Shown here: positions 1 through 64,000 of the stretch, piece after piece
Numbering within the stretch: position 1 is the first letter of the stretch
Layout of the letters: each line of letters begins with the position of its first letter
NCBI GenBank assembly: GCA_950295325.1
Contig: OX485803.1
Span: 54,327,554-54,391,553 of the forward strand
From: Polytrichum commune
Taxonomy: Eukaryota > Streptophyta > Polytrichopsida > Polytrichales > Polytrichaceae
Length of the DNA stretch: 64,000 nt
Reading direction: 5' to 3'
Position numbers and translations under genes: made by a program
Notes under the pieces: generated by a model
What the model was told of the DNA's origin: nothing
Databases searched by the model: none
The model's input: only the letters and a program-made list of their open reading frames with translations

Positions 1-1470
1 CACGATAGTATTTCTCGTAATCTGAAAGAAGAAAAATTCCTCCGGTTATAGGATAACCAAGCGATTGCACTCCACCCAATAACAAGTTGTATTGAAACCC
101 AGACCCGCTCTCAGAGAGAGCTCACAAATTTGTAAAGAGGAGAATACCTATGAGATTGCGCGGCGGAGAAGAACAAAGAACCTTCTCGTTCAGCTTCCCA
201 CCTATACAAGTGTACCAACACAGGTTTCGCGAAGGTTCGGACACCTTGAAAATGTGCTGAATGCCACACTCCGCAACTGCACCTGTCTACTCCTGGAGAC
301 CAACACTCCACCGAATCCAATCAATCCACAACGCATCCACCAAAGCGAGCGGCACAGGTGTTGCGACTGGCAATATTATCCCGAAATTGATCCGAAATTC
401 GAGAAAAAGAAAACCTTACAGCGTTTCCCAAGGTGATGCAAAAGCAAAATAAGGTCAAGTGCTTGCCACCGAAGCTCCTAGTATCTGCCGACTCCAAAAA
501 AGTCCTCCGAGCTATGGCGTCGCTTCCTTTTCTCTTTCGCATGTCCGTCTCGGCCCCGTCCACGTTACCAGGCCCCGCCCACCACCGACCACTGGTCAGA
601 AGACCTTCGAGCCCAAGACGCATTACACAAATCCTCGACCTCCGGACGGAGCATACCTACCTTCGGACGCCGATGATGGAGACGGGTGCCGTCGATTACC
701 GTCGCTTGACGCGGAGTGCCGCAGGAATGAGCTTCAGGCGTGAGGTGGTCCACGTCGGTGGGTGAAGGTACCCCAGGCATTTGAGTGGGAGACTCTAGAG
801 CCAATCAGCGGCCTCGGTTTGGATTTGGGCAATTGTGCTCGGGCCACTCACAGCCTTCCACTAGAAGCTCTCTCACACTGGCCCAAGCCTCTGAGACCAG
901 TACACCGTTTATTATTGGTATTTAGTGTCACTCACCCTATTTTGAAGAGTATAGGCCCATCCTCACATGGCTTTACCAAATAACCAAAGTCTTTTGTAAA
1001 AACTGGGTAAAGCTTTCTCACTTATAGCAGAGGCACCCGGTTATTCCAGTGCACTTATAAGAACTTGCTCTGGAGATTTTCATGTAGGTTTTAATTAAGT
1101 AGCTTTCACACATGTTCATTGTTTTATCTACCGAGCAATGACATGTTAAATAACTTTTGTCCCATCCCCAAATTTCTCACCACTCATCTATCTTACCATC
1201 AGTTTTTGTTCATGGAGCTCCTCGTGCCCTCATAGCTAAGGCTAAAAGCAACCGTTCACAACAGCCAGAGCCGACATTTTTAAAGGTCGTACATTCTTGC
1301 CTCGTCTCTAGTTACCGATGGGAGGGTTGGTGCTTGAGGCTCAAAACCTCCACTTTTAAACCATGCCACGTCCTTTGCCAACTAGGCTTGGGACTATATA
1401 GCATCAATAGTGTGAAGGCCATGTTTTTTAACGAACTTTTAGGCTAAGCTAAAGTCAAGCGGGAAGGGAG
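1..1470. other. No recognisable gene; left edge
   Basis: Several open frames of 60-114 codons overlap on both strands, but none resembles a known family. Positions 480-800 are more GC-rich than the surroundings, as a promoter or 5' leader of a gene to the left could be. The stretch 900-1450 is ordinary AT-rich DNA that contains one TTTAGTGTCAC motif shared with MITEs elsewhere in the window. Confidence 0.4.
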
Positions 1471-2012
1471 CATATGCTAGGTTACACAACGATCAACAAC
1501 TTGGCGTTCACCTAGTCACCATCTCATGGCACTTGGCATTCAAGTGCATTGACTAATATCATGGCATGAGTATGTTCAATGCATTGGTTATGGCGTTTAG
1601 TGTCACATGCGTGATATTGTCACTTACCCCTACTTTGAGGCACCAATAATCAACAACTTCATCATCAGTGTCAACTCATGACACTTGGCATTCAAGTGCA
1701 CTTACTAACATCTTAGCATGAGTATGTTCAATACACTATTCATGGTATTTAGTGTTGCATGCATGATGTTGTTACTTACCCTACTTTGAGGTGTATGCTA
1801 GGTTACACTAATGATCAACAACTTCACTATTCGTATCAACTCATTACACTTGGTGCTCAAGTGCATTTACAAATATATTGGCATGAGTATGTTCAATATC
1901 ATTGTTTAAGGTATTTAGTGTCACATGCATGATAATGTCACTTACCCTACTCTAACGCATATGCTAGGTTACACTAATGATTAGCAACTTCATCATTTGT
2001 GTCACCTCATGT
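1471..2012. repeat. Tandem repeat, ~3.3 units of 157-166 bp
   Basis: The phrase CAACAACTTC recurs at about 1494, 1651 and 1816, with a weaker form at about 1983, giving spacings of 157, 165 and 166 bp. Each unit also carries a conserved GGCATGAGTATGTTCAAT segment and a TTTAGTGTCACATGCATGAT segment. The units are diverged, so this is an old minisatellite-like array. It stops exactly where the TA-flanked element at 2014 begins. Confidence 0.8.
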
Positions 2013-2013
2013 A

Positions 2014-2434
2014 AGGTAGAAATACCATAACCCGTGAAAATAAGGTAATTTGCATTGAAGATATGGTCTGACAATCATGAGATAATTTTCCAAGATAGAC
2101 GAGAAGGATTCATGAAGAATGCAAGTTGTTTCATATTTTTCTGTCTTGTACAAAAAATGCTACAAATTTTCAAAGTGAAAAGTTGTCAAACCCCCTACTC
2201 GTTCACTAGATTCTTCCTACACCGAACATAGTAATCCGCATTTCCATACAGAACATCGCCTAAATCGGTTACCTCATGAGTACATTAACACTTGACTCCC
2301 ATTGGCTACACTAAGTGTATACGCATTGAAGTTGCCGCCGAGCCATGATCCGTTTTAGAAATGACACTTCACCATTATGACGGCGATCTAGTGCACGGCT
2401 AGAGGGTGGTTAACCGCTTATGGTATTTCTACCT
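2014..2434. mobile_element. 421-bp TIR element (MITE) with TA target duplication
   Basis: The left end AGGTAGAAATACCATAA (2014-2030) is the perfect reverse complement of the right end (2418-2434). A TA dinucleotide flanks both ends (2012-2013 and 2435-2436). A short element with a 17-bp perfect inverted repeat and a TA duplication suggests a non-autonomous Tc1/mariner-type element. No coding potential is seen inside. Confidence 0.75.
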
Positions 2435-2436
2435 TA

Positions 2437-4600
2437 GATGCCACCGAGTGGAATCTACATTTTCATTAGAATTTGGTGGGCGAGCAACCTATATGGAAAC
2501 TAACCCTAAGTATATGTAGTCACATTTCCAATGTGGGATATTGTTAGGGGGTGGGGGGTTCCACTAGAGCATGCCCAATAGCTACTCTAAAGTGTTGGGC
2601 AACACTATCGTAAGAAGTAGGTGCCATCCTAGCTATATTTGAAACCCCACCAATGACCGGGCTGTGATAAAATCGCATTTTACTGAGAGTATCATTTTAC
2701 CCAAATATCATAAGTGCACTATGATACTTAGTGGCACTTACAATTCGGAGTTACACATTCTTATATTTTTTACTATTAATTTCATTTTCTAGCGAGTAAA
2801 GATGTTATTGCTTAATAATGGCCAAACAACCAATTTGACCTTCATTGGCAAATAATGAGATGTACAGTAAATCATTGTAGCGTTGCATGATTCCAAATAG
2901 TAAGTGACACTAAACATCATATTTAGTGTTAGTTAGTGTTCACACCGAAGAATATGATATAACTAGGTAAAAAAACAATAATGTTGGTGAAAAATTATAG
3001 CAACATGTAACTCCAAATGGTAGCCCCCACTTATTAGACAAAATAGTGTACTAATGGGGGGGGGAAGGACCTAGTAACGGCCTTCCCAAACAAACTTAAA
3101 ATTGTTATTTGGTTGACAATGAGGAACTACTAAGGTTGCCCTAAGTAAAGTAGAGGGTGCTAATTCCAACCCCCTCTTAAAAGTGTCCCTTATGCTAGCC
3201 TCCCACAAGACCATCCGAATGTCTCCAGCACAAAGTGGGGGCAAATGTGAGTGGAAAGTGAGAAACCTAATTATATTGGAAGGACAGTTGAATTGTTCAT
3301 AAAACGAATACAATTTGCATCACGAGGATAGAGTTTGTGGATTGACAGCCAGAATGTGTGTGGATATGCAAGTAGACTCTTGCTACTTTATCCAATTCAG
3401 GATACAAGCTAAAACAAGAGAAACTGAATTGGGTATGCATATAATTTGCCTTCAATAAACAAGGTATATCCCAAAAGTGAGGTATCCCAGTTGAAATCAT
3501 TCAATTCAATCATCTGAATTATATTTACTATCTCAGCTTGAACAACCTAAGAACCTGCTTGGAGCAAATGATCAGTGTGTATGTGTATATATATATAATT
3601 TTGATTTCTGTATCATGCTTCCTGTCAAGACATAACATAATAAAAGTTACAGCAAATATATTTCAATTGTCTCGATATATTTTGATTGGCAAGTACTGTA
3701 TAGATATTATATATTCTAATTTCCACATTTGTCTCGGACATTCCCACAGCTGAATGTGAGTAGGTAAACAGCACACTCCGATGAATTTGCGCTAGTGTGG
3801 ACGTTCACCACTTTCCTTCAATCAAAGATTACGAACACCTGCTGGAAAATAATCATAAAATTCAATACTCCCAGAAACTTAGTGCCATAACCCAGTCTTC
3901 ATTTTAGGAGGCATTTGAACAGATATTTTTTATACATTATTCAACAGCACATTGTATACTTCAGTTGAGATTTGTCATGTCCAACATTGAATCCCAGTTT
4001 TGTGGTGCTGCAGAGAGTATACTTACCTTCTCAGAATGTGTGGCTACCTAAGATGTAAGTTACTGAAATCGGAGTAGAATTACACCTATCTCAAAAGCCT
4101 CTACACATTAGTATTCCCAAAGGACAATATATATGATGCTGTTCTTCACATTTCTTTCAGCTGCTAAAAATCACAATATGAAACATTTCAAGAATTTTGC
4201 GATCCAATGTCTAATACTTCACTACATCAATTGTGCTCTCTTGCATGTGCATTCACATTTCCAGTAAAATCGTCAATTGACCAGCAAGTCAAATTCTAGT
4301 TAGTTAAGGATGTAGTGATCAGGAACAATGAATGAAATCATCCAAGTCAACATGTGCAACAAAGCCTACAATTGCTACACTCATCATTCTTTGATGATCT
4401 GAATGGTCTTCTACAGCTGCAACTAAAATGGAGGACATCCAAGTTACTCAGAAAGTACCTGGTCACCTTTTTAACTTACCGTGAGAAAAGTTCAAATAAC
4501 CAACATATACTTCGGCTCTACCAATAACACCACCAAATCAGCAATCATTTATGAATGCATAAACTTGGCAGTTAGATTTTGTTGAGTCACATTATACTCT
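2437..4600. other. Intergenic DNA without a recognisable gene
   Basis: I see no conserved open frame here. It holds one short MITE (2711-2931), a G run at 3056-3064 and AT-rich unique sequence that leads into the 3' end of the minus-strand ABC1 kinase gene. Two open frames of 67-80 codons on the minus strand (3071-3500) do not resemble a known protein. Confidence 0.5.
2711..2931. repeat. Short palindromic-ended MITE related to the TTTAGTG family
   Basis: The left end TAAGTGCACTATGATACTTA and the right end, which contains CACTAAACATCATATTTAGT, are inverted copies of each other over about 30 bp. The ends match the palindromic termini of the larger family at 18, 19, 20 and 50 kb, but the interior is different. 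It is probably a shorter relative or an internally replaced derivative. Confidence 0.6.
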
Positions 4601-7600
4601 TCAAGGGGCCATGAGCCCATCAATGGTGTAGGAGAGTGACTTGGACAAGTCAGCTTTAAAGAGTAGCTGACGAAGGGTGTCCATGATGTTGAATTCTGGG
4701 TCCAATTTCCGTTGCCATCCCTGCATTGGACCAAGAAACCCACTTTAGCTTATATGATAATGAGAGTTTTTTGAAACTTCAGTAGAACAATAAAATCTAT
4801 ACATGCACACAAAACAAACACTCCAGGAAAGATAAATAGCCTTATTAAAAAAACACCTTACACACATCCAAGTACCACAGGGTTAGAGCAGGTATATAGA
4901 GCTAATTTGAGCTTAATGGGGACTCACCTCAAGAACAAGGGTTGTAACCATTACAGTGCAGACATCACCATCTATATTCACTTTATGGCGTCGAACCTGC
5001 TCTAGTAACTCCTGCATGCACTCTCCTGCATGCAATGCATCTCCCTCATCCGTGGTATTCCAATAATTAAATACCTTCTCTACCTCCTGCACAACCAACC
5101 ATTTATGAGAATATATTAGCCTATTGACATGCAGATCGATAACAAAGTTGTGAAGTCAAAATGTGAAGTTTGAATTTTTGAATCCTTCACACTTTCACTT
5201 GCCACAGTAGAACAATCTTAACCTTAGATTTATGTCTTGAATCATCCTATCACACAAGAGGAGATCACTTATTCACAAGAGAAATTTGAGAAAAGTGCAA
5301 AACTTACATCAATGAATGCTTGTGGGTTAGGACACCTCTGTGCACGTGAAAACTTAAGCGTACACTCAGCTGTCCGTCGACCATCCTTCAAAGCAATTGC
5401 CTTGAAAAAATCTAGAAGAGTATATCTATCCTGTGGGTTGAGCTCTGCAGTCATGCCAACATCTAATAACACTACATGGGGCCGTGAGCGAAACATTTGT
5501 TTATTCGGAGCCGGATTGCCAGGTTCCATACGCACTAGAATGTTACCAGGGTGCAAATCTGCATGGATGAAGTTATCCACCTGGTCACATGATTCAAGTC
5601 AATAAATATGTTCTGTATGATAAAGTTCAAACCAAAAACCTTCATAAAGTATGTGAACCTGTACTAGAGACTAGTCAATTGTATTCAACATATGACCATC
5701 CTAAATTTGCGTTTTAAAATAAATAGCTACAACACATTCTAGAAAGCTCTTCCCATTTCAAAGCATATATCCATTGTAAGTCATACCTTAACATCTAAAG
5801 TAATAGAACTATCCTTTAACTCAATTGAACCTTTCATGGGAAGTTGGTCCCCTACGATTTTCCATTGGTTGCTTTGCATACAAAATCAAAAATAACTTTT
5901 CAGTTGTGGTGAATGCTCCAACGTAGTGTTTGAATTTGGATGTAGAGCTACCTATTTTGGTTCATTAAGGGCCAAACTCGTTTAAGCACCTCCTGGTATG
6001 CCAAAATGGGTTTGACCCTCATTGAACTGATAAAGAACGTTCTTCGTTCAAAACACCGCACTACCTTCAAGCATTCATAAAAAGCTTACCCCAACATGGA
6101 AGGTGTTGTATTCAAAACAACAACTCCCAACCCTAACTCCACAAGAGTTAGGGGATACCTCTAATGTCACACACTAAATAAACAAGAATCAGGAGACAAA
6201 ATAATAAAAACATCATGTACATGATGAAAAGTGTGAGCTTCCTTACAAGTAGCATTTTCAATAAGGTGTGCGTCCCAATTGATGCAAGGGCTGTGTTGAG
6301 ACGATTCTTGCCAGGCCTGTCCACAAACCGCGCTACACTCTCCCCTTGCTCATAGGTTTCCACTAAAACTGCCGGGTGTACCAAAGGATACAATGGCTTG
6401 GGAAAAGACACATCCTTCCAACTTCGAAAGTTGTAAATAAAACGGCTCAAATGAGCAGCTTCTCTAGCTAAATCAACCTGCATAGAAAATTTAAGAACTC
6501 AAGTTAACCCGAAGAACTCAACGGATTTCATATAACAGAATGTCAAGTATCGAATAACTTGGAGAAATTTATGAGAACTAGAACAATAAAGATGCAACCA
6601 GGGGATGCCAATCAGTTGCAACCACTTTAAAATCTAGTCTACTGCACAGATTGATTACCAAATAGGTCAGGTCAGCAGTGAAAGTCTATGCATTTTGCGT
6701 TGTCCGTCATGATCTCCCTCAACTTGCAAATCAACAAGCATAGCTCAAACATTAACTATTTCACAACTTACAGCCACATGTAAGTAAGATTACCTGGGTC
6801 AACATAAAAACTGCAAACTGCTGTATACTCTCATCGAGTCTTAGCCATGCCAGACCAGGCACAAGATTGGAAATTTTTGCACACCAGTTGATAATGGTGA
6901 AATCGCGACGGATAACCTCACTGACCCCAGGATGTCGGACCTTCACTGCAACTACCATGGGTTTAGACTTTTGTCCTGGATATCGGAACCTCAGAACTGC
7001 CCTGTGAACTTGAGCAATGCTGCCAGATGCAACAGGCTCCTCTTCAAAATCCTCAAAAATCTCATTAATCTTCCTCCCAAAGGCACCTTCCACTGTGCGC
7101 TTTGTTTGAGCAAAATTATGAGCTGGAGCCCTACTATGGAGTTTTGCAAGCTGTGCACAGAGATCTCTTGGAAAGAGATCAGGTCGAGTGGCTGCCCATT
7201 GACCCCACTTGATGAAAGCAGCACCAGCTTGCTCCAAGGAAAAATGAACCAAACGGAGCCATTTCTTTCTAAAACTGTCCCCCCAAGAATCAGCAAACGG
7301 GGCTAGGATGACAGCTGGAGTGAAAAGAATTGCCAAAAACAATGCTCTAAAAACTAGTATCACAAACTCTACAGAAGAAAGTGCGAGAGTGATTATGTAA
7401 GCAGGGTGATACGCTTTTTCAGATTCTAAATAGGGAATTTGAATGGCTTCAGTATCTGCCGCAATCTGATGAGCTATTGTAGCCTCACCAACTATGACTG
7501 CAATGATACGAGGAACCACTTGTGAACGGGCACATGCAAGGCTGGCTGCGCTAACTAGTTTCCCAAGTGGCGGAAGGACAGACTTTCTCAAATAATTGTG

Positions 7601-8006
7601 TGACAAACTCTCCCAAGCCACTTGTCCTTGCGACCTAACATCTTCCCTAACTGTGGCCACAGAATCGCCTGTTACCTTCAACACCTGCCTAATATCTTGA
7701 ATTAGATTACGTTTAAGTATTGCAAGCCCATTCAGAAGAACATAACTGCGAGAGGTCACCACTCCAGTATTTGTGAGACAGCTTCTGATTGCGCCGGAAT
7801 GATAGAAATTGGATCTGCCAACACCATTGCTGATGTAAGCCTTGGTGACCCCACTGGAGGAGTTTTTTGAATGATACACAGAAAATTTTAAGATATTCTG
7901 AAGATCCTTTGGGATACCGCCAATAACTGTGACATCCCTTGAACTTCGTAATGTTTGAAAAGCAACCCTCGTGTGTAGTTGGGCATATGCTCCATGGCTG
8001 AAGCGC
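4601..8006 (-). CDS. ABC1/aarF-domain atypical kinase (ADCK2-like), 5' exon missing
   Basis: Five exons are supported: 6794-8006, 6247-6477, 5308-5580, 4928-5086 and 4601-4720. All are in phase and give about 664 residues. The hallmarks of the ABC1/UbiB family appear in order: a KWGQ motif (about 7.20 kb) for the KxGQ segment, SGSIAQVH for the Ala-rich loop, VAVKVRHP with the catalytic lysine, HADLHPGNIL for the catalytic loop, and LLDVGM for the metal-binding DFG equivalent. Two hydrophobic stretches precede the kinase core. The family acts in mitochondria or plastids on prenylquinone or lipid homeostasis; the long N-terminus and the closing SYTIDGLMAP tail fit the plant mitochondrial ADCK2-like clade. 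The frame of the 6794-8006 exon has no ATG before the kinase core, so the start codon lies in an upstream exon. Its acceptor near 8007 needs two coding bases from that exon; a candidate near 8.10-8.17 kb (MSRLVMQSFAKGK) does not splice in the right phase. Confidence 0.93.
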
Positions 8007-10027
8007 CTATGCAATAGAACAAGAACATGATCACTGAATTAAATAAAGTAAGATAACAGAAGAGGGAAAAATAGTAAAAAAATGTTGACCTGTGCACATC
8101 CAAGCACAGGATCGACAGTTAGACTTTCCTTTAGCAAAAGATTGCATAACTAAACGTGACATTTCCAGAGAAACTACTGCAAAAGGTAAGAGACTACTGA
8201 GGCCAGGAGGTATTAGAGGACTCCACAGCTGAATAAAGAGCCTACCACTTCCTTGTAAATAAATGCGAGAAGGAAACTGCTCAGGGAAAGCACAGCTGAA
8301 ATCTGACCTAATCTGACATACAAGTGAAGTTGGAAAGTGTATACAAGAGTGATCATCCTGCTCAACCCAGAACCTGAAAATGTTCTCGTTGTGGCAAGGG
8401 ATGTAGTGAATTCTATATTCTAAATTGTGCATAAAATTCCTAGACTGAAAATTTGTTGAATGTGAATTGCTCGCTCCACATATAGCCAATAGCAATATTT
8501 AAGAAGGTCCTATTTGATTTTCCTTATATTGTAGGGTTAGTCGATGAACAACCCCATAATCTACCCCATTAGAGCAGCCTATGAGGCCGAGTACTCTTCA
8601 GAAATTACAAGGATTTGCACCACGTACCTAACCCCTACTATGATCCAGTAGCACCTTAAGTGAACAGCAAGGAACTCTATCCATGGAGGTGGACAGACCT
8701 AAATGAGAAGGATTTTGAAGTTGAAACTGAAGGCATACCTCTACTGCAATCTAAGCGTCAAATATCCATAAATCTCTTGAAATCACCATACAGGAACAGT
8801 CACCACCAGCTTTCTCCCCATTACATTCTGAAAATAGGGTGTTACTAACTAAGAAATATTGGATGGAAACCACTACACCTCAAGAAAGAGAGAAAAAAAT
8901 TCCAGCGGCAGAACCTTATGTAACTCAAACGACAAGAACACACCCTTAAAAATAGCTCTATGTGTGACGATGCCCGTTTATCAATGAAACCCGCATTACT
9001 CCCAAATCAGCAAAACTCCAAAGGGATCTCGGATTAAAGACAGGGATAGAGGAGAGAGAGAGAGACAGGAAGCGAGGCATCCTTTTATGCTCTTCCAATT
9101 ATCGTGCGCTTATGCAAAATAGAACCCTAGAGAGGTAGGTCTATGCCATTCATTCACTGCTTCAATTACCAATCTCAGCCAGCCAATAAAGTCATTTATC
9201 TTGAGAAATTTATCAAGCACACAAACGAACTGGCGAAGTTCGAGGACCAGAGCATAGGATACCTGGAGCCTTCACTATGAAGCCTGCGACAGCAAGCTGT
9301 CAAAAACAGAGCGCCCGACATCGCCAATCCGCTTGCTCAAATTCTGCCAACGTGACTCCAACGTGGCCCATGCTTCAACGGTACGTGGATCTCCTGTCTG
9401 TCTCTCATATGTTCCTTTCCCTTGCCCTTTCCCTTTCCCTTTCCCTTGCTTGCTCGATCGATCCGCAACCAAACCTCTCACGACCTAAAACACTCCACAC
9501 AAATTTGTTCTTCGCACAAGAGCTTCCAATCGCTCCACGGCCTCTGTTGGCCACTCTCTCCACCTCCGAAAATCGCAGGAAGTCTCGCCCCTCTCTTTCT
9601 TTGCGAAGCAAATCTGCCCAAACCTTGAGCCCTATCTATCCCTCACAGAAAAGTCTGCTGCTTAAACCTCAAAACCGCATCCGAATATCTCCCAAAAAAA
9701 AAAGTGCGAGCTTCAGAGCGTTTGTGGATCTTCTAAGTAGGGAAGAGGAGATGGGATTTGCGACAGCGCTGTGGACACCCAGAGCGAAATTGCGAGGACA
9801 AAGACACCGAAGCTTACGCAAACCACGAGGGTCTCCTCGCTGGAGGCCTGTGACCACAGGAGTGACCCCAAGGCGGTTAACCAGGCTTACATTCTAACCG
9901 CGGTGGGTTCCGTCTCACCTCCTATCACCGGTCGCGCGGCTTCCGGGGACTTCCTCGGCACACCACAATGAAATGGTTTAACCGTTGAAAGCCTGGGAGT
10001 GCGGCTTGAATCAAAGGTGTATCATAA
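8007..10027. other. 5' region of the ABC1 kinase gene; no second gene proven
   Basis: This stretch probably holds the first exon or exons and promoter of the minus-strand ABC1 kinase. It includes an AG run (9052-9064) and a CCCTTT-type pyrimidine repeat (9415-9450). Positions 9300-9900 are GC-rich and open in several frames; a 206-codon plus frame there is low-complexity and unconvincing. A minus-strand frame ending near 9277 contains WATLESRWQNLSKRIGD, which looks exon-like but matches nothing I know. Confidence 0.4.
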
Positions 10028-10400
10028 GCGCCGGTTTACACTACGGTGGAGAAGGCCTCCGGTCGGTCAAGAATGCTTGGCCAAGACATGGTTATATGAG
10101 GCAAATGGTGGATGTGCCGGAGAAGAATTAAAGGCAATAAAATATTTTTATTGAGTTGGGCTTCTCCGGAGGAGGAGTTTCTTGTCCGGCCTCAAGAGGC
10201 CGGAGAAGCCCAACTCCAAAAAGTGCCGCCATGTAGGCGGCCATGTCATTTTATCATCCATGAGAAAAGTTCACCACCATTGTTTTCTTCACCTAGTGTA
10301 AACACCCACCGGTCAAGAGTTGCATTTTCGACCAATCACAATTGAGAAACGCCCTTTTTTCATGACCGGTGGACTTCTCCACCGTAGTGTAAACCGGCCC
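10028..10400. mobile_element. Tourist-like MITE (PIF/Harbinger type), TAA target duplication
   Basis: The ends are inverted copies over about 27 bp: the left starts GCGCCGGTTTACACTACGG and the right end, read on the other strand, starts GGGCCGGTTTACACTACGG. TAA flanks both ends (10025-10027 and 10401-10403). A second hairpin lies inside: GTTGGGCTTCTCCGG near 10155 is inverted near 10200. The TWA duplication and GGGCC start are typical of Tourist/PIF-Harbinger elements. The 77-codon open frame inside is not a credible gene. Confidence 0.9.
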
Positions 10401-10403
10401 TAA

Positions 10404-11066
10404 GATGTGTATCAAAGACCTTCTTTGGAGTTGGGTTACAAGAGCAATGCTTAATTAGGTGTTTATGAACTACATCCATGTGGTTGTAATAAGACCCTCT
10501 TTATTACTGAACTAAACCAAATCATTTTCTGAAGCAATTGTTTTCATAAAATGACCATGCAGATGGATAGATAAAAACGTTGGCTTCCCGAAGAAGCAAG
10601 CATAACTTGCATGAGAAGTCTTTTCAGTTGGGGGAGACACATACTTATAAATGGTGGACTATGTCAATAAATAACTAAACTCTACAGTTTAATAATAATG
10701 ATGCAATTTTTTTTCAAAAATCTCGGTGGCTTAAAGTAGAAGAAAAATATTGATTTGGTGGGAAAATCCAATAAAACTTATATCATTAACCTTTTTAAAT
10801 GATTTTTCTATAAATATATATTTAATTGAAGCTAAAGGTTCCACCCACTACCATGTCTATAAGTATTTTTATTGGCTTAAATTATGATTTTCATAACTTG
10901 ATGGAAAGGGGTGTCAATATTCACTTTATTGAACATTGGAGGTAAATCTTGTCTTTGGTGTGTTGGTCGGAAACTTACTAGTTCCAACAAATACTTTGGA
11001 TATAAACATGCTAGGCCCACTAACCTTGCAGTTCCTAATAAGTTCCCAAGCTTAATTTACATGTTC
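10404..11066. other. AT-rich intergenic DNA, nothing identified
   Basis: Very AT-rich sequence between the Tourist-like element and the decayed Tc1-type transposase. It may include the 3' part of that transposon, but no inverted repeat or protein motif is visible. Confidence 0.4.
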
Positions 11067-11600
11067 TCAAGAAAATAAGATCAAGTTGGGACTAAACTCT
11101 AGTGTGGCTAAAAATATAATTTCCTTCATGACCTCATCTTGAAGAATGCTAAGATACAAAGTTTGTGTCATCTTCCCCTCTATCTTGCACATGTAACTCA
11201 TGCCACAGAAAGTCATACAAACCCGCACAAAAAATTACACCACCTTCATGTTTAATTATATGACTCATATGATGAGCTTGTAGTTGGATTCTACATCCCT
11301 CACCCAACACCAAGCACAATCATCGGACTGCAAATCAATTGATCTTAGTGTCATCACTAAAAATCACCCTATACCAATCATGGATAGTCCAATCTTCATG
11401 ATGCTAAGCAAATTCCAACTTGCAACACACATTCTTGGCCATGAGCAACGACTTCTTTAGCTTTTCTAATAACCCAATACATGCTTCATGAAGTGTGCAT
11501 TTCACTATGTTGGTGCTCACTACCACATTCAAGTGCTCACTCAAAGCATTCCTCACGTCTACAACATTATCTAGTCCACCAACTGTGATGGCTCTTGCAC
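11067..11600 (-). pseudogene. Decayed Tc1/mariner-type transposase
   Basis: Translated on the minus strand across frames, the segment gives RAITVGGLDNVVDVRNAL, then VVSTNIVKCTLHEACIGLL, then HEDWTIHDWYRVIFSDDTK and then MCKIEGKMTQTLYLSILQDE. These match, in order, the HTH linker, the second HTH helix, the DW...VI.SDDTKIN catalytic Asp region and the CKI.G.M...LY..ILQDE stretch of plant and fungal Tc1-like transposases. Stops and at least one frameshift interrupt it (for example after the TKIN motif). I could not find its inverted repeats. Confidence 0.8.
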
Positions 11601-13617
11601 ACCCTCATTGTTGAGCAGGGGGTGATGCTTCTTGGGCGCCCTCCTCTTGAAGGCTCCACACAAGAAACACACTCTCTACAAATCCTAGAGCACGTAGATT
11701 GAGAGATACCCAATTTTTTTGACACGTCACATGTGCTATGCCCATGCTACAACATGGCTATAGCCTTCAACCTCATTTCCTTTGGTAATGCTCTCATGGG
11801 AAAAGAAAACCTTGACAACTCTAAGGGAAAATGTCCTAAGAGACCACACTACTAACCGTAAGTGAAAGGAAGCACCCTGGGCGGTGTTGTGAATTTATTC
11901 ATTATAATTGAAGGCAAGTGATGAAAACAATTCCAAAACTAAGTCAATAGACCTAAGTTCATTCGAAATGCAATTTCTCACATTGCTATAGTACTAAAGC
12001 TAAAATTTGGAAGGATGAAACTTGGTTGCACATCTAATCCAATTTACAGATTGACCAAAAATCAACACTCTTCCAAATATGACTCCCCGAAATTTGTTAT
12101 TTTGTTGATTGACTCAATTTTGAGAGTCAATGTAAATACATTCAAACTCGGGGATTTTTTCTTGTGTCTCACCTTCAATCCCGATCTTTTAAGGCTTTAA
12201 AAGGATATGTCTGTTGACCCCATGTGCATTGATTTGGAGAAAGAAAGCGACTCCAATCCCCAGGGCGACCGGCTGGTTCAGTGGACGAGCCTGGGATGAC
12301 CGGCAATAGCAGTCCCCATGAAGTGAACGTGGGGGGCTTGTGCAAGAGAGAGGACACATAGCCACCACAACCAGGTGCCACGTAAGCACCACAATTCCCA
12401 ATTGTGGTGCACTTGCCAAGTGGGATGAGTGGGCCTGGCCTTGTCTCCAGTTCATCACATTTGGACCTCACCTTCCTCACTTGATTTCTGGTCAGAGGTC
12501 CCACATGCCATAAGCTGATTGGTTGGGATCTCGCCAAGTGGCCCTCTCCCCCTGATTGTGCAGCTTGACTGCCTAAGTGTATGGTGTCTTTTCAATCCAA
12601 AATTTTCCTCTATCATTGGTGTCTTTTCAAGGAGAATGGCCGCTTGTGTTCCTTATTTGATGTAAATTAACCCACAAAGTCGGACATCTTCCTACTGTAT
12701 AAGAACTTGCTTTCTATTGCACTTTATATTACTAGGTATTGCTCCCCTGGCATACTTACTCTCATTGGGTAGTAACATCTTGAAACTATTATCTTACACA
12801 TTATTCTACAAACTTCATAAAGAGCCTTGGGGGTTTCAAAAAAATCAAACTCTGGAATCAAATTAATGTAGTACACTGACGCCACTCTTTGGAAATGAAA
12901 AGCAATACAGAAATCTTTAGATTTGTGAAGATGGGAGTAATGTAACCTCTGCTCACATCTACATTGGTTAGAGTGATTTCAGGCTGTTTCTTGCAGCAAC
13001 AATAAGACACATCATAGATATAAAGATCATGCAGAATCAAATATCAGATTACACAGTGAGTAGTAGCTCTCACGTCTGTTCTCAACCAAGTACCACAGGC
13101 AAAGAAGAGTTTCAAATGCATTCTGCACAAAACCATTGCTATAGCTGCTTAAATTGGACAATGCCTGAAGTTTTAAGAGAAAAAGGTAGAAACATTTTGA
13201 GCACATGAAAATGGAATGGTGTGAAATATTTACAAATATTGTATTCCATTGATCTGAAGAGACATTTAGAACCAGGAGGCTATGCGCTCACGCAACAATC
13301 ACCTCAGTGAAAGTACTCTAGTGAACCTACAATAATTGTCGGCAAACCACAGCAATATTGAGATTCACATGCAAGTGGCTCTATGTGATAAAAGAACTCA
13401 AGGAACTCCCTAAGCACTAGTAATGCTGCCTGTCCTCTGAATCAATTTGGTGAGGAGAGCACCTGGGCATTTTATGTGCCCCACATGTTGTATTGCCAAA
13501 TGTGAAGTCAACCTGAAAATTACAGCCTACTGAAAGAGAGATTAAAAAAAAAATGGTGCTATTTTTAAGAGAAACGACAGGAATGGGCAAAGTAGAAACA
13601 GAAAAAACATGACCAAG
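11601..13617. other. Intergenic DNA, no recognisable gene
   Basis: The first ~300 bp may hold the unrecognisable N-terminal part of the Tc1-like pseudogene. A more GC-rich block at 12180-12570 has overlapping open frames of 89 and 120 codons on the minus strand, with no family resemblance. The segment 12850-13617 precedes the stop codon of the RING-CH gene and probably includes its 3' UTR. Confidence 0.45.
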
Positions 13618-16600
13618 TCACAGAAGTCCAAGAGACTTCAATTGTTGCACATGCTCTTGTGGGAGGGATGGTGGCATCCAATCTGGTCCCAAAATTTCAC
13701 CATCAAGGTCTTCCACTACGTATTCCTGTATACCGAAGCAAAAATTATCACATGTAACCAAATTATGCTACAAAAAGAAAGCATTCACTCATACATGATG
13801 TAGAATCACATTCCATTATAGTTCTGAACTAATATTCTCAAGAAAGCCCAGCTCAGCAAGACTATCCATACTCAAGACTTTGAGCGTCCTGAAGAACTCC
13901 GAAATCAAACATCAATGTAACTGCACACAAGTGCCTCAGCAGACTTACTTTTGTTAACATTCGCTTAGCAAGGATGTGGTAGTGCCGCTGCCAAATCCTT
14001 TGACCCACCATAGTAGCCACGAGGACACTATAAAATATCCCAATCACTGCAAATAGGGCCAGGGCTACAAGTGCCATGATCAAAATCACAGGAGCTGCTT
14101 CTCCAGCACCCCCAAGGCAAGATGTGCATTCTCCAACTGATCCTGCACAACCTTCACAACATGCCGCACAATCTGTCCACAGGCAGAGAGTTCCCGGCAC
14201 CCGACAATCTCCGCACATTCTGTAACACCAGTTACATGGAGCAGGCATGTGAGTGGAGTCTATAAAGGAGTGAGGAAAGAACTATACCAGACACAATAAC
14301 AGACAACAAGAGCGACACCACATTGCACCATAAAATGAACCAACCATCTCTTCTCCTCTATATGTACCCAATACATATGCTACTTCGCTGGAATAACTTT
14401 CACTTGTGAACATAACAATATTTCTAGTGAATTGTATGTGAAGGCATTATTGGAATGTAACAAATTCATCCAAAAGCCTGAAGCAAGAGAAGAAAGTTCT
14501 TGTTATTGGGCCACAACAGTGGATACCTACTAAAACTGTGGGAAGATCTAAAATCTAAAATCTCTTAGCAAGGGTAGGTTGTAAGAGAACGACATATTAC
14601 CCTTCATGACAACAACAAAGGCAAAGTTCTCGACAAGGTTGTGCCAACTCATTCCGGATGCGCCTGTCATAGCATGTACAAAAGCATCCAAATAGGCCCA
14701 AGAGCACAAGAAATACGAGAACACCTGAACATGTACAAATAGGAATTCCAATTAGATTTCCTCCTTTGAACATACTTCAGTTGACCATTTCACAACATCC
14801 AGACAACTATAGATGCAGGCCCAAGCAAACAGTACTATTGCTTTTCATACACTGTATAGGAACTGAACCTTGCAATAAGAATATACAATAAAGTCAAGTA
14901 GCAGGTGTGACTCCCAAAGCCCTACCACAGATGTAGTAAAAGGGAAAGTCCATTGTAAATCCCCAAATGTGTCGAAGCTTGTCTCCTAAATGGTGATCTA
15001 CTACATATACAAGCCATCCACACAACGAAATAACCTGTGTAGGAGCCCACAATATGAAAGTCAGAGTGCATAGTTAATGGAAAAAAAAATTAAAAAAAAT
15101 TAAAAAAATCCTCGGTTCAACAGGTTCCTCACTAATATTTTAATGAGTATTACAGTCCACTTAAGGAGACCCACAATAGTTGGATACTCCAACATAAATC
15201 AGTGTTTACCATTTCCCCATTCTGGTTCACTTATCACTTCATACAGTCCACAAATAGCTGATACTCTGAACAGGCATTCTGCACCAGGCGGCCAATAAAT
15301 GTGATTACTGTGGTAATCAATACCATGACATTCTTCACATTCCTGCTGGATGAAAGGCTTTGCATATTCTAAAATCCGGATTGAGCTGGAATAGATCACA
15401 ACACATCAACAAGTATGTGAAAATAGTACAACCCTTCATACTTTAGGGCAAATGAGCTACATCATCTGATTAATGAAAGCATGGAGAGCTAGTGTACCAG
15501 CTGAACAGCTGCAAAGATAACCAAAATGTCCCGAGTAACAAAAAATCGAAACTTGAGCGTCCTCCACTTCCTGTCAGCTGGCACGTGGACTCTGATGTGA
15601 TAAGGTACTTTGCATGTTGTGCAGTGACAGAAGGCAAATCCTTCCTACAAAATCAAAGGTCCTACATTAGAAAATTGACAGTATGTTTCTATATACCAAC
15701 TCTGATATGTGCTCTATACCAACAAAATTGCATCAGAATATAGTAAGGACAAGGCAATCAACAGTTGATGAGATAAAATTTTGAATCTCAAGCAACTGAA
15801 TGATCTTCAATTAAGTTGTATTAGGCCAAATTGTGATCTGTTAATCTGTAACATACTGAAAAGTAAGTCCATTCAGAAGTGCAAAGAGAGTCAAGAAACT
15901 GCCATAATAAGTAGAAGAGTTTCAATTGCCAATTAGATACTCTCAAACAAGACATCCATACTCCATATTGATGACAAGCTGCCATTAACCCCACTTATCT
16001 AATTTCATGAGGTCCCACCACATTCAAATAGGTTCAAATTGAGATCAGCATGATCATCTCACCACATGTGAATAGTGCTGGATTAATAAGAGCAACATGA
16101 ACTACTTATAAATCGGGGATATATACCTTAATTGACCGCCAATTGTCAAGGCACTCACGGTGAACATACTTTCCAGAGCCCTTGCACTTACAAGGTGCAA
16201 TGAAGTCCCTACCTGCCATCATCACCGCATTAACATATAAGCATTCTGATACACACCTGAATCCATCGTGAAGTAAAATGCAACAATCAGACAAAAAAAT
16301 CCTCACAGTAATTCCCCCGTCTTCATCAACAGGAGAACTTGGTGACTTGACTTGCTCCAAGTCTCCCGTTTAGATTTGTTGTCTCAAGAATGAATAATTA
16401 GTAGTATATAATCTGGTTCCTTATGTCAACAATTATCAACCAAAACATATTGCTGTAATTTAAAACCATGCAATGACACCTCTCTCTCTCATGCAACCTG
16501 CACAATCAGTTCCGACTTGAATACCCTAACTCAGGAAATCGGAATTGACCCCAAAAATGGTGCAGAGATTAGGGTTTTCTGCCACACTCGTGCTCTGAGA

Positions 16601-17131
16601 ATTGTGTTTCATTTTCGACTTCATCATTCTTAAGGTAGATGGCGCCAAACCAACACTCTAATTTGTGGCCCGATAAGTATATATCGATTCTGAGAGTGTC
16701 CACCTCCTCATTAGGCAATAACATCCCGTGCTGATTTTGGGTCATCTGCCAATAAAGCTTTGAACCCTTATAATTTGCATACGAAACTCGATTAAATCAA
16801 ACTTTGGTGCGTTGGCATCCCCTGTCAATTGCTAACAAACGATAATCAATCTAATAATCGTATATGATCTCAGCACTTAAAGTGACGGTTTTAGCACCAT
16901 CTACCTAAAGGGTTCATTTGAGCTCCAAAAATCCTTGCAATTAAGTAATCACACTAAGGGTTTTGATGGATTACCATCAGATTCGAGGCAAATCCGACAC
17001 TGGGGTTGATCACCCGGGCCGGCCTCGAGGTCCACACTATCCCTGTCCATGATCAAAGGCCGGTGCTCGACCGACTCAATGTCAACTACCGCCTCTGAGG
17101 AACTTGCCATTCCAATTGCATTTTTCTCCAT
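13618..17131 (-). CDS. RING-CH (RINGv) membrane E3 ubiquitin ligase
   Basis: Seven exons join in phase: 16975-17131, 16127-16212, 15498-15644, 14926-15034, 14601-14724, 13949-14219 and 13618-13725. They give 333 residues from ATG at 17131. Residues 45-92 form a C4HC3 RING-CH finger: C45, C48, C60, C62, H70, C73, C89 and C92, with the family's CRICLES, APCKCKGSGKYVHRECLDNW and FCHCTTC blocks. Transmembrane segments lie at about residues 114-138, 160-183 and 236-264. Between the last two is a Cys-rich loop (QPCRELCLCCCHEG, then CGDCRVPGTLCLW, then several more CxxC pairs). The tail has GQRIWQRHYHILAKRMLTKEYVVED, as in plant RING-CH proteins of this type. Such proteins ubiquitinate membrane cargo; the substrate is unknown. 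Upstream in-frame codons before 17131 are non-ATG, so this ATG was chosen. The frame of exon 14601-14724 is set by splice phase and differs from the longest open frame there. Confidence 0.95.
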
Positions 17132-18166
17132 TTTGAAAAACTCTCCGCCGTATGAAAAGAGAGTTTCGATACTTAAGCTTGTAGAAGAAATCCGACGCTG
17201 ACTACCCCGCTGCAAACAAGACCATAAACGTGGCCCTCCTTAAAAGTCAACTTTCACAATCTTTTTGCGAAAAAGCGCTCGTTTCCATCACGATGGAAAC
17301 CATACTCATCTCTGAACCAAGTACTCTCATCATCCAGGTGCCAAGACACGGCCTCAATCACCAATTCCGTAGCCCCATTCTGTACAGGCAGTTGTCCTTC
17401 AACCTGACCTCAAAACAGCAATCTCCACCGTGGGCGAGGCATGCTTGAGGCACAAGATAACTTAAGGTGCGTAAGAATGAGGGCATCGAGGGTTAGATGC
17501 GAGAGATCGGGAAAAATGCGTGTGCAATTGAAGAGGAGGGAGAGGAATGGCAAGCGTCGGCATCATTCCAAGTGCAAATCGCGTTGAAATCGAGTACCGA
17601 AAGCAAGGGTTCAAGGGGGCTTGCTGCGAGGCTTTCGTGGCCCTCGGCACGTCACTCCCCTTCATGCCCCTATTGCCGCGCGCGATGTAGGTGGTGTGGT
17701 AGAGCAAGCCACAAGGCGGGGGATATGGATGAAAAGTAGATGGAAAGTAGATGACAATATTTTCCCATGGATGAGATAGAGGCCCACTGGATTGGGAGAG
17801 AGGGAGGGAATTAGTGATAGCCCGTGCCGGACACTGCCTCGGTGACTATGTATATATATATATATATATTAAAAATGTTGCTATAATGGATTTTTCATTT
17901 AACATTAATGGTAGTTAATGGTATTCTAAATTCCTTCTTGAGAATATAAAGTTCATGTGAAGACGATTCTAAAAGTATTCCAATCCCAAAATTTTGGATG
18001 TTGTTTATGTTAAGTTGAGTTAGCGATTGGATCATTTAATGGCATTGGTTTAGCGTGGATTGGAAATGAATTTGGCCCACATATATTTCTTCATTGTGAG
18101 AATCAAGGTGGCTTCTAGAATATTATTGTGGCCCACAATACTAGGACTATTTAGTGTACATTCCAA
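17132..18166. other. Promoter side of the RING-CH gene; no further gene
   Basis: Positions 17132-17760 probably contain the 5' UTR and promoter of the minus-strand RING-CH gene; several overlapping open frames of 70-80 codons look like chance. A TA dinucleotide run lies at about 17849-17869. The remainder is AT-rich and leads into the first MITE of the TTTAGTG family. Confidence 0.45.
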
Positions 18167-18560
18167 CACTGTACTGAAGTGTTGTATATAGTGTCACCAA
18201 GTCTATTTGTCTTGCTCAATATTAATTGTAAACCGCCAGTGTAGTGTCACCAACATTAAATGCAGACGTAATTTTTATTGTCATTTCCTTGTGAAACTTT
18301 TTTTGGGTATTATAGATTTACAATGTTGCAATTCCTGTCACTTACTAGGTGATTTTCCATCCAAATTTCAATCGTCCATGACAATATTTCATTTACAAAA
18401 GATTTTAGGATGTGGAATATACCAAACTTTGTATCAATAGGTGACATTTTAATGAACTAAAAATAACTTGGGATGACAGTACTTGTAAAACTTATTCATA
18501 AGAAGTGTCATAAGAAAAGCTACGACAATGACATAAAATAACCTATGACACTAAACATTG
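18167..18560 (-). repeat. MITE of the palindromic TTTAGTG family (diverged copy)
   Basis: This aligns over its length with the copy at 20046-20416 in the same orientation. Shared blocks include AATTGTAAACCGCC...GTAGTGTCACCAACA, ATAGATTTACAATGTTGCAA, CCATGACAATATTTCAT and GACATAAAATAAC...ATGACACTAAACATTG. The left end is degenerate and the right end is truncated at about CACTAAACATTG (18549-18560). It is non-coding. Confidence 0.7.
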
Positions 18561-19303
18561 CAATTCAAAGCAAGATGGATGATATTCATCTCACAAACTC
18601 TCATCCACTTCTTCCCCCTCGTCTGCCGAGTCTCTCCATGTCGTAAGTGGATAATTCACATTTATCCGTTTCTATTCATTAGCTCGTGATCATCTAGTAG
18701 ACCATCTTTCTTCCTATCTGACTACAATGCTCTACACATTCATCTAGAATACTTATTAATCCTTTTCCACCTTTTTACTATTGCTTATGACTCAGCTCCA
18801 ATATGTTTGGTTTCATGCATGCTTAGCTCAACATGATTTGTGATGTCATGTTGTAAGTACATATTGCATAGGAGAGGTGGGGCTTTTTCCCCTAGTTGGA
18901 ACTGTCTTCCAGTCGCAAACAAAAAGCATAGCTCCTCCATGTATAATAGACATAATGTACTTGTCATTCATCCAACATAAAAGCCCTGAAATAGTGTGCA
19001 GCATGCATGTTATTTTTTTAAAGTCGATTTGACACTAGAATTGACGATAAAGACCCCAAATTAATATCCTCGGGATCATTTGAGATGAATTGACATGAGC
19101 TTTATAAGGGATTCAAGTGTTTATGTTGGATGGATGAGAGGTATGCTCGTGTACGATAATTCCCCTTTTCCATTGGATTGGGCATGTCAACTAGACCAGA
19201 TAATTTATTGCCATTATCGGCTAAGGTAAATAAGTCTTAAATGGTTGCTAGCCCACTTCTCTTAAGAAATGAAACATGTGATTAGTAAAACAATCCCTAG
19301 CTA
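18561..19303. other. AT-rich intergenic DNA, nothing identified
   Basis: I see no conserved frame, inverted repeat or RNA-gene signal between the two MITE copies. Confidence 0.4.
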
Positions 19304-19550
19304 CACTAAATATGATATTTAGTGTCATATGGTATTTTATTTTCACTATGGTACTTTTTGGATGACACTCCTTATGACTAAGTGAACAAATATTGTCATA
19401 GATGATGGATGTGTTCATCCATTTGCCAAACCCCTACCTTCTCTTGCCAGCAACTTGTGACGAAATATTGTCATGGATGATTGAAATTTAGATGAAAAGT
19501 CACTTGGTAAGTGACAGTAATTGCAACATATAATCCCCAAAAATTTGGCA
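19304..19550 (+). repeat. MITE of the palindromic TTTAGTG family (3'-truncated copy)
   Basis: It starts with the canonical end CACTAAATATGATATTTAGT (19304 on), preceded by TA (19302-19303). The next 220 bp match the copy at 50041, including GTCACTTGGTAAGTGACAGT and the shared TTGCAACA block. Similarity fades near 19550 and there is no right terminus, so the copy is truncated. Confidence 0.7.
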
Positions 19551-20045
19551 TCGATTCTATTGCTATTTATTGATATTTCTTCACATTAACATTGGAGGTG
19601 GGGAAATTTTGGCAGACCTCCTTATTAGAAACTACCTCAAGTATCCTCTCTCACATCTCGCACACTATAGGAGCAACTGCAACTTTGATGTTTAGTGTGT
19701 GTGTATGTAAAATTTGTTTGCTATATGTTTTCCATAAGATAATTATTTGTAATTGTTATTTACTCACATGATGGTGATTTTTTTATAGACACAACAATAG
19801 TGCATGTGCCATTTATCCTTGTATGTCTTGGAGTATTTGTTTAGATTGTGGGTCCTCGTTCACAATCTCCTAATTATCATAAGTCTCCTTATGGTGATGT
19901 GGAAATGGAAGAAATAAGATACCAAATATCCCTTATTGTCAACGTACGTGGACCTTTGATTATGGAAGCAAATGAGGAAGAAGTTGTTGCAAATGTGGCA
20001 GATGTGGGAGTTATAGAAAAGGCTCAAAATGCAAAGCAAGTACCA
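19551..20045. other. Intergenic DNA, nothing identified
   Basis: A 69-codon plus frame at 19848-20057 has its complement open as well and runs into the adjoining MITE, so it is not credible as a gene. Nothing else is recognised. Confidence 0.4.
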
Positions 20046-20416
20046 CACTATACATGATGTTTAGTGATACCCATTCTAATTCTCGTTCTCAATACTAACT
20101 GTAAACCGCGGTGTAGTGTTACCAACACTAAATGTTAACCCAATATCATTTTTCATTCCTTGTAAAATTTTGGGGGATTATAGATTTACAGTGTTGCAAT
20201 TACTGTCACTTACAAAGTGATTTTTCATCCAAGTTTCAATTATCCATGACAATATTTCATCACAAGTTGCTAACAAGAGAAGGTAGGGTTTTGGCCAATG
20301 GATGAACTTGTCCATCATCCTTGACCATACTTGCTCACTTATTCATGAGTAGTGTCATCCGAAAAGTTACCGTAGTGACATAAAATACCATATGACACTA
20401 AACATTATATTTAGTG
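20046..20416 (-). repeat. MITE of the palindromic TTTAGTG family
   Basis: It is 371 bp long. The left end CACTATACATGATGTTTAGT (20046 on) and the right end CACTAAACATTATATTTAGT (20396 on) are inverted versions of the same 21-bp palindromic terminus. TA follows the right end (20417-20418), but the left flank is not TA. The interior matches the copy at 50041-50395 in the opposite orientation. Confidence 0.8.
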
Positions 20417-20826
20417 TAGTTTTGGAGGAAGTTGGGCTAAATGGTAACTATAGTGACTTAGTCGTATTTTGATACAAATGGTCATACTAGAGAACGCCAT
20501 TCTTGGGGTAGTCTGTGTTTGATGAGCAACTTCAATGAGCACATCATATAATCACAAACTCTCTTTACTTCAGAGACTGGCACACCATGAGATAGTTTGT
20601 TCCAATGTTACTAGGACTACCCACCTCCTTGAGAGAGATCTTTTGAGCCGGTTTATATTCTCCATTTATTTGCCGTACCGATTAGTTTATTGCTGGGCAT
20701 GGGCCATGATCGGCACGAGGTTCGGAACTCGGGCATAAAGTTCTCCCTAACATTACCAAGCCCAATGGTATTTACTCCATTCCGGGGATCGAGGTTCGGC
20801 AGAACGACGTCAGAGCTTGAAATTGA
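20417..20826. other. Spacer between MITE and Harbinger element
   Basis: Nothing is recognised. The open frame of the Harbinger transposase extends leftwards into this stretch only by chance, since it crosses the transposon terminus at 20827. Confidence 0.5.
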
Positions 20827-21103
20827 GGGCCTTGCCAGACGACCGGCAGGCATGCCAGTCGTCCGGGCTAGGATAAACTGGCAAGTAGGGTGGCCACGGA
20901 GGACGAGGGCAGCGGCAGCCACCACACCGGCGGCTCTGCCCAGCCGGCAGCCTGTCACAGGGGGAAACTGCGAGGAAACTGTTGACTTTCGGCCAGCAGA
21001 CTGCTTTGCAGAGCAGTTCGAACCAGGGCACTCTTTTACAGAAACAGGGCACTTGCAGCTAGATTTGAAGATAGCTCAAAGACCTGAATTTCTCTTTGTC
21101 AAT

Positions 21104-22510
21104 ATGGAGCCCGAAGTGCAAAGGCTCCTTGTGTGTCTTGCATTTCAAATCACTTTGTTCATCATTTTGGAGACCATATCAAGCAATAAAGCTGCGATTG
21201 CCGTGTGGCATTGGCAACAACTTTGTTGTATGACAATGGCGTTCCAGGGTTTTGTGCAGCTTCGGGGGAGGCGGCCACGAAGATTGTGGGCACACGAAAG
21301 AAGTCTATATCAACCAAGTTTCTTTGATCAAAATTTGTTGGGGTCCTTTAATGCGCGGGAGTTCAAGGGTAGAATGCAGATGGACGTCTCGACTTTTGAG
21401 TATTTGTGTAGCACTCTTGCTCCGTTGTTACAAAGGCAAGATACAGCAATGCGGTTGGCCATTCCGGTTCAAGTCAAAGTTGTCGTATCCATATCGAGGC
21501 TGGCCACAGGTAATTTCATTCAAAACATAGCGGATTTGTATAGGATTGGGCTCTCTACCAATCAAGCGGTTGTGTCTCAATTTTGTGGTGCTATGAAATC
21601 GGTTTTGCTCAAGAAATTCATTAGGTGGCCTTCTTCCTCGGTCATGGAGAAATTCGCCGAAGAATTTCAGAACTTACACCAAATTCCGTATGTGGTGGGG
21701 GTTGTTGATGGATCCCACATACCCATCATTGCGCCCCGGCTACATGCTGCTGACTACTACAATCGGAAAGGATTCCATTCCATACTTCTTCAAGGTGTTG
21801 TTTCTAGCAAGTGCCTCTTTTGGGATTACGACATAGGGTGGGCAGGGTCAATGCATGATGCCAACCTATGGGCTAGGACGGACATCGGCCAGTTCTTCGA
21901 GGCTGGGAGCCTATCGCCGTACGCTCTTGTTGGCGACGTTGCTTACTAGTGCAGGCCCTGGATGTTGGCACCCTACAAGGGCCACAAGGATGGGCTCTCA
22001 CGGGAGGAGTACCATTGGAATTTCGTTCAAAGTTCAACGCGCATGTGCGTTGAACGAGCATTTGGTATGCTTAAGGGCAGGTGGAGAATTCTTCTAAAGA
22101 GGGTGGACGTTCATTTAAAAAATGTGTCTGAATTGGTAACGGTGTGTCTGTTACTACACAACATGTGCATAATATTCGGAGACAATTTCTGGAAGAACGA
22201 ATGGATGCAAGAGGCTACAGACGAGGTACACAACGGCATGTCGGTTGCTAATATTCCAGGTACAAGTAGACAAGAGAGATTGGCAGTAGCCAACCACGCA
22301 TTGCACAGCCTAGCTGCAATTGACGACAATAGTATGGAATCCTTGGAATACGACAAGCAAGAGCCTGCAAAGGAGTTTCAAATTGCAATGGGCACCGGTG
22401 GGAAAACATACAAGGAGCTATGTGCACGTAGAAATGGAATAGCAAAGAGCCTTTGGATGGCAAAAACAAAAGCAGACATTGCACAAACTTTCACAATGGA
22501 TACTGACTGA
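21104..22510 (+). pseudogene. Harbinger DDE transposase with one amber stop
   Basis: From ATG at 21104 the frame runs 469 codons to TGA at 22510, broken only by TAG at 21947-21949 (codon 282). The catalytic triad is all in this frame: D202 in GVVDGSHIPI, D252 in GSMHDANLW and E317 in CVERAFGMLKGRWRIL. The HTH-like N-terminal part contains FKGRMQMDVSTFEYLCSTLAPLL and RLATGNF, as in plant PIF/Harbinger nucleases. The stop falls between GDVAY and CRPWMLAPYKG, exactly where intact relatives read through (consensus GD.gYp..pwLl.Py). No frameshift is seen, so a single substitution explains the damage. Unless the stop is read through or this is a sequencing error, the copy cannot make full-length transposase. 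In this superfamily the transposase needs the partner Myb-like protein to enter the nucleus and bind the ends. Confidence 0.93.
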
Positions 22511-22523
22511 TTTCTACATGTAC

Positions 22524-23908
22524 CTACAGCTTCTCTACCAACTTGAGCATTGTTTGTTGCATGCTCAACAATAAAGCCATTTTCATTTCCTCACTAGTTT
22601 TCATGTTTTTCATAAGTGTCCTACTACTATCTCTTATCTCGCCAATACACCGTTCCAAGAAGATGTCGTCCTTGCGTTTTGGATCGGGTGACTTCGACGT
22701 GCTTTCGCCACTCCATTGCTCCGTGGTTTGCGTGTCCGAAGTTGTCGCGCACTTGGGACCATCGGGGTTCATGGCGCTCGCATGCGCATGTGAAACCACA
22801 TACGCTCGGTCAAACATAAATTCGTCAACGAGTTGATACCACCTACACTTCTCCGATCTCTGAGACCCGGACTTCAAATTCATTGCTTTGTCCTCCTTGT
22901 AGTCGCCGTAAATTGCACTCCATTTCTTCCTACATGCCTCGCTATCTTTCGTAAAATCTGGGCATAGCGAAACTAGTTTCGTGTGGAGTCGGGACCAATT
23001 GTCCACACCTGCACATGAATTTCAAATGTAAGCGAATTGAAATGAAAACTTTTGTTCTACAAACATGAGAATTCAGTCCAATCTCACACATGGTTGCGAA
23101 TCCAAATAAAAAATGCACACATAATATAATACAAGAATTCCAGCAGTCTGCGAATTCATTGCAGCCCGCAAATTCCAGGGTTTCTGCCAGGTACAGCAGG
23201 CTGCGAATTCTGCAGACTGCGAATTCCAACAGTCTCTTTTGTATGCGAGGTGGCCAATTTATGCATGCTGCGAATTTCCAGCAACCTGCGCTAATCCAGA
23301 AGACATGGAGCTTATAAATCACACTCTGCCTGCAATGCAGAGGCCGGGAGGTTGATGCAAACCCCCTCCCCCCCAAAAAAAACCAACTAAAAAGAACAAG
23401 AAAATACGAGAAAAGGAAGACGGATACCTTGCTTCGGTGGAGCGCTGAAGGTATTTTGCATCTCACTGCGGATGGTGATGAGTTGTATCACCCAATGATC
23501 CTTCCAATGACCTGTAGACTTCAAGAGCTCGGCATCCTCTTTCACATCGTCCACGTCAACAATTTCTGATTTCTTGCCCTTGCCTCTCCGTCTCTTGGTT
23601 GGTTTGGATTGCTCGGTGACGCACTCTTGGGATGCGCGTTTTTGAGTGTCTTTTGTAAGGTCAATGGTGGCGTTAGGAATGACGTGGGTGGGAGAGGTGT
23701 ACGCCGCGCCTGAAGATGTAGGAATGAAGGGATGGGGAAACAAGTATGGCATTTGATTCCCCATAGGAGGAAATCCTTGGAAAAATGGGATTTGAGGAAT
23801 TCCAGGCCGCACTGCACAGAAGTCATTCCCACCTGCAGGCAGGGTGTTGCTTGTGGCGGCATTCAAGTTGCCGGTAGGAGGGTCTCGCGGGTGCCCCTGG
23901 AAGTCCAT
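22524..23908 (-). CDS. Harbinger-associated Myb/SANT-like (trihelix) DNA-binding protein
   Basis: Two exons, 23428-23908 and 22524-23008, are joined by a GT-AG intron (23009-23427) in phase, giving about 321 residues. The N-terminal half is Pro/Gly/Asn-rich. A basic patch KPTKRRRGKGKKSE looks like a nuclear signal. The helix-turn-helix core spans the splice: GHWKDHWVIQLITIRSEM, then VDNWSRLHTKLVSLCPDF, CRKKWSAIYGDYKEDKA and SEKCRWYQLVDEFMFDRA. This is the conserved-Trp arrangement of the Myb_DNA-bind_4/SANT-like partner proteins of plant Harbinger elements. A C-terminal coiled-coil-like segment follows (DSSRTLMKNMKTSEEMKMALLL). No stop or frameshift is visible, unlike in the transposase. The start ATG at 23908 was chosen because upstream codons in this frame are low-complexity; the alternatives are longer, not shorter. 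Confidence 0.85.
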
Positions 23909-24600
23909 GGCAAGCTGGAGCACAAACCCAATCAAAAGCAAATCAATGGAATTGGGCGTATGAAGGGGGGGAAAAAAACTAAGGAAAAAACTTGAATTTT
24001 GATCGTAGAGGTCGGTCTCTGTGAATTTTGGTGCGCAGAGAGGAGGAGAGGTGTGGAGGATGAAGATGAGAGATGTGGAGGATGAGGAGAGGTGGGGAGG
24101 GTGGCGGATGCACGGCAACAAGCCTTCACATGCTCCAGAGGCCTTCTCACAAGCTCTGAGGGAGAGCAGAACACCGAAATCCTTGTCACTGAAAGCCACT
24201 TCGCCGAAAGCCACCGAAATCCTTGTCGGAGGGGGGAGGGTGGAGGAGGGCGGGAGGTGGTGGAGGGCAGGAGGTGGAGGATGGTGGAGGAGGGTGAAGG
24301 AGCGCGAAGGGATGCTGGGCGAGGAGGGAAGCTGGGCGCAATGAGGCTCGCGGTGGGCGGGGAGGCGACCAGGCTCCGACCGACGGAGGAAGCGAGGTGC
24401 TTACCTGGGAGTGGGCCCGCCATTTCCCCGAAGTCCACGGGTTTCCGGTGTGGAGAGGCCGGAACTTCTCCCCTTCTGAATGCCGGGCCACGTCGACCTG
24501 CCGGTCAGTAAACGACCGGCAGTGTGGTTGATGGCAGGCCGCCTCGACCAATAGCGGGGCCAGCTTCCGGCTGCCTGCCGGTCGTCTGGCACCGCCTTGA

Positions 24601-26402
24601 GTTAGCGAACCTGCATGGCTTATAGCCTGCATGCAGCATGGTGAACCCATCCCGGTCCGGACTGGAGCGTCAGCCTGGATTCTATGTTGGCCAAGTTGTG
24701 TGCCACGTCTGCGATGATGCCACGTCATCCAACCGTCCGACTCCATATCCACATGCTCACTCCCGAGGTTACATGCATCTTCGCATCGTATGCCTGTGCC
24801 TTGCCACATGTGACACTTTCTTGTTAAGACACCTCCTCCTAGATTTGCATGCCGTCCAAAGGAAACAACAAACATTGTTGGCTCAAATCAAACATGGGTT
24901 GGTGGAGCCATCCTAAGCGGAGGTGCACTTCCAGGCCATCGACAATGGCAGTAACATGTCCCTCAAGCGTAGGATGGACTTTTTGGAACGTCGTCGGTAG
25001 ATATATAATGATAGTCAACCCTGTCTTACAACGTGCGCATGTTACAATCATGTCCTCATGTTACAACACTTCCCACATGCAGAATGAAGTTGCGATGTTG
25101 GACATATAAATGCCCGACCTACCTTTCACTTCAACACTTCCACCCAACCGGGTTTCACTCTCCCATATTATCCGCATAGGTATCGGCAACGCGACGAAGT
25201 AGTAGTTGGTGTGTTGGATGGAAACCCACCTATTGCCTCATTTCCCTCACCATGGCGAGTTTTGATGTGACACGGGTTGAGGCGGCTATTTGGAAATGAC
25301 TTTGCTAATGCCTTGATGCCATTGGACCAGTTCATGACAGTTCAAGCGATGAGAAATTCTTCACATTTCTAACAACTCCTTTGCGTTGCGACGAAGACCA
25401 ACATGTGGCCATCATTTTGGGATTTCCTTCGGCATTGATATCCTCAGCAGGTGATGTGCTCAGGTTGCTATCGCTGATGTAAAGCAATTGACTCCGGTGG
25501 TTGTCGTGTAAATAGCGATCGTATGTCACTGCAGCTCGAGTACCAACCACCACTAACAAATAAGACTAAAACATAGCAAAGACACACATACACAACACAC
25601 CTCCACATGCTCTAAAAACATGCAATCTTCACCTCACACAAGCTCTCTCCACACACTCACTCACAAGGCTTGACTTGGCAAAAATGCCAAGCCAAGGAGG
25701 AGGCTCCTCACTTATAGCATCTCTCCAACTTGTAGGATTCATCCATCCAATCTAAATGGATGAAATCTACCGGATAATGTGTGGCCGCCGACGCTGCATA
25801 CCGTGACACGGCGACATGCTCAGGCTGTGCAGTAGCTGACAACCCCACCTCCAGTCATCATGCCCCCCCACATGGTCCGCTCAAGGCATACCAACGACTG
25901 GTTAAGGTGTACATGCTAAGTTGGGCACCATAATGTCATGTTACATATTAAAGACTCTATGATGTAAACACTGTTTTTAAATGAATGATAAATCAATACA
26001 ACTGTGGGTATTTTTTGTTTTATAAACAATATGTAACATGTGTCATTATGTTCATTCGTTTGTTTATGAGAGTTGGAAGGGAGATGTGTGAGCTGCATTG
26101 CAAAATATATCTTGCATTGTTTGGGAGAACGCGTAACATGAGTACATGCTTCATGTTTCCATCACACGCAAGATGACATCCCATTTTGCGACTATGTGAA
26201 CACAATGGGCCCATGTTACAACATGTTACAGTGTTACACATTTTACACATCATCCGTGTGTACATGGCTACGGACCCGCAACTTCTAGTCACGAGAAATA
26301 TTTGCACCAAAAATTGACGTTGGTTTTCTTTTCTATCCCCAACCTAATATTATTCATGAATACGTAGAAGAACGCACTATCTATTTTATGCAATTGTAAC
26401 AT
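24601..26402. other. Non-coding DNA rich in ATGTTACA motifs
   Basis: No known protein is recognised. ATGTTACA, or its complement TGTAACAT, recurs near 25026, 25053, 25936, 26031, 26212 and 26221, with the shorter GTAACAT near 24954 and 26397. This motif is also clustered on the far side of the decayed locus at 26.4-28.6 kb, so the region may be the flank of a large DNA transposon. A 75-codon minus frame (25332-25559) has no family match. Confidence 0.4.
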
Positions 26403-28560
26403 ATATCTAACTTGTAATCTTGGAGGCATCGCCAATGACGTTTGTGATTGTGCTCAGAGGGTGTGGAACTTGTGCGAGTGGTTGTTGCATGGCATCCATG
26501 ACGGCCTCCTGTGCAATTTGGTTACCCAACAAATGTGTCAACATCCACATCTATGAACACCACAACAGTTTGGGGTGTACCGATGACGTCAAGCTCTTCG
26601 CCCAAATTTTGAGTTGTACCAGGTGCAGGGGTGGTATTAGGTTTCACCGAATCTTGCCAGTCAAAATATAGTTGACTGGGCAAAACTTGTAGAGTCCTCT
26701 CTTAGGTCATGGGTATGTGGAAAACGGGTCCAACATGAACGTTTCCATGGACAGAGGGAGAGTCGTTTGCATCCTTTGCAAAATGTGGCTCCACCGAGGG
26801 TTGGACATCCTCTGAGGCATTTGGCTTGCCCAAATTTTGTATGTTAGCCACGCTTTCAGGAAAGGCCTCCGCCACCTCGCAACATTGAACATCCGCTGCA
26901 AGCCGAGTATGTGCTAGCGGATGCACATCTGAATGCTCACAATGCTCTCTGTCAATATTCTCGGCAATATTTCGAAGCTTATGCATATATTCACGACCAT
27001 GATATCTGTCAAGGGATGGACACATGGACATTGTTATGTTTAACACATTGGGAATGGATGTTGACAGTGATGCATCATATAGCAAAAAAATGTGTGTAAA
27101 ATTATTTGGGTTGGCAAGGACATATCCGATGTCCAAGTCCTCTCGATATTGTAGCCCCTGTTTGTAACATGCAAGGGGGGGGCAAAGATGTTGTGGGACG
27201 ATTGCAAATCACCCAAACATTGAGCCAAAATGGCTTGTCGTGAAAGACCATGTCCTTAATTACCCTAAACTGGGTGGAGTTGCACCAGATGAGCAATTAT
27301 ACCCACCATTTAGGGGTGGGATTTCTCAAATCCATCCAATCATCATGTCATTTTGCAACCCACTGTTGTTTCAAATCCATAGGCCTAGCGCCTGAAAACA
27401 TGAGGAAACCTTTCACTTTCAAATACGTGGTTGTCAAGTGTCACGCATGCGAACCATCTTCATCAACGTCTCCTGTGAGCTTCAACCATCCCGTAACGTT
27501 GGCGACAAATCTGCCACCAAAAAGGTGTGATATGAAAGGGGGCAATAGGTTGTGATATTTAAAGAAGCAACGAAAAAGAAGGACATACTAAGGTATATGG
27601 TAAACCCTTCGAGCATGGGATTCTTACAAGAGCACAACATGCACATGTAAACCCTCAACAACTGAGTGATACAAAGGGTATGTAGGTCTGAAGTGGCACA
27701 GAGAGGATTAGCTACGAATGAGGGATAAAAAGGGTGCCAACCCCATGTAGCTTTGAGCAGCCATGGGTAATGCTCATCATCCCACTGTTTCATGGCCTTT
27801 GCAATGGCTTTGCTAATCTTTGCCTTTCGGTTGTTGTCTCGCTACTTTCACTGCTTCATCACCTCCCGCATGACAAAGATATGTTGGACGTAGTTGAGTA
27901 GAACACTGATCTCAGACGCAACTGCAATATCGTCATGCACCTTGTTCATATTGGCCATGACAGTCTGCGTGATTATTGGTCCAACGTCTGGTCTGACGTG
28001 CAATAACATGGACGACATATGTTACAAAGACACTATCTTCCGGTAACACATGTTACAAAGTCAAAACGCAAAGCGAATAGGAATGACATGGTGACTGCAA
28101 TCCACAATCACAAGAATGTTCCATGTTACAACAATAATTGCAAAATATAAATTGCAAAGAAGGTACAACATGGACAACGAAAAGACATAAGTTGTATCTG
28201 ATGCAAATGTGAGTAAAATCTACCATAGGTTGCAAACAACCTCTTCATGAACGATGGGTCATTCTTTTAATTGTCAACCTCCTCTTGGAAGGCATTGAAT
28301 TTGTCACTTTCCAAATTAAATTTCAACAACCACATGCCAGCGAATGGAACATACTTGGGAATTGTATTGGAGGCCTTAGAGCTGGTTTGGGAATGTCCAT
28401 CTTCACGAACCCACGCGTTACACTTGCAACTCTCACGTAGAAGGCATGTTGATCCTTTCGGAGGCCCAAAGAAATATCATGCGAACCTCTTGAGGTCTCC
28501 ATGGGAGGGACATGGGTCACAGGTGGCACAGGTGCAACATGCGACGCCAAGTAACGTTAT
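26403..28560 (-). pseudogene. Decayed protein-coding locus of unknown family
   Basis: Consecutive minus-strand frames give protein-like text that is broken by stops and frameshifts. From the 5' side these are CLLRESCKCNAWVREDGHSQ, NTIPKYVPFAGMWLLKFNLE, then after an intron-like gap IITQTVMANMNKVHDDIAVA, KAMKQWDDEHYPWLLKATWG, GRFVANVTGWLKLTGDVDED and KVKGFLMFSGARPMDLKQQW. An Asp/Glu/Pro-rich tail follows (27136-26702), then a closing stretch LLGNQIAQEAVMDAMQQPL ending at a stop at 26403. In-frame stops occur after EEVDN and after REVMKQ. I do not recognise the family. The reading looks like a relic of a multi-exon gene, either a host gene or a transposon gene. The many ATGTTACA motifs on both sides favour a transposon, but that is inference. 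Confidence 0.45.
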
Positions 28561-30343
28561 TTGGTTATTTGGTGGTGGTTCAATAAGGATCAAAGATTAA
28601 ACACCATAACGACAAATGCTTGAAAGAGATTGGATTGTGTCTTCAAACTACTCCATGCTCCATAATGAACACAATCAAGAGGACCTAGATATCCACTTAG
28701 AGACTCAACAAATATGCACTCCCGATAACCATAACTAAATCATGGGAAGTCCGAGTTTTGTTGATGCTCTATCGTAGATTTGCTCCTACAACAGAAGTTT
28801 CACTGTGAAAATCTAATTGGTAGCAATTGGAGAACATGAAAAACGAACCATAAAGCCTTGGCTTGTCTTATTCCTTTATAAAGGGTGTCCCTTTATACAA
28901 CATTATCACCCCAATAAGTTCATTTAACATTGCAATGCACCATCAAATTTTTTAACAATGCATTGCACTATTATGTAAAGACGGACCAAAGCTTTACGCC
29001 TAGTTGTGACCTGGCCCTTGGGCTCAAGCTCCCGCCCTCGTCCTCGGGATGTAACATCCAAGTAAACCCTCGGGCCGGGCCGGGCCGTAACCCTATACGA
29101 ATAACATCCACATGCCATAATATTATTCAAATTCATAACAATGTCTTGTGGGACTGACAATATTCCACATTCACATTCAATATGAATGTGGAGAATATTT
29201 AAAAATATTCCATGAAATACTATCAGTCCCACATAACACTCTTATGGATTGAGTAATGTTATGACCTTTCTAGTGTGCCATGTGTTGTTAAAAAATGAGA
29301 GAGCATTGACAACTTTCCCCTTCCCTTTCTCTTTCCTTTTTCCTTCACAACCAGGAATGGGAAGGCACCTCTTCACCCTCCGCACACTCTTCTACATCTC
29401 CCGAATCCCATCCAATCCCATCTTCCTCCTTCCTTTTGCACTTTGAAAACACGCTGGAGAATTTACACCACATGACAGATTCACTCTATAGATGAAGCCT
29501 GCCACTGGGTTCTAATGTTTCTTATCGAGGGTCAGGGTGTCGGGATGCTGTCGTCGTCGTCGTCGTCGTCGTGGGAGAAGTGCTGCAGCTCAGGTGTAAC
29601 TTTGGTTCATGGGTGGTTATTTCCTCAAGATATTCAGTTGAAAACTTTCAAAGTGCAGCAAGATTCGTATCAGAAAGGCTGACCTTGTGCCCTGGCACCA
29701 AGCGCTGCTCGATTGCTTCGTACTCTCACGTGTTGAATCGGAACTCTTCGTTACTCAGCAATCCTGGAGGTCGGTCACGCCTTTCTCACTTGATCACTCA
29801 TACACAGGTGTGTGGTAGACTTGCGGATTATGTGTCTGCATTCTTCTACAGATCGATGCGACGTTGCTGTTCATATTGCGCACACCTTTCGCGCATGTCA
29901 CTTTTCATTGCATGTTCATCATTTTGTTGTAAATACAACATGCCCAAGATTAAATTGCACTCGTCGCTGCAGCCAACTAATGGGGTACTTATATACGGGA
30001 GGACGGACATATTGTGCAATTTATCCTCATTCTTTCCCTTTAACACGGTAGGACCCAGTTTGTTTCTAAAGCTTTGAGCGTTTAATCAGCCATTTATGAG
30101 CATGTCCTTACTACCCCTGGAGCAAAAAGATTATTCGCTCTATGGAAGTTGACCCTAAATGTTGGGGTAGGGTGCACCCGATGAATGACGACCATCTTAC
30201 GAACACGAGAGTTCATAATATGGGCCATCGAGTGCGGACAGCAGAAATTGGAAAGATTGCAGGTGATCAATAAACTAGACTTGCATTTGTCGGGTGGTTG
30301 ACTTTGAGATTTGCTTGTTGAAGGTTAGAGAGATCCAGGAATC
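28561..30343. other. Intergenic DNA and 5' region of the linker-histone-like gene
   Basis: It contains an inverted repeat (29145-29235) and a TCG repeat (about 29549-29571). A 46-codon frame starts at ATG 29545 and encodes MLSSSSSSS followed by WEKCCSSG; it could be an upstream ORF in the leader of the gene at 30344, but nothing proves it. Other open frames (29571-30077) do not resemble proteins. Confidence 0.4.
29145..29235. repeat. Short inverted repeat (hairpin potential)
   Basis: The arms TGTGGGACTGA and TATCAGTCCCACATA face each other across an AT-rich core. The core also folds on itself: CACATTCA...ATGAATGTG. This could be a relic of a small foldback element. Confidence 0.55.
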
Positions 30344-30979
30344 ATGGGAAACAAACCAGCGCGCAAAATGGTTCACCAGCCGTACCAGACGATGATAGAG
30401 GATGCCGTCTTAGCTCTCAAGGATCGCCCGGGCTCTACCCAGGCTGATATCTTCAAATATCTGGAGAACAAGTATCAGGGAAGAATTCCTCCGAAAGTGA
30501 AAAAGAACCTGCAGCTCAAGTTGAAGTCGATCACAAAGCGGAGTCGCCAAGGTAACATGAAGAGAGGTCCGGTTCGGTCTCCACTTTCTTGTCGCCAGAA
30601 GTCTAGAAGAGGCGAGACATCACGCGATAAGCACAAGCTGAAAATCCGTGGCTGTGTAAAGAAAGCAAGGGAAAGCACGAACAGGAAGAATCTCGCAGCT
30701 AAGAAGTCACATATCAAAGCTGCGCGTATTTCCAAGGTCAAATTGAGGACCGATAAGCTCATGGCTACTCGAGGTCCGGCAATACAACCAAAGTTCCAAT
30801 GTACACCTACAAAGTACAATGCTCCAGAGATATCTCCCAGATTTCGTCGCTTCCAGAGTGATTACTCACCAAGAGCAATTAAACATGCGGGTAAGAAGAG
30901 GAAGTTGAGACAACTTTCCAAAGATTATGATTCAAAGGAGCAAGGTGGAGACTCTGATGACTTTGACTCTCCAGAGTAG
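30344..30979 (+). CDS. Linker-histone (H15)-like basic protein, protamine-like candidate
   Basis: A single exon of 211 residues. Residues ~12-70 (HQPYQTMIEDAVLALKDR, GSTQADIFKYLENKYQ, PPKVKKNLQLKLKSITKRS) match the winged-helix globular domain of histone H1/H5: HPpY..MI..Ai..LK.R.GSs...I.kYi...Y, then K.L...LK.l...g. The domain's last beta-hairpin is not obvious. The rest is a strongly basic Lys/Arg/Ser-rich tail (residues ~70-190) that ends in a short acidic stretch (DYDSKEQGGDSDDFDSPE). It should bind linker DNA and compact chromatin. Single-exon structure and strong Arg content differ from ordinary plant H1. In liverworts, sperm protamines derive from H1-type precursors, so a sperm-chromatin role is possible, but this is inference. 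The gene converges on CFAP298, 1.27 kb away. Confidence 0.8.
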   Translation: MGNKPARKMVHQPYQTMIEDAVLALKDRPGSTQADIFKYLENKYQGRIPPKVKKNLQLKLKSITKRSRQGNMKRGPVRSPLSCRQKSRRGETSRDKHKLKIRGCVKKARESTNRKNLAAKKSHIKAARISKVKLRTDKLMATRGPAIQPKFQCTPTKYNAPEISPRFRRFQSDYSPRAIKHAGKKRKLRQLSKDYDSKEQGGDSDDFDSPE

Positions 30980-32252
30980 AGAAAATTCTGACTGTACCAA
31001 AGTTACCATTTCCTGAGTCACAAGAATCGGAGCGCAAGCACGTGCATGCCGCGTGTTGGTTTGTGAACTCATCAATGTCGGGGTCGTCTGATCGGACTGC
31101 TGCAAACAGTTGAAATTTGGCTTTCATACTCGACTAGCTCAAGGTCTGTGGCGAGCAGGAGCAAATTTTGCACCAAACCTAGGAGGGAAAACTGCTAAAC
31201 GGTGACAGCAGGGAATTTTTTGGTTAGTGTGGGCTGTACAAATTGGAGGAGAAATGTAGACAAAGTAACATTTGCAGAATGCCACTCTATCGGTCAAGAA
31301 TACAGGCCAAACTTGAAGACAGTGGCGAGAGTCCCCTTCTTTCCTCGGACTTGATAATTTACCTATCAACATGTCACGTCTCAACTGTAAGAATGTGCTC
31401 ACACAGAACCTATCTAAGAAGAAGCCTCTAAATACTAACAAAACTACACAGCATCCGCTCAGGTTTGTTTCACTATTGGAAAGCATAGAACATTGGAGCA
31501 CAGGCTGAGGCTAAAGAGGCATAGCTCACCAAAATGTTGTCTACTGATATGTACCACTTTACATTTAGCTTGTTCCTGCAATTCGTGTCAATTTGGCACA
31601 ACTGTAATGGAAGTGTACACTGAGCATTAAAAGTGCACACAAATTATTTCAAGGTTTCAGAAGATTTTCTCATTTCAAGAGGACGACACTGGATTGCAAA
31701 AACACCTATCATAGCACAAAATTTTGCCTTGACGTACTGAAAAGTAAGAAACAAACCCAAGTACTCAAGTGTAATACAATACCGTGCCAAATCAAGCATG
31801 CTCGTGAAGAAAAAGGTAGACATCTTCAGCTTGACCCCACTTACTGATAACCTCTTCACTTTTCTCACAAAAATGAGAGCTTCAAGGTCATTTGTGAAGC
31901 ATTGCATGGTAAAATACTTGCTGACTTGAGCTCCATACTAAAAATTGGAAAAGCTACTCGATAAAGTTGTGACTAGGAAGCAAGCACAAGCATAAAAAGT
32001 TAGATACAGGCCTTGCTAGCAGGCTTCATGCAATTGTAACCAGCTCAACAGCTGTAATTAGTTTTTTCACAAGGTCAAAAATTAGTCTTTCACATCCTGT
32101 TCCTGGAGGGGGTGGGGTGAAGCTCTCAGGAAATGTCCTCTACCTGGACTATACTTTTAGTGATATTTTTCATTTAGTGCTCTGTGTCTCCCTGGACAGC
32201 AAGTCGACACATCTCATCTAATAGGATTTCCTGCTGTCGCATTAGAATTTGT
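30980..32252. other. Convergent intergenic region, no gene recognised
   Basis: This should hold the 3' UTRs of the linker-histone-like gene (plus) and CFAP298 (minus). Open frames on the minus strand at 31139-31501 and 31644-31907 are AT-biased and match nothing I know. Confidence 0.45.
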
Positions 32253-35181
32253 TCACCGAAACTTCATATTGGTAGCCATTCCATGCAAATGAGACTTTAG
32301 GGACTTAGGATTGGCCCATTGTGCATTCGTGTAAGCGTCATCCTCATCTTGGGCCAATTGCTGCACATGCACAGAGCCACCCCACAAATATAAGAGTCAA
32401 ATCTACTCAATATACTAGCATCAGCATAATCCAAACATGTTCCAATATTACAACTCCTTTGAAGTCGTTCACCTTTTCATGTTCCTGCTGCTTGAAGTAC
32501 CATGCCATCATTGCTTTGTGAGTGTCTCCATCAATAGGCTGTTAGCCCATCAACACCAAAGTAATATCAAAATCTGTAGTAGCTTGGAATATTTTTGAAG
32601 GACTCGTAATTCACACAATTAGCAGATACACATGTCCAACATTTTGCAGAATATGGTCAACAAGGCAAAAAAACGTTTCAAGATTCTTACTGGCTCACGT
32701 GCTGGACAGCCTTGTCCTTTATCCTGCAGCTTTACTACAACCTGCACATGGCACATTGTCACTGAAAAACAAATTCCCCAAAATTACTGTTACCACAACT
32801 ATCTTTACCTACCAGAATCCAATACGCATGACCACTATATATATACTCTAGTCTAAGTATAGGATATCTGCATTGAACTCTACAAAGGACTCAAGTGCCA
32901 CATCTAGGATGTCTATCGCGCGTTGCAACTTTCACGGCTATACAATACAATTGGGGGCTGAACCTTGCATGGTTACAAAAAAAACCATGAGATATACCAG
33001 AATATATATATCAACCTTCGCATTGGAAGCATCCTCATCACAAACTAAAAGCTGGAGCACCATTGGACCACAGGTAGATTAGACTTATTCTTAAGTCTCT
33101 CAGAAACTCATGTTTTTGTAGGGAGTTTCACCCCACATCGACAATTTATAATGTTTAAGGATCATTCAAGTGGTGCCGGAAATCCCCATTATAGTGAATT
33201 AAAACACAGGTGTTTAACTTTGGCCAGAATCCGGTTATATAAAATTGAGCTTCATGTCATACTTTTCAAGAGCACCATTCTAGGTGCCTTCAAAGTTTGC
33301 CATGATTTTCATTTTTAAATAACTGCCGTTTAGCCAAAGTCAAATGCCTCCCTCTCATTTCACCATGATTGGGGGTTCCAACGCCACTTGAACACCCCCT
33401 GAACATTATAAATTGTCAAAAGTGAGGCAAACGCCTTGCCAAAACATGAATTCTTGAGACTTTAAGGATAACTCTACTATCCTGAAAATTCCATATTCCA
33501 AAAACTGGATAAATTCATAAACAAGCTGCAACCAACGTATGCAGACATCTATGGTAGACAACAAATAAGGCAGGATAGTTAGTAACAGGAAAGGACTTGA
33601 GAGAGAACCTTGGTTTTCTCATTTTTTCCAACAATGTCCCTCAAGCACTTGTCCCGCATCAGCTCCTTGCCTGCCCACCACAAGTGAGCTGTGTCGGGCT
33701 CCAGAAGTTCTTTTACTGCATAAACAAAACAACAGCTCCATTTTAATAGGAGGGTCAACAAGATGGTTATCACTTCTTGGATCAACCCGTATCTCTCTTA
33801 TGACAACCTTAGAACTATTCTGAGGAGTGATTGCCCACCACACCTTACCCAGGGGCTTTGATCATCTTTTTCCCAATTAGAGATTCATTAGTATTTGCAC
33901 AGGTGCTTCAGATGAAAGACTGCGATGCAAAAGTACAAATGTTGCTGACCCCACTAGAAAGAAAAAAGGCCGTACAGGACACTGTTCCAGTGATTGCTTG
34001 CTGAACTGGATCATAGGAAGGTAAGCCTTGAGGATAACAGATCATTACTGCACCACGAATGGTTTGAATTGCTTCCTTCAACATTGATGGCGTGAGAACA
34101 ACCTTTTGCAGCACTTGTTCCTAAAAACTTCCCACAGGATAAGTCCCATCAGAGGTGACTTTTGAGCATCGCAGGCAAACTTCAAATGCATTAACAATAA
34201 TGAGAAAGAGATAGGAACAGAGGGGTACCTTGGAGACCATTGCAATGGCATCATCCACAGCTTTCATGATCACATTCGATACTTCAGGATTACAGGCTGA
34301 AACATTTCCCACAAAGAAAGATTTCGTCCCTAAAACATTTTCCAATAAGCAGCCGTCTATGCTACAAAATAATGCACTTTGCCCAGACCTCAATAGATTG
34401 CGGTTTACAGCAATTTCATCACTCTTGACGAGATTGCAAGCTATTTGGAGGATTAACCCACCAATATCTTTAGCTCCAATGTGAAAGATGCTTTTTAAAG
34501 CTGGACCAAGGCCCAGTTCAAAATTACCATATGTTCAACTTTATGGTGCGCTCCTCCAATAGAATTGTATATAGTAGGATTCGCCAATACAACATGCAGA
34601 AATAATTATAATAACTATAAACACTTGTTTTGATAAAATTTTCATTATTGATTATATAAATAAAAAGTAAAAAAATTGTATATTGGATTTTCTCATCATA
34701 TTTTAATATCATGACATGCAAATGCTCACTGAGAATTCATCTATCTCCTATGAAAATTAGATATATTGCAAGTGTACTGATGGATCCGGCCATAGAATGG
34801 AAGTAACCAAAAAGTCCAGATTTTGAAACTACGTGCAGTTTTAAGGTTAACCTGATCTGGAGCAGATGGAAAAAGCTAAGTGCATGTGTTACCTTCTCCG
34901 GTACGCTGACTTGTTGGATCTCTGTTGTAAAAAGGTCCCCTGGCTTTCTTCTTCTTCTTCTGCTGTGATTTTTCATCCTCATCACTGTCATCATCATCAT
35001 CGGGATTTCTCGAAGGCCCATGGAGGGCTAGCTGCTTTCCTAATTCTTTCAGACTCAATATTCGAACTTGCAAATTGTTCACAACGACAAGCTCTTTTAT
35101 AACCGAGTCAACAGAGTCCGTCCCAGCAGCTTCAAATAGAAACTGCCTCTCATCCTTTTGCTTCACATGCAGTAGCACCAT
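32253..35181 (-). CDS. CFAP298: Cilia- and flagella-associated protein 298 (C21orf59/Kurly)
   Basis: Seven exons join in phase: 34893-35181, 34229-34296, 33976-34120, 33609-33715, 32691-32741, 32473-32538 and 32253-32360. They give 277 residues, close to the ~290 of the animal protein. Family signatures are clear: the start MVLLHVKQKDERQFLFEA, the middle TIRGAVMICYPQGLPSYDPV, then HLWWAGKELMRDKCL and VGKNEKTK, KLQDKGQGCPAREP, and the end DEDDAYTNAQWANPKSLK. An Asp-rich patch and a Lys-rich patch (DDDDDSDEDEKSQQKKKKK) interrupt the N-terminal third, where animal proteins have a variable loop. CFAP298 is cytosolic and is needed to assemble outer dynein arms and orient motile cilia. In plants it would serve the flagella of sperm. 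The exon 33976-34120 donor (GTACGG) was picked by phase and is the least certain junction. Confidence 0.95.
33091..33465. repeat. Foldback MITE inside CFAP298 intron 4
   Basis: The two arms are imperfect inverted copies of about 80 bp: TTAAGTCTCTCAGAAACTCATG-type sequence at the left and its complement at the right. Both contain the identical block GACAATTTATAATGTT and the block TTCAAGTGG. The element lies wholly within the intron 32742-33608 and does not touch a splice site. Confidence 0.75.
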
Positions 35182-36716
35182 TTTTCACGATTTTGACATT
35201 CACATTCAGGAAACAACCTGCATTAGCTGCCAACCTCAGACACAACACCAACAGGTCAAGTTTTACAAGTTAGAGCTTGAGTCATTCTCATCCACATTCA
35301 AATAGCACATACATGATTTTTGATAAGATAATGTCCAACCAAATGCTTCCAACACTGATATTGAAATTCACAAAGGCACAGCACAAATCAAGCTTTCCTC
35401 ATCACATTTCCACTTTCTGCAGATTGCACAGAGCGTATGTTGATGAACCAGTTTTCGAACTGTGATCAATATGGACGATTAGGTTGCTTCTACTGCAATC
35501 GGATTACATTCGACACTTGACTGTCTTAGCTTCACTTCTCTAAGCTAAATTTCATAACGAAAAGGTCCATTCAGATTCAACCACACATTCATACGGGTGA
35601 AATTAGGGTTTTCATGCATCATTTAGGACTACCCTATTCTCCATGATTGCCTTAGATGATCCTAAAGTGTAGTTGAAATCTATTGAATCCACCATTCAAA
35701 TGATGTGTGCATGTGTTTCCGAAGCCCTTGTGTCCGAATATGAGAGTTGCTATACTTCACGAGTGGCAATGCATCCGAGGAAGTATGTCCCTTAACTAGA
35801 AGGTGGTGACAAAAGGTATGCCATAGTTGGAAGCAAGGGCTTCAAGGTATTTCCAATCAATTGAACAGGAATCATACATAGTAACGAAACAGAGTAGACA
35901 GAGTAACGAAAGATTAAGAGAAAAAGAGAAGAATCTACTGTACATAAAACCAACACGAAATAACCAAAAATAAACAGCAGCACCTGATTCATTCACCGAA
36001 GAAACTGAGAATGAGAAAAAATTATAGACCACCAGCATTGAGAACAGTTGCTCCTTCATAAATGAAAAGAAACAGCAACAACAGTCCATTCGACAACCTA
36101 CCACAAATTTCCACCTGAAGCAAGCTGAAATCCTCACATATTATCCAAGGCATGTAAGATGAGAGCCACACATTCTGCACTCAATTGTACACATTTCATA
36201 CATAGCTCTATCTCTCAAGTCCACGAAAATGGAACCAATAAGCAAGATTTGTGTGACCTCTACAAGGTGCACAAATGTGCTCCCAACTGTGCACAGGAAG
36301 TGGATTTCGTGGCTGTTTGCATGGAGGAACATCTACAGAATGCTATAAATTGATCTTTTCTGACGATGTGACCAATCGGTCTGAGAGATTGAGGGACTTA
36401 CATCATAAAGCTGTGAATTCTTGACGATTGGAGAACGCATTTTGCAACATGGTGGAGTTCCTGGTACAGGGAAACTGGTCGAGTTGAAAGTGAGGAGCGG
36501 TCGTTAGGGGTGTCAAGGTTCCAGGCTGGCATTGCAAATTGCCGAGCTGGACCCGGTACTGTCTACGTGGCACTACCCTAATCTTCTACGTACATTCAAA
36601 CTTAAATTTGAATTGTTATATCTAGATATATAATATATTATCTGAAAATAGTTCAGATGAATGTGGAAATGTATTTGAGACTATGATATTACAGTAATGA
36701 GGTGAAATCACAAGTT
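35182..36716. other. Upstream of CFAP298; no gene recognised
   Basis: The first few hundred bases should include the CFAP298 promoter and 5' UTR. Open frames of 60-113 codons at 35792-36353 overlap on both strands and have no conserved motifs. Confidence 0.45.
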
Positions 36717-36727
36717 ATCTTAATCTG

Positions 36728-36920
36728 GTCCGGGATGACCTTAAACTACCGGATGATGGTGGAGAGATACCCTAATCTCAAGGAAGAGGTTGGTGGTTCG
36801 AATCCCGATTGTGAAATCTCCTCTCTACTTGACATAAAACTTACCAGGTGGTCATGCCTCTTGTGCTTTGGCGTTGGCCTGTCGGTCTTTTGTCAAAAAT
36901 AAATAAATAAATAAAAAATC
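36728..36920 (+). mobile_element. tRNA-derived SINE with 11-bp target duplication
   Basis: A perfect RNA polymerase III B box GGTTCGAATCC lies near 36797. A weaker A-box-like TGGTGGAGAGAT lies about 40 bp upstream, the spacing found in tRNA genes. The body ends in an AAATAAATAAATAAATAAAA tail. ATCTTAATCTG flanks it exactly on both sides (36717-36727 and 36921-36931), which is the target-site duplication of a retrotransposed copy. It encodes no protein and would depend on a partner LINE for mobility. Confidence 0.88.
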
Positions 36921-36931
36921 ATCTTAATCTG

Positions 36932-37567
36932 ATAACCTAAATATGTAATGCTTGTAGGGAGCAAGCATGAATGAGAAGCCTCTTCACCTGTATGTTGAAT
37001 TGTAACATAGGTAAAGGCTTATAAACTAAGGGTGAAAGGTGGACCTTGCTTCTTGGACTCTATGCTCATTTTCCCCTCCTACATAGTCATTATTAAATAC
37101 ATTTTTTTGGGTGCAAAATGACTCAATATTCTTCTTTAAAATTTTATAATATTATTTTAAGGATTCACATGATGGCTCATTGGTTGGGATGGTCAAAAAG
37201 TCAATGTTCAACAACCGTTCAACACTAATCATTTTAAGCACATCTATATGACCACTTAAGAAGATCAAACATGTGCTCTTTGAAAATGTGTCGTAAATTA
37301 GGATCTTGTCATCTCAATCTCAATCTCATTCTCATGGTATTGGTGCATGTAAGATTTGCTAATCGATTGAAGAAACAATTCTTGGATTTACACACACCAA
37401 AAAGGGCCAAACATACAAAAAGCAACTGCAATAGGCCCCTTTGATAGGCTCATCGACCTCTAATTGCAAATCTAAAGAGGAAGCTTCACATGTCTTTAGC
37501 CTTTTCATTAACACTCACATGGATCCACATATGAGTGAAACGTGGTTACATTAATATGTGCAATTAG
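36932..37567. other. AT-rich intergenic DNA, nothing identified
   Basis: No conserved frame, repeat or RNA-gene signal is seen between the SINE and the foldback element. Confidence 0.4.
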
Positions 37568-37766
37568 GTTGCCTTCACAAATTAGTTTTCATTTTACCCA
37601 TGCAAATTACCTTGAGTGAAAATTCAATCACAAACACTTATAACTTTGTTCATCCATTCATATAGAAACAAATGAATAAACAAAGTTTATAAGTGTTTGT
37701 GATAGACTTTTCACCCAAGATAATTTGCATGGGTAAAAAGGGCAACTTATTCGCAAAGACAACTTG
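37568..37766. repeat. Near-perfect foldback repeat (long hairpin)
   Basis: Arms of nearly 100 bp face each other with almost no loop. TTACCCATGCAAATTA and ATCACAAACACTTATAA on the left return as their complements on the right (37674-37738), and GTTGCC...TTAGTTTTC also reappears outside. If transcribed it would form a long hairpin RNA. It may be a foldback MITE or a source of small RNAs. Confidence 0.8.
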
Positions 37767-38724
37767 ATCTCAAAAGCAACCCAATTTCATGGAACTGACC
37801 ACTCATCCAAGAAGCATAATGATTACGAAATCTCGACATATTTTACATTCATGAAAATGCAATATCATCCACAATTCCCAAATTATGTCCATGAGCTGAT
37901 CGGATACGTCTGATAATCAATTCAAGTAGGAGGATGACTCCCTGCTCATGCGGCTCATCATCCACTCTCGTCTTGTTGGCTATCTAGTCCATATCATTGT
38001 AGATGAACCACGTAGGATGAATGAGAGATGGATGGATGAACAATGTATGGATGAATGAAAGATGGATAGATGGACCATGTTGGGATGAATGAAACTCTTG
38101 TCGGCGTCGAGAGTCCGGAAAGAGCAGGGGGAAGAGTGGATAGTCGGAGACTCAGGAGACCGATTGTGTTTTCTCGAATGCTCTGTCTTGCTCACCAAGC
38201 TTCCTGCCATGGCTTCCTCAATCCCTCCCTCTCCACCCTTTTATACGCGTCCTTTCAGCACCCCACACACACTCAATTCCTGTTTTGTAACTTTTGAAAT
38301 TGAGAATTGCAGGTTGGTTTTACCTGGAGCCTGGGATTGTGATGCAACATCGCTCTCTCTCGGAGCGGAATTGAAAAGTTCATTGCCGCATAGAGGTACA
38401 GGAAATCAGGAACCCGTGAACGCAATCATATCGCTGGAGTTTCACTTCTCTTAGCTGATTACCATTTCGTTGACATCGAAAGTTGTGAATCAAGGTGTGA
38501 CGGAACAGAGTTGTGATTCCAGGAACGCTGTTCTGTGGAGTTGAAGGAGTTTATTGCTAGACAGAGTACAAAAACTTGTCGGAAATTCTGGCGTAGTTGA
38601 TATAGTCGGTTCTCGCAGCTGGTTTGGGTTTTTGGACGGCGAATTTTGTGAGCGTGCTATTGTGATCAAGAACAGCTGTCGCAGTTACAATTCGAGGAGA
38701 TTATCGCGGAATTGTTGTGACGCA
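37767..38724. other. 5' region of the AN1 gene
   Basis: It contains GATG-type simple repeats on the plus strand (about 38020-38095) and a TATA-like TTTTATAC near 38240 that could serve the AN1 zinc-finger gene. Three overlapping open frames (37980-38454) have no known match and are probably leader sequence. Confidence 0.4.
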
Positions 38725-39611
38725 ATGGGAGGTACAGAGGCTTTTCCAGAACTCGGGCAACATTGTAACGAGGAGACATGCCGCCAGCTTGATTTCCTCC
38801 CTTTCAAATGTGATGGCTGCAAGAAGGTATGAATTGTACAATTCTCTGAACCTTAGGTGCAATCCTCTTGTTTCAGGCGACTTTAGATTAATTTGAATTG
38901 ATGGAGGGATGATTTTCTTTGTGACTTGAAGAGGAGAGATGACTCCGATGTTGCCATGGGCGTCTATTTTGGCTTATGGTGTTGGCTTCATCTTCGAGTT
39001 GGTCTCAGGCGGCTTAACCTTGGAGTTCCTATGGGATTCAGGTTAAGGCCTTAGGTTTTAAGCCACCCTCTTTTTCTTGAAGCTAATAAGCGTGCGTTCA
39101 AATTTCTTCTGCGCAGGTGTTTTGCGTGGAACATCGCACATACAAGTCCCACGGATGCGCAAACGCTGACCACAAGGACACAAGCGTGCACATCTGCCCC
39201 GTGTGCGCTATGACCGTGAAGACGGTGTTCGGAGAGGATGCGCAGGTCACAATGAAGAAACATTCGCAAACCAAGTGCGACCCTAGTAATTACAACAAGG
39301 TGATGAAGAAACCTAGGTGTCCTGTCAGGGGATGCCGTGAACTGCTCACGTTCTCCAACAAAGTCTCGTGCACGTCGTGCCAGAAAACAGTCTGCATCCG
39401 ACACAGGTACCCTACTGACCACTCATGCGGGAGCACCGGAAGTAAAACTCTTAAGGAGCCAGCGAGGACTGCAGCGGGTTCGAAGTTTCTGGAGTTTCTT
39501 GCTGCCCGCGGTAGTGGCACGGATTGTGGCAGCGAGAGCAGTAGAATGGGGTCTCTTTCGATATCAGAGAAGAAGTTCGAGCAAGAGAAGACTCCGACAA
39601 TCAAACCATGA
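38725..39611 (+). CDS. Two-AN1 zinc-finger stress-associated protein (SAP/ZFAND2-like)
   Basis: Two exons, 38725-38826 and 39117-39611, are joined by a GT-AG intron in phase, giving 198 residues. The first AN1 finger has C14, C19, C29, C32, C37, H40, H46 and C48; the splice falls between C32 and C37. The second has C102, C107, C119, C122, C127, H130, H136 and C138. The linker contains the family block [13 protein letters not shown]. The layout AN1-AN1 without an A20 finger or C-terminal C2H2 pair matches plant SAP12-type and animal ZFAND2-like proteins. These are implicated in stress response, with binding of ubiquitin or the proteasome in relatives. The Ser-rich tail after residue 138 has no known domain. 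The start is the first ATG ahead of the conserved EFPELGQHC block. Confidence 0.95.
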
Positions 39612-39717
39612 GCATGTGGTTGTAAATTATGCTTGCTAACTCATTAGGTTTCTTGCATTCCAGATGAGATTTGTTTCGGAGAAATAGGTTATAGTGTGTT
39701 AGGAAAGGAAGGCAAGC

Positions 39718-39855
39718 AGGCCTGAAACGGACACTTTTAGCCTTGCAGCCACTTCTTGTAGGATATGTTGATATGACATGATACGCAATTAGTGTAAGAT
39801 GATTAGCAAATCCAATTTGAGGCTGTAGCCATTTTCCTCATAATTATTGGAGCGC
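39718..39855 (+). repeat. Copy 1 of a ~135-bp dispersed repeat
   Basis: It shares an ordered series of blocks with 44455-44585 in the same orientation: GGACACTTTT, CCACTTCT..TAGGA, ACGCAATTAGT and TAGCAAATCCAA, then TTCCTCATAATTATTGGA against TTCCTTGTGATTTTTGGA. The copies are diverged. Confidence 0.65.
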
Positions 39856-41441
39856 GTACAAATATCGTATTCCTGATCAATGTGAAGAAATATAAGTAAA
39901 TGATCATATAGGTTCCACCAATTATGTTTACTATTTAGCCTAGAATGGTTGACAAATTTTGGGCATGAGGATTCAACTCTTCTAAAGATATGCATTTTTG
40001 GCATTCGTTCTTAGATCCACATATTTCCACAACCACTCAAATACAGGTCTTTATGAAAGATGAGCAACCCTGAATTAGGCCCGCTTACCATAGGTTGGGA
40101 GGTTGCTCTTTGCACGCTGGAATCTAGATGCTTTGCATTTGTAAGTTCCTCCACACAAGTGCACTCAGAGTGAGGTAGCAATTCCTTATTGGCAAAAAAA
40201 AGGTTCTCGGAGGGAGTTGACTGTGAAAGATGCACTGACAAGCTTCAAATCATCATCGGGTCTTTAAATCCAAGGCTGTTGTAAGGTTTAATGCTACTGG
40301 AATATATTCAATTTTTGTTAAAAAGTTTTTAAAAACTTGCAAACTGAATTTGTCACATGACTTACTGCATTAATACCACAAGGAGCACGACCTGTGCAGA
40401 TTTATGCATAGAGGATCTGTAGACAAGTTTGGAAGGTATCATCATCATAAGAACAGCATCCATCTACAGAATGCAGATCAGCAAACTGGTTGAGCCTCAG
40501 TGAGAATGATTGGTACTGCTCGTTATGTTCATCTATGAATTCCAAATTACTCTTTGAATGGAGAGAATCTTAGCAACCGGATATTGACATTGTTATATTT
40601 GTCGGTTTTCATCGATACATCCAACAATGCCAACAAACTGTCATCTGATGTGAGCCAAAGTGGGGCCAAAGTCTTGGAAACCAACAAAAGAGATGCAAAC
40701 ACAATGCGCAGGTGCTGCCCATGGCCACGACCTTGTGCATAATTGCTCCAGCAGCAAGCATACAAGCCATCAACGTCATAAGAATAGAAAAGTTGATTTC
40801 TGTTTCTGAACAATACTAGACTACGTTTGATCTAGCATTAAGTATGGTGACCAACAACAACGCTGTGATGGATAGAGGTGGCATTGGATTACAGAGAAAG
40901 AAATGGTGGCATTGCAAGCAAACATGACTAGGTATAAATGAAATGCCATTGCTGCAGACTGTTACAAACCAACCAATCTATTTCTAAAGATCCTTCTACT
41001 TCATATTGTTAATCGTGTGGGGAACATGGTGGGGCGAAAATGGATATTTGTGCCTCCAATGGGCACTAAAAACAAACATGGTACTGGTGGAGTAAAACAA
41101 AGATTCAGCTTGATTTCCTTTGGATATCCTTTGAACCAACAATCTTATTTATCTAAACTCGCTACATCCAGCCACTAGAGCTTGCATTGAAGGAGATTAT
41201 CAATAAAATTCCTGTTAGCTTCCTTGTGTGGTGTACCAATTCTTGACGATGGTCACCTAACATGAACTCCAATGCATGGTTTCTATGAGCATACAGAAAT
41301 GAAAAGAAAATTGTGTACAGTGTCAAAATGTTCCATTGCAAAACAACCTAACTGAAACAGGAATGCTTACCATCCTCATTACCAGCTTTGCATGAAGAAG
41401 GAAACCTAATTCCCATATAGGATGGAACATGACTCTTTAAC
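39856..41441. other. Intergenic DNA, nothing identified
   Basis: Open frames of 60-88 codons (for example 40547-40813 minus) have no family match. The right end holds the 3' UTR of SirB. Confidence 0.45.
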
Positions 41442-43548
41442 CTAGTTCGAGCTTGTTGATGCCAGTGGGATTGAATCCGAATTACGTTGTTGGCACCGCC
41501 CAGTCCCAGCACACATGTCACATTCAGCAACATCCCCTGCCACTCGGCTTAAGCAGTACTGCATTCTATCTTCAAGAACCCTCTGTCAAAAAGGAACCGC
41601 TCACAGTTTCATAGTAAGGATTGGCAACATTCCTATTAATGCAAAAATTTGGACATGTGTACAGATTCTTAAATTAAACTCAGCTGCACACTGTGACAAC
41701 AGACAGCAATCAACAGAGGATAAGTGGAAGTTCATGTAAATTAACAATCTTCAAGGCACATCATACTAATTGGGTCAAATACTCACGAATTTCAAGCTAC
41801 TCACAGTAATATCATCCTCCAGCATGAAACAAGGTTTGATCTAGTACATGAAGACTTTTGGTATCAGCAGAGGTAAATTCCCAACACAACAATTCCTAGT
41901 TTTTAACATTTTCCAGGAGTGCAATCTCACCACCATAAGCTCATGGAGTCCAATAGGAGCTGTCACAATGTAGGATACCCCTGGGTGCTTCTCAGCTGCC
42001 AAAGCTGCCAAAGCTGGAATGTCCTGCATATTGATTCAATGCGTGCCCATTTGAAATGGAAGTAATCAACAACCATTACTTGAAACTATCAAAGCACACA
42101 ATAGTCCAATAGAGATGACTGAATTTTGCCAACTCAAATTTCTCAGGTAAACTTAGGTCAGTCACCAAAACCTTGTGGGGGGGGGAATACATAGAGAAAT
42201 AAAAATCCTGCAGACAACCAGACTTTGAAGAGAACTTGTACAGCTTTGTCCTAAATTATTCTGAACCCAAAACCCTGATAGTTATTTGAAAGACATGAAT
42301 CCTTCACCAGATTCAAGAGGCGTGTCAATTTTCGAAACCTGATTTAACTCTGTTGTGTCATGACACATCCTACATTCATTTAGACAATTACCTCAAATCG
42401 ACAATAAGTTTCCTATGATATGTCAAAGTCTTCCTAAGAAAAGCAAACCAGCTTTGTTTACTATAAGCCCTAGCGTAGTAAGTTGTGAGGCGCACGAACT
42501 CATGTCATGTGGAAAATATGTAAAGTGGACGTCAATCAGAGCTATGTAACTTTGCTAAAAATAATCATGAGTCTCAGTGTAGGAGAAATTGTGAAGGAGG
42601 CAGAAATGTTACCTTGTTCCAATGGCGACCAGGAAATAGAAAATAAGGGCTTATAATCACACGGGTAGCCCCTTGCTCTACACATCGATCAAATGCATTT
42701 GCAATAGATGGATCTGCCAGCTCCTGCACAGACACACATGATTTATGAAGGACAAACCGTGAGCAAAGTTTTTTCGTCAAGCGTGAAGTTACTATCCCAC
42801 AATCCAAGTGTACTTGAATTGGATTAACAGGATCAGAATAAGAGACATCTAATGAGGACAGGACAATCTTCACCAAAGATTTGAATGGTGGCTCTGTTTT
42901 AGAAAACAGGAGTTTCAGTTCATCCATTACCATATGAGCAGGCTCCACAATAGAGTGACCAGTTTTCTGCTTATAAAGCTCCACAAATTCATCTGTCGCC
43001 CTAATCCAATGTCCCGGAATCAGATGGACAACTTCAACTCATGGAATCCAAACAGTTCACATACAAAACAACACGCTGCAATGCAAAAGAGAGAGTGAAA
43101 TAATGCAAGGTTATAAAGAAGACATACGTAACATTGCATTCGACTCTGCGCGTCGAGATCCATGGTCGACTATCACCACTGCATCCCCAGCCTTGAAACC
43201 CACATGCACTCCCAGACTTTAAAAGGTGCAGAATGGAACAAAACATGTAAAATGTGGAAATGTGGCAATGCTCGAATGCTTTGTAAAATTCAAACATACC
43301 TGCAGACTGCGCATTTCTTCAGTGCTCCCAGTAAGCTTCATTTCAGAGTCCCCTCCTACAGCAGCTCTCACACGACTACCTCTGTTCAATTGGGCCTTTT
43401 CGAATGGAGAAATGCAGTTGATCCTCCTTTCAGAAGAGGTCCTAAACTTAACAAAAAAATTCCTCTCTCCTGTTTTCAAATTGTGCGCCCTGCCAGTAGT
43501 CCAAGTGCAAGAGAGGATTGCTGCAGGCTTACACACTAGAATGTGCAT
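41442..43548 (-). CDS. SirB: Sirohydrochlorin ferrochelatase, plastid (SirB)
   Basis: Six exons join in phase: 43300-43548, 43128-43191, 42931-42992, 42613-42723, 41931-42023 and 41442-41582. They give 239 residues. The enzyme inserts Fe2+ into sirohydrochlorin to make siroheme, the cofactor of plastid nitrite and sulfite reductases. The first 80 or so residues are Ser/Arg-rich, as in a plastid transit peptide. The class II chelatase core starts with VVIVDHGSRRAESN (H93), followed by GHSIVEPAHM (H124), SPYFLFPGRHW (H159) and YIVTAPIGLH. The C-terminus has ECDMCAGTGRC (C214, C217, C223), the cysteine motif linked with an Fe-S cluster in plant SirB. The exon acceptors at 43191, 42992 and 41582 were chosen by phase and by agreement with plant SirB spacing. 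The ATG at 43548 is the first methionine of the exon. Confidence 0.95.
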
Positions 43549-44454
43549 CCTCACTTCTGTGATTCCGGATGATTTTTGGATTCAAGTCTGCCTTGCATGC
43601 CCTTTGTCTCTGAAACTCCATTCCAACGATCCAATTTTAATATCCCTGACACCAATTTGAAGTCGTAAAATGACACATGTCGATCAAACCACAGCCTATA
43701 AGTAATGATTTCAAGTTCGTATGGCATCCAATACCATTCCAAATCCCTTCTATGGACTCCGGTGTTCCATACATAAACATCGAATTTTCAAGTAGTACCT
43801 TCGGGACAGAACCCTAATGTTCTCTCCGCAGCAAAAACTTTGCAAAAGTCATGTAGGAAAATCTAGGGTTAAGCACTTTAAAATTGTCACTAAATTCCGG
43901 GAATCGCGAAAACACTCACTGACCCAAATTCTACAGTCAGCTCTCTGCAAGCAAGTTTAGCTTAAAATGCACAAGGATAGAGTACCTTTAAGGTTTGAAT
44001 TTGAACGCTCTCGACACATGCGTGTTAATAATCTTGGATAGGAAAAGTAGGGTTTAAGCCACTTGAGAATCTGACTCTACTCAAGCGAAAGAAAAATCTT
44101 TTAATGTGAACCTCGAATTGACGAATACATTTCTGAACTCGATCCTAGAGTCCACATGGTACAAAATTCATTCGTTCTCTCCCAGCGAGTGTAAATTAGC
44201 CCCATACACACAGGGATTATACCTTGGGGTTTTGGGCTTGTGGAGCTCCTTATCGCACGCCTCTTGCGAGAAAACGCACAACAATCAAACTGGAAATGCT
44301 TTCGACCTTCAGGCATCCACACACGAACAGTGGATTAAGTTACAATATGAAAACCAACACAAAACCTTGGTTTTTAGAAAACTCCCGAATAACTCATCCA
44401 ATGGTTCTTTGGACGGCTGCCATATGTCTATTTGATAATATAGACTAATAAGGT
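43549..44454. other. Upstream of SirB; no gene recognised
   Basis: This should contain the SirB promoter and leader. Overlapping open frames of 69-109 codons on both strands (44101-44518) match nothing. Confidence 0.45.
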
Positions 44455-44582
44455 GAGTGGCCCTTAAATGGACACTTTTCTCTCTGCACCCACTTCTAAT
44501 AGGAAATGAAACACGCAATTAGTATGAGACAACTAGCAAATCCAAATCATGCACATAGTTGATTTCCTTGTGATTTTTGGAA

Positions 44583-44585
<3 letters not shown>
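44455..44585 (+). repeat. Copy 2 of the ~135-bp dispersed repeat
   Basis: It is the direct-orientation partner of 39718-39855. The pair brackets the 4.6-kb interval that holds SirB. A TA run follows at once. Confidence 0.65.

Positions 44586-44620
<35 letters not shown>
44586..44620. repeat. TA dinucleotide microsatellite
   Basis: About 17 TA units lie directly next to the left end of the pogo-like element. Such runs are favoured targets for elements that insert at TA. Confidence 0.9.
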
Positions 44621-44621
<1 letters not shown>

Positions 44622-45241
44622 AAGTAATCTCCCACTTAAGTACACACTTTGAACTGGAGCCGTTGGTACGCACTTAGTTGGTAGGTGCGTACTTTACTCA
44701 TATTGTTTTCTAGACCCTTTGATTCGATGAATCGCAACGGGAAACTGATGAAACCTAAGACAACCCGCTTGACCGAAGCCCAACGATGTGAAATCAAAAT
44801 AAATGAGAGGTTTTGTAAATATCGATGACGCGGACAGCATAGAATGTTATGCTCTTATGTTGGAGGGCATTGATGGAGTTCTGGAAACAATGCGAATTGA
44901 AGAAGAATCACCTATCGATGATGAAATCTAGCTTATCGATATATTTGCTGATGTGAAAGTGCTACCGACTTCAAAGACTTTGAAACTCTACACAACATTG
45001 TCCTCAACATCGATGACCAATTGTTTTTCTCCGATGTCCAAACGGAAGTTGAACAAATGTATGATGCACTGCGAAGAACATTTGAGACATTTCAGCAAAA
45101 CGTTAACAAACTGACATTGAATGTCAAGCGTCCAAAATCATGCATTCACAGCAAATGACTCTACATGACATGTTCAAACAATAAAGTATGAACCTTGATT
45201 TTTGTCAAAAAAATTGCGCACTTAACCGAGATGCGTACTTA
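44622..45241 (+). mobile_element. Pogo/Tigger-like deletion derivative
   Basis: Both ends carry the motif AGTA...ATCTCSS..TTAAGTRCRCA in inverted orientation (left about 44622-44650, right about 45205-45240). Inside, plus-strand text starts MKPKTTRLTEAQRCEI (44748 on), like the beginning of the CENP-B/pogo-type helix-turn-helix. It then jumps to acidic C-terminal-like text YALMLEGIDGVLETMRIE, a stop, a frameshift and QLFFSDVQTEVEQMYDAL. The DDE core is absent. This fits an internally deleted element that kept both ends of a transposase gene. The family assignment is tentative. Confidence 0.5.
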
Positions 45242-45804
45242 AACATGTGCATACTCCGGCTAGTTCATCCTGAAATGGCTTTCACATAGCCAGACTTGCA
45301 ATTGTATATTATTTGAGACCCACTCACTCAAATCCCACATGGAAATTAAAGTGAGGAAAATCAAAGGAAAATTTGATAAAATAGGAACACGCCAAGAAGC
45401 ACCTTCTATGGTTGTGATCTTGTTAGACGGAAGACACAAAGACCACACTATGAGAGAACATAGTCAAACATCATGAATACAACATAGTTAAACTCCTTAT
45501 GGGCTCACCCCGGCCTCGATGAGGAATCCAAAGTTGTTGCAACAAGAATCAATAGTGTGTTTGGAACATGAATGGCAATAAATGCTAGAGTGGTTTTTCA
45601 TGTGGGAAGAATATCTTCATTGACCGAGAGGGGAGGGAGGGTGCAAATCCTTATGTTTGCCTTTGGTGGCTTGCGCACATGTGTTGTTGTCAAGCATACA
45701 TGTGCAAGGAGGAGGACGTTGTCGTGATGTAAATACGTACACTATATAGATGTGTACGTATTTAATATTGCATTGTGATTCTTGGTCTTGGAGAAAAATA
45801 ATAA

Positions 45805-45996
45805 AGAATAGAAGTAGATTACTTTTTTTATTTACTCATAGTTTATTTTAGTTATCATTACCTAAGGATAGAAGTGGATAGAAGTTGCTTACCTTTATGT
45901 TTACTCATAGTTACTCTTAGTTACCTTTACCAAATGATAGAAATAGATTACCTTTTTATTTACTCATAGTTTATTTTTGTCTTTTAGTTATCTTGA
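45805..45996. repeat. Tandem repeat, 3 units of ~60-66 bp
   Basis: Each unit runs GATAGAAGTAGATTACCTTT, then TTTACTCATAGTT(A/T), then AGTTA(T/C)C. Units start at about 45810, 45877 and 45937 and are diverged. Confidence 0.75.
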
Positions 45997-46466
45997 GTTA
46001 CTTTGGACCAATGGGTGATTAGAAGCCATGTGATGAGGATAAGAGAGAACTTTGTCTCTCGCATGGATAGGGAGAGGTGGTGAAGGAAAGATGTTATGTG
46101 ATTATTGAGGGAGAGAAGTTGTGAAGAGAGAGAGAAGTGGATTCGAAGCTCACGGTGTGAGTTGTTTTTGAGAAGAATATGAAATAAAATACGAGGGATT
46201 TGTGATTCATGAGTGATCTCACTTGTTGTTTTGGAAGTTAGCAATCAAGATTTGTGCTTGTTTGAGTGGAGGGAAGTCTGTTGGTTCTTAAAAGAAGAGC
46301 TGAGACTTCGACCGACCATAGAAGACGGACAGATTAAAGAATTGAAGGCTTCAAGACTCGAATGCGTGGTTGCTTGTGGCACGTTGTCTTTTTCTTGTGT
46401 GTGTGATTCCAAGCCGGTTTTGGAGGCTAGTTGCATTTCATTTCTGCATCGTAATTTGTTTCCTGT

Positions 46467-46544
46467 GTGACAACGAAGTGGGATTAATGACCCACAAGGT
46501 TGTTTGTGACAACGAAGTGGGATTAATCACCCACAAGGTTGTTT
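46467..46544. repeat. Tandem duplication, 2 x 39 bp
   Basis: GTGACAACGAAGTGGGATTA begins both units (46467 and 46506). The two copies differ at one base (ATGACCC against ATCACCC), so the duplication is recent. Confidence 0.9.
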
Positions 46545-47210
46545 TCTGTCGTTCCCACTGGTGAGGCGCGATTGCTGGTCACCGTGGGTTTGAAAGTTTA
46601 GGAGCCAATCTTTCGGACGTCAGCTCGTGTTCTGACGTCCCGTTTTACCCGTCCGAAGCCCGTGGTTTCTTATCACACTACCCTTACCCTTTATCCATAT
46701 AGAGCCGCAACAGGATAGGTCAACGGGAAAGAGGTTGAAGATTAGAAGAAATTGAAGACTAGAAGACCGGAAGATTCGATTGAAGATCAGAAGATTCGAC
46801 GGGTCCGATAAAATCTAGTTGCAGCCAGAAGCCCAGCGCTTTCCCAAGGCGGAACCCTCTCTACCCGACAACGTTTCCTAGTTTAGAAGATAGTTGTGCA
46901 TTATGTGAGTAACTTACATATGCGGGGGAGGCAGGGGGGAATGATATTGCTCATGTTGTTGTTGTTGCCTTCATCAATGTATGTGCAAGGTGCTACTCAT
47001 TACCATTCATGTATGTGATATAGAGGCTCTTAATTTGTATGGAATGGTGTCAGGTGCCAGTGAGTGGTTGTTATGAATTGTTTATTGTGGTAACTTGGGT
47101 TACTTATATTGTGTTAGTTGGGTCTAGAAACAAAGTACTTATTTCGGGAAAAAAATTGAAAGACAATGCTTAAATTAGGTGTTGGGTGTTTAGTGTTTGG
47201 TGCTTCAAAA

Positions 47211-48144
47211 ATGCCGCAGAGGATGAGAGCTACAACTCAAGCCAAAGGGTGTGAGTGTGCACATGCATCATTAAAATATTTTGAGGCTTCCGGTTACCAT
47301 TGTAGTTAGGGGTGTTGACATTGATATCACATTGCTGGTCAATTTGAGGAGGTTCATTGAGGACCATTGCATTGTCGGGTCGTGTGCCATTGAGAGGGGC
47401 GGTGCATTGACCCATAAGCATTTCCAAATGGTGCTCAAGGGTAATTTTAGCAATTTGCTTGTGTTGAACAAGAAGATCAAGGTAGCTTTGGGATGTCATG
47501 TTGATCCGCCAACGGGTCGTGTTGTTTCTTGCAAGAAGTTGAGAGATGAGAGCCTCCACACTTTTTGGGGGATGGTTGGGTATTGCATGAAGGATAATGG
47601 GCAAGATCATTTTGAATTTGTGCATTATAACGTGTTTGCGGAGGATAGGAGTGAGGGAAAGATGAAGCACACAAAGTTTGGCAAGGTGGGTTTGAAAAAA
47701 TGTGTCAGCTTGTCTCACAACAACATTTTGCAATGTGTTCATCAATGGGCAAGATCCCACATGAAGAAGCATTTGGGTGTTAGTCCCCTTGGGACCCTTT
47801 TTCACATGTGCAAGAGTGGGTTGTTCTATCCAAATCCTACTTGGGTCATTCCATTGCAATCCGCAGGCATGGATGTGAGGAGGGCATCTTCAATTTGGAA
47901 GATAATAAAATGTCCAGACAACATCAAGATGGAGGATATTTCTAATGGATTTTTCGATACTATCAAGGGAATGTCAAATCTACGTTACTTTAATGCGCAA
48001 CATGTTGCATTAGACCATAGGATGGAAAAGCGTGACCTCAACATGGCTCTCCATGACAATGACAAAGTGACTATGGAAGGGGATGCCATAGATGAGGCTA
48101 CGTACTTCAACATGAACATTCATTGTACTATTCTAAGAACTTAA
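47211..48144 (+). pseudogene. HUH-endonuclease Rep protein of replitron type, frameshifted
   Basis: The gene starts at ATG 47211 (MPQRMRATTQAKGCECAHAS), runs to about 47305 and then shifts frame by one base. The second frame is open to TAA at 48144 and begins VRGVDIDITLLVNLRRFIED. Rep-like motifs are in order: GSCAIERGGALTHKHFQMVL contains an H-hydrophobic-Q metal motif of the HUH class, and about 70 residues later GMVGYCMKDNGQD contains the Tyr...Lys catalytic motif (YCxK). The downstream part (KKHLGVSPLGTLFHMCKSG, FYPNPTWVIPLQSAGMDVRR) has no helicase motif. Proteins with a stand-alone HUH domain of this kind are encoded by replitrons, transposons thought to move through a single-strand, rolling-circle-like process. 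Apart from the single frameshift the copy is well preserved. Protein-like text continues in other frames to about 48.44 kb (HFGREYVSTLTF, CLPDLLITW), so the C-terminus is decayed. Confidence 0.75.
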
Positions 48145-49059
48145 AACGCAACCCATTCGTTGAAAGAGACAAATGTCAACCACCAACAATGTCCACTTTG
48201 GGAGGGAATATGTATCAACTTTGACATTCATTAATCATGATTCGTATCTAAATGACACGATGTCAAATTTTGATGAGCCCAATTGCATTAGCTGCCTTCC
48301 GGATTTGCTAATCACTTGGAATATTTTGTGGAATATGTCTACGGATGTCAAGCATTGAAAGTGTCGGTTATGGGCGCTTCTACTATTGCCCTTTCTAGAT
48401 AAGTCACAAAATTCTTGAGTCTCCAAAGCAAGTTTTCTGGACATGGCTCAAGGTTCTTAGCCCTTTGCTCATGCTCCGATCACACCAAACTTTATGTCCA
48501 ATTCTAGCCTTGAAATTGTTCGGGATTATGTTGAGAAATAGATGTTGGCCCACCACTTTTCACACTGTTACAACCGGAGTTGCCAACAAATGATGCCAGT
48601 AGTGGCCGGTGTGATCAGCCCCTCAGAAGTTGCACTTTATTGTTACAATGGAAAAACAACCATTTTGGAATATATTTATCCATGCTCTTTGAAACAAATT
48701 CTAATCAAACTTCTTGAAATCGTTCAACTCTATGCATAGGTGGACATGGTTTGGTGTGGCTCTAAGAACGGATATCAAGAAGATGTAATTTCATAAGGAC
48801 TTGGATTGCGTGCTGCAAATATGATATCCAACTTAACGGTCAACATAATTGAGGGGACCTAATACGATCATTTAATGAGCACGAGAATCTACACTTCCAT
48901 AATGATTAAGATATTCAGATAGATAAGAAAATTGACTATGGCCTTGGTTTGGATTTGCAAATTTTCTAGTACTATCTCATGTGTGTTTCATATCCTAGGA
49001 GAAGTGGGCTCGTTGAATAAAGTAATCATTTAAGACCCATTTACCTTAGTGACACCTTA
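48145..49059. other. Decayed 3' part of the replitron-like element and flank
   Basis: Up to about 48.44 kb the text is a frame-shifted continuation of the Rep reading. Beyond that nothing is recognised, and I could not place the right terminus of the element. Confidence 0.45.
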
Positions 49060-49630
49060 GGGCCACTTCACACATGAGCCAAGAGCCGCGACCTTGTAAT
49101 GTTGAGGACCCTTGATTCTCATCCAAAGGCCATACCATGGGTGTTGGGAAAACAATTTTATGTAGTCACGGGGCCTCAAGCATAGTGTGAAGTGAGAATG
49201 GACCATGTTGCGGGACCATTGCATATTTTGTTGGCAAAAAAAGAGGGGATGATTTGGTTTAATATAATATGTCTCAAACTCTATCAATTTAAGAGAATTA
49301 CTTGGTGGTGTTTGTCTGTCCCGGAATCTATTTTAGAATCTATCTTGGAATATGTTCTAGAATCCGCCCTGCAATCTATCTTGTAATATGTCCTACTAGA
49401 AGAAGAAAAAAAGAGTCATGGTCTCCCGGAATTTGGCAGACCATGCACCCTTATCCACAACCTGCCATGCAGGACTCCATGTAGACTTTTCATCCACGAA
49501 CTTTTCTTTGGACCTTTAAGCCTTCACCTCCTAGTGTGAAGTGAACTTGGACGGTCTCCGCCTTTTTGACCAATGAGAGCTCTTGCATTGCAATGGTCAT
49601 GGGCCTTCAGCCTTGTGTGTGAATTGGCCC
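49060..49630. mobile_element. Tourist-like element, TTA target duplication
   Basis: It is 571 bp. The left end GGGCCACTTCACACATGAGC and the right end (complement GGGCCAATTCACACACAAGG) are inverted repeats, flanked by TTA on both sides (49057-49059 and 49631-49633). It is the same family as 59465-59965. Short runs of CTATCTTGGAATATG-type repeats occur in the interior. No gene. Confidence 0.9.
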
Positions 49631-49633
49631 TTA

Positions 49634-50038
49634 GTGACGACCCCATGCAAACTGTGCTAAAGTTGGATGTACGGAGAAATGAGTTTCATTCAAGTGATGT
49701 TACCTACCACAACCAAATTTTATCTTGACAGGCATATTATCACAACGAATCTGTGAACCTGCATGTGATAGAATGGATGAACTTGCATGCCATACTTAAA
49801 AGTAAAATAAAATTTGAAGCTACACCTAGCTTGCTAGCACTTATCACTTCTTCCTTGGACATATACACTCTTTGAACAAGTACACAAAGATGTCATTGAC
49901 CGAATTCATGAACCTAACTTATAAGTGCCTATGAAGTGCCAAATGGGGTTGCCAACTTAACTACTTTAATGTTCCAATTGATCATCTAATTTGGCTCATG
50001 AGGTGTCAAGGCCTTTGGGAAATGAACGGGGGGATTGG
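49634..50038. other. Spacer between MITEs, nothing identified
   Basis: AT-rich sequence without a conserved frame or repeat. Confidence 0.4.
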
Positions 50039-50040
50039 TA

Positions 50041-50395
50041 CACTAAGTATGATGTTGCAGTGTTCTATGGTATTTTATGTCACTATGGTAAATTTTTGGA
50101 CGACACTTCTTATGAATAAGTGGACAATACTTGTCATGGATGCTGGATGAGTTCATCCATGGGCCAAAATCGTACCTTCTCTTGTCAACAACTTGTGATG
50201 AAATATTGTCATGGATGATTAAAGTTTGGATGAAAAACCACCTGGTAAGTGACAGTAATTGCAACACTATAAATCTAAAACCCCCCCAAAAATTTTACGA
50301 GGAATGAGAAATAATGTTGGGTTAACATTTAGTGGTGATGACACTACACCACGGTTTACAATTAGAATTGGTGACACTAAATATCACATTTAGTG
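50041..50395 (+). repeat. MITE of the palindromic TTTAGTG family (best copy)
   Basis: It is 355 bp, flanked by TA on both sides (50039-50040 and 50396-50397). The left end begins CACTAAGTATGATGTTGCAG and the right end is CACTAAATATCACATTTAGT plus G, a 21-bp terminus that is almost its own reverse complement. The interior is non-coding and aligns with the copies at 18.2, 19.3 and 20.0 kb. Confidence 0.85.
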
Positions 50396-50397
50396 TA

Positions 50398-51031
50398 GTT
50401 CAATTCACATGTAGAAATTTTGGTGTTGTCACCAAGAAGTATCATAATTTCAAGGCTTTGTAAAAGGGCCTCGTGTCTAGCTTCCCCACTCGAGCACTTT
50501 CATTTGTCGGTTATGCATGTCCTCAATAACTCACGAGAGGTTTGGTAGAATGTACTTGCCAATGGTCACATTGTTGTCCATACCCTTAGAATTTTCAATG
50601 TAAAATGCTCTCCAATATATATATATATATATATCAGAGATATGGAGATTATACTTGCATGCATGTGATCTCATAATAGAAATCTTTATAACTTTGTAGA
50701 AGGAATCGGGGACAACCATAGTGATGTATTGGATTATTTTTGTTCATTCAATGTTATATTGAAGAACTCCTCATGCATGTAAGGGCTATTAATGTGCACT
50801 TCTTTCATGCTCCGGAATAAGATTTGAGATCATAGACTACTATTCCACAAAGTCTAGTCTGCAAGGACACAAGAAACATATTCTCTTAGTTTGGATTAAG
50901 TTATCCATGTTAAGGTGTGTGTTGAGTAACTTATACATCAAAACGTTACTCCACCAAACTCCCAAACACTTAAAGATAAGTATCCATATTTACCTCCAAA
51001 CTTTCTTAAAGAAACACTAAGGATATTTGAA
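50398..51031. other. Left flank of the LINE; 5' part of the element unresolved
   Basis: A TA run lies at about 50614-50633. From about 50940 the base composition already resembles the LINE, but the frame carries several stops (for example 51008-51010 and 51029-51031). If this is the N-terminal part of the element it is too decayed to read. Confidence 0.4.
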
Positions 51032-51079
51032 CCCCTTACCGAATATACACACCCCCCACCCACACCACCACCACCCCGG

Positions 51080-51900
51080 CCACCACAAACAGGACAAAAC
51101 ACCAACCACCATACACAAATCATCACATGGAATGCCTCATCATTAAGCACAACACTCCTAGCATACAAAACCTCATTCACCACTCGCACGAAATACCTGC
51201 CATAATCACCATACAAGAAACTAAATGGACATCAACCAAATCTACTAAATACATTCAAAATATATTCCCATAATACAAATTAATTTTTAATAACACTCAT
51301 GCGTTAATCATATGCATCCAACAAAGAATGCCGTATACCCCTGCTAGAGGAGGCCTTCTCACACTCATACACAAAAAATATGCATTCCAAGGAAACATTA
51401 CCAAAATACCCTCCCCGGCCAGCATATCACCATACATACAAATCATCCACATAAAGAACAACCCACTTCAACCATGGCTATTAATACACATGTACATGCC
51501 ATCACATGAAGAAGACACTAGACTAATCCCCGAAATAATGCATACCATCAATATACAAATAACTACATACCCGAATCACAAACATATAATATGTGGATAC
51601 TTTAATAGAGACATTGCACTAATAGGTAGGCAGAATGAACACGGTGCCACCCCCCCTCAAGAAGAAGATATTAGATGGAGAACATACACCAATAATTTAC
51701 TACTTTCCTATATCCCTACTAATACAACGTACTCTAGGCAAGGAGGACTCAACTATACAAACACCAGCCTCATAGATGGTTTCTATACAAACATACAACA
51801 TGCAACAACATACACATCAATCACACTCCAAGATCAAAACCTTAACTCCGACCATCTACCGGTCATCCTAAAAGTACCACCAAACACCCTAATAGCTAGA
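51080..51900 (+). pseudogene. LINE AP-type endonuclease domain
   Basis: Text begins IITWNASSLSTTLLA and, after a frameshift near 51150, continues IPAIITIQETKW (the catalytic Glu segment). After the stop at 51271 come MPYTPARGGLLTLI, the block IICGYFNRDIALIGRQNE, YSRQGGLNYTNTSLIDGFYT and NLNSDHLPVILK. These are the NAS, QETKW, GDFN, S.IDhif and SDHLPV blocks of LINE endonucleases. In this copy the GDFN aspartate is Tyr (TAC at about 51597), which should abolish cleavage. Confidence 0.85.
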
Positions 51901-52495
51901 ATAACACAACCCCCACCACCCCTAAAAAACAGAATTGTGAACCCTATCCCACAAGAAAACCTCGACAAATTCAACACCAAGTTTTTCGAAGAAAATGCAA
52001 TCCAACTAAATGAAATATTCACATTACTATCTAACAATCAACTAACAAATGAACAATGGCACATGACATGTACACAAATGGACAACATCACGAGAAAAAT
52101 CTCAAAAACTATAGAAGAAACATGTAATACCACACCTACACCCACATTAACTAACAGGGCCAATCAACAAGGAGGGTACATTCCCAGAAAAATCCAAAAA
52201 ATATGGAAAAAACATATATCCAGTTACCACCTAATAAGAAAAACAATATACATTGTAAAAATACAATAAATTGGCGCACACACCCTATAATTAACACGCT
52301 AGAGAGGCACAATCACATACGCATACCTTCCCCACATGAAAATAACCTACAACTAAACGAATGGATAAAAGAAATAGCAACATTAGCCAAAATAGCAAAC
52401 TTACAAGCTAGAAAAATCACAACCAAATATACTAAAGACTGTATTAAGAAAGTAATATCCAAATATAGAAGACTATATGAAATAAGCCCAAAAAA

Positions 52496-54010
52496 ATAAA
52501 TAGAAGAGTATTCAAAAACTTAGAGACTCCGCCATTAGATTGTATCACAGACCGAAATAATTATATACTCACTAACCCAGAAGACATAGCAAATGAAATA
52601 CATATACAACAATCTATCAGCAACAGACCCACAGTTTCCACATGTTACTACTTACCAGACCACCCCCTAGAATGTACGTGTGCAGTAAGACAATACCCAT
52701 GGCACGACTTTGAAGGACTAGTTTTGGACAAACGTGGTGACCCGCACATACCCCTATACACGTACTTTGACCTAGAAACGTACAACCTATGCCTTAAAAA
52801 CCTAGCAAACAACAAAGCCCCAGGCCCCGATAAGATACCCAACTCCATAATCAAGAACATGTCCCAAAAATTCCAACACATATTATTCTTATATTTTACA
52901 CATTGCTACAAACACAAACAAATCCCAACATCCTGGAAAATTAGCCTTACAATATTACTCTACAAAAAAAGGGATCCATTTTTACTATCCAACCAAAGAC
53001 CTATAGCACTTGCAAACACTATATACAGATTTTTTACTAGCACACTAACATCAATACTCTCGTCATATGGAGAAAAATACCAAATCCTAAAAAACAGCCA
53101 AGAAGGATTTAGAGCAGAAAGATGTACGTCAAGACAAATACAAATACTAATAGCCGCATTAGAAGACGCCCAATTCACCAACCAAGATATTTATCTTCTT
53201 TACATTGACTTCAAAAATGCATTTGGATCAATCGACCATGCCCGACTATTAGCCATCATGAAAGATTTAGGATACCCAGAAGACGCAGTCAAACTAATTG
53301 GAAACATATATTCACACTCTAAAACTATATTCACCGGAGAATACTTTGGCCAAACAAAAGAAATACCAATTCAAAGAGGTACTATACAAGGGGACACCCT
53401 GAGCCCATACTTCTTTATTATATTCCTAGAACCACTACTAAGGTGGCTACAAAAATGCAAGTATGGATACACCTTTGGAACATCTAATTTCATAATCAGC
53501 CCTACAACATACGCAGATGATCTAGCCACAATCACCAACAAACTCACATCAATACAACCACAACTAAACAAAATAGATAAATATTGTGAAATAGGCAGGT
53601 ATGGACCTTGGAATATCAAAATGTGCAGTCACATGATGCCCTAACAAATCCAAACTGAATCAAATAACATTCAAAAGACAAATACAAACCGCCAACATTA
53701 CATACCGAAACCATACTGTCCCAGTGCTACACCAAAACGAACTATACGTATACCTAGACATTCACCTAGTCCCTTCCTTCAAATGGAAGATACAAACACA
53801 CATCACAACCACTAAGTTAATAAGCCAATGTAGCCAATTAGCAAATTGCCCAGCAACAATCAAACAAAAAATTAGCATGGTAGATACAGTAATCAGAGCT
53901 GGAATCGCATACATTTTTTATGCAGTCCCATACTCACTGCTCGAAATCATAAAATTAGATAAAAAAAATCATAGCAATACAAAAGAGAATATGCGGACTC
54001 CCCAAATGCA
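52496..54010 (+). pseudogene. LINE reverse transcriptase domain
   Basis: The frame opens with INRRVFKNLETPPLDCITDR (from 52496) and continues through ANNKAPGPDKIPNSIIKN, GFRAERCTSRQIQ, LLYIDFKNAFGSIDHARLL and IQRGTIQGDTLSPYFFIIFL to the catalytic TYADDLATI (53510 on). These are the RT fingers and palm motifs of APE-type LINEs, and the active-site YADD is intact. A frameshift near 53590 and a TGA near 53618 precede the thumb-like region (HQNELYVYLDIHLVPSFKWK, TVIRAGIAYIFYAVPYSLLE). Confidence 0.9.
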
Positions 54011-54734
54011 CATCAAATATGGTCACTCAATTACCCCATGAGTTGTTTGGAATAGAAGCATTTTTACTAAAAAATGCCTACCTTAGATGTATTGGGAAAC
54101 AACTCAGAAACGCACTAAATGACAAAGGTAAACTTGGAACAATCTACAAAGGGCTTACACACTATATACTTGCCAAACATGGAGGAGCAAAAAATATACC
54201 TAGAATCAAACACCACGATTGTAACCGATCACCCACCACTAGAACAATATACCTTATAAAAACAACAGGTGGAGCCCACCTCAGAAGCCATTTAGAAACA
54301 TTCCCTCTTGAAGCAACACCACTCAAAAAAGAATGGCACAAACTATCCACAACACCACCTCCACAAAACATCTCCAATCAAAACCTAAAACACATACACA
54401 AACTACTCTTAGAGAACATATATGACATAAAACAACTCACTTTAAGAGTTGGCACACACATGATGTCCCATACTGAATATATAAACTACTACAAAAAACC
54501 AACACATATGCTAAAAGAAACACTAAAAATAGCAGAACAACTATTTTGCCACCCAGGATGCAATGAAAATTGCCTAGAGTCATGCCAAAACCATTACCCA
54601 CCACGCACACTAAAACAAGCATACATTATAGCAAGACACAACATAGAACTTGTAAACAATGATACCCACACACATCCACCATTCCCAATACACCCGCCTG
54701 CACCAACACACATAATAAACAACCCAACAAAATG

Positions 54735-55720
54735 CCCTATACACTCAGTAATAGACCACTATATAGTACCAACCAAAGATAAACATAAAATCATAAAAAA
54801 ACAATACACATATCTATGCCAATGGGTACTACCCAATGGTACAACTTATAACAAAAAACTCGCGCAAAGAGAATTATTCCCTTATAACATCCCAAGAGTC
54901 ATACAACATAATACAAACATAATACTAACATACTTCACTAAGAAAAAACACACAATATACGAAAATATAATACGAGGAAACGATTTCTTTACCCAAAACA
55001 AAGACCCAAGACACATATCCCCACCCCTAAACATTCCCCTTGTAAATATATCTATCCAAGAATGCAACCCGGAAAAAGATATCAACACTAACACAAATAA
55101 AATTCAAGTACAAGGTGAAAGCACCCACATATACGACGAAATAGGAAAACACCTTATAACCATTCCACAGGATAGACTCACATGGCTATGGAATCAATAC
55201 AATCGAATGCTACATCAACCACACGACCTAATACCTCCCACCCAAACATTCGAAATAGAAATAACCTGGCTACATCAACGATACAAACACAGAATCCCAA
55301 AGAATGACCCACTCAAAAACTCACACCACACCTTACCCAAAGTATTACTAGACTACATTACAACATCCTTTAAGATTACCCATTCCTACTTCTCCTCACC
55401 AGTCACATGCTCCACTCAACTAACGAAATTATGCTCACCATTTCCCAGAGATAAAATATTTGGATCCATAGGTATTGCATTCTCACATAAATGGCACGGA
55501 ATAGGTTATGCCCACCCTCACAATGAAAGAGAAGCCCAAGAAGCCATCCACTAGGCTAGGTTAGCAGCTAAACACAACCCAAACTCCATCACAATACTCA
55601 CCATCCCAGACATAAACTGGTATCAAAACCCCACCCCATACATAGGCCCCTTCCCAGACATACATGTAATCACCCATATACCAGCAGACACCACTAAATA
55701 CGAGGAACCAACAAAACCAC
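54735..55720 (+). pseudogene. LINE central region: chromodomain-like and PCIF1-like segments
   Basis: Upstream at 54548-54600 is a cysteine cluster (CHPGCNENCLESCQNH). Then CPIHSVIDHYIVPTKDKHK and YLCQWVLPNGTTYNKKLAQR resemble a chromodomain (V..I..HR...YLv.W....tWe...eL). From 55.33 kb the text is IPKNDPLKNSHHTLPKVLLD, HSYFSSPVTCSTQLTKL, RDKIFGSIGIAFSHKWHGIG, YAHPHNEREAQEAIH, a TAG stop (Trp position), ARLAAKHNPNSITILTIPD and then DIHVITHIPADTTKYEEP. The order FSSP-C, D..FGS-G, G.....NPPF-like, A(x~12)P...ti..IP, and HxxxxIPA....Y matches the PCIF1/CAPAM methyltransferase core. The NPPF catalytic motif reads HPHN here. PCIF1 methylates cap-adjacent adenosine at N6. The homology is by eye, and activity is doubtful with the altered motif. 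Confidence 0.5.
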
Positions 55721-55999
55721 CAGAATTCAATGAAACACGAATAGAAACACTTGTTATAAGAATCCTATGCGTACACCACCAACTCAATAACATAGGTACA
55801 TCCGAACAAATGAACACCATAAAAAACATATGCAATAACCTTGACATAACACGCATAACCACGCAAATAGCCCCTCCTACCCCACAAAATATAGAAGTTA
55901 ACATAAGCAAAAAATGGAATGCCCTTACAAACTTAAGCCCAAACATACACTATCACAACACAACCCCACCAATCCCAAACTACGAAAATGAAACACCCC

Positions 56000-56470
56000 T
56001 TAAATTCCCACCCCAATACTGCTTCTACACGGACGGATCCTTCAACCCACCGAAAAAAGTAGGAGATACTTGGCTAAGGGAAGAAGTTGGTTATGGTATA
56101 TACAATCAAGAAAAAAATATCAAACTTGCAATGAGGCTACCAGGCCTACAAAATATTTTTAGAGTGGAATTAATGGCCATACACCACGCCCTTACAATAA
56201 TAAACAATGACTTCCCAAATGAACCCGCCCATATCTTCACATATTGTCTCAATGGCCTATATGTGATAAAAAAAACCAAATAAAACACCCCACACTACAT
56301 AACAACCACCCGGATAAAATCATCTTAGAAGAAATTGTTAAGTTCCTTGTCCACAGAACGCAACCCACAACATTATATAAAGTCAGAGCACATGCAAACA
56401 TTAAGGGAAACGAAGAAGTTGACGCACTTGCCAAAGAAGGAACAGCTATGGAACACCTCAACGCCTCCCA
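56000..56470 (+). pseudogene. LINE RNase H domain
   Basis: QYCFYTDGSFNPPKKVG supplies the first catalytic Asp and RVELMAIHHALTIINND the Glu. HIFTYCLNGLYVIK stands where the TDS block with the second Asp should be, but has Tyr (TAT near 56240). A frameshift in an A run near 56270 follows. The domain ends with LYKVRAHANIKGNEEVDALA, the conserved v.aH.....N..aD.lA helix with the last Asp. So the fold is clear, but this copy has lost one catalytic residue. Confidence 0.88.
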
Positions 56471-56789
56471 ACCACATGAATTTGCCCACTCAACCCCATA
56501 CTACTATCAAAGAAACGAATGGCCATCAATGGACTCAACCCCGGACAAAGCACCCATCAGATTCCTTGAAAAACACCTTATAAAATACGATAAAAATATA
56601 AACCTAAAATTAATCCCTACACTATATCCCAACATAGATAAATGGATAGCCAATGAAACAATAGATAATGAATTATCAAATAAATTTTGGACAAACAAAA
56701 ACATTACGGATGCTCAAAAAACATGCCTTCTAAAACTAAGACATGGCCAATACATGGGGAATGCCAGAAAACAATTATTCTTCGGTAGG

Positions 56790-57476
56790 GAAGCCTTCCC
56801 ATCAATCACATGCCCCATATGTAACTCCCTAGACCCAGACACATGGCTACACGTACTCCTAAAGTGTAAACAACACCACATACATGCCCTCAGAACCAAA
56901 GACATAATAAGGCAGTGTGGGAATTAAGAAAACTAATAGTGGCATAAAAAAAATCAAGATGTTTTGTTCTCATGAATGCAGGCACATATAACAATAACCC
57001 ACCAAATAACACAGTCCCCCCATGGCTACTACCCTGCATGTGCCGCCAACAAAGATGTCACTGCAATGCCAGATTCAAACCCGACCTCCTATGTGTGAAA
57101 GGACTGCCATACCAAATCCCCACCACCGGCAGAACCAAACGAGAACCTCACAATACAATTCATAGAATTCACATACTGCAATGATAGAATACCAGATGAT
57201 ACTATAATCAGGAAAACAAAAAAATATAAACCATTAATAGACAACATACTCAATAGAGGCTGGAAGATAGACCCACTATTAGTCATTACGGCTGATGCTA
57301 GGGCAGCCACACACATCCCCTCTATGAAGAATATTGAAGGAATATTTAAAATCCCTAAGGTAAATATCAAACACACATTTGAGGAAATTAACGTTATTGC
57401 CATACAATATGCTATGTCCATAATCCTACACAAAAGAAGAATAGAAAACAACGAACCACTACCAACAGATGCATAA
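56790..57476 (+). pseudogene. LINE CCHC knuckle and restriction-like endonuclease segment
   Basis: CPICNSLDPDTWLHVLLKC fits C-x2-C-x9-H-x4-C, the zinc knuckle that precedes restriction-like endonucleases in R2-type LINEs. After a second Cys group (CMCRQQRCHC) comes RFKPDLLCVKGLP (the KPD/RPD motif). Following a frameshift near 57120 there are TIQFIEFTYCNDR and RKTKKYKPLIDNILNRGW, then PLLVITADARA. The spacing KPD, E-x-T, K-x-x-K-Y matches the PD-(D/E)xK core of R2 and Dualen endonucleases. The second copy shows the same blocks (RPYIIYIPGAPYE, IIEFTFTHDRY, KRDKYNPLIEAIKTQGW), so the motif is a family property. Confidence 0.7.
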
Positions 57477-57785
57477 CCACTACTAGATTCCCATATACAC
57501 CAAGTAGCGAACTAGTAAGTAGGATGAAAAAAATAAAAAAATAAATGCCAACGAAAGCTAAGGAAGTATACCCAACTGATAAGTGCCCATAGGCACCTGG
57601 CTAGTCTGGTTACTATAGTGCCCACCCCGAGAGGGGTTAGTAGTCCTACACCACTCGTATTATGTCCTGAGGGCATAATACCAAGGGTGGGTCGAACGGC
57701 CATTCCAATCACGCTGATCGCAGGGTCAACGTTTCTTCTCTTCTATGTGTTGAGTAACTAATTTGATCATGCACTGGTTGATTAA

Positions 57786-58349
57786 GGGGTTGTTTACACC
57801 ATGGACCATGAAATTGTCCCAAGGCCCTGTAAGATATGTGATTGGTTGTTGAACTCGTTCTGGGATCACTTCGGTTTACACCAAGGAAAAAAAATGTCAG
57901 AGTGACCATGAAGTTTGAGGTCTCCAAAAGACACATTTTAAAGGCCTACATTAGCTACTGACATGGTCCAACGTGTTTTGTTCTAGGAGAGGCAAAAGAG
58001 GTGCTCTAGTAGGGGAAAAAAAAAGGCCCATGACAAAGAAATATTGTTATAATAAATCTATAATGTTTTTTTTAAGGGAAGAGAAGATGAAGACAAGAGA
58101 AGACAAGAGAATGATTAAACTTGATTCCTATTCAAAATTGCTATTTTTTGGACATATAATTAAAAAAAATCAACACATTCGTTTTCTGGTGCACGGTCAT
58201 TCCTCTTGGTCCAAATTTGGTTTCCACCTAATGAGGGGCCCAAAGGCTTTGTAAATTGATTTTTTGAGAAATTGGACCATGGAAGTCAGACCATGAAAAA
58301 AGACTATTTTCCATGGTCTAACTTCATGGTCGATGGTGTAAACCGGCCC
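57786..58349. mobile_element. Tourist-like element, TAA target duplication
   Basis: It is 564 bp. The left end GGGGTTGTTTACACCATGGA and the right end (complement GGGCCGGTTTACACCATCGA) are inverted. TAA flanks both sides (57783-57785 and 58350-58352). It is closely related to the element at 59969-61167, with shared blocks such as ACTTCGGTTTACAC, CTGACATGGTCCAACG and GAGAGGCAA. A 93-codon frame inside is not credible. It sits about 50 bp past the LINE's 3' end. Confidence 0.9.
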
Positions 58350-58352
58350 TAA

Positions 58353-59461
58353 GCATAACATAGGTATATCCAAATTCAATTCACAAAATGTAAAACCAAT
58401 TTCTTGTTCCAGTAGGATGATATATTTGAAACCCTCAAATGTGTGATTGAGGCATATTAAAGTTTAGTTTTTGGCTGAATTAGTGTTGGTTTTGGATAGG
58501 CATACCTTATATCCTTTGTAGCGGTTGCTGCAGATTACACATAGCTCCTTAAGGTAGCGATAAACCTAACACCAAGGACGGTGGAGATTAGGGGAGAGGG
58601 TCAGATCCGACAGTCAAGAAAGCACGGGCGACGTGGCCTCACCAGAAGCCAGAAGCTGTTTTCATCGCCCATAGACTTCTTCTCGACAACATATCTATAA
58701 GACCACTCGAGTGGAACGGGTGAATTACTTTAGAACACAAAATCAATAAATTATCCAAGAATTGAAACTTGATCCCAAATTTTTTTAAATTTTTTTTGTT
58801 TAATTTTAAAAAATGTATTCTAAGCCCACCCATCCATATTTGAGTGACCACATGTTTGGTGTGGGTGATAGTTTGAGCTACACATGTGGAGGTCACACAT
58901 GCTTGACGATGCTAGTTTTGAAATGGAGTTCGGTAAGCCAAGGTAAAGAGAATTTTGGCCTTCACATGCGCCTAACTCTTTGAAACTTGATTTCAAGGTC
59001 AGTCCCTCATTGTTTTTAGTATAAAATTCCATTTTCAACTCTGACCCAAGACAATGGGTTTGCAAGGCTTAAAACCTTCGTTTCTAATCACAGTTGGAAA
59101 CATACGGTTTTAATCCCCCAAAAAACGGACCAACTTTCAAACCAAGCTCCTGTAACTTGCACTGTTTTGTCTAATTAGTGTAGGTGGGAAATTCATGTGG
59201 GTTGGAATTTAGTGTGGCCCATAGAAAATTTCATAGTACTTACGTTGGTTGACATTAGTAATTTTATAGTACTTGCCTTGCCTTGAATTTTGATCCAAAT
59301 ATGCAGACGAAAAACCCCACACTAATTTCTCGCACTGGAAATTACATTGGGCCACTTCAAATTATATATATAAAAAAGTAGTGTGGGTAATTGGGAATTA
59401 GTGTGGCTTGCACATGTCAAAGCCAAAATTCTTTTACCGCGGCTTGCCAAAGCTCCGTTTT
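58353..59461. other. Intergenic DNA, nothing identified
   Basis: Open frames on the minus strand at 58639-59065 have no family match. Nothing else is recognised. Confidence 0.4.
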
Positions 59462-59464
59462 TAA

Positions 59465-59965
59465 GGGCCACTTCACACACAAGACTGAGAGCCAGTGACC
59501 ATTACACTGCAAGCACTCATTGGTGGAAAAGGCGGAGCTAGTCCAAGTTTGCTTCACACTATGCTTGATGGACCAACGGAGCAAGTGAACGAATGCAAGA
59601 TGGATGTAAAGTCTACTTCGCTTCCTACATGGCATCGAATGGATCATGTTTCATGGTCACTTGGACTATTTTCAAAAACCACCTCTTGGAGGTAGGCCTA
59701 ACACAAAACCCGGAGACCATGGCACTCCGAACGCTCACAACCGTTGATTTATCCTAGTTTATCACATGTGAGGACCCACATGAATAGACATTCATTGAAA
59801 CAACATTTAGTTGACGGCCCGGTCACAGATGACTTCATGCTACACTTGAGGATCCGTGACCACACAACATGGTTTTGGAGGTGCCTTGGGTCGGCCTTTG
59901 GACACTTTCTTTTGGGCTCTCTCAATCACACGGTCACGGCACTTGGCTCGTGTGTGAAGTGACCC
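59465..59965. mobile_element. Tourist-like element abutting its neighbour
   Basis: It is 501 bp. The left end GGGCCACTTCACACACAAGA and the right end (complement GGGTCACTTCACACACGAGC) are inverted repeats with TAA at 59462-59464 and 59966-59968. It is the same family as 49060-49630. Its right-hand TAA is also the left-hand TAA of the next element. Confidence 0.9.
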
Positions 59966-59968
59966 TAA

Positions 59969-61167
59969 GGGGCGGTTTACACTATGGACCATGCAGTTGG
60001 ACCAGAGCTCTGCAAGGCAGCTGATTGGCTCTTGAAGTTGTCCCGGGACAACTTCGGTTTACACTAAGGAAAAAATGGCAGAGGGACCATGGAGGTTGAG
60101 GTCCCAAAAATATAATTTTTAAGGCCTAATAAATGCACTGACATGGTCCAACGGGTTTTGCGATGAGAGAGGCAAGAGAGGTGGTATGGTAGGAAAAGGC
60201 AAGGGCCCATGTCAGAGAAATGCCATTTCAAGAATGTTTTAATGAGTCTACCTTTTATGTGCCTTAATTATATTATAGCCCATGAGACATACCAGCACTA
60301 CCTTGCCCTACCCCTTAAACCGGCTTACACGTGTTTCATCAAACAACGTGGGACATCTAGAGAACTCAAGAATTCAAGTGCAGATTTGTTTTTTTGGTCT
60401 ACCAGCTGCAATGTTTGGAATTTGGGGGCGTGTAATATAACGTTGGAAAGGTCTTGAAAATACCTTTCCAACGGTATATCACATGCCCCAAAATGTTAAA
60501 AAACTACAGTTGCAAAACAAAAAAGAAAAATACGTAGTCGTTTAGTGACTGTAGATCAGGGTGTCAAAAGAAGCGCAATGGGAAATCTTCTAACATTAAT
60601 TATCAAAGAATTGAAATTTAGTGTTGAGCAAGGTTGGGTGGTAACAACATTAGATATAATCAAACACTAAATATCCTATTTAGTGTAGTGACAACACAAG
60701 GTACATGTCACATGTAAATTACATGTCACATGTACAAATTGAATCGCTCATTTTTTTGTTGTAAAAATTGTTGTGAGAAGATTTGCAAGCCACATCTTCG
60801 ACACATTTAACAAGAAGTGAAGACAGTTGAAGTCCAAGTGATGACAAGAGAATGATCAAACTTTAAGGCGAAAAAAAGAAAAAACTAAGTGACAAGATAA
60901 GTGAAGGCATGTGTAGGCAAGTGAAGGCAAATTGAAGTCAACAAAATGGTCAAACTTCATTTTTTCCCAAAACTGCCCTTTTTGGGCTTATATTAAAAAA
61001 ATCAGCACATCCACTTCTTGCCGCATGGTCATTCCTCTTGGTCCACATTCGGTTTACACCTAGTGAGGGGCCCAACGGCTTTGTAAATCAAAATTTTAAG
61101 AACTCGGACCATGAAATGTAGACCATGAACTCGTACCAAGTTCATGGTCTATGGTGTAAACCGCCCC
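59969..61167. mobile_element. Longer Tourist-like element, TAA target duplication
   Basis: It is 1,199 bp. The left end GGGGCGGTTTACACTATGGA and the right end (complement GGGGCGGTTTACACCATAGA) are inverted; TAA lies at 59966-59968 and 61168-61170. The first ~260 bp and the last ~200 bp match the 564-bp element at 57786. The middle carries extra sequence, including a piece of the TTTAGTG MITE (60610-60685), so at least one element has landed inside it. Confidence 0.9.
60610..60685 (+). repeat. Right-end fragment of a TTTAGTG-family MITE
   Basis: It ends in CACTAAATATCCTATTTAGT (60665 on), the palindromic terminus of the family, preceded by about 50 bp resembling the right part of the copy at 50041. 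The left portion is missing. Confidence 0.6.
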
Positions 61168-61170
61168 TAA

Positions 61171-62530
61171 AATGGCATTTTCCGATCGTGTGTGGCCTCC
61201 CCTACCTTAGGCCACTTCCACCTCCATATCTACCTATATATGCAGGATGCAATATTAAAGTGCGGATCACGAGGCTCGCGAATTCTTCAAGGAAAGCATC
61301 CGATGATGACTTTAGCATAGAAAGAGTCAGGATGGGCTCCAGGTTTCACGGTGTCATACCATACCCCTCAATATTGGCCCTGTCACAAACACCCAGACTA
61401 CACATAACTTATAAAACTAAAGAAGTTGCCAAATGCATTGTGTTGGGCAACTTGGGCCATGCCAGGACTCTTCCAAAGCCCTAGCTATGACCTATCCAAC
61501 AACAGCAGAAAGGCTATCTACCAACATAGACCATACTATTTCATGATGTTGGAAAAACGAGAGGTACGTACACTCACATGGAAAAGATTTTCCCCACACG
61601 TGAGAGACTAGAGAGACATTGGAGTGATCCTCTTATATATATCTATCCTGCATGCATGTTGACATGTTTTTTTAAAAAGATTTTTAATTTTAATTTTAAT
61701 TCTTTTGCAGACGTAGATGTCAGATGTGTGATGACTGATGAATGACACACTGACTGCAGGAAGGCCACTCTCTAGGAGGTTTCTTATTGCACAAATTTGC
61801 TACACTGGTTATCCCGATTAGTGAGTGAGGGAAATTAGTGAAGGTGATACTAGACTTCTTTATGCTGTGAAATTAGTGCCACCAAAAGATCTAGGAGGCA
61901 TTGTTCATCGTGATACTATTCATTGGAAACAATAGTCATGGCATCACTATTCATTGAGAGTACCGACACTTGGCATTTTTCATCAAAAATACTGGCACTT
62001 GGCATTATTTATTGAAAGGACTAGCACTTCGCATTATTTGTTGAAAGTACTAGCATTTGGCATTATATATTCACTGAAACTATTGGCACTTGTCACTAGT
62101 CACCGACAAGCATGTGGCATGCACTAATTTTCTTGGATTCTATGGTAAATGAGCACGTATTCATGAATTTAATATAGCGTCACTCAGTAAAAATAAATAA
62201 TAAATGATTAGCCCTCAATAACTTTGAGATTTGGCTAATTAGCGTGTGCTTTGGGATTTGGTACCACCCTCACTAATTGGGATAATCAATATACTGATGA
62301 AAAGAAAAGAAAATAAAATTTAACATCCGTGTTTCCACCGACGTGAATTTGAACCCGTTGGCCCTACTCTATTCAAGAGTCCCCTTGTTACAATAAGAGG
62401 GTTCATTGCCTATCCTCATAGTAGGTGGGCTCATTTTGGGCTCATTGTGTGTGTGTGTGTGTGTGTGTGTGAACATTTGTTTGTTTGTTGTTAATGTTGT
62501 TGCTATTATTTGGTTATTTTGTTTTAGGAG
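61171..62530. other. Intergenic DNA, no recognised gene
   Basis: The stretch 61900-62120 repeats the phrase TGGCACTTGGCATT(A/T)T several times at irregular spacing, a decayed low-order repeat. A GT run lies at about 62447-62471, next to the 3' end of the minus-strand LINE copy. Open frames up to 119 codons (61125-61484) start inside the preceding element and look like chance. Confidence 0.45.
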
Positions 62531-62539
62531 TTGGGTGTG

Positions 62540-64000
62540 TGTATGTGGGGAAGTGGCTCTTATCTGGGAGGTTGTATGGGGTTTTGTTTATTATCTAGTT
62601 TTCTTTTGTTAAGTACTAGATATCTGGGGTATTTGATTGCAATGTGGTGAATAGTTTTCACTAATTTCTTGATGGCGTTAGGGGGGGGTGTGTAAGGTTT
62701 CTAGTAGTTTGATATATATATATTTTTTGTATGAAGCCACGAACTCTTGAGGTGATGACAATGAGGGGGTTGACTTGCTATCCTTGTGTTTTGATGGCTT
62801 CTATGAGGGGGTTGTATTTGTCTCTTTTGGTTTCAATGTATGGGGTTGTGTATCTATCGTGTGTGAATGTGAATTCTATTATTCGGATGATTAGGTGGGG
62901 GATTGGGATATGTGGCCTAGGTTGTTCGTATGGTGCTCCTGGGATGTATATGATGTATGGTCTTAGCCTTGCCAGGCATGTGCATTTAGTTGTTAGGCAT
63001 GAACATGGCACGGGGAGGTCACTTCATTGTCAAGTTGACACCACGTGCGGACAAAGTTTGCTACCCCTATATTACATGCCATATATAATTTTAAAATTTA
63101 TGATATTTTTTCTACATATACATAACCATTGATAGTATCTTTTGTATACTTTTTTGAAATTTTTAGTCATCTTTGTTTTTTTAGTAAATTTTTTAGTTCA
63201 ATTCTGTGTCATTCTAGTTAGAAACGGTATGTTTTATGAAAAAAACAAATCATAAAATTTAGTTACCACTTTTGAATATGTCATAGGTACTGTGTATATC
63301 TACTCATGAAAAAAAATTGATAAAATTTTGACCCATTTTGGTGGTGCAACTTACCAAAAGAAGATTTTTTTTGGTCGCACGTGGTGTTCAACTTGACAAT
63401 CGAGTGATCTACCCGTGGAACATGGGAGTATCCATGGCATGATGGTGGTTGATTGTCAATTTTGCCAATGTTTGTGAGTGCATGGTGTCTTGTGTGGATA
63501 CACAATTTAAGTAGGTTGGCCAGTTGGTGGGTTGCGGCATTTTGTCTTGCTATTCTAAGGCCTTTGAGGAATTTGTGGTTGCATGTAGATAGCAAGTGTG
63601 GCCATGTGTCTTTGTCATTGTTTGGGCATAGTGTGTAGTTGGGGTTGGTGAATTTGAGGGGCCAGAAGAGGTTTTTTCTATGGTTACCAATATATTGGGC
63701 GGTTCTAAATTTTAAGATTTGAGTGATTTGGGCATCTGAAGTTTGTTGTGACTTCCAAAAGGAGTTGGATAGTTTGTGGTGGATTTGGTCGTTAGAGATC
63801 TATTTTTCTGCGTAGTGGAACTGTTTGACTTTTTCTAATGTGATCCTATTGTATTATTTGTTTATGAATATTTTTTGGTTCTTTATTATTTTGCAGAGGT
63901 TGGTTGTTGAGGGTGGTTTTGCAAGCCTATAGGGTGTGGTGTGTGCTATATGTATGTGTGGTATTGGGGTTATGGCAGTTTTACTGGTGCCCTCGATGGC
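62540..64000 (-). mobile_element. Second copy of the dual-endonuclease LINE, 3' part, cut by window edge
   Basis: Minus-strand text matches the first copy from the end of RNase H to the C-terminus: AIEGTSKTA at the edge, KFRTAQYIGNHRKNLFWPLK, CPNNDKDTWPHLLSTCNHKF (zinc knuckle), RPYIIYIPGAPYE, RIIEFTFTHDRY and KRDKYNPLIEAIKTQ. Near the end IHHIAIKYPRYLVLNKRKL corresponds to IAIQYAMSIILHKRRIENN in the first copy. Several stops and frameshifts are present and a MITE interrupts it at 63019-63407. The two copies are clearly diverged, so they derive from separate, old insertions of one family. Confidence 0.85.
63019..63407. mobile_element. MITE inserted in the second LINE copy
   Basis: The arms contain TTGTCAAGTTGA followed by ACCACGTGCG on the left (63027-63049) and their complement on the right (63375-63400). 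Outer bases TCACTTC/TCACTCG are also inverted. The 389-bp AT-rich element splits the LINE between the knuckle region and the endonuclease region. The exact target duplication was not resolved. Confidence 0.7.

Follow-up and report, generated by a model that had tools for sequence, protein, structure and literature searches.

The segment between the reverse transcriptase (RT) and the RNase H of a LINE in the moss Polytrichum commune appears to be a relative of the catalytic core of PCIF1/CAPAM in which the catalytic NPPF motif has been replaced in all copies compared. It is rather likely that this PCIF1/CAPAM-derived domain entered the LINEs in an ancestor of two clades and has been kept as a non-catalytic, RNA-binding module of the polyprotein. 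The domain is found in two separate LINE clades, matches the PCIF1 family in Pfam and PCIF1 chains in the PDB, and evolves under purifying selection.

The LINE copy in the window

The window, by which the whole analysed stretch of 64,000 nucleotides is meant, contains a copy of the element, assigned to clade A, and a 3′ fragment of a LINE of a second clade, clade B. The features are the following:

50935..57755, + strand: clade A LINE copy with the PCIF1-like domain, recognised from an AC-rich coding region and a series of ORFs; ends approximate, judged by eye
51478..51867, + strand: APE-type endonuclease (Exo_endo_phos_2), Pfam E 1.3e-5, slightly under the cut-off
52964..53587, + strand: reverse transcriptase (RVT_1), Pfam E 3.3e-22, with YADD at 53510
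54535..54594, + strand: Cys-rich knuckle CHPxC..C...C, 3′ of the RT; a motif with possible zinc binding
54721..54936, + strand: chromodomain-like segment (YLCQW...L), from Pfam Chromo and PDB profile matches of the family
55048..55902, + strand: PCIF1/CAPAM-like putative pseudo-methyltransferase domain, from the PF12237 match, the alignment with 49 other copies and PDB profile matches
55231-55494, + strand: Pfam PF12237 match inside the domain
55513..55524, + strand: HPHN, at the place of the PCIF1 catalytic NPPF in the profile alignment to human PCIF1 (6irv)
56014..56441, + strand: RNase H with a broken frame; two ORF pieces match PF00075 at E 7e-4 and 3e-4, both under the cut-off
56805..56867, + strand: CCHC knuckle CPICN...DTWLHVLLKC, a sequence motif
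57147..57476, + strand: C-terminal domain with a [RK]PD...E...K..KY pattern, at motif level a possible restriction-like endonuclease
63281..63799, − strand: 3′ fragment of a clade B LINE, whose long-frame relatives have a PCIF1-like domain with FPTD

The window copy is broken, being frameshifted and apparently truncated at the 5′ end, and a TAG stop at 55552-55554 interrupts its PCIF1-like domain. By eye, its 3′ UTR resembles those of the clade A copies L005-L008, at the 3′ ends of which (CTAT)n tails are found. Exo_endo_phos_2 is matched in L005 at E 1e-7 and in four clade B ORFs at 1e-7 to 5e-6, the RNase H (PF00075) of L005 reaches E 3e-15, and the closest PDB relatives of the L005 RT are R2 retrotransposon proteins. 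A single ORF combines APE, RT and RNase H in the Pfam scans of L005, L057, L058, L060 and L061; in L006 the same kind of scan lists RT and RNase H, with APE absent. The CHPxC..C...C pattern is preserved in the majority of 48 aligned rows, and none was seen in the clade B ORFs compared.

Similarity to PCIF1

An earlier note, made from the letters of this stretch, had read the segment between RT and RNase H as a counterpart of the PCIF1 catalytic core on the basis of five motifs, all of which are in place: FSSPVTC (55390-55410), DKIFGSIG (55450-55473), GYAHPHN (55504-55524), TILTIPD (55591-55611) and HVITHIPAD (55663-55689). The parallel in order holds for the FSSP, FGS and NPPF places, and the form FSSP.nC that the note gave for PCIF1 is FASPLNC in the PCIF1 alignment. 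The HVITHIPAD motif is likewise present, but its equivalence to the HxLIlPA that the note gave for PCIF1 is one of order only; it lies past nearly all of the Pfam matches, with a single match of the 150 listed extending beyond profile position 160.

The Pfam PCIF1 profile, which the same note had proposed to run on the translation, does match, contrary to the missing profile hit that it had named as one half of a refutation. The 531-aa ORF at 53959-55554 is hit by PF12237 at E 2.1e-7 and 31.1 bits, a score equal to the curated cut-off. The Pfam name of PF12237 refers to a WW domain, but according to PMC7641849 the family corresponds to the CAPAM-like methyltransferase. A search of the P. commune genome with PF12237 gave 697 candidate places, and all of the 150 that were scored lay over the cut-off, with a top E-value among them of 1.1e-12; two of these 150 sit in open frames longer than 2,900 codons, in which the first several hundred codons are probably a leader. 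The L005 domain taken alone is matched at E 9.3e-14, and matches were obtained in all 14 members of the clade A domain alignment.

Comparison with known structures gives the same answer. When searched against 177,635 distinct PDB sequences, a profile of the clade A domain found two PCIF1 sequences (E 0.003 and 0.023), and PCIF1 chains were the only ones up to E 0.1, the next match being an unrelated ribosomal protein at 0.82. With clade B included, the profile matched PCIF1 entries 6irx at E 0.0015 and 6irv at 0.11, with no others up to E 1. In the alignment of the clade A profile to 6irv, the residues H, P, H and N fall on N, P, P and F of the human protein. Three reversed and three shuffled domains, six of a set of ten such sequences, served as Pfam controls and yielded no PCIF1 match, one shuffled domain matching an unrelated family at E 0.18. 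The homology to the PCIF1 catalytic core claimed in the earlier note is thus supported by the Pfam matches, the PDB profile matches and the occurrence in two LINE clades, and we infer that the domain keeps a Rossmann-like fold. A structure prediction for the window domain, run as a single sequence with the TAG read as Q, had a mean pLDDT of 34.7 and did not resolve the fold.

In scans of L005, L006 and four ORFs of clade B, Pfam lists no WW domain, and the PCIF1 helical domain was not recognised by the general profiles. A cellular PCIF1 of the host was not seen among the best of the 697 candidate places, the four best of which (L001-L004) are LINE copies, and a gene split by introns could escape this kind of detection. 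No relatives were found in collections of viral contigs and prokaryote genomes, which hold few or no eukaryotes.

A second LINE clade with the same domain

The fragment at 63281..63799 led to clade B through L056, a fragment that matches L005 at E 1.6e-49, is cut off a little upstream of the RNase H and is not informative on its own. Five copies, L057-L061, were selected for their long frames from 151 matches, and two of these, L059 and L060, are near-identical in sequence. The domain order of all five is that of clade A. In three pairs of copies compared between the clades, the identity is 57-63% in the RT, 40-46% in the PCIF1-like segment, 41-45% in the RNase H and 42-45% in the C-terminal domain. 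With the clade A domain profile, each of the five clade B copies gives a match, at E-values from 2e-68 to 6e-76. PF12237 is found in all four of the clade B ORFs scanned, with E-values of 2e-6 to 1e-5 and scores that stay under the curated cut-off.

Selection and conservation of the domain

The core of the PCIF1-like domain has a dN/dS of 0.09-0.13 in six pairs drawn from both clades. In the clade A pair, L006 and L008, the value for the core is 0.10, compared to 0.09 for APE, 0.05 for RT, 0.05 for RNase H and 0.08 for the C-terminal domain. Among the five clade B pairs, the core ranges from 0.09 to 0.13 and the RNase H from 0.04 to 0.08, while APE lies at 0.11-0.21 in four of these pairs and RT at 0.02-0.08 in three. 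Overall, APE ranges from 0.09 to 0.21 in five pairs, the sixth not being computable, and the C-terminal domain from 0.06 to 0.11. Between clade A subfamilies the core values are 0.08, 0.14 and 0.19 where they could be computed, and all of these figures are rough, several pairs having a dS that is saturated or could not be computed. The values all point to purifying selection on the PCIF1-like domain, at about the level of the endonuclease and weaker than on RT and RNase H. The suggestion of the earlier note that the domain may be a structural leftover seems too weak a description for a segment under selection of this strength.

Conservation of the core is highest between FSSP and HPHN, where 24 of 47 columns are conserved at a level of at least 95% as opposed to 42 of 139 in the rest (p 0.013); by entropy the difference has a p of 0.002, both p values treating the alignment columns as independent. 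Across nine cluster representatives, invariant columns number 24 of 47 in this stretch and 31 of 139 elsewhere in the core. Selection together with a conserved pocket region argues for a ligand. Against a non-catalytic role, the conserved pocket could also reflect continued use of a cofactor or a substrate.

These observations bear on the reading in which the fold serves merely as a spacer that separates RT and RNase H and has no ligand. Such a role would suit the position of the domain between two functional domains, the absence of the catalytic motif and the weaker selection than on its two neighbors, but a spacer gives no account of why the invariant columns concentrate around the former pocket, nor of selection approximately as strong as that on the endonuclease, and the reading is considered rather unlikely.

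The replaced catalytic motif

Among 50 clade A copies with letters at the place of NPPF, the motif reads HPHN in 34, HPHT in 11, HPPN in two, HPYN in two and HLHN in one, so that 49 copies conform to HP[HPY][NT]. The first residue is histidine in all 50 and the second proline of NPPF is gone in 48. In clade B, all five copies have FPTD. NPPF itself occurs in none of the 50 clade A and none of the five clade B copies, and the fourth position, a phenylalanine in PCIF1, is taken by N, T or D in every copy of the two clades that has letters there. Genome-wide, the clade A motif in the context GYAHPH[NT] is found at 278 sites and the clade B motif in the context GLAFPTD at 76, whereas NPPF in the exact clade A or clade B context has zero sites in either, in a search that skipped very common words; the reversed-pattern controls also gave zero.

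The 50 copies are 49 genome loci and the window, L002 being excluded as a duplicate of L005, and the loci comprise 40 taken down the list of 150 PF12237 matches as well as the first ones extracted. The alignment has 51 rows, the extra one being a second piece of L017 that does not include the motif, and pieces with fewer than 100 aligned letters were excluded. As the best PF12237 matches were picked, the sampling would favor copies with NPPF and not hide them. The copies are not independent, with 33 of the 51 rows in one cluster; at 75% identity, however, they fall into nine clusters, and the H-motif is present in all nine, which indicates that it is old in clade A and not an accident of the window copy. 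As to which form is ancestral, a question raised in the earlier note, HP[HPY][NT] thus extends over every clade A cluster, while an NPPF precursor is seen in no copy of either clade.

The consequences of such changes are known from related enzymes. In METTL16, changing N, PP or F of the motif is reported to abolish methylation (PMC7927073); in PCIF1, disruption of NPPF lowers the activity (PMC6318281), and changes of N or F serve as inactive mutants (PMC10544176). One published summary of the m6A methyltransferase motif is [DNSH]PP[YFW] (PMC7927073), and a histidine in the first position alone therefore does not rule out catalysis. The LINE domains have neither N at the first nor F at the fourth position; the replacements differ between the two clades, and each is nearly fixed in its own, which makes methyl transfer unlikely.

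The earlier note had suggested an RNA methyltransferase that could mark or protect the transcript of the element, and this part of it finds no support, given the absence of NPPF in all 50 clade A and five clade B copies and replacements that are nearly fixed and clade-specific. That the domain is still a working methyltransferase, for N6-adenine or another target, which uses an unusual motif and marks the RNA of the element or its new cDNA, is decidedly improbable. This reading would agree with the FSSP-to-HPHN stretch being the most conserved part of the core, with the histidine tolerated in m6A enzymes as summarized in PMC7927073, and with the precedent of retrotransposons carrying DNA methyltransferase domains under purifying selection (PMC5890265), but it has to contend with the loss of the second proline in 48 of the 50 clade A copies, with the F-P-T-D of clade B and with the unfavorable fourth residue, in view of the reduced (PMC6318281) or abolished (PMC10544176) activity of PCIF1 NPPF mutants. 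In Drosophila, the F of the PCIF1 NPPF is changed to H and no m6Am was detected according to PMC9479742; the change could explain the missing modification, but the link is loose, as the same source describes bees that have no m6Am despite a mild F-to-Y change in their PCIF1. Finally, a LINE linker that resembles PCIF1 by chance or by convergence, to which the modest PDB E-values (0.0015 to 0.11), the score of the window just at the Pfam cut-off and those of clade B below it might be attributed, is very hard to reconcile with separate Pfam matches in two clades 40-46% identical in the segment, a best single-copy E of 9.3e-14, the lack of any other PDB family up to E 0.1 and control domains free of PCIF1 matches.

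A possible role in retrotransposition

The preferred explanation is that of a captured and repurposed domain. A PCIF1/CAPAM-family cap-adjacent adenosine methyltransferase domain would have been acquired by the common ancestor of clades A and B and placed in a polyprotein with the putative order APE endonuclease, RT, chromodomain-like segment, PCIF1-like domain, RNase H and CCHC/C-terminal domain. The domain would carry out no methyl transfer and may instead offer the retrotransposition complex a platform that binds RNA. As a guess, its ligand would most naturally be the 5′ end of the mRNA of the element itself, because PCIF1 binds the m7G cap and the first nucleotides, and binding of the capped end might then favor full-length capped RNA as the template.

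Such a model could be extended to a cap reader that keeps hold of the LINE mRNA by its m7G-capped 5′ end as RT and RNase H proceed from the other end, the 3′ one. In PCIF1, recognition of the m7G cap is reported to involve both the methyltransferase and the helical domain (PMC7927073, PMC10544176), and since the helical domain, which is involved in the cap contacts, was not recognised in the LINE, the guess of a cap ligand is weakened and the cap reader in particular is considered unlikely. If it were true, only intact, capped transcripts would be copied to completion, and the LINE would own a quality check for full-length templates beside a chromatin-reading segment for target choice.

Comparison with known systems

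The domain shares with PCIF1/CAPAM the PF12237 match and the same order of FSSPxTC (FASPLNC in PCIF1), FGSxG and the NPPF place, and differs from it in the replacement of NPPF by HP[HPY][NT] or FPTD, in the lack of a listed WW domain and in its position within a LINE polyprotein. Drosophila Pcif1 is likewise a PCIF1-family protein with an altered NPPF, and a paper by Franco et al. reportedly calls it catalytic-dead in its title. The fly protein, however, is the product of a cellular gene, whereas the LINE domain belongs to a retrotransposon and has changes at both ends of the motif. The moss LINE may be, besides flies, a further case of PCIF1-family proteins retained without methylation.

As an element, the moss LINE appears to resemble the Dualen/RandI group of green algae, with which it shares APE, RT, RNase H and a 3′ tail that is not poly(A), and with which it may, at motif level, have an RLE-like C-terminus in common. 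Dualen is described as having APE plus RLE as well as RNase H (PMC4640811), and the 3′ tail of RandI is tabulated as other than poly(A) in PMC3747384. The PCIF1-like domain and the chromodomain-like segment may set the moss LINE apart in this comparison, which was made from published descriptions. Retrotransposons with DNA methyltransferases are already known; SymbioLINE-Dnmt, SymbioDIRS-Dnmt3 and KnitGypsy-Dnmt3 are retroelements with a captured DNMT domain under purifying selection (PMC5890265). They are similar to the moss LINE in carrying a captured methyltransferase-type domain under such selection, but theirs are cytosine DNA methyltransferases of another family, in contrast to the putative PCIF1-derived pseudo-enzyme described here. 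Some of the choanoflagellate eTudor-DCD proteins have a CAPAM-like domain, which, as in the moss LINE, adjoins a type of domain that reads methylated proteins (PMC7641849); these are cellular proteins and not a retrotransposon polyprotein.

Among the titles and abstract openings of the matches listed from the open literature, none points to a LINE with a PCIF1-like domain, which is not proof of novelty. A relative of a cap methyltransferase that is kept in a LINE polyprotein without its catalytic motif would add a new component to non-LTR retrotransposition. It also opens to experiment the question of how full-length RNA is recognised by the LINE that encodes it.

Other modules and neighboring features

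The chromodomain-like segment is the least conserved of the segments compared, with a between-clade identity of 26-30%, while YLCQW is kept in the window and in the equivalents in L005-L061 and a second W is present in the aligned rows. Pfam Chromo is matched in five of nine family members (best E 0.0013), and a profile of both clades has the CDYL2 chromodomain at the top of the PDB matches with E 0.054, an unrelated proteasome subunit standing beside it at 0.056. With clade A alone, Chromo is found in three of 12 members (best E 0.017) and the PDB matches of the profile include no chromodomain. The segment is called chromodomain-like only, since the Pfam model PF00385 stays under its cut-off, the whole L060 scoring 12.8 bits as opposed to 25.1; in the whole-ORF Pfam scan Chromo is not listed for L057, L058 or L061.

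At the other end of the polyprotein, the CCHC knuckle and the [RK]PD...E...K..KY pattern are present in all eight aligned ORFs from both clades, and the C, C, H and C of the knuckle are invariant across four aligned rows. The pattern of the C-terminal domain is like that of restriction-like endonucleases; Pfam gives no match for this domain, and its best PDB match is unrelated (E 0.65).

Upstream of APE, 2A-like NPGP sequences are found in L005, L006, L007, L008, L058, L059 and L060. The strict motif D(V/I)ExNPGP, of which peptides are known in other non-LTR elements (PMC4981915), is matched by L005 (GDIETNPGP), L008 (GDIEPNPGP) and L058 (GDIELNPGP), in which ribosome skipping is putative. L006, L007, L059 and L060 have D-I-[KQH]-P-NPGP, which is outside the strict motif, and L059 has two 2A-like sequences in tandem, about 150 codons apart.

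L006 (C4:34.92 Mb) and L007 (C1:51.77 Mb) are 99.7% identical over 10.6 kb and have different 3′ flanks, pointing to recent movement. The window also contains, at 47275-48144 on the + strand, a Replitron-like HUH endonuclease ORF (Replitron_HUH 2e-15 and Replitron_C 1.6e-8), and, at 20633-22510 on the + strand, a two-piece ORF that presumably resembles a Harbinger-type transposase. Elsewhere in the genome, whose TTTAGGG telomere repeats and chlorophyll-binding proteins are those of a photosynthetic plant, 14 chlorophyll-binding protein matches with equal scores lie within about 95 kb at C5:1751760-1846160.
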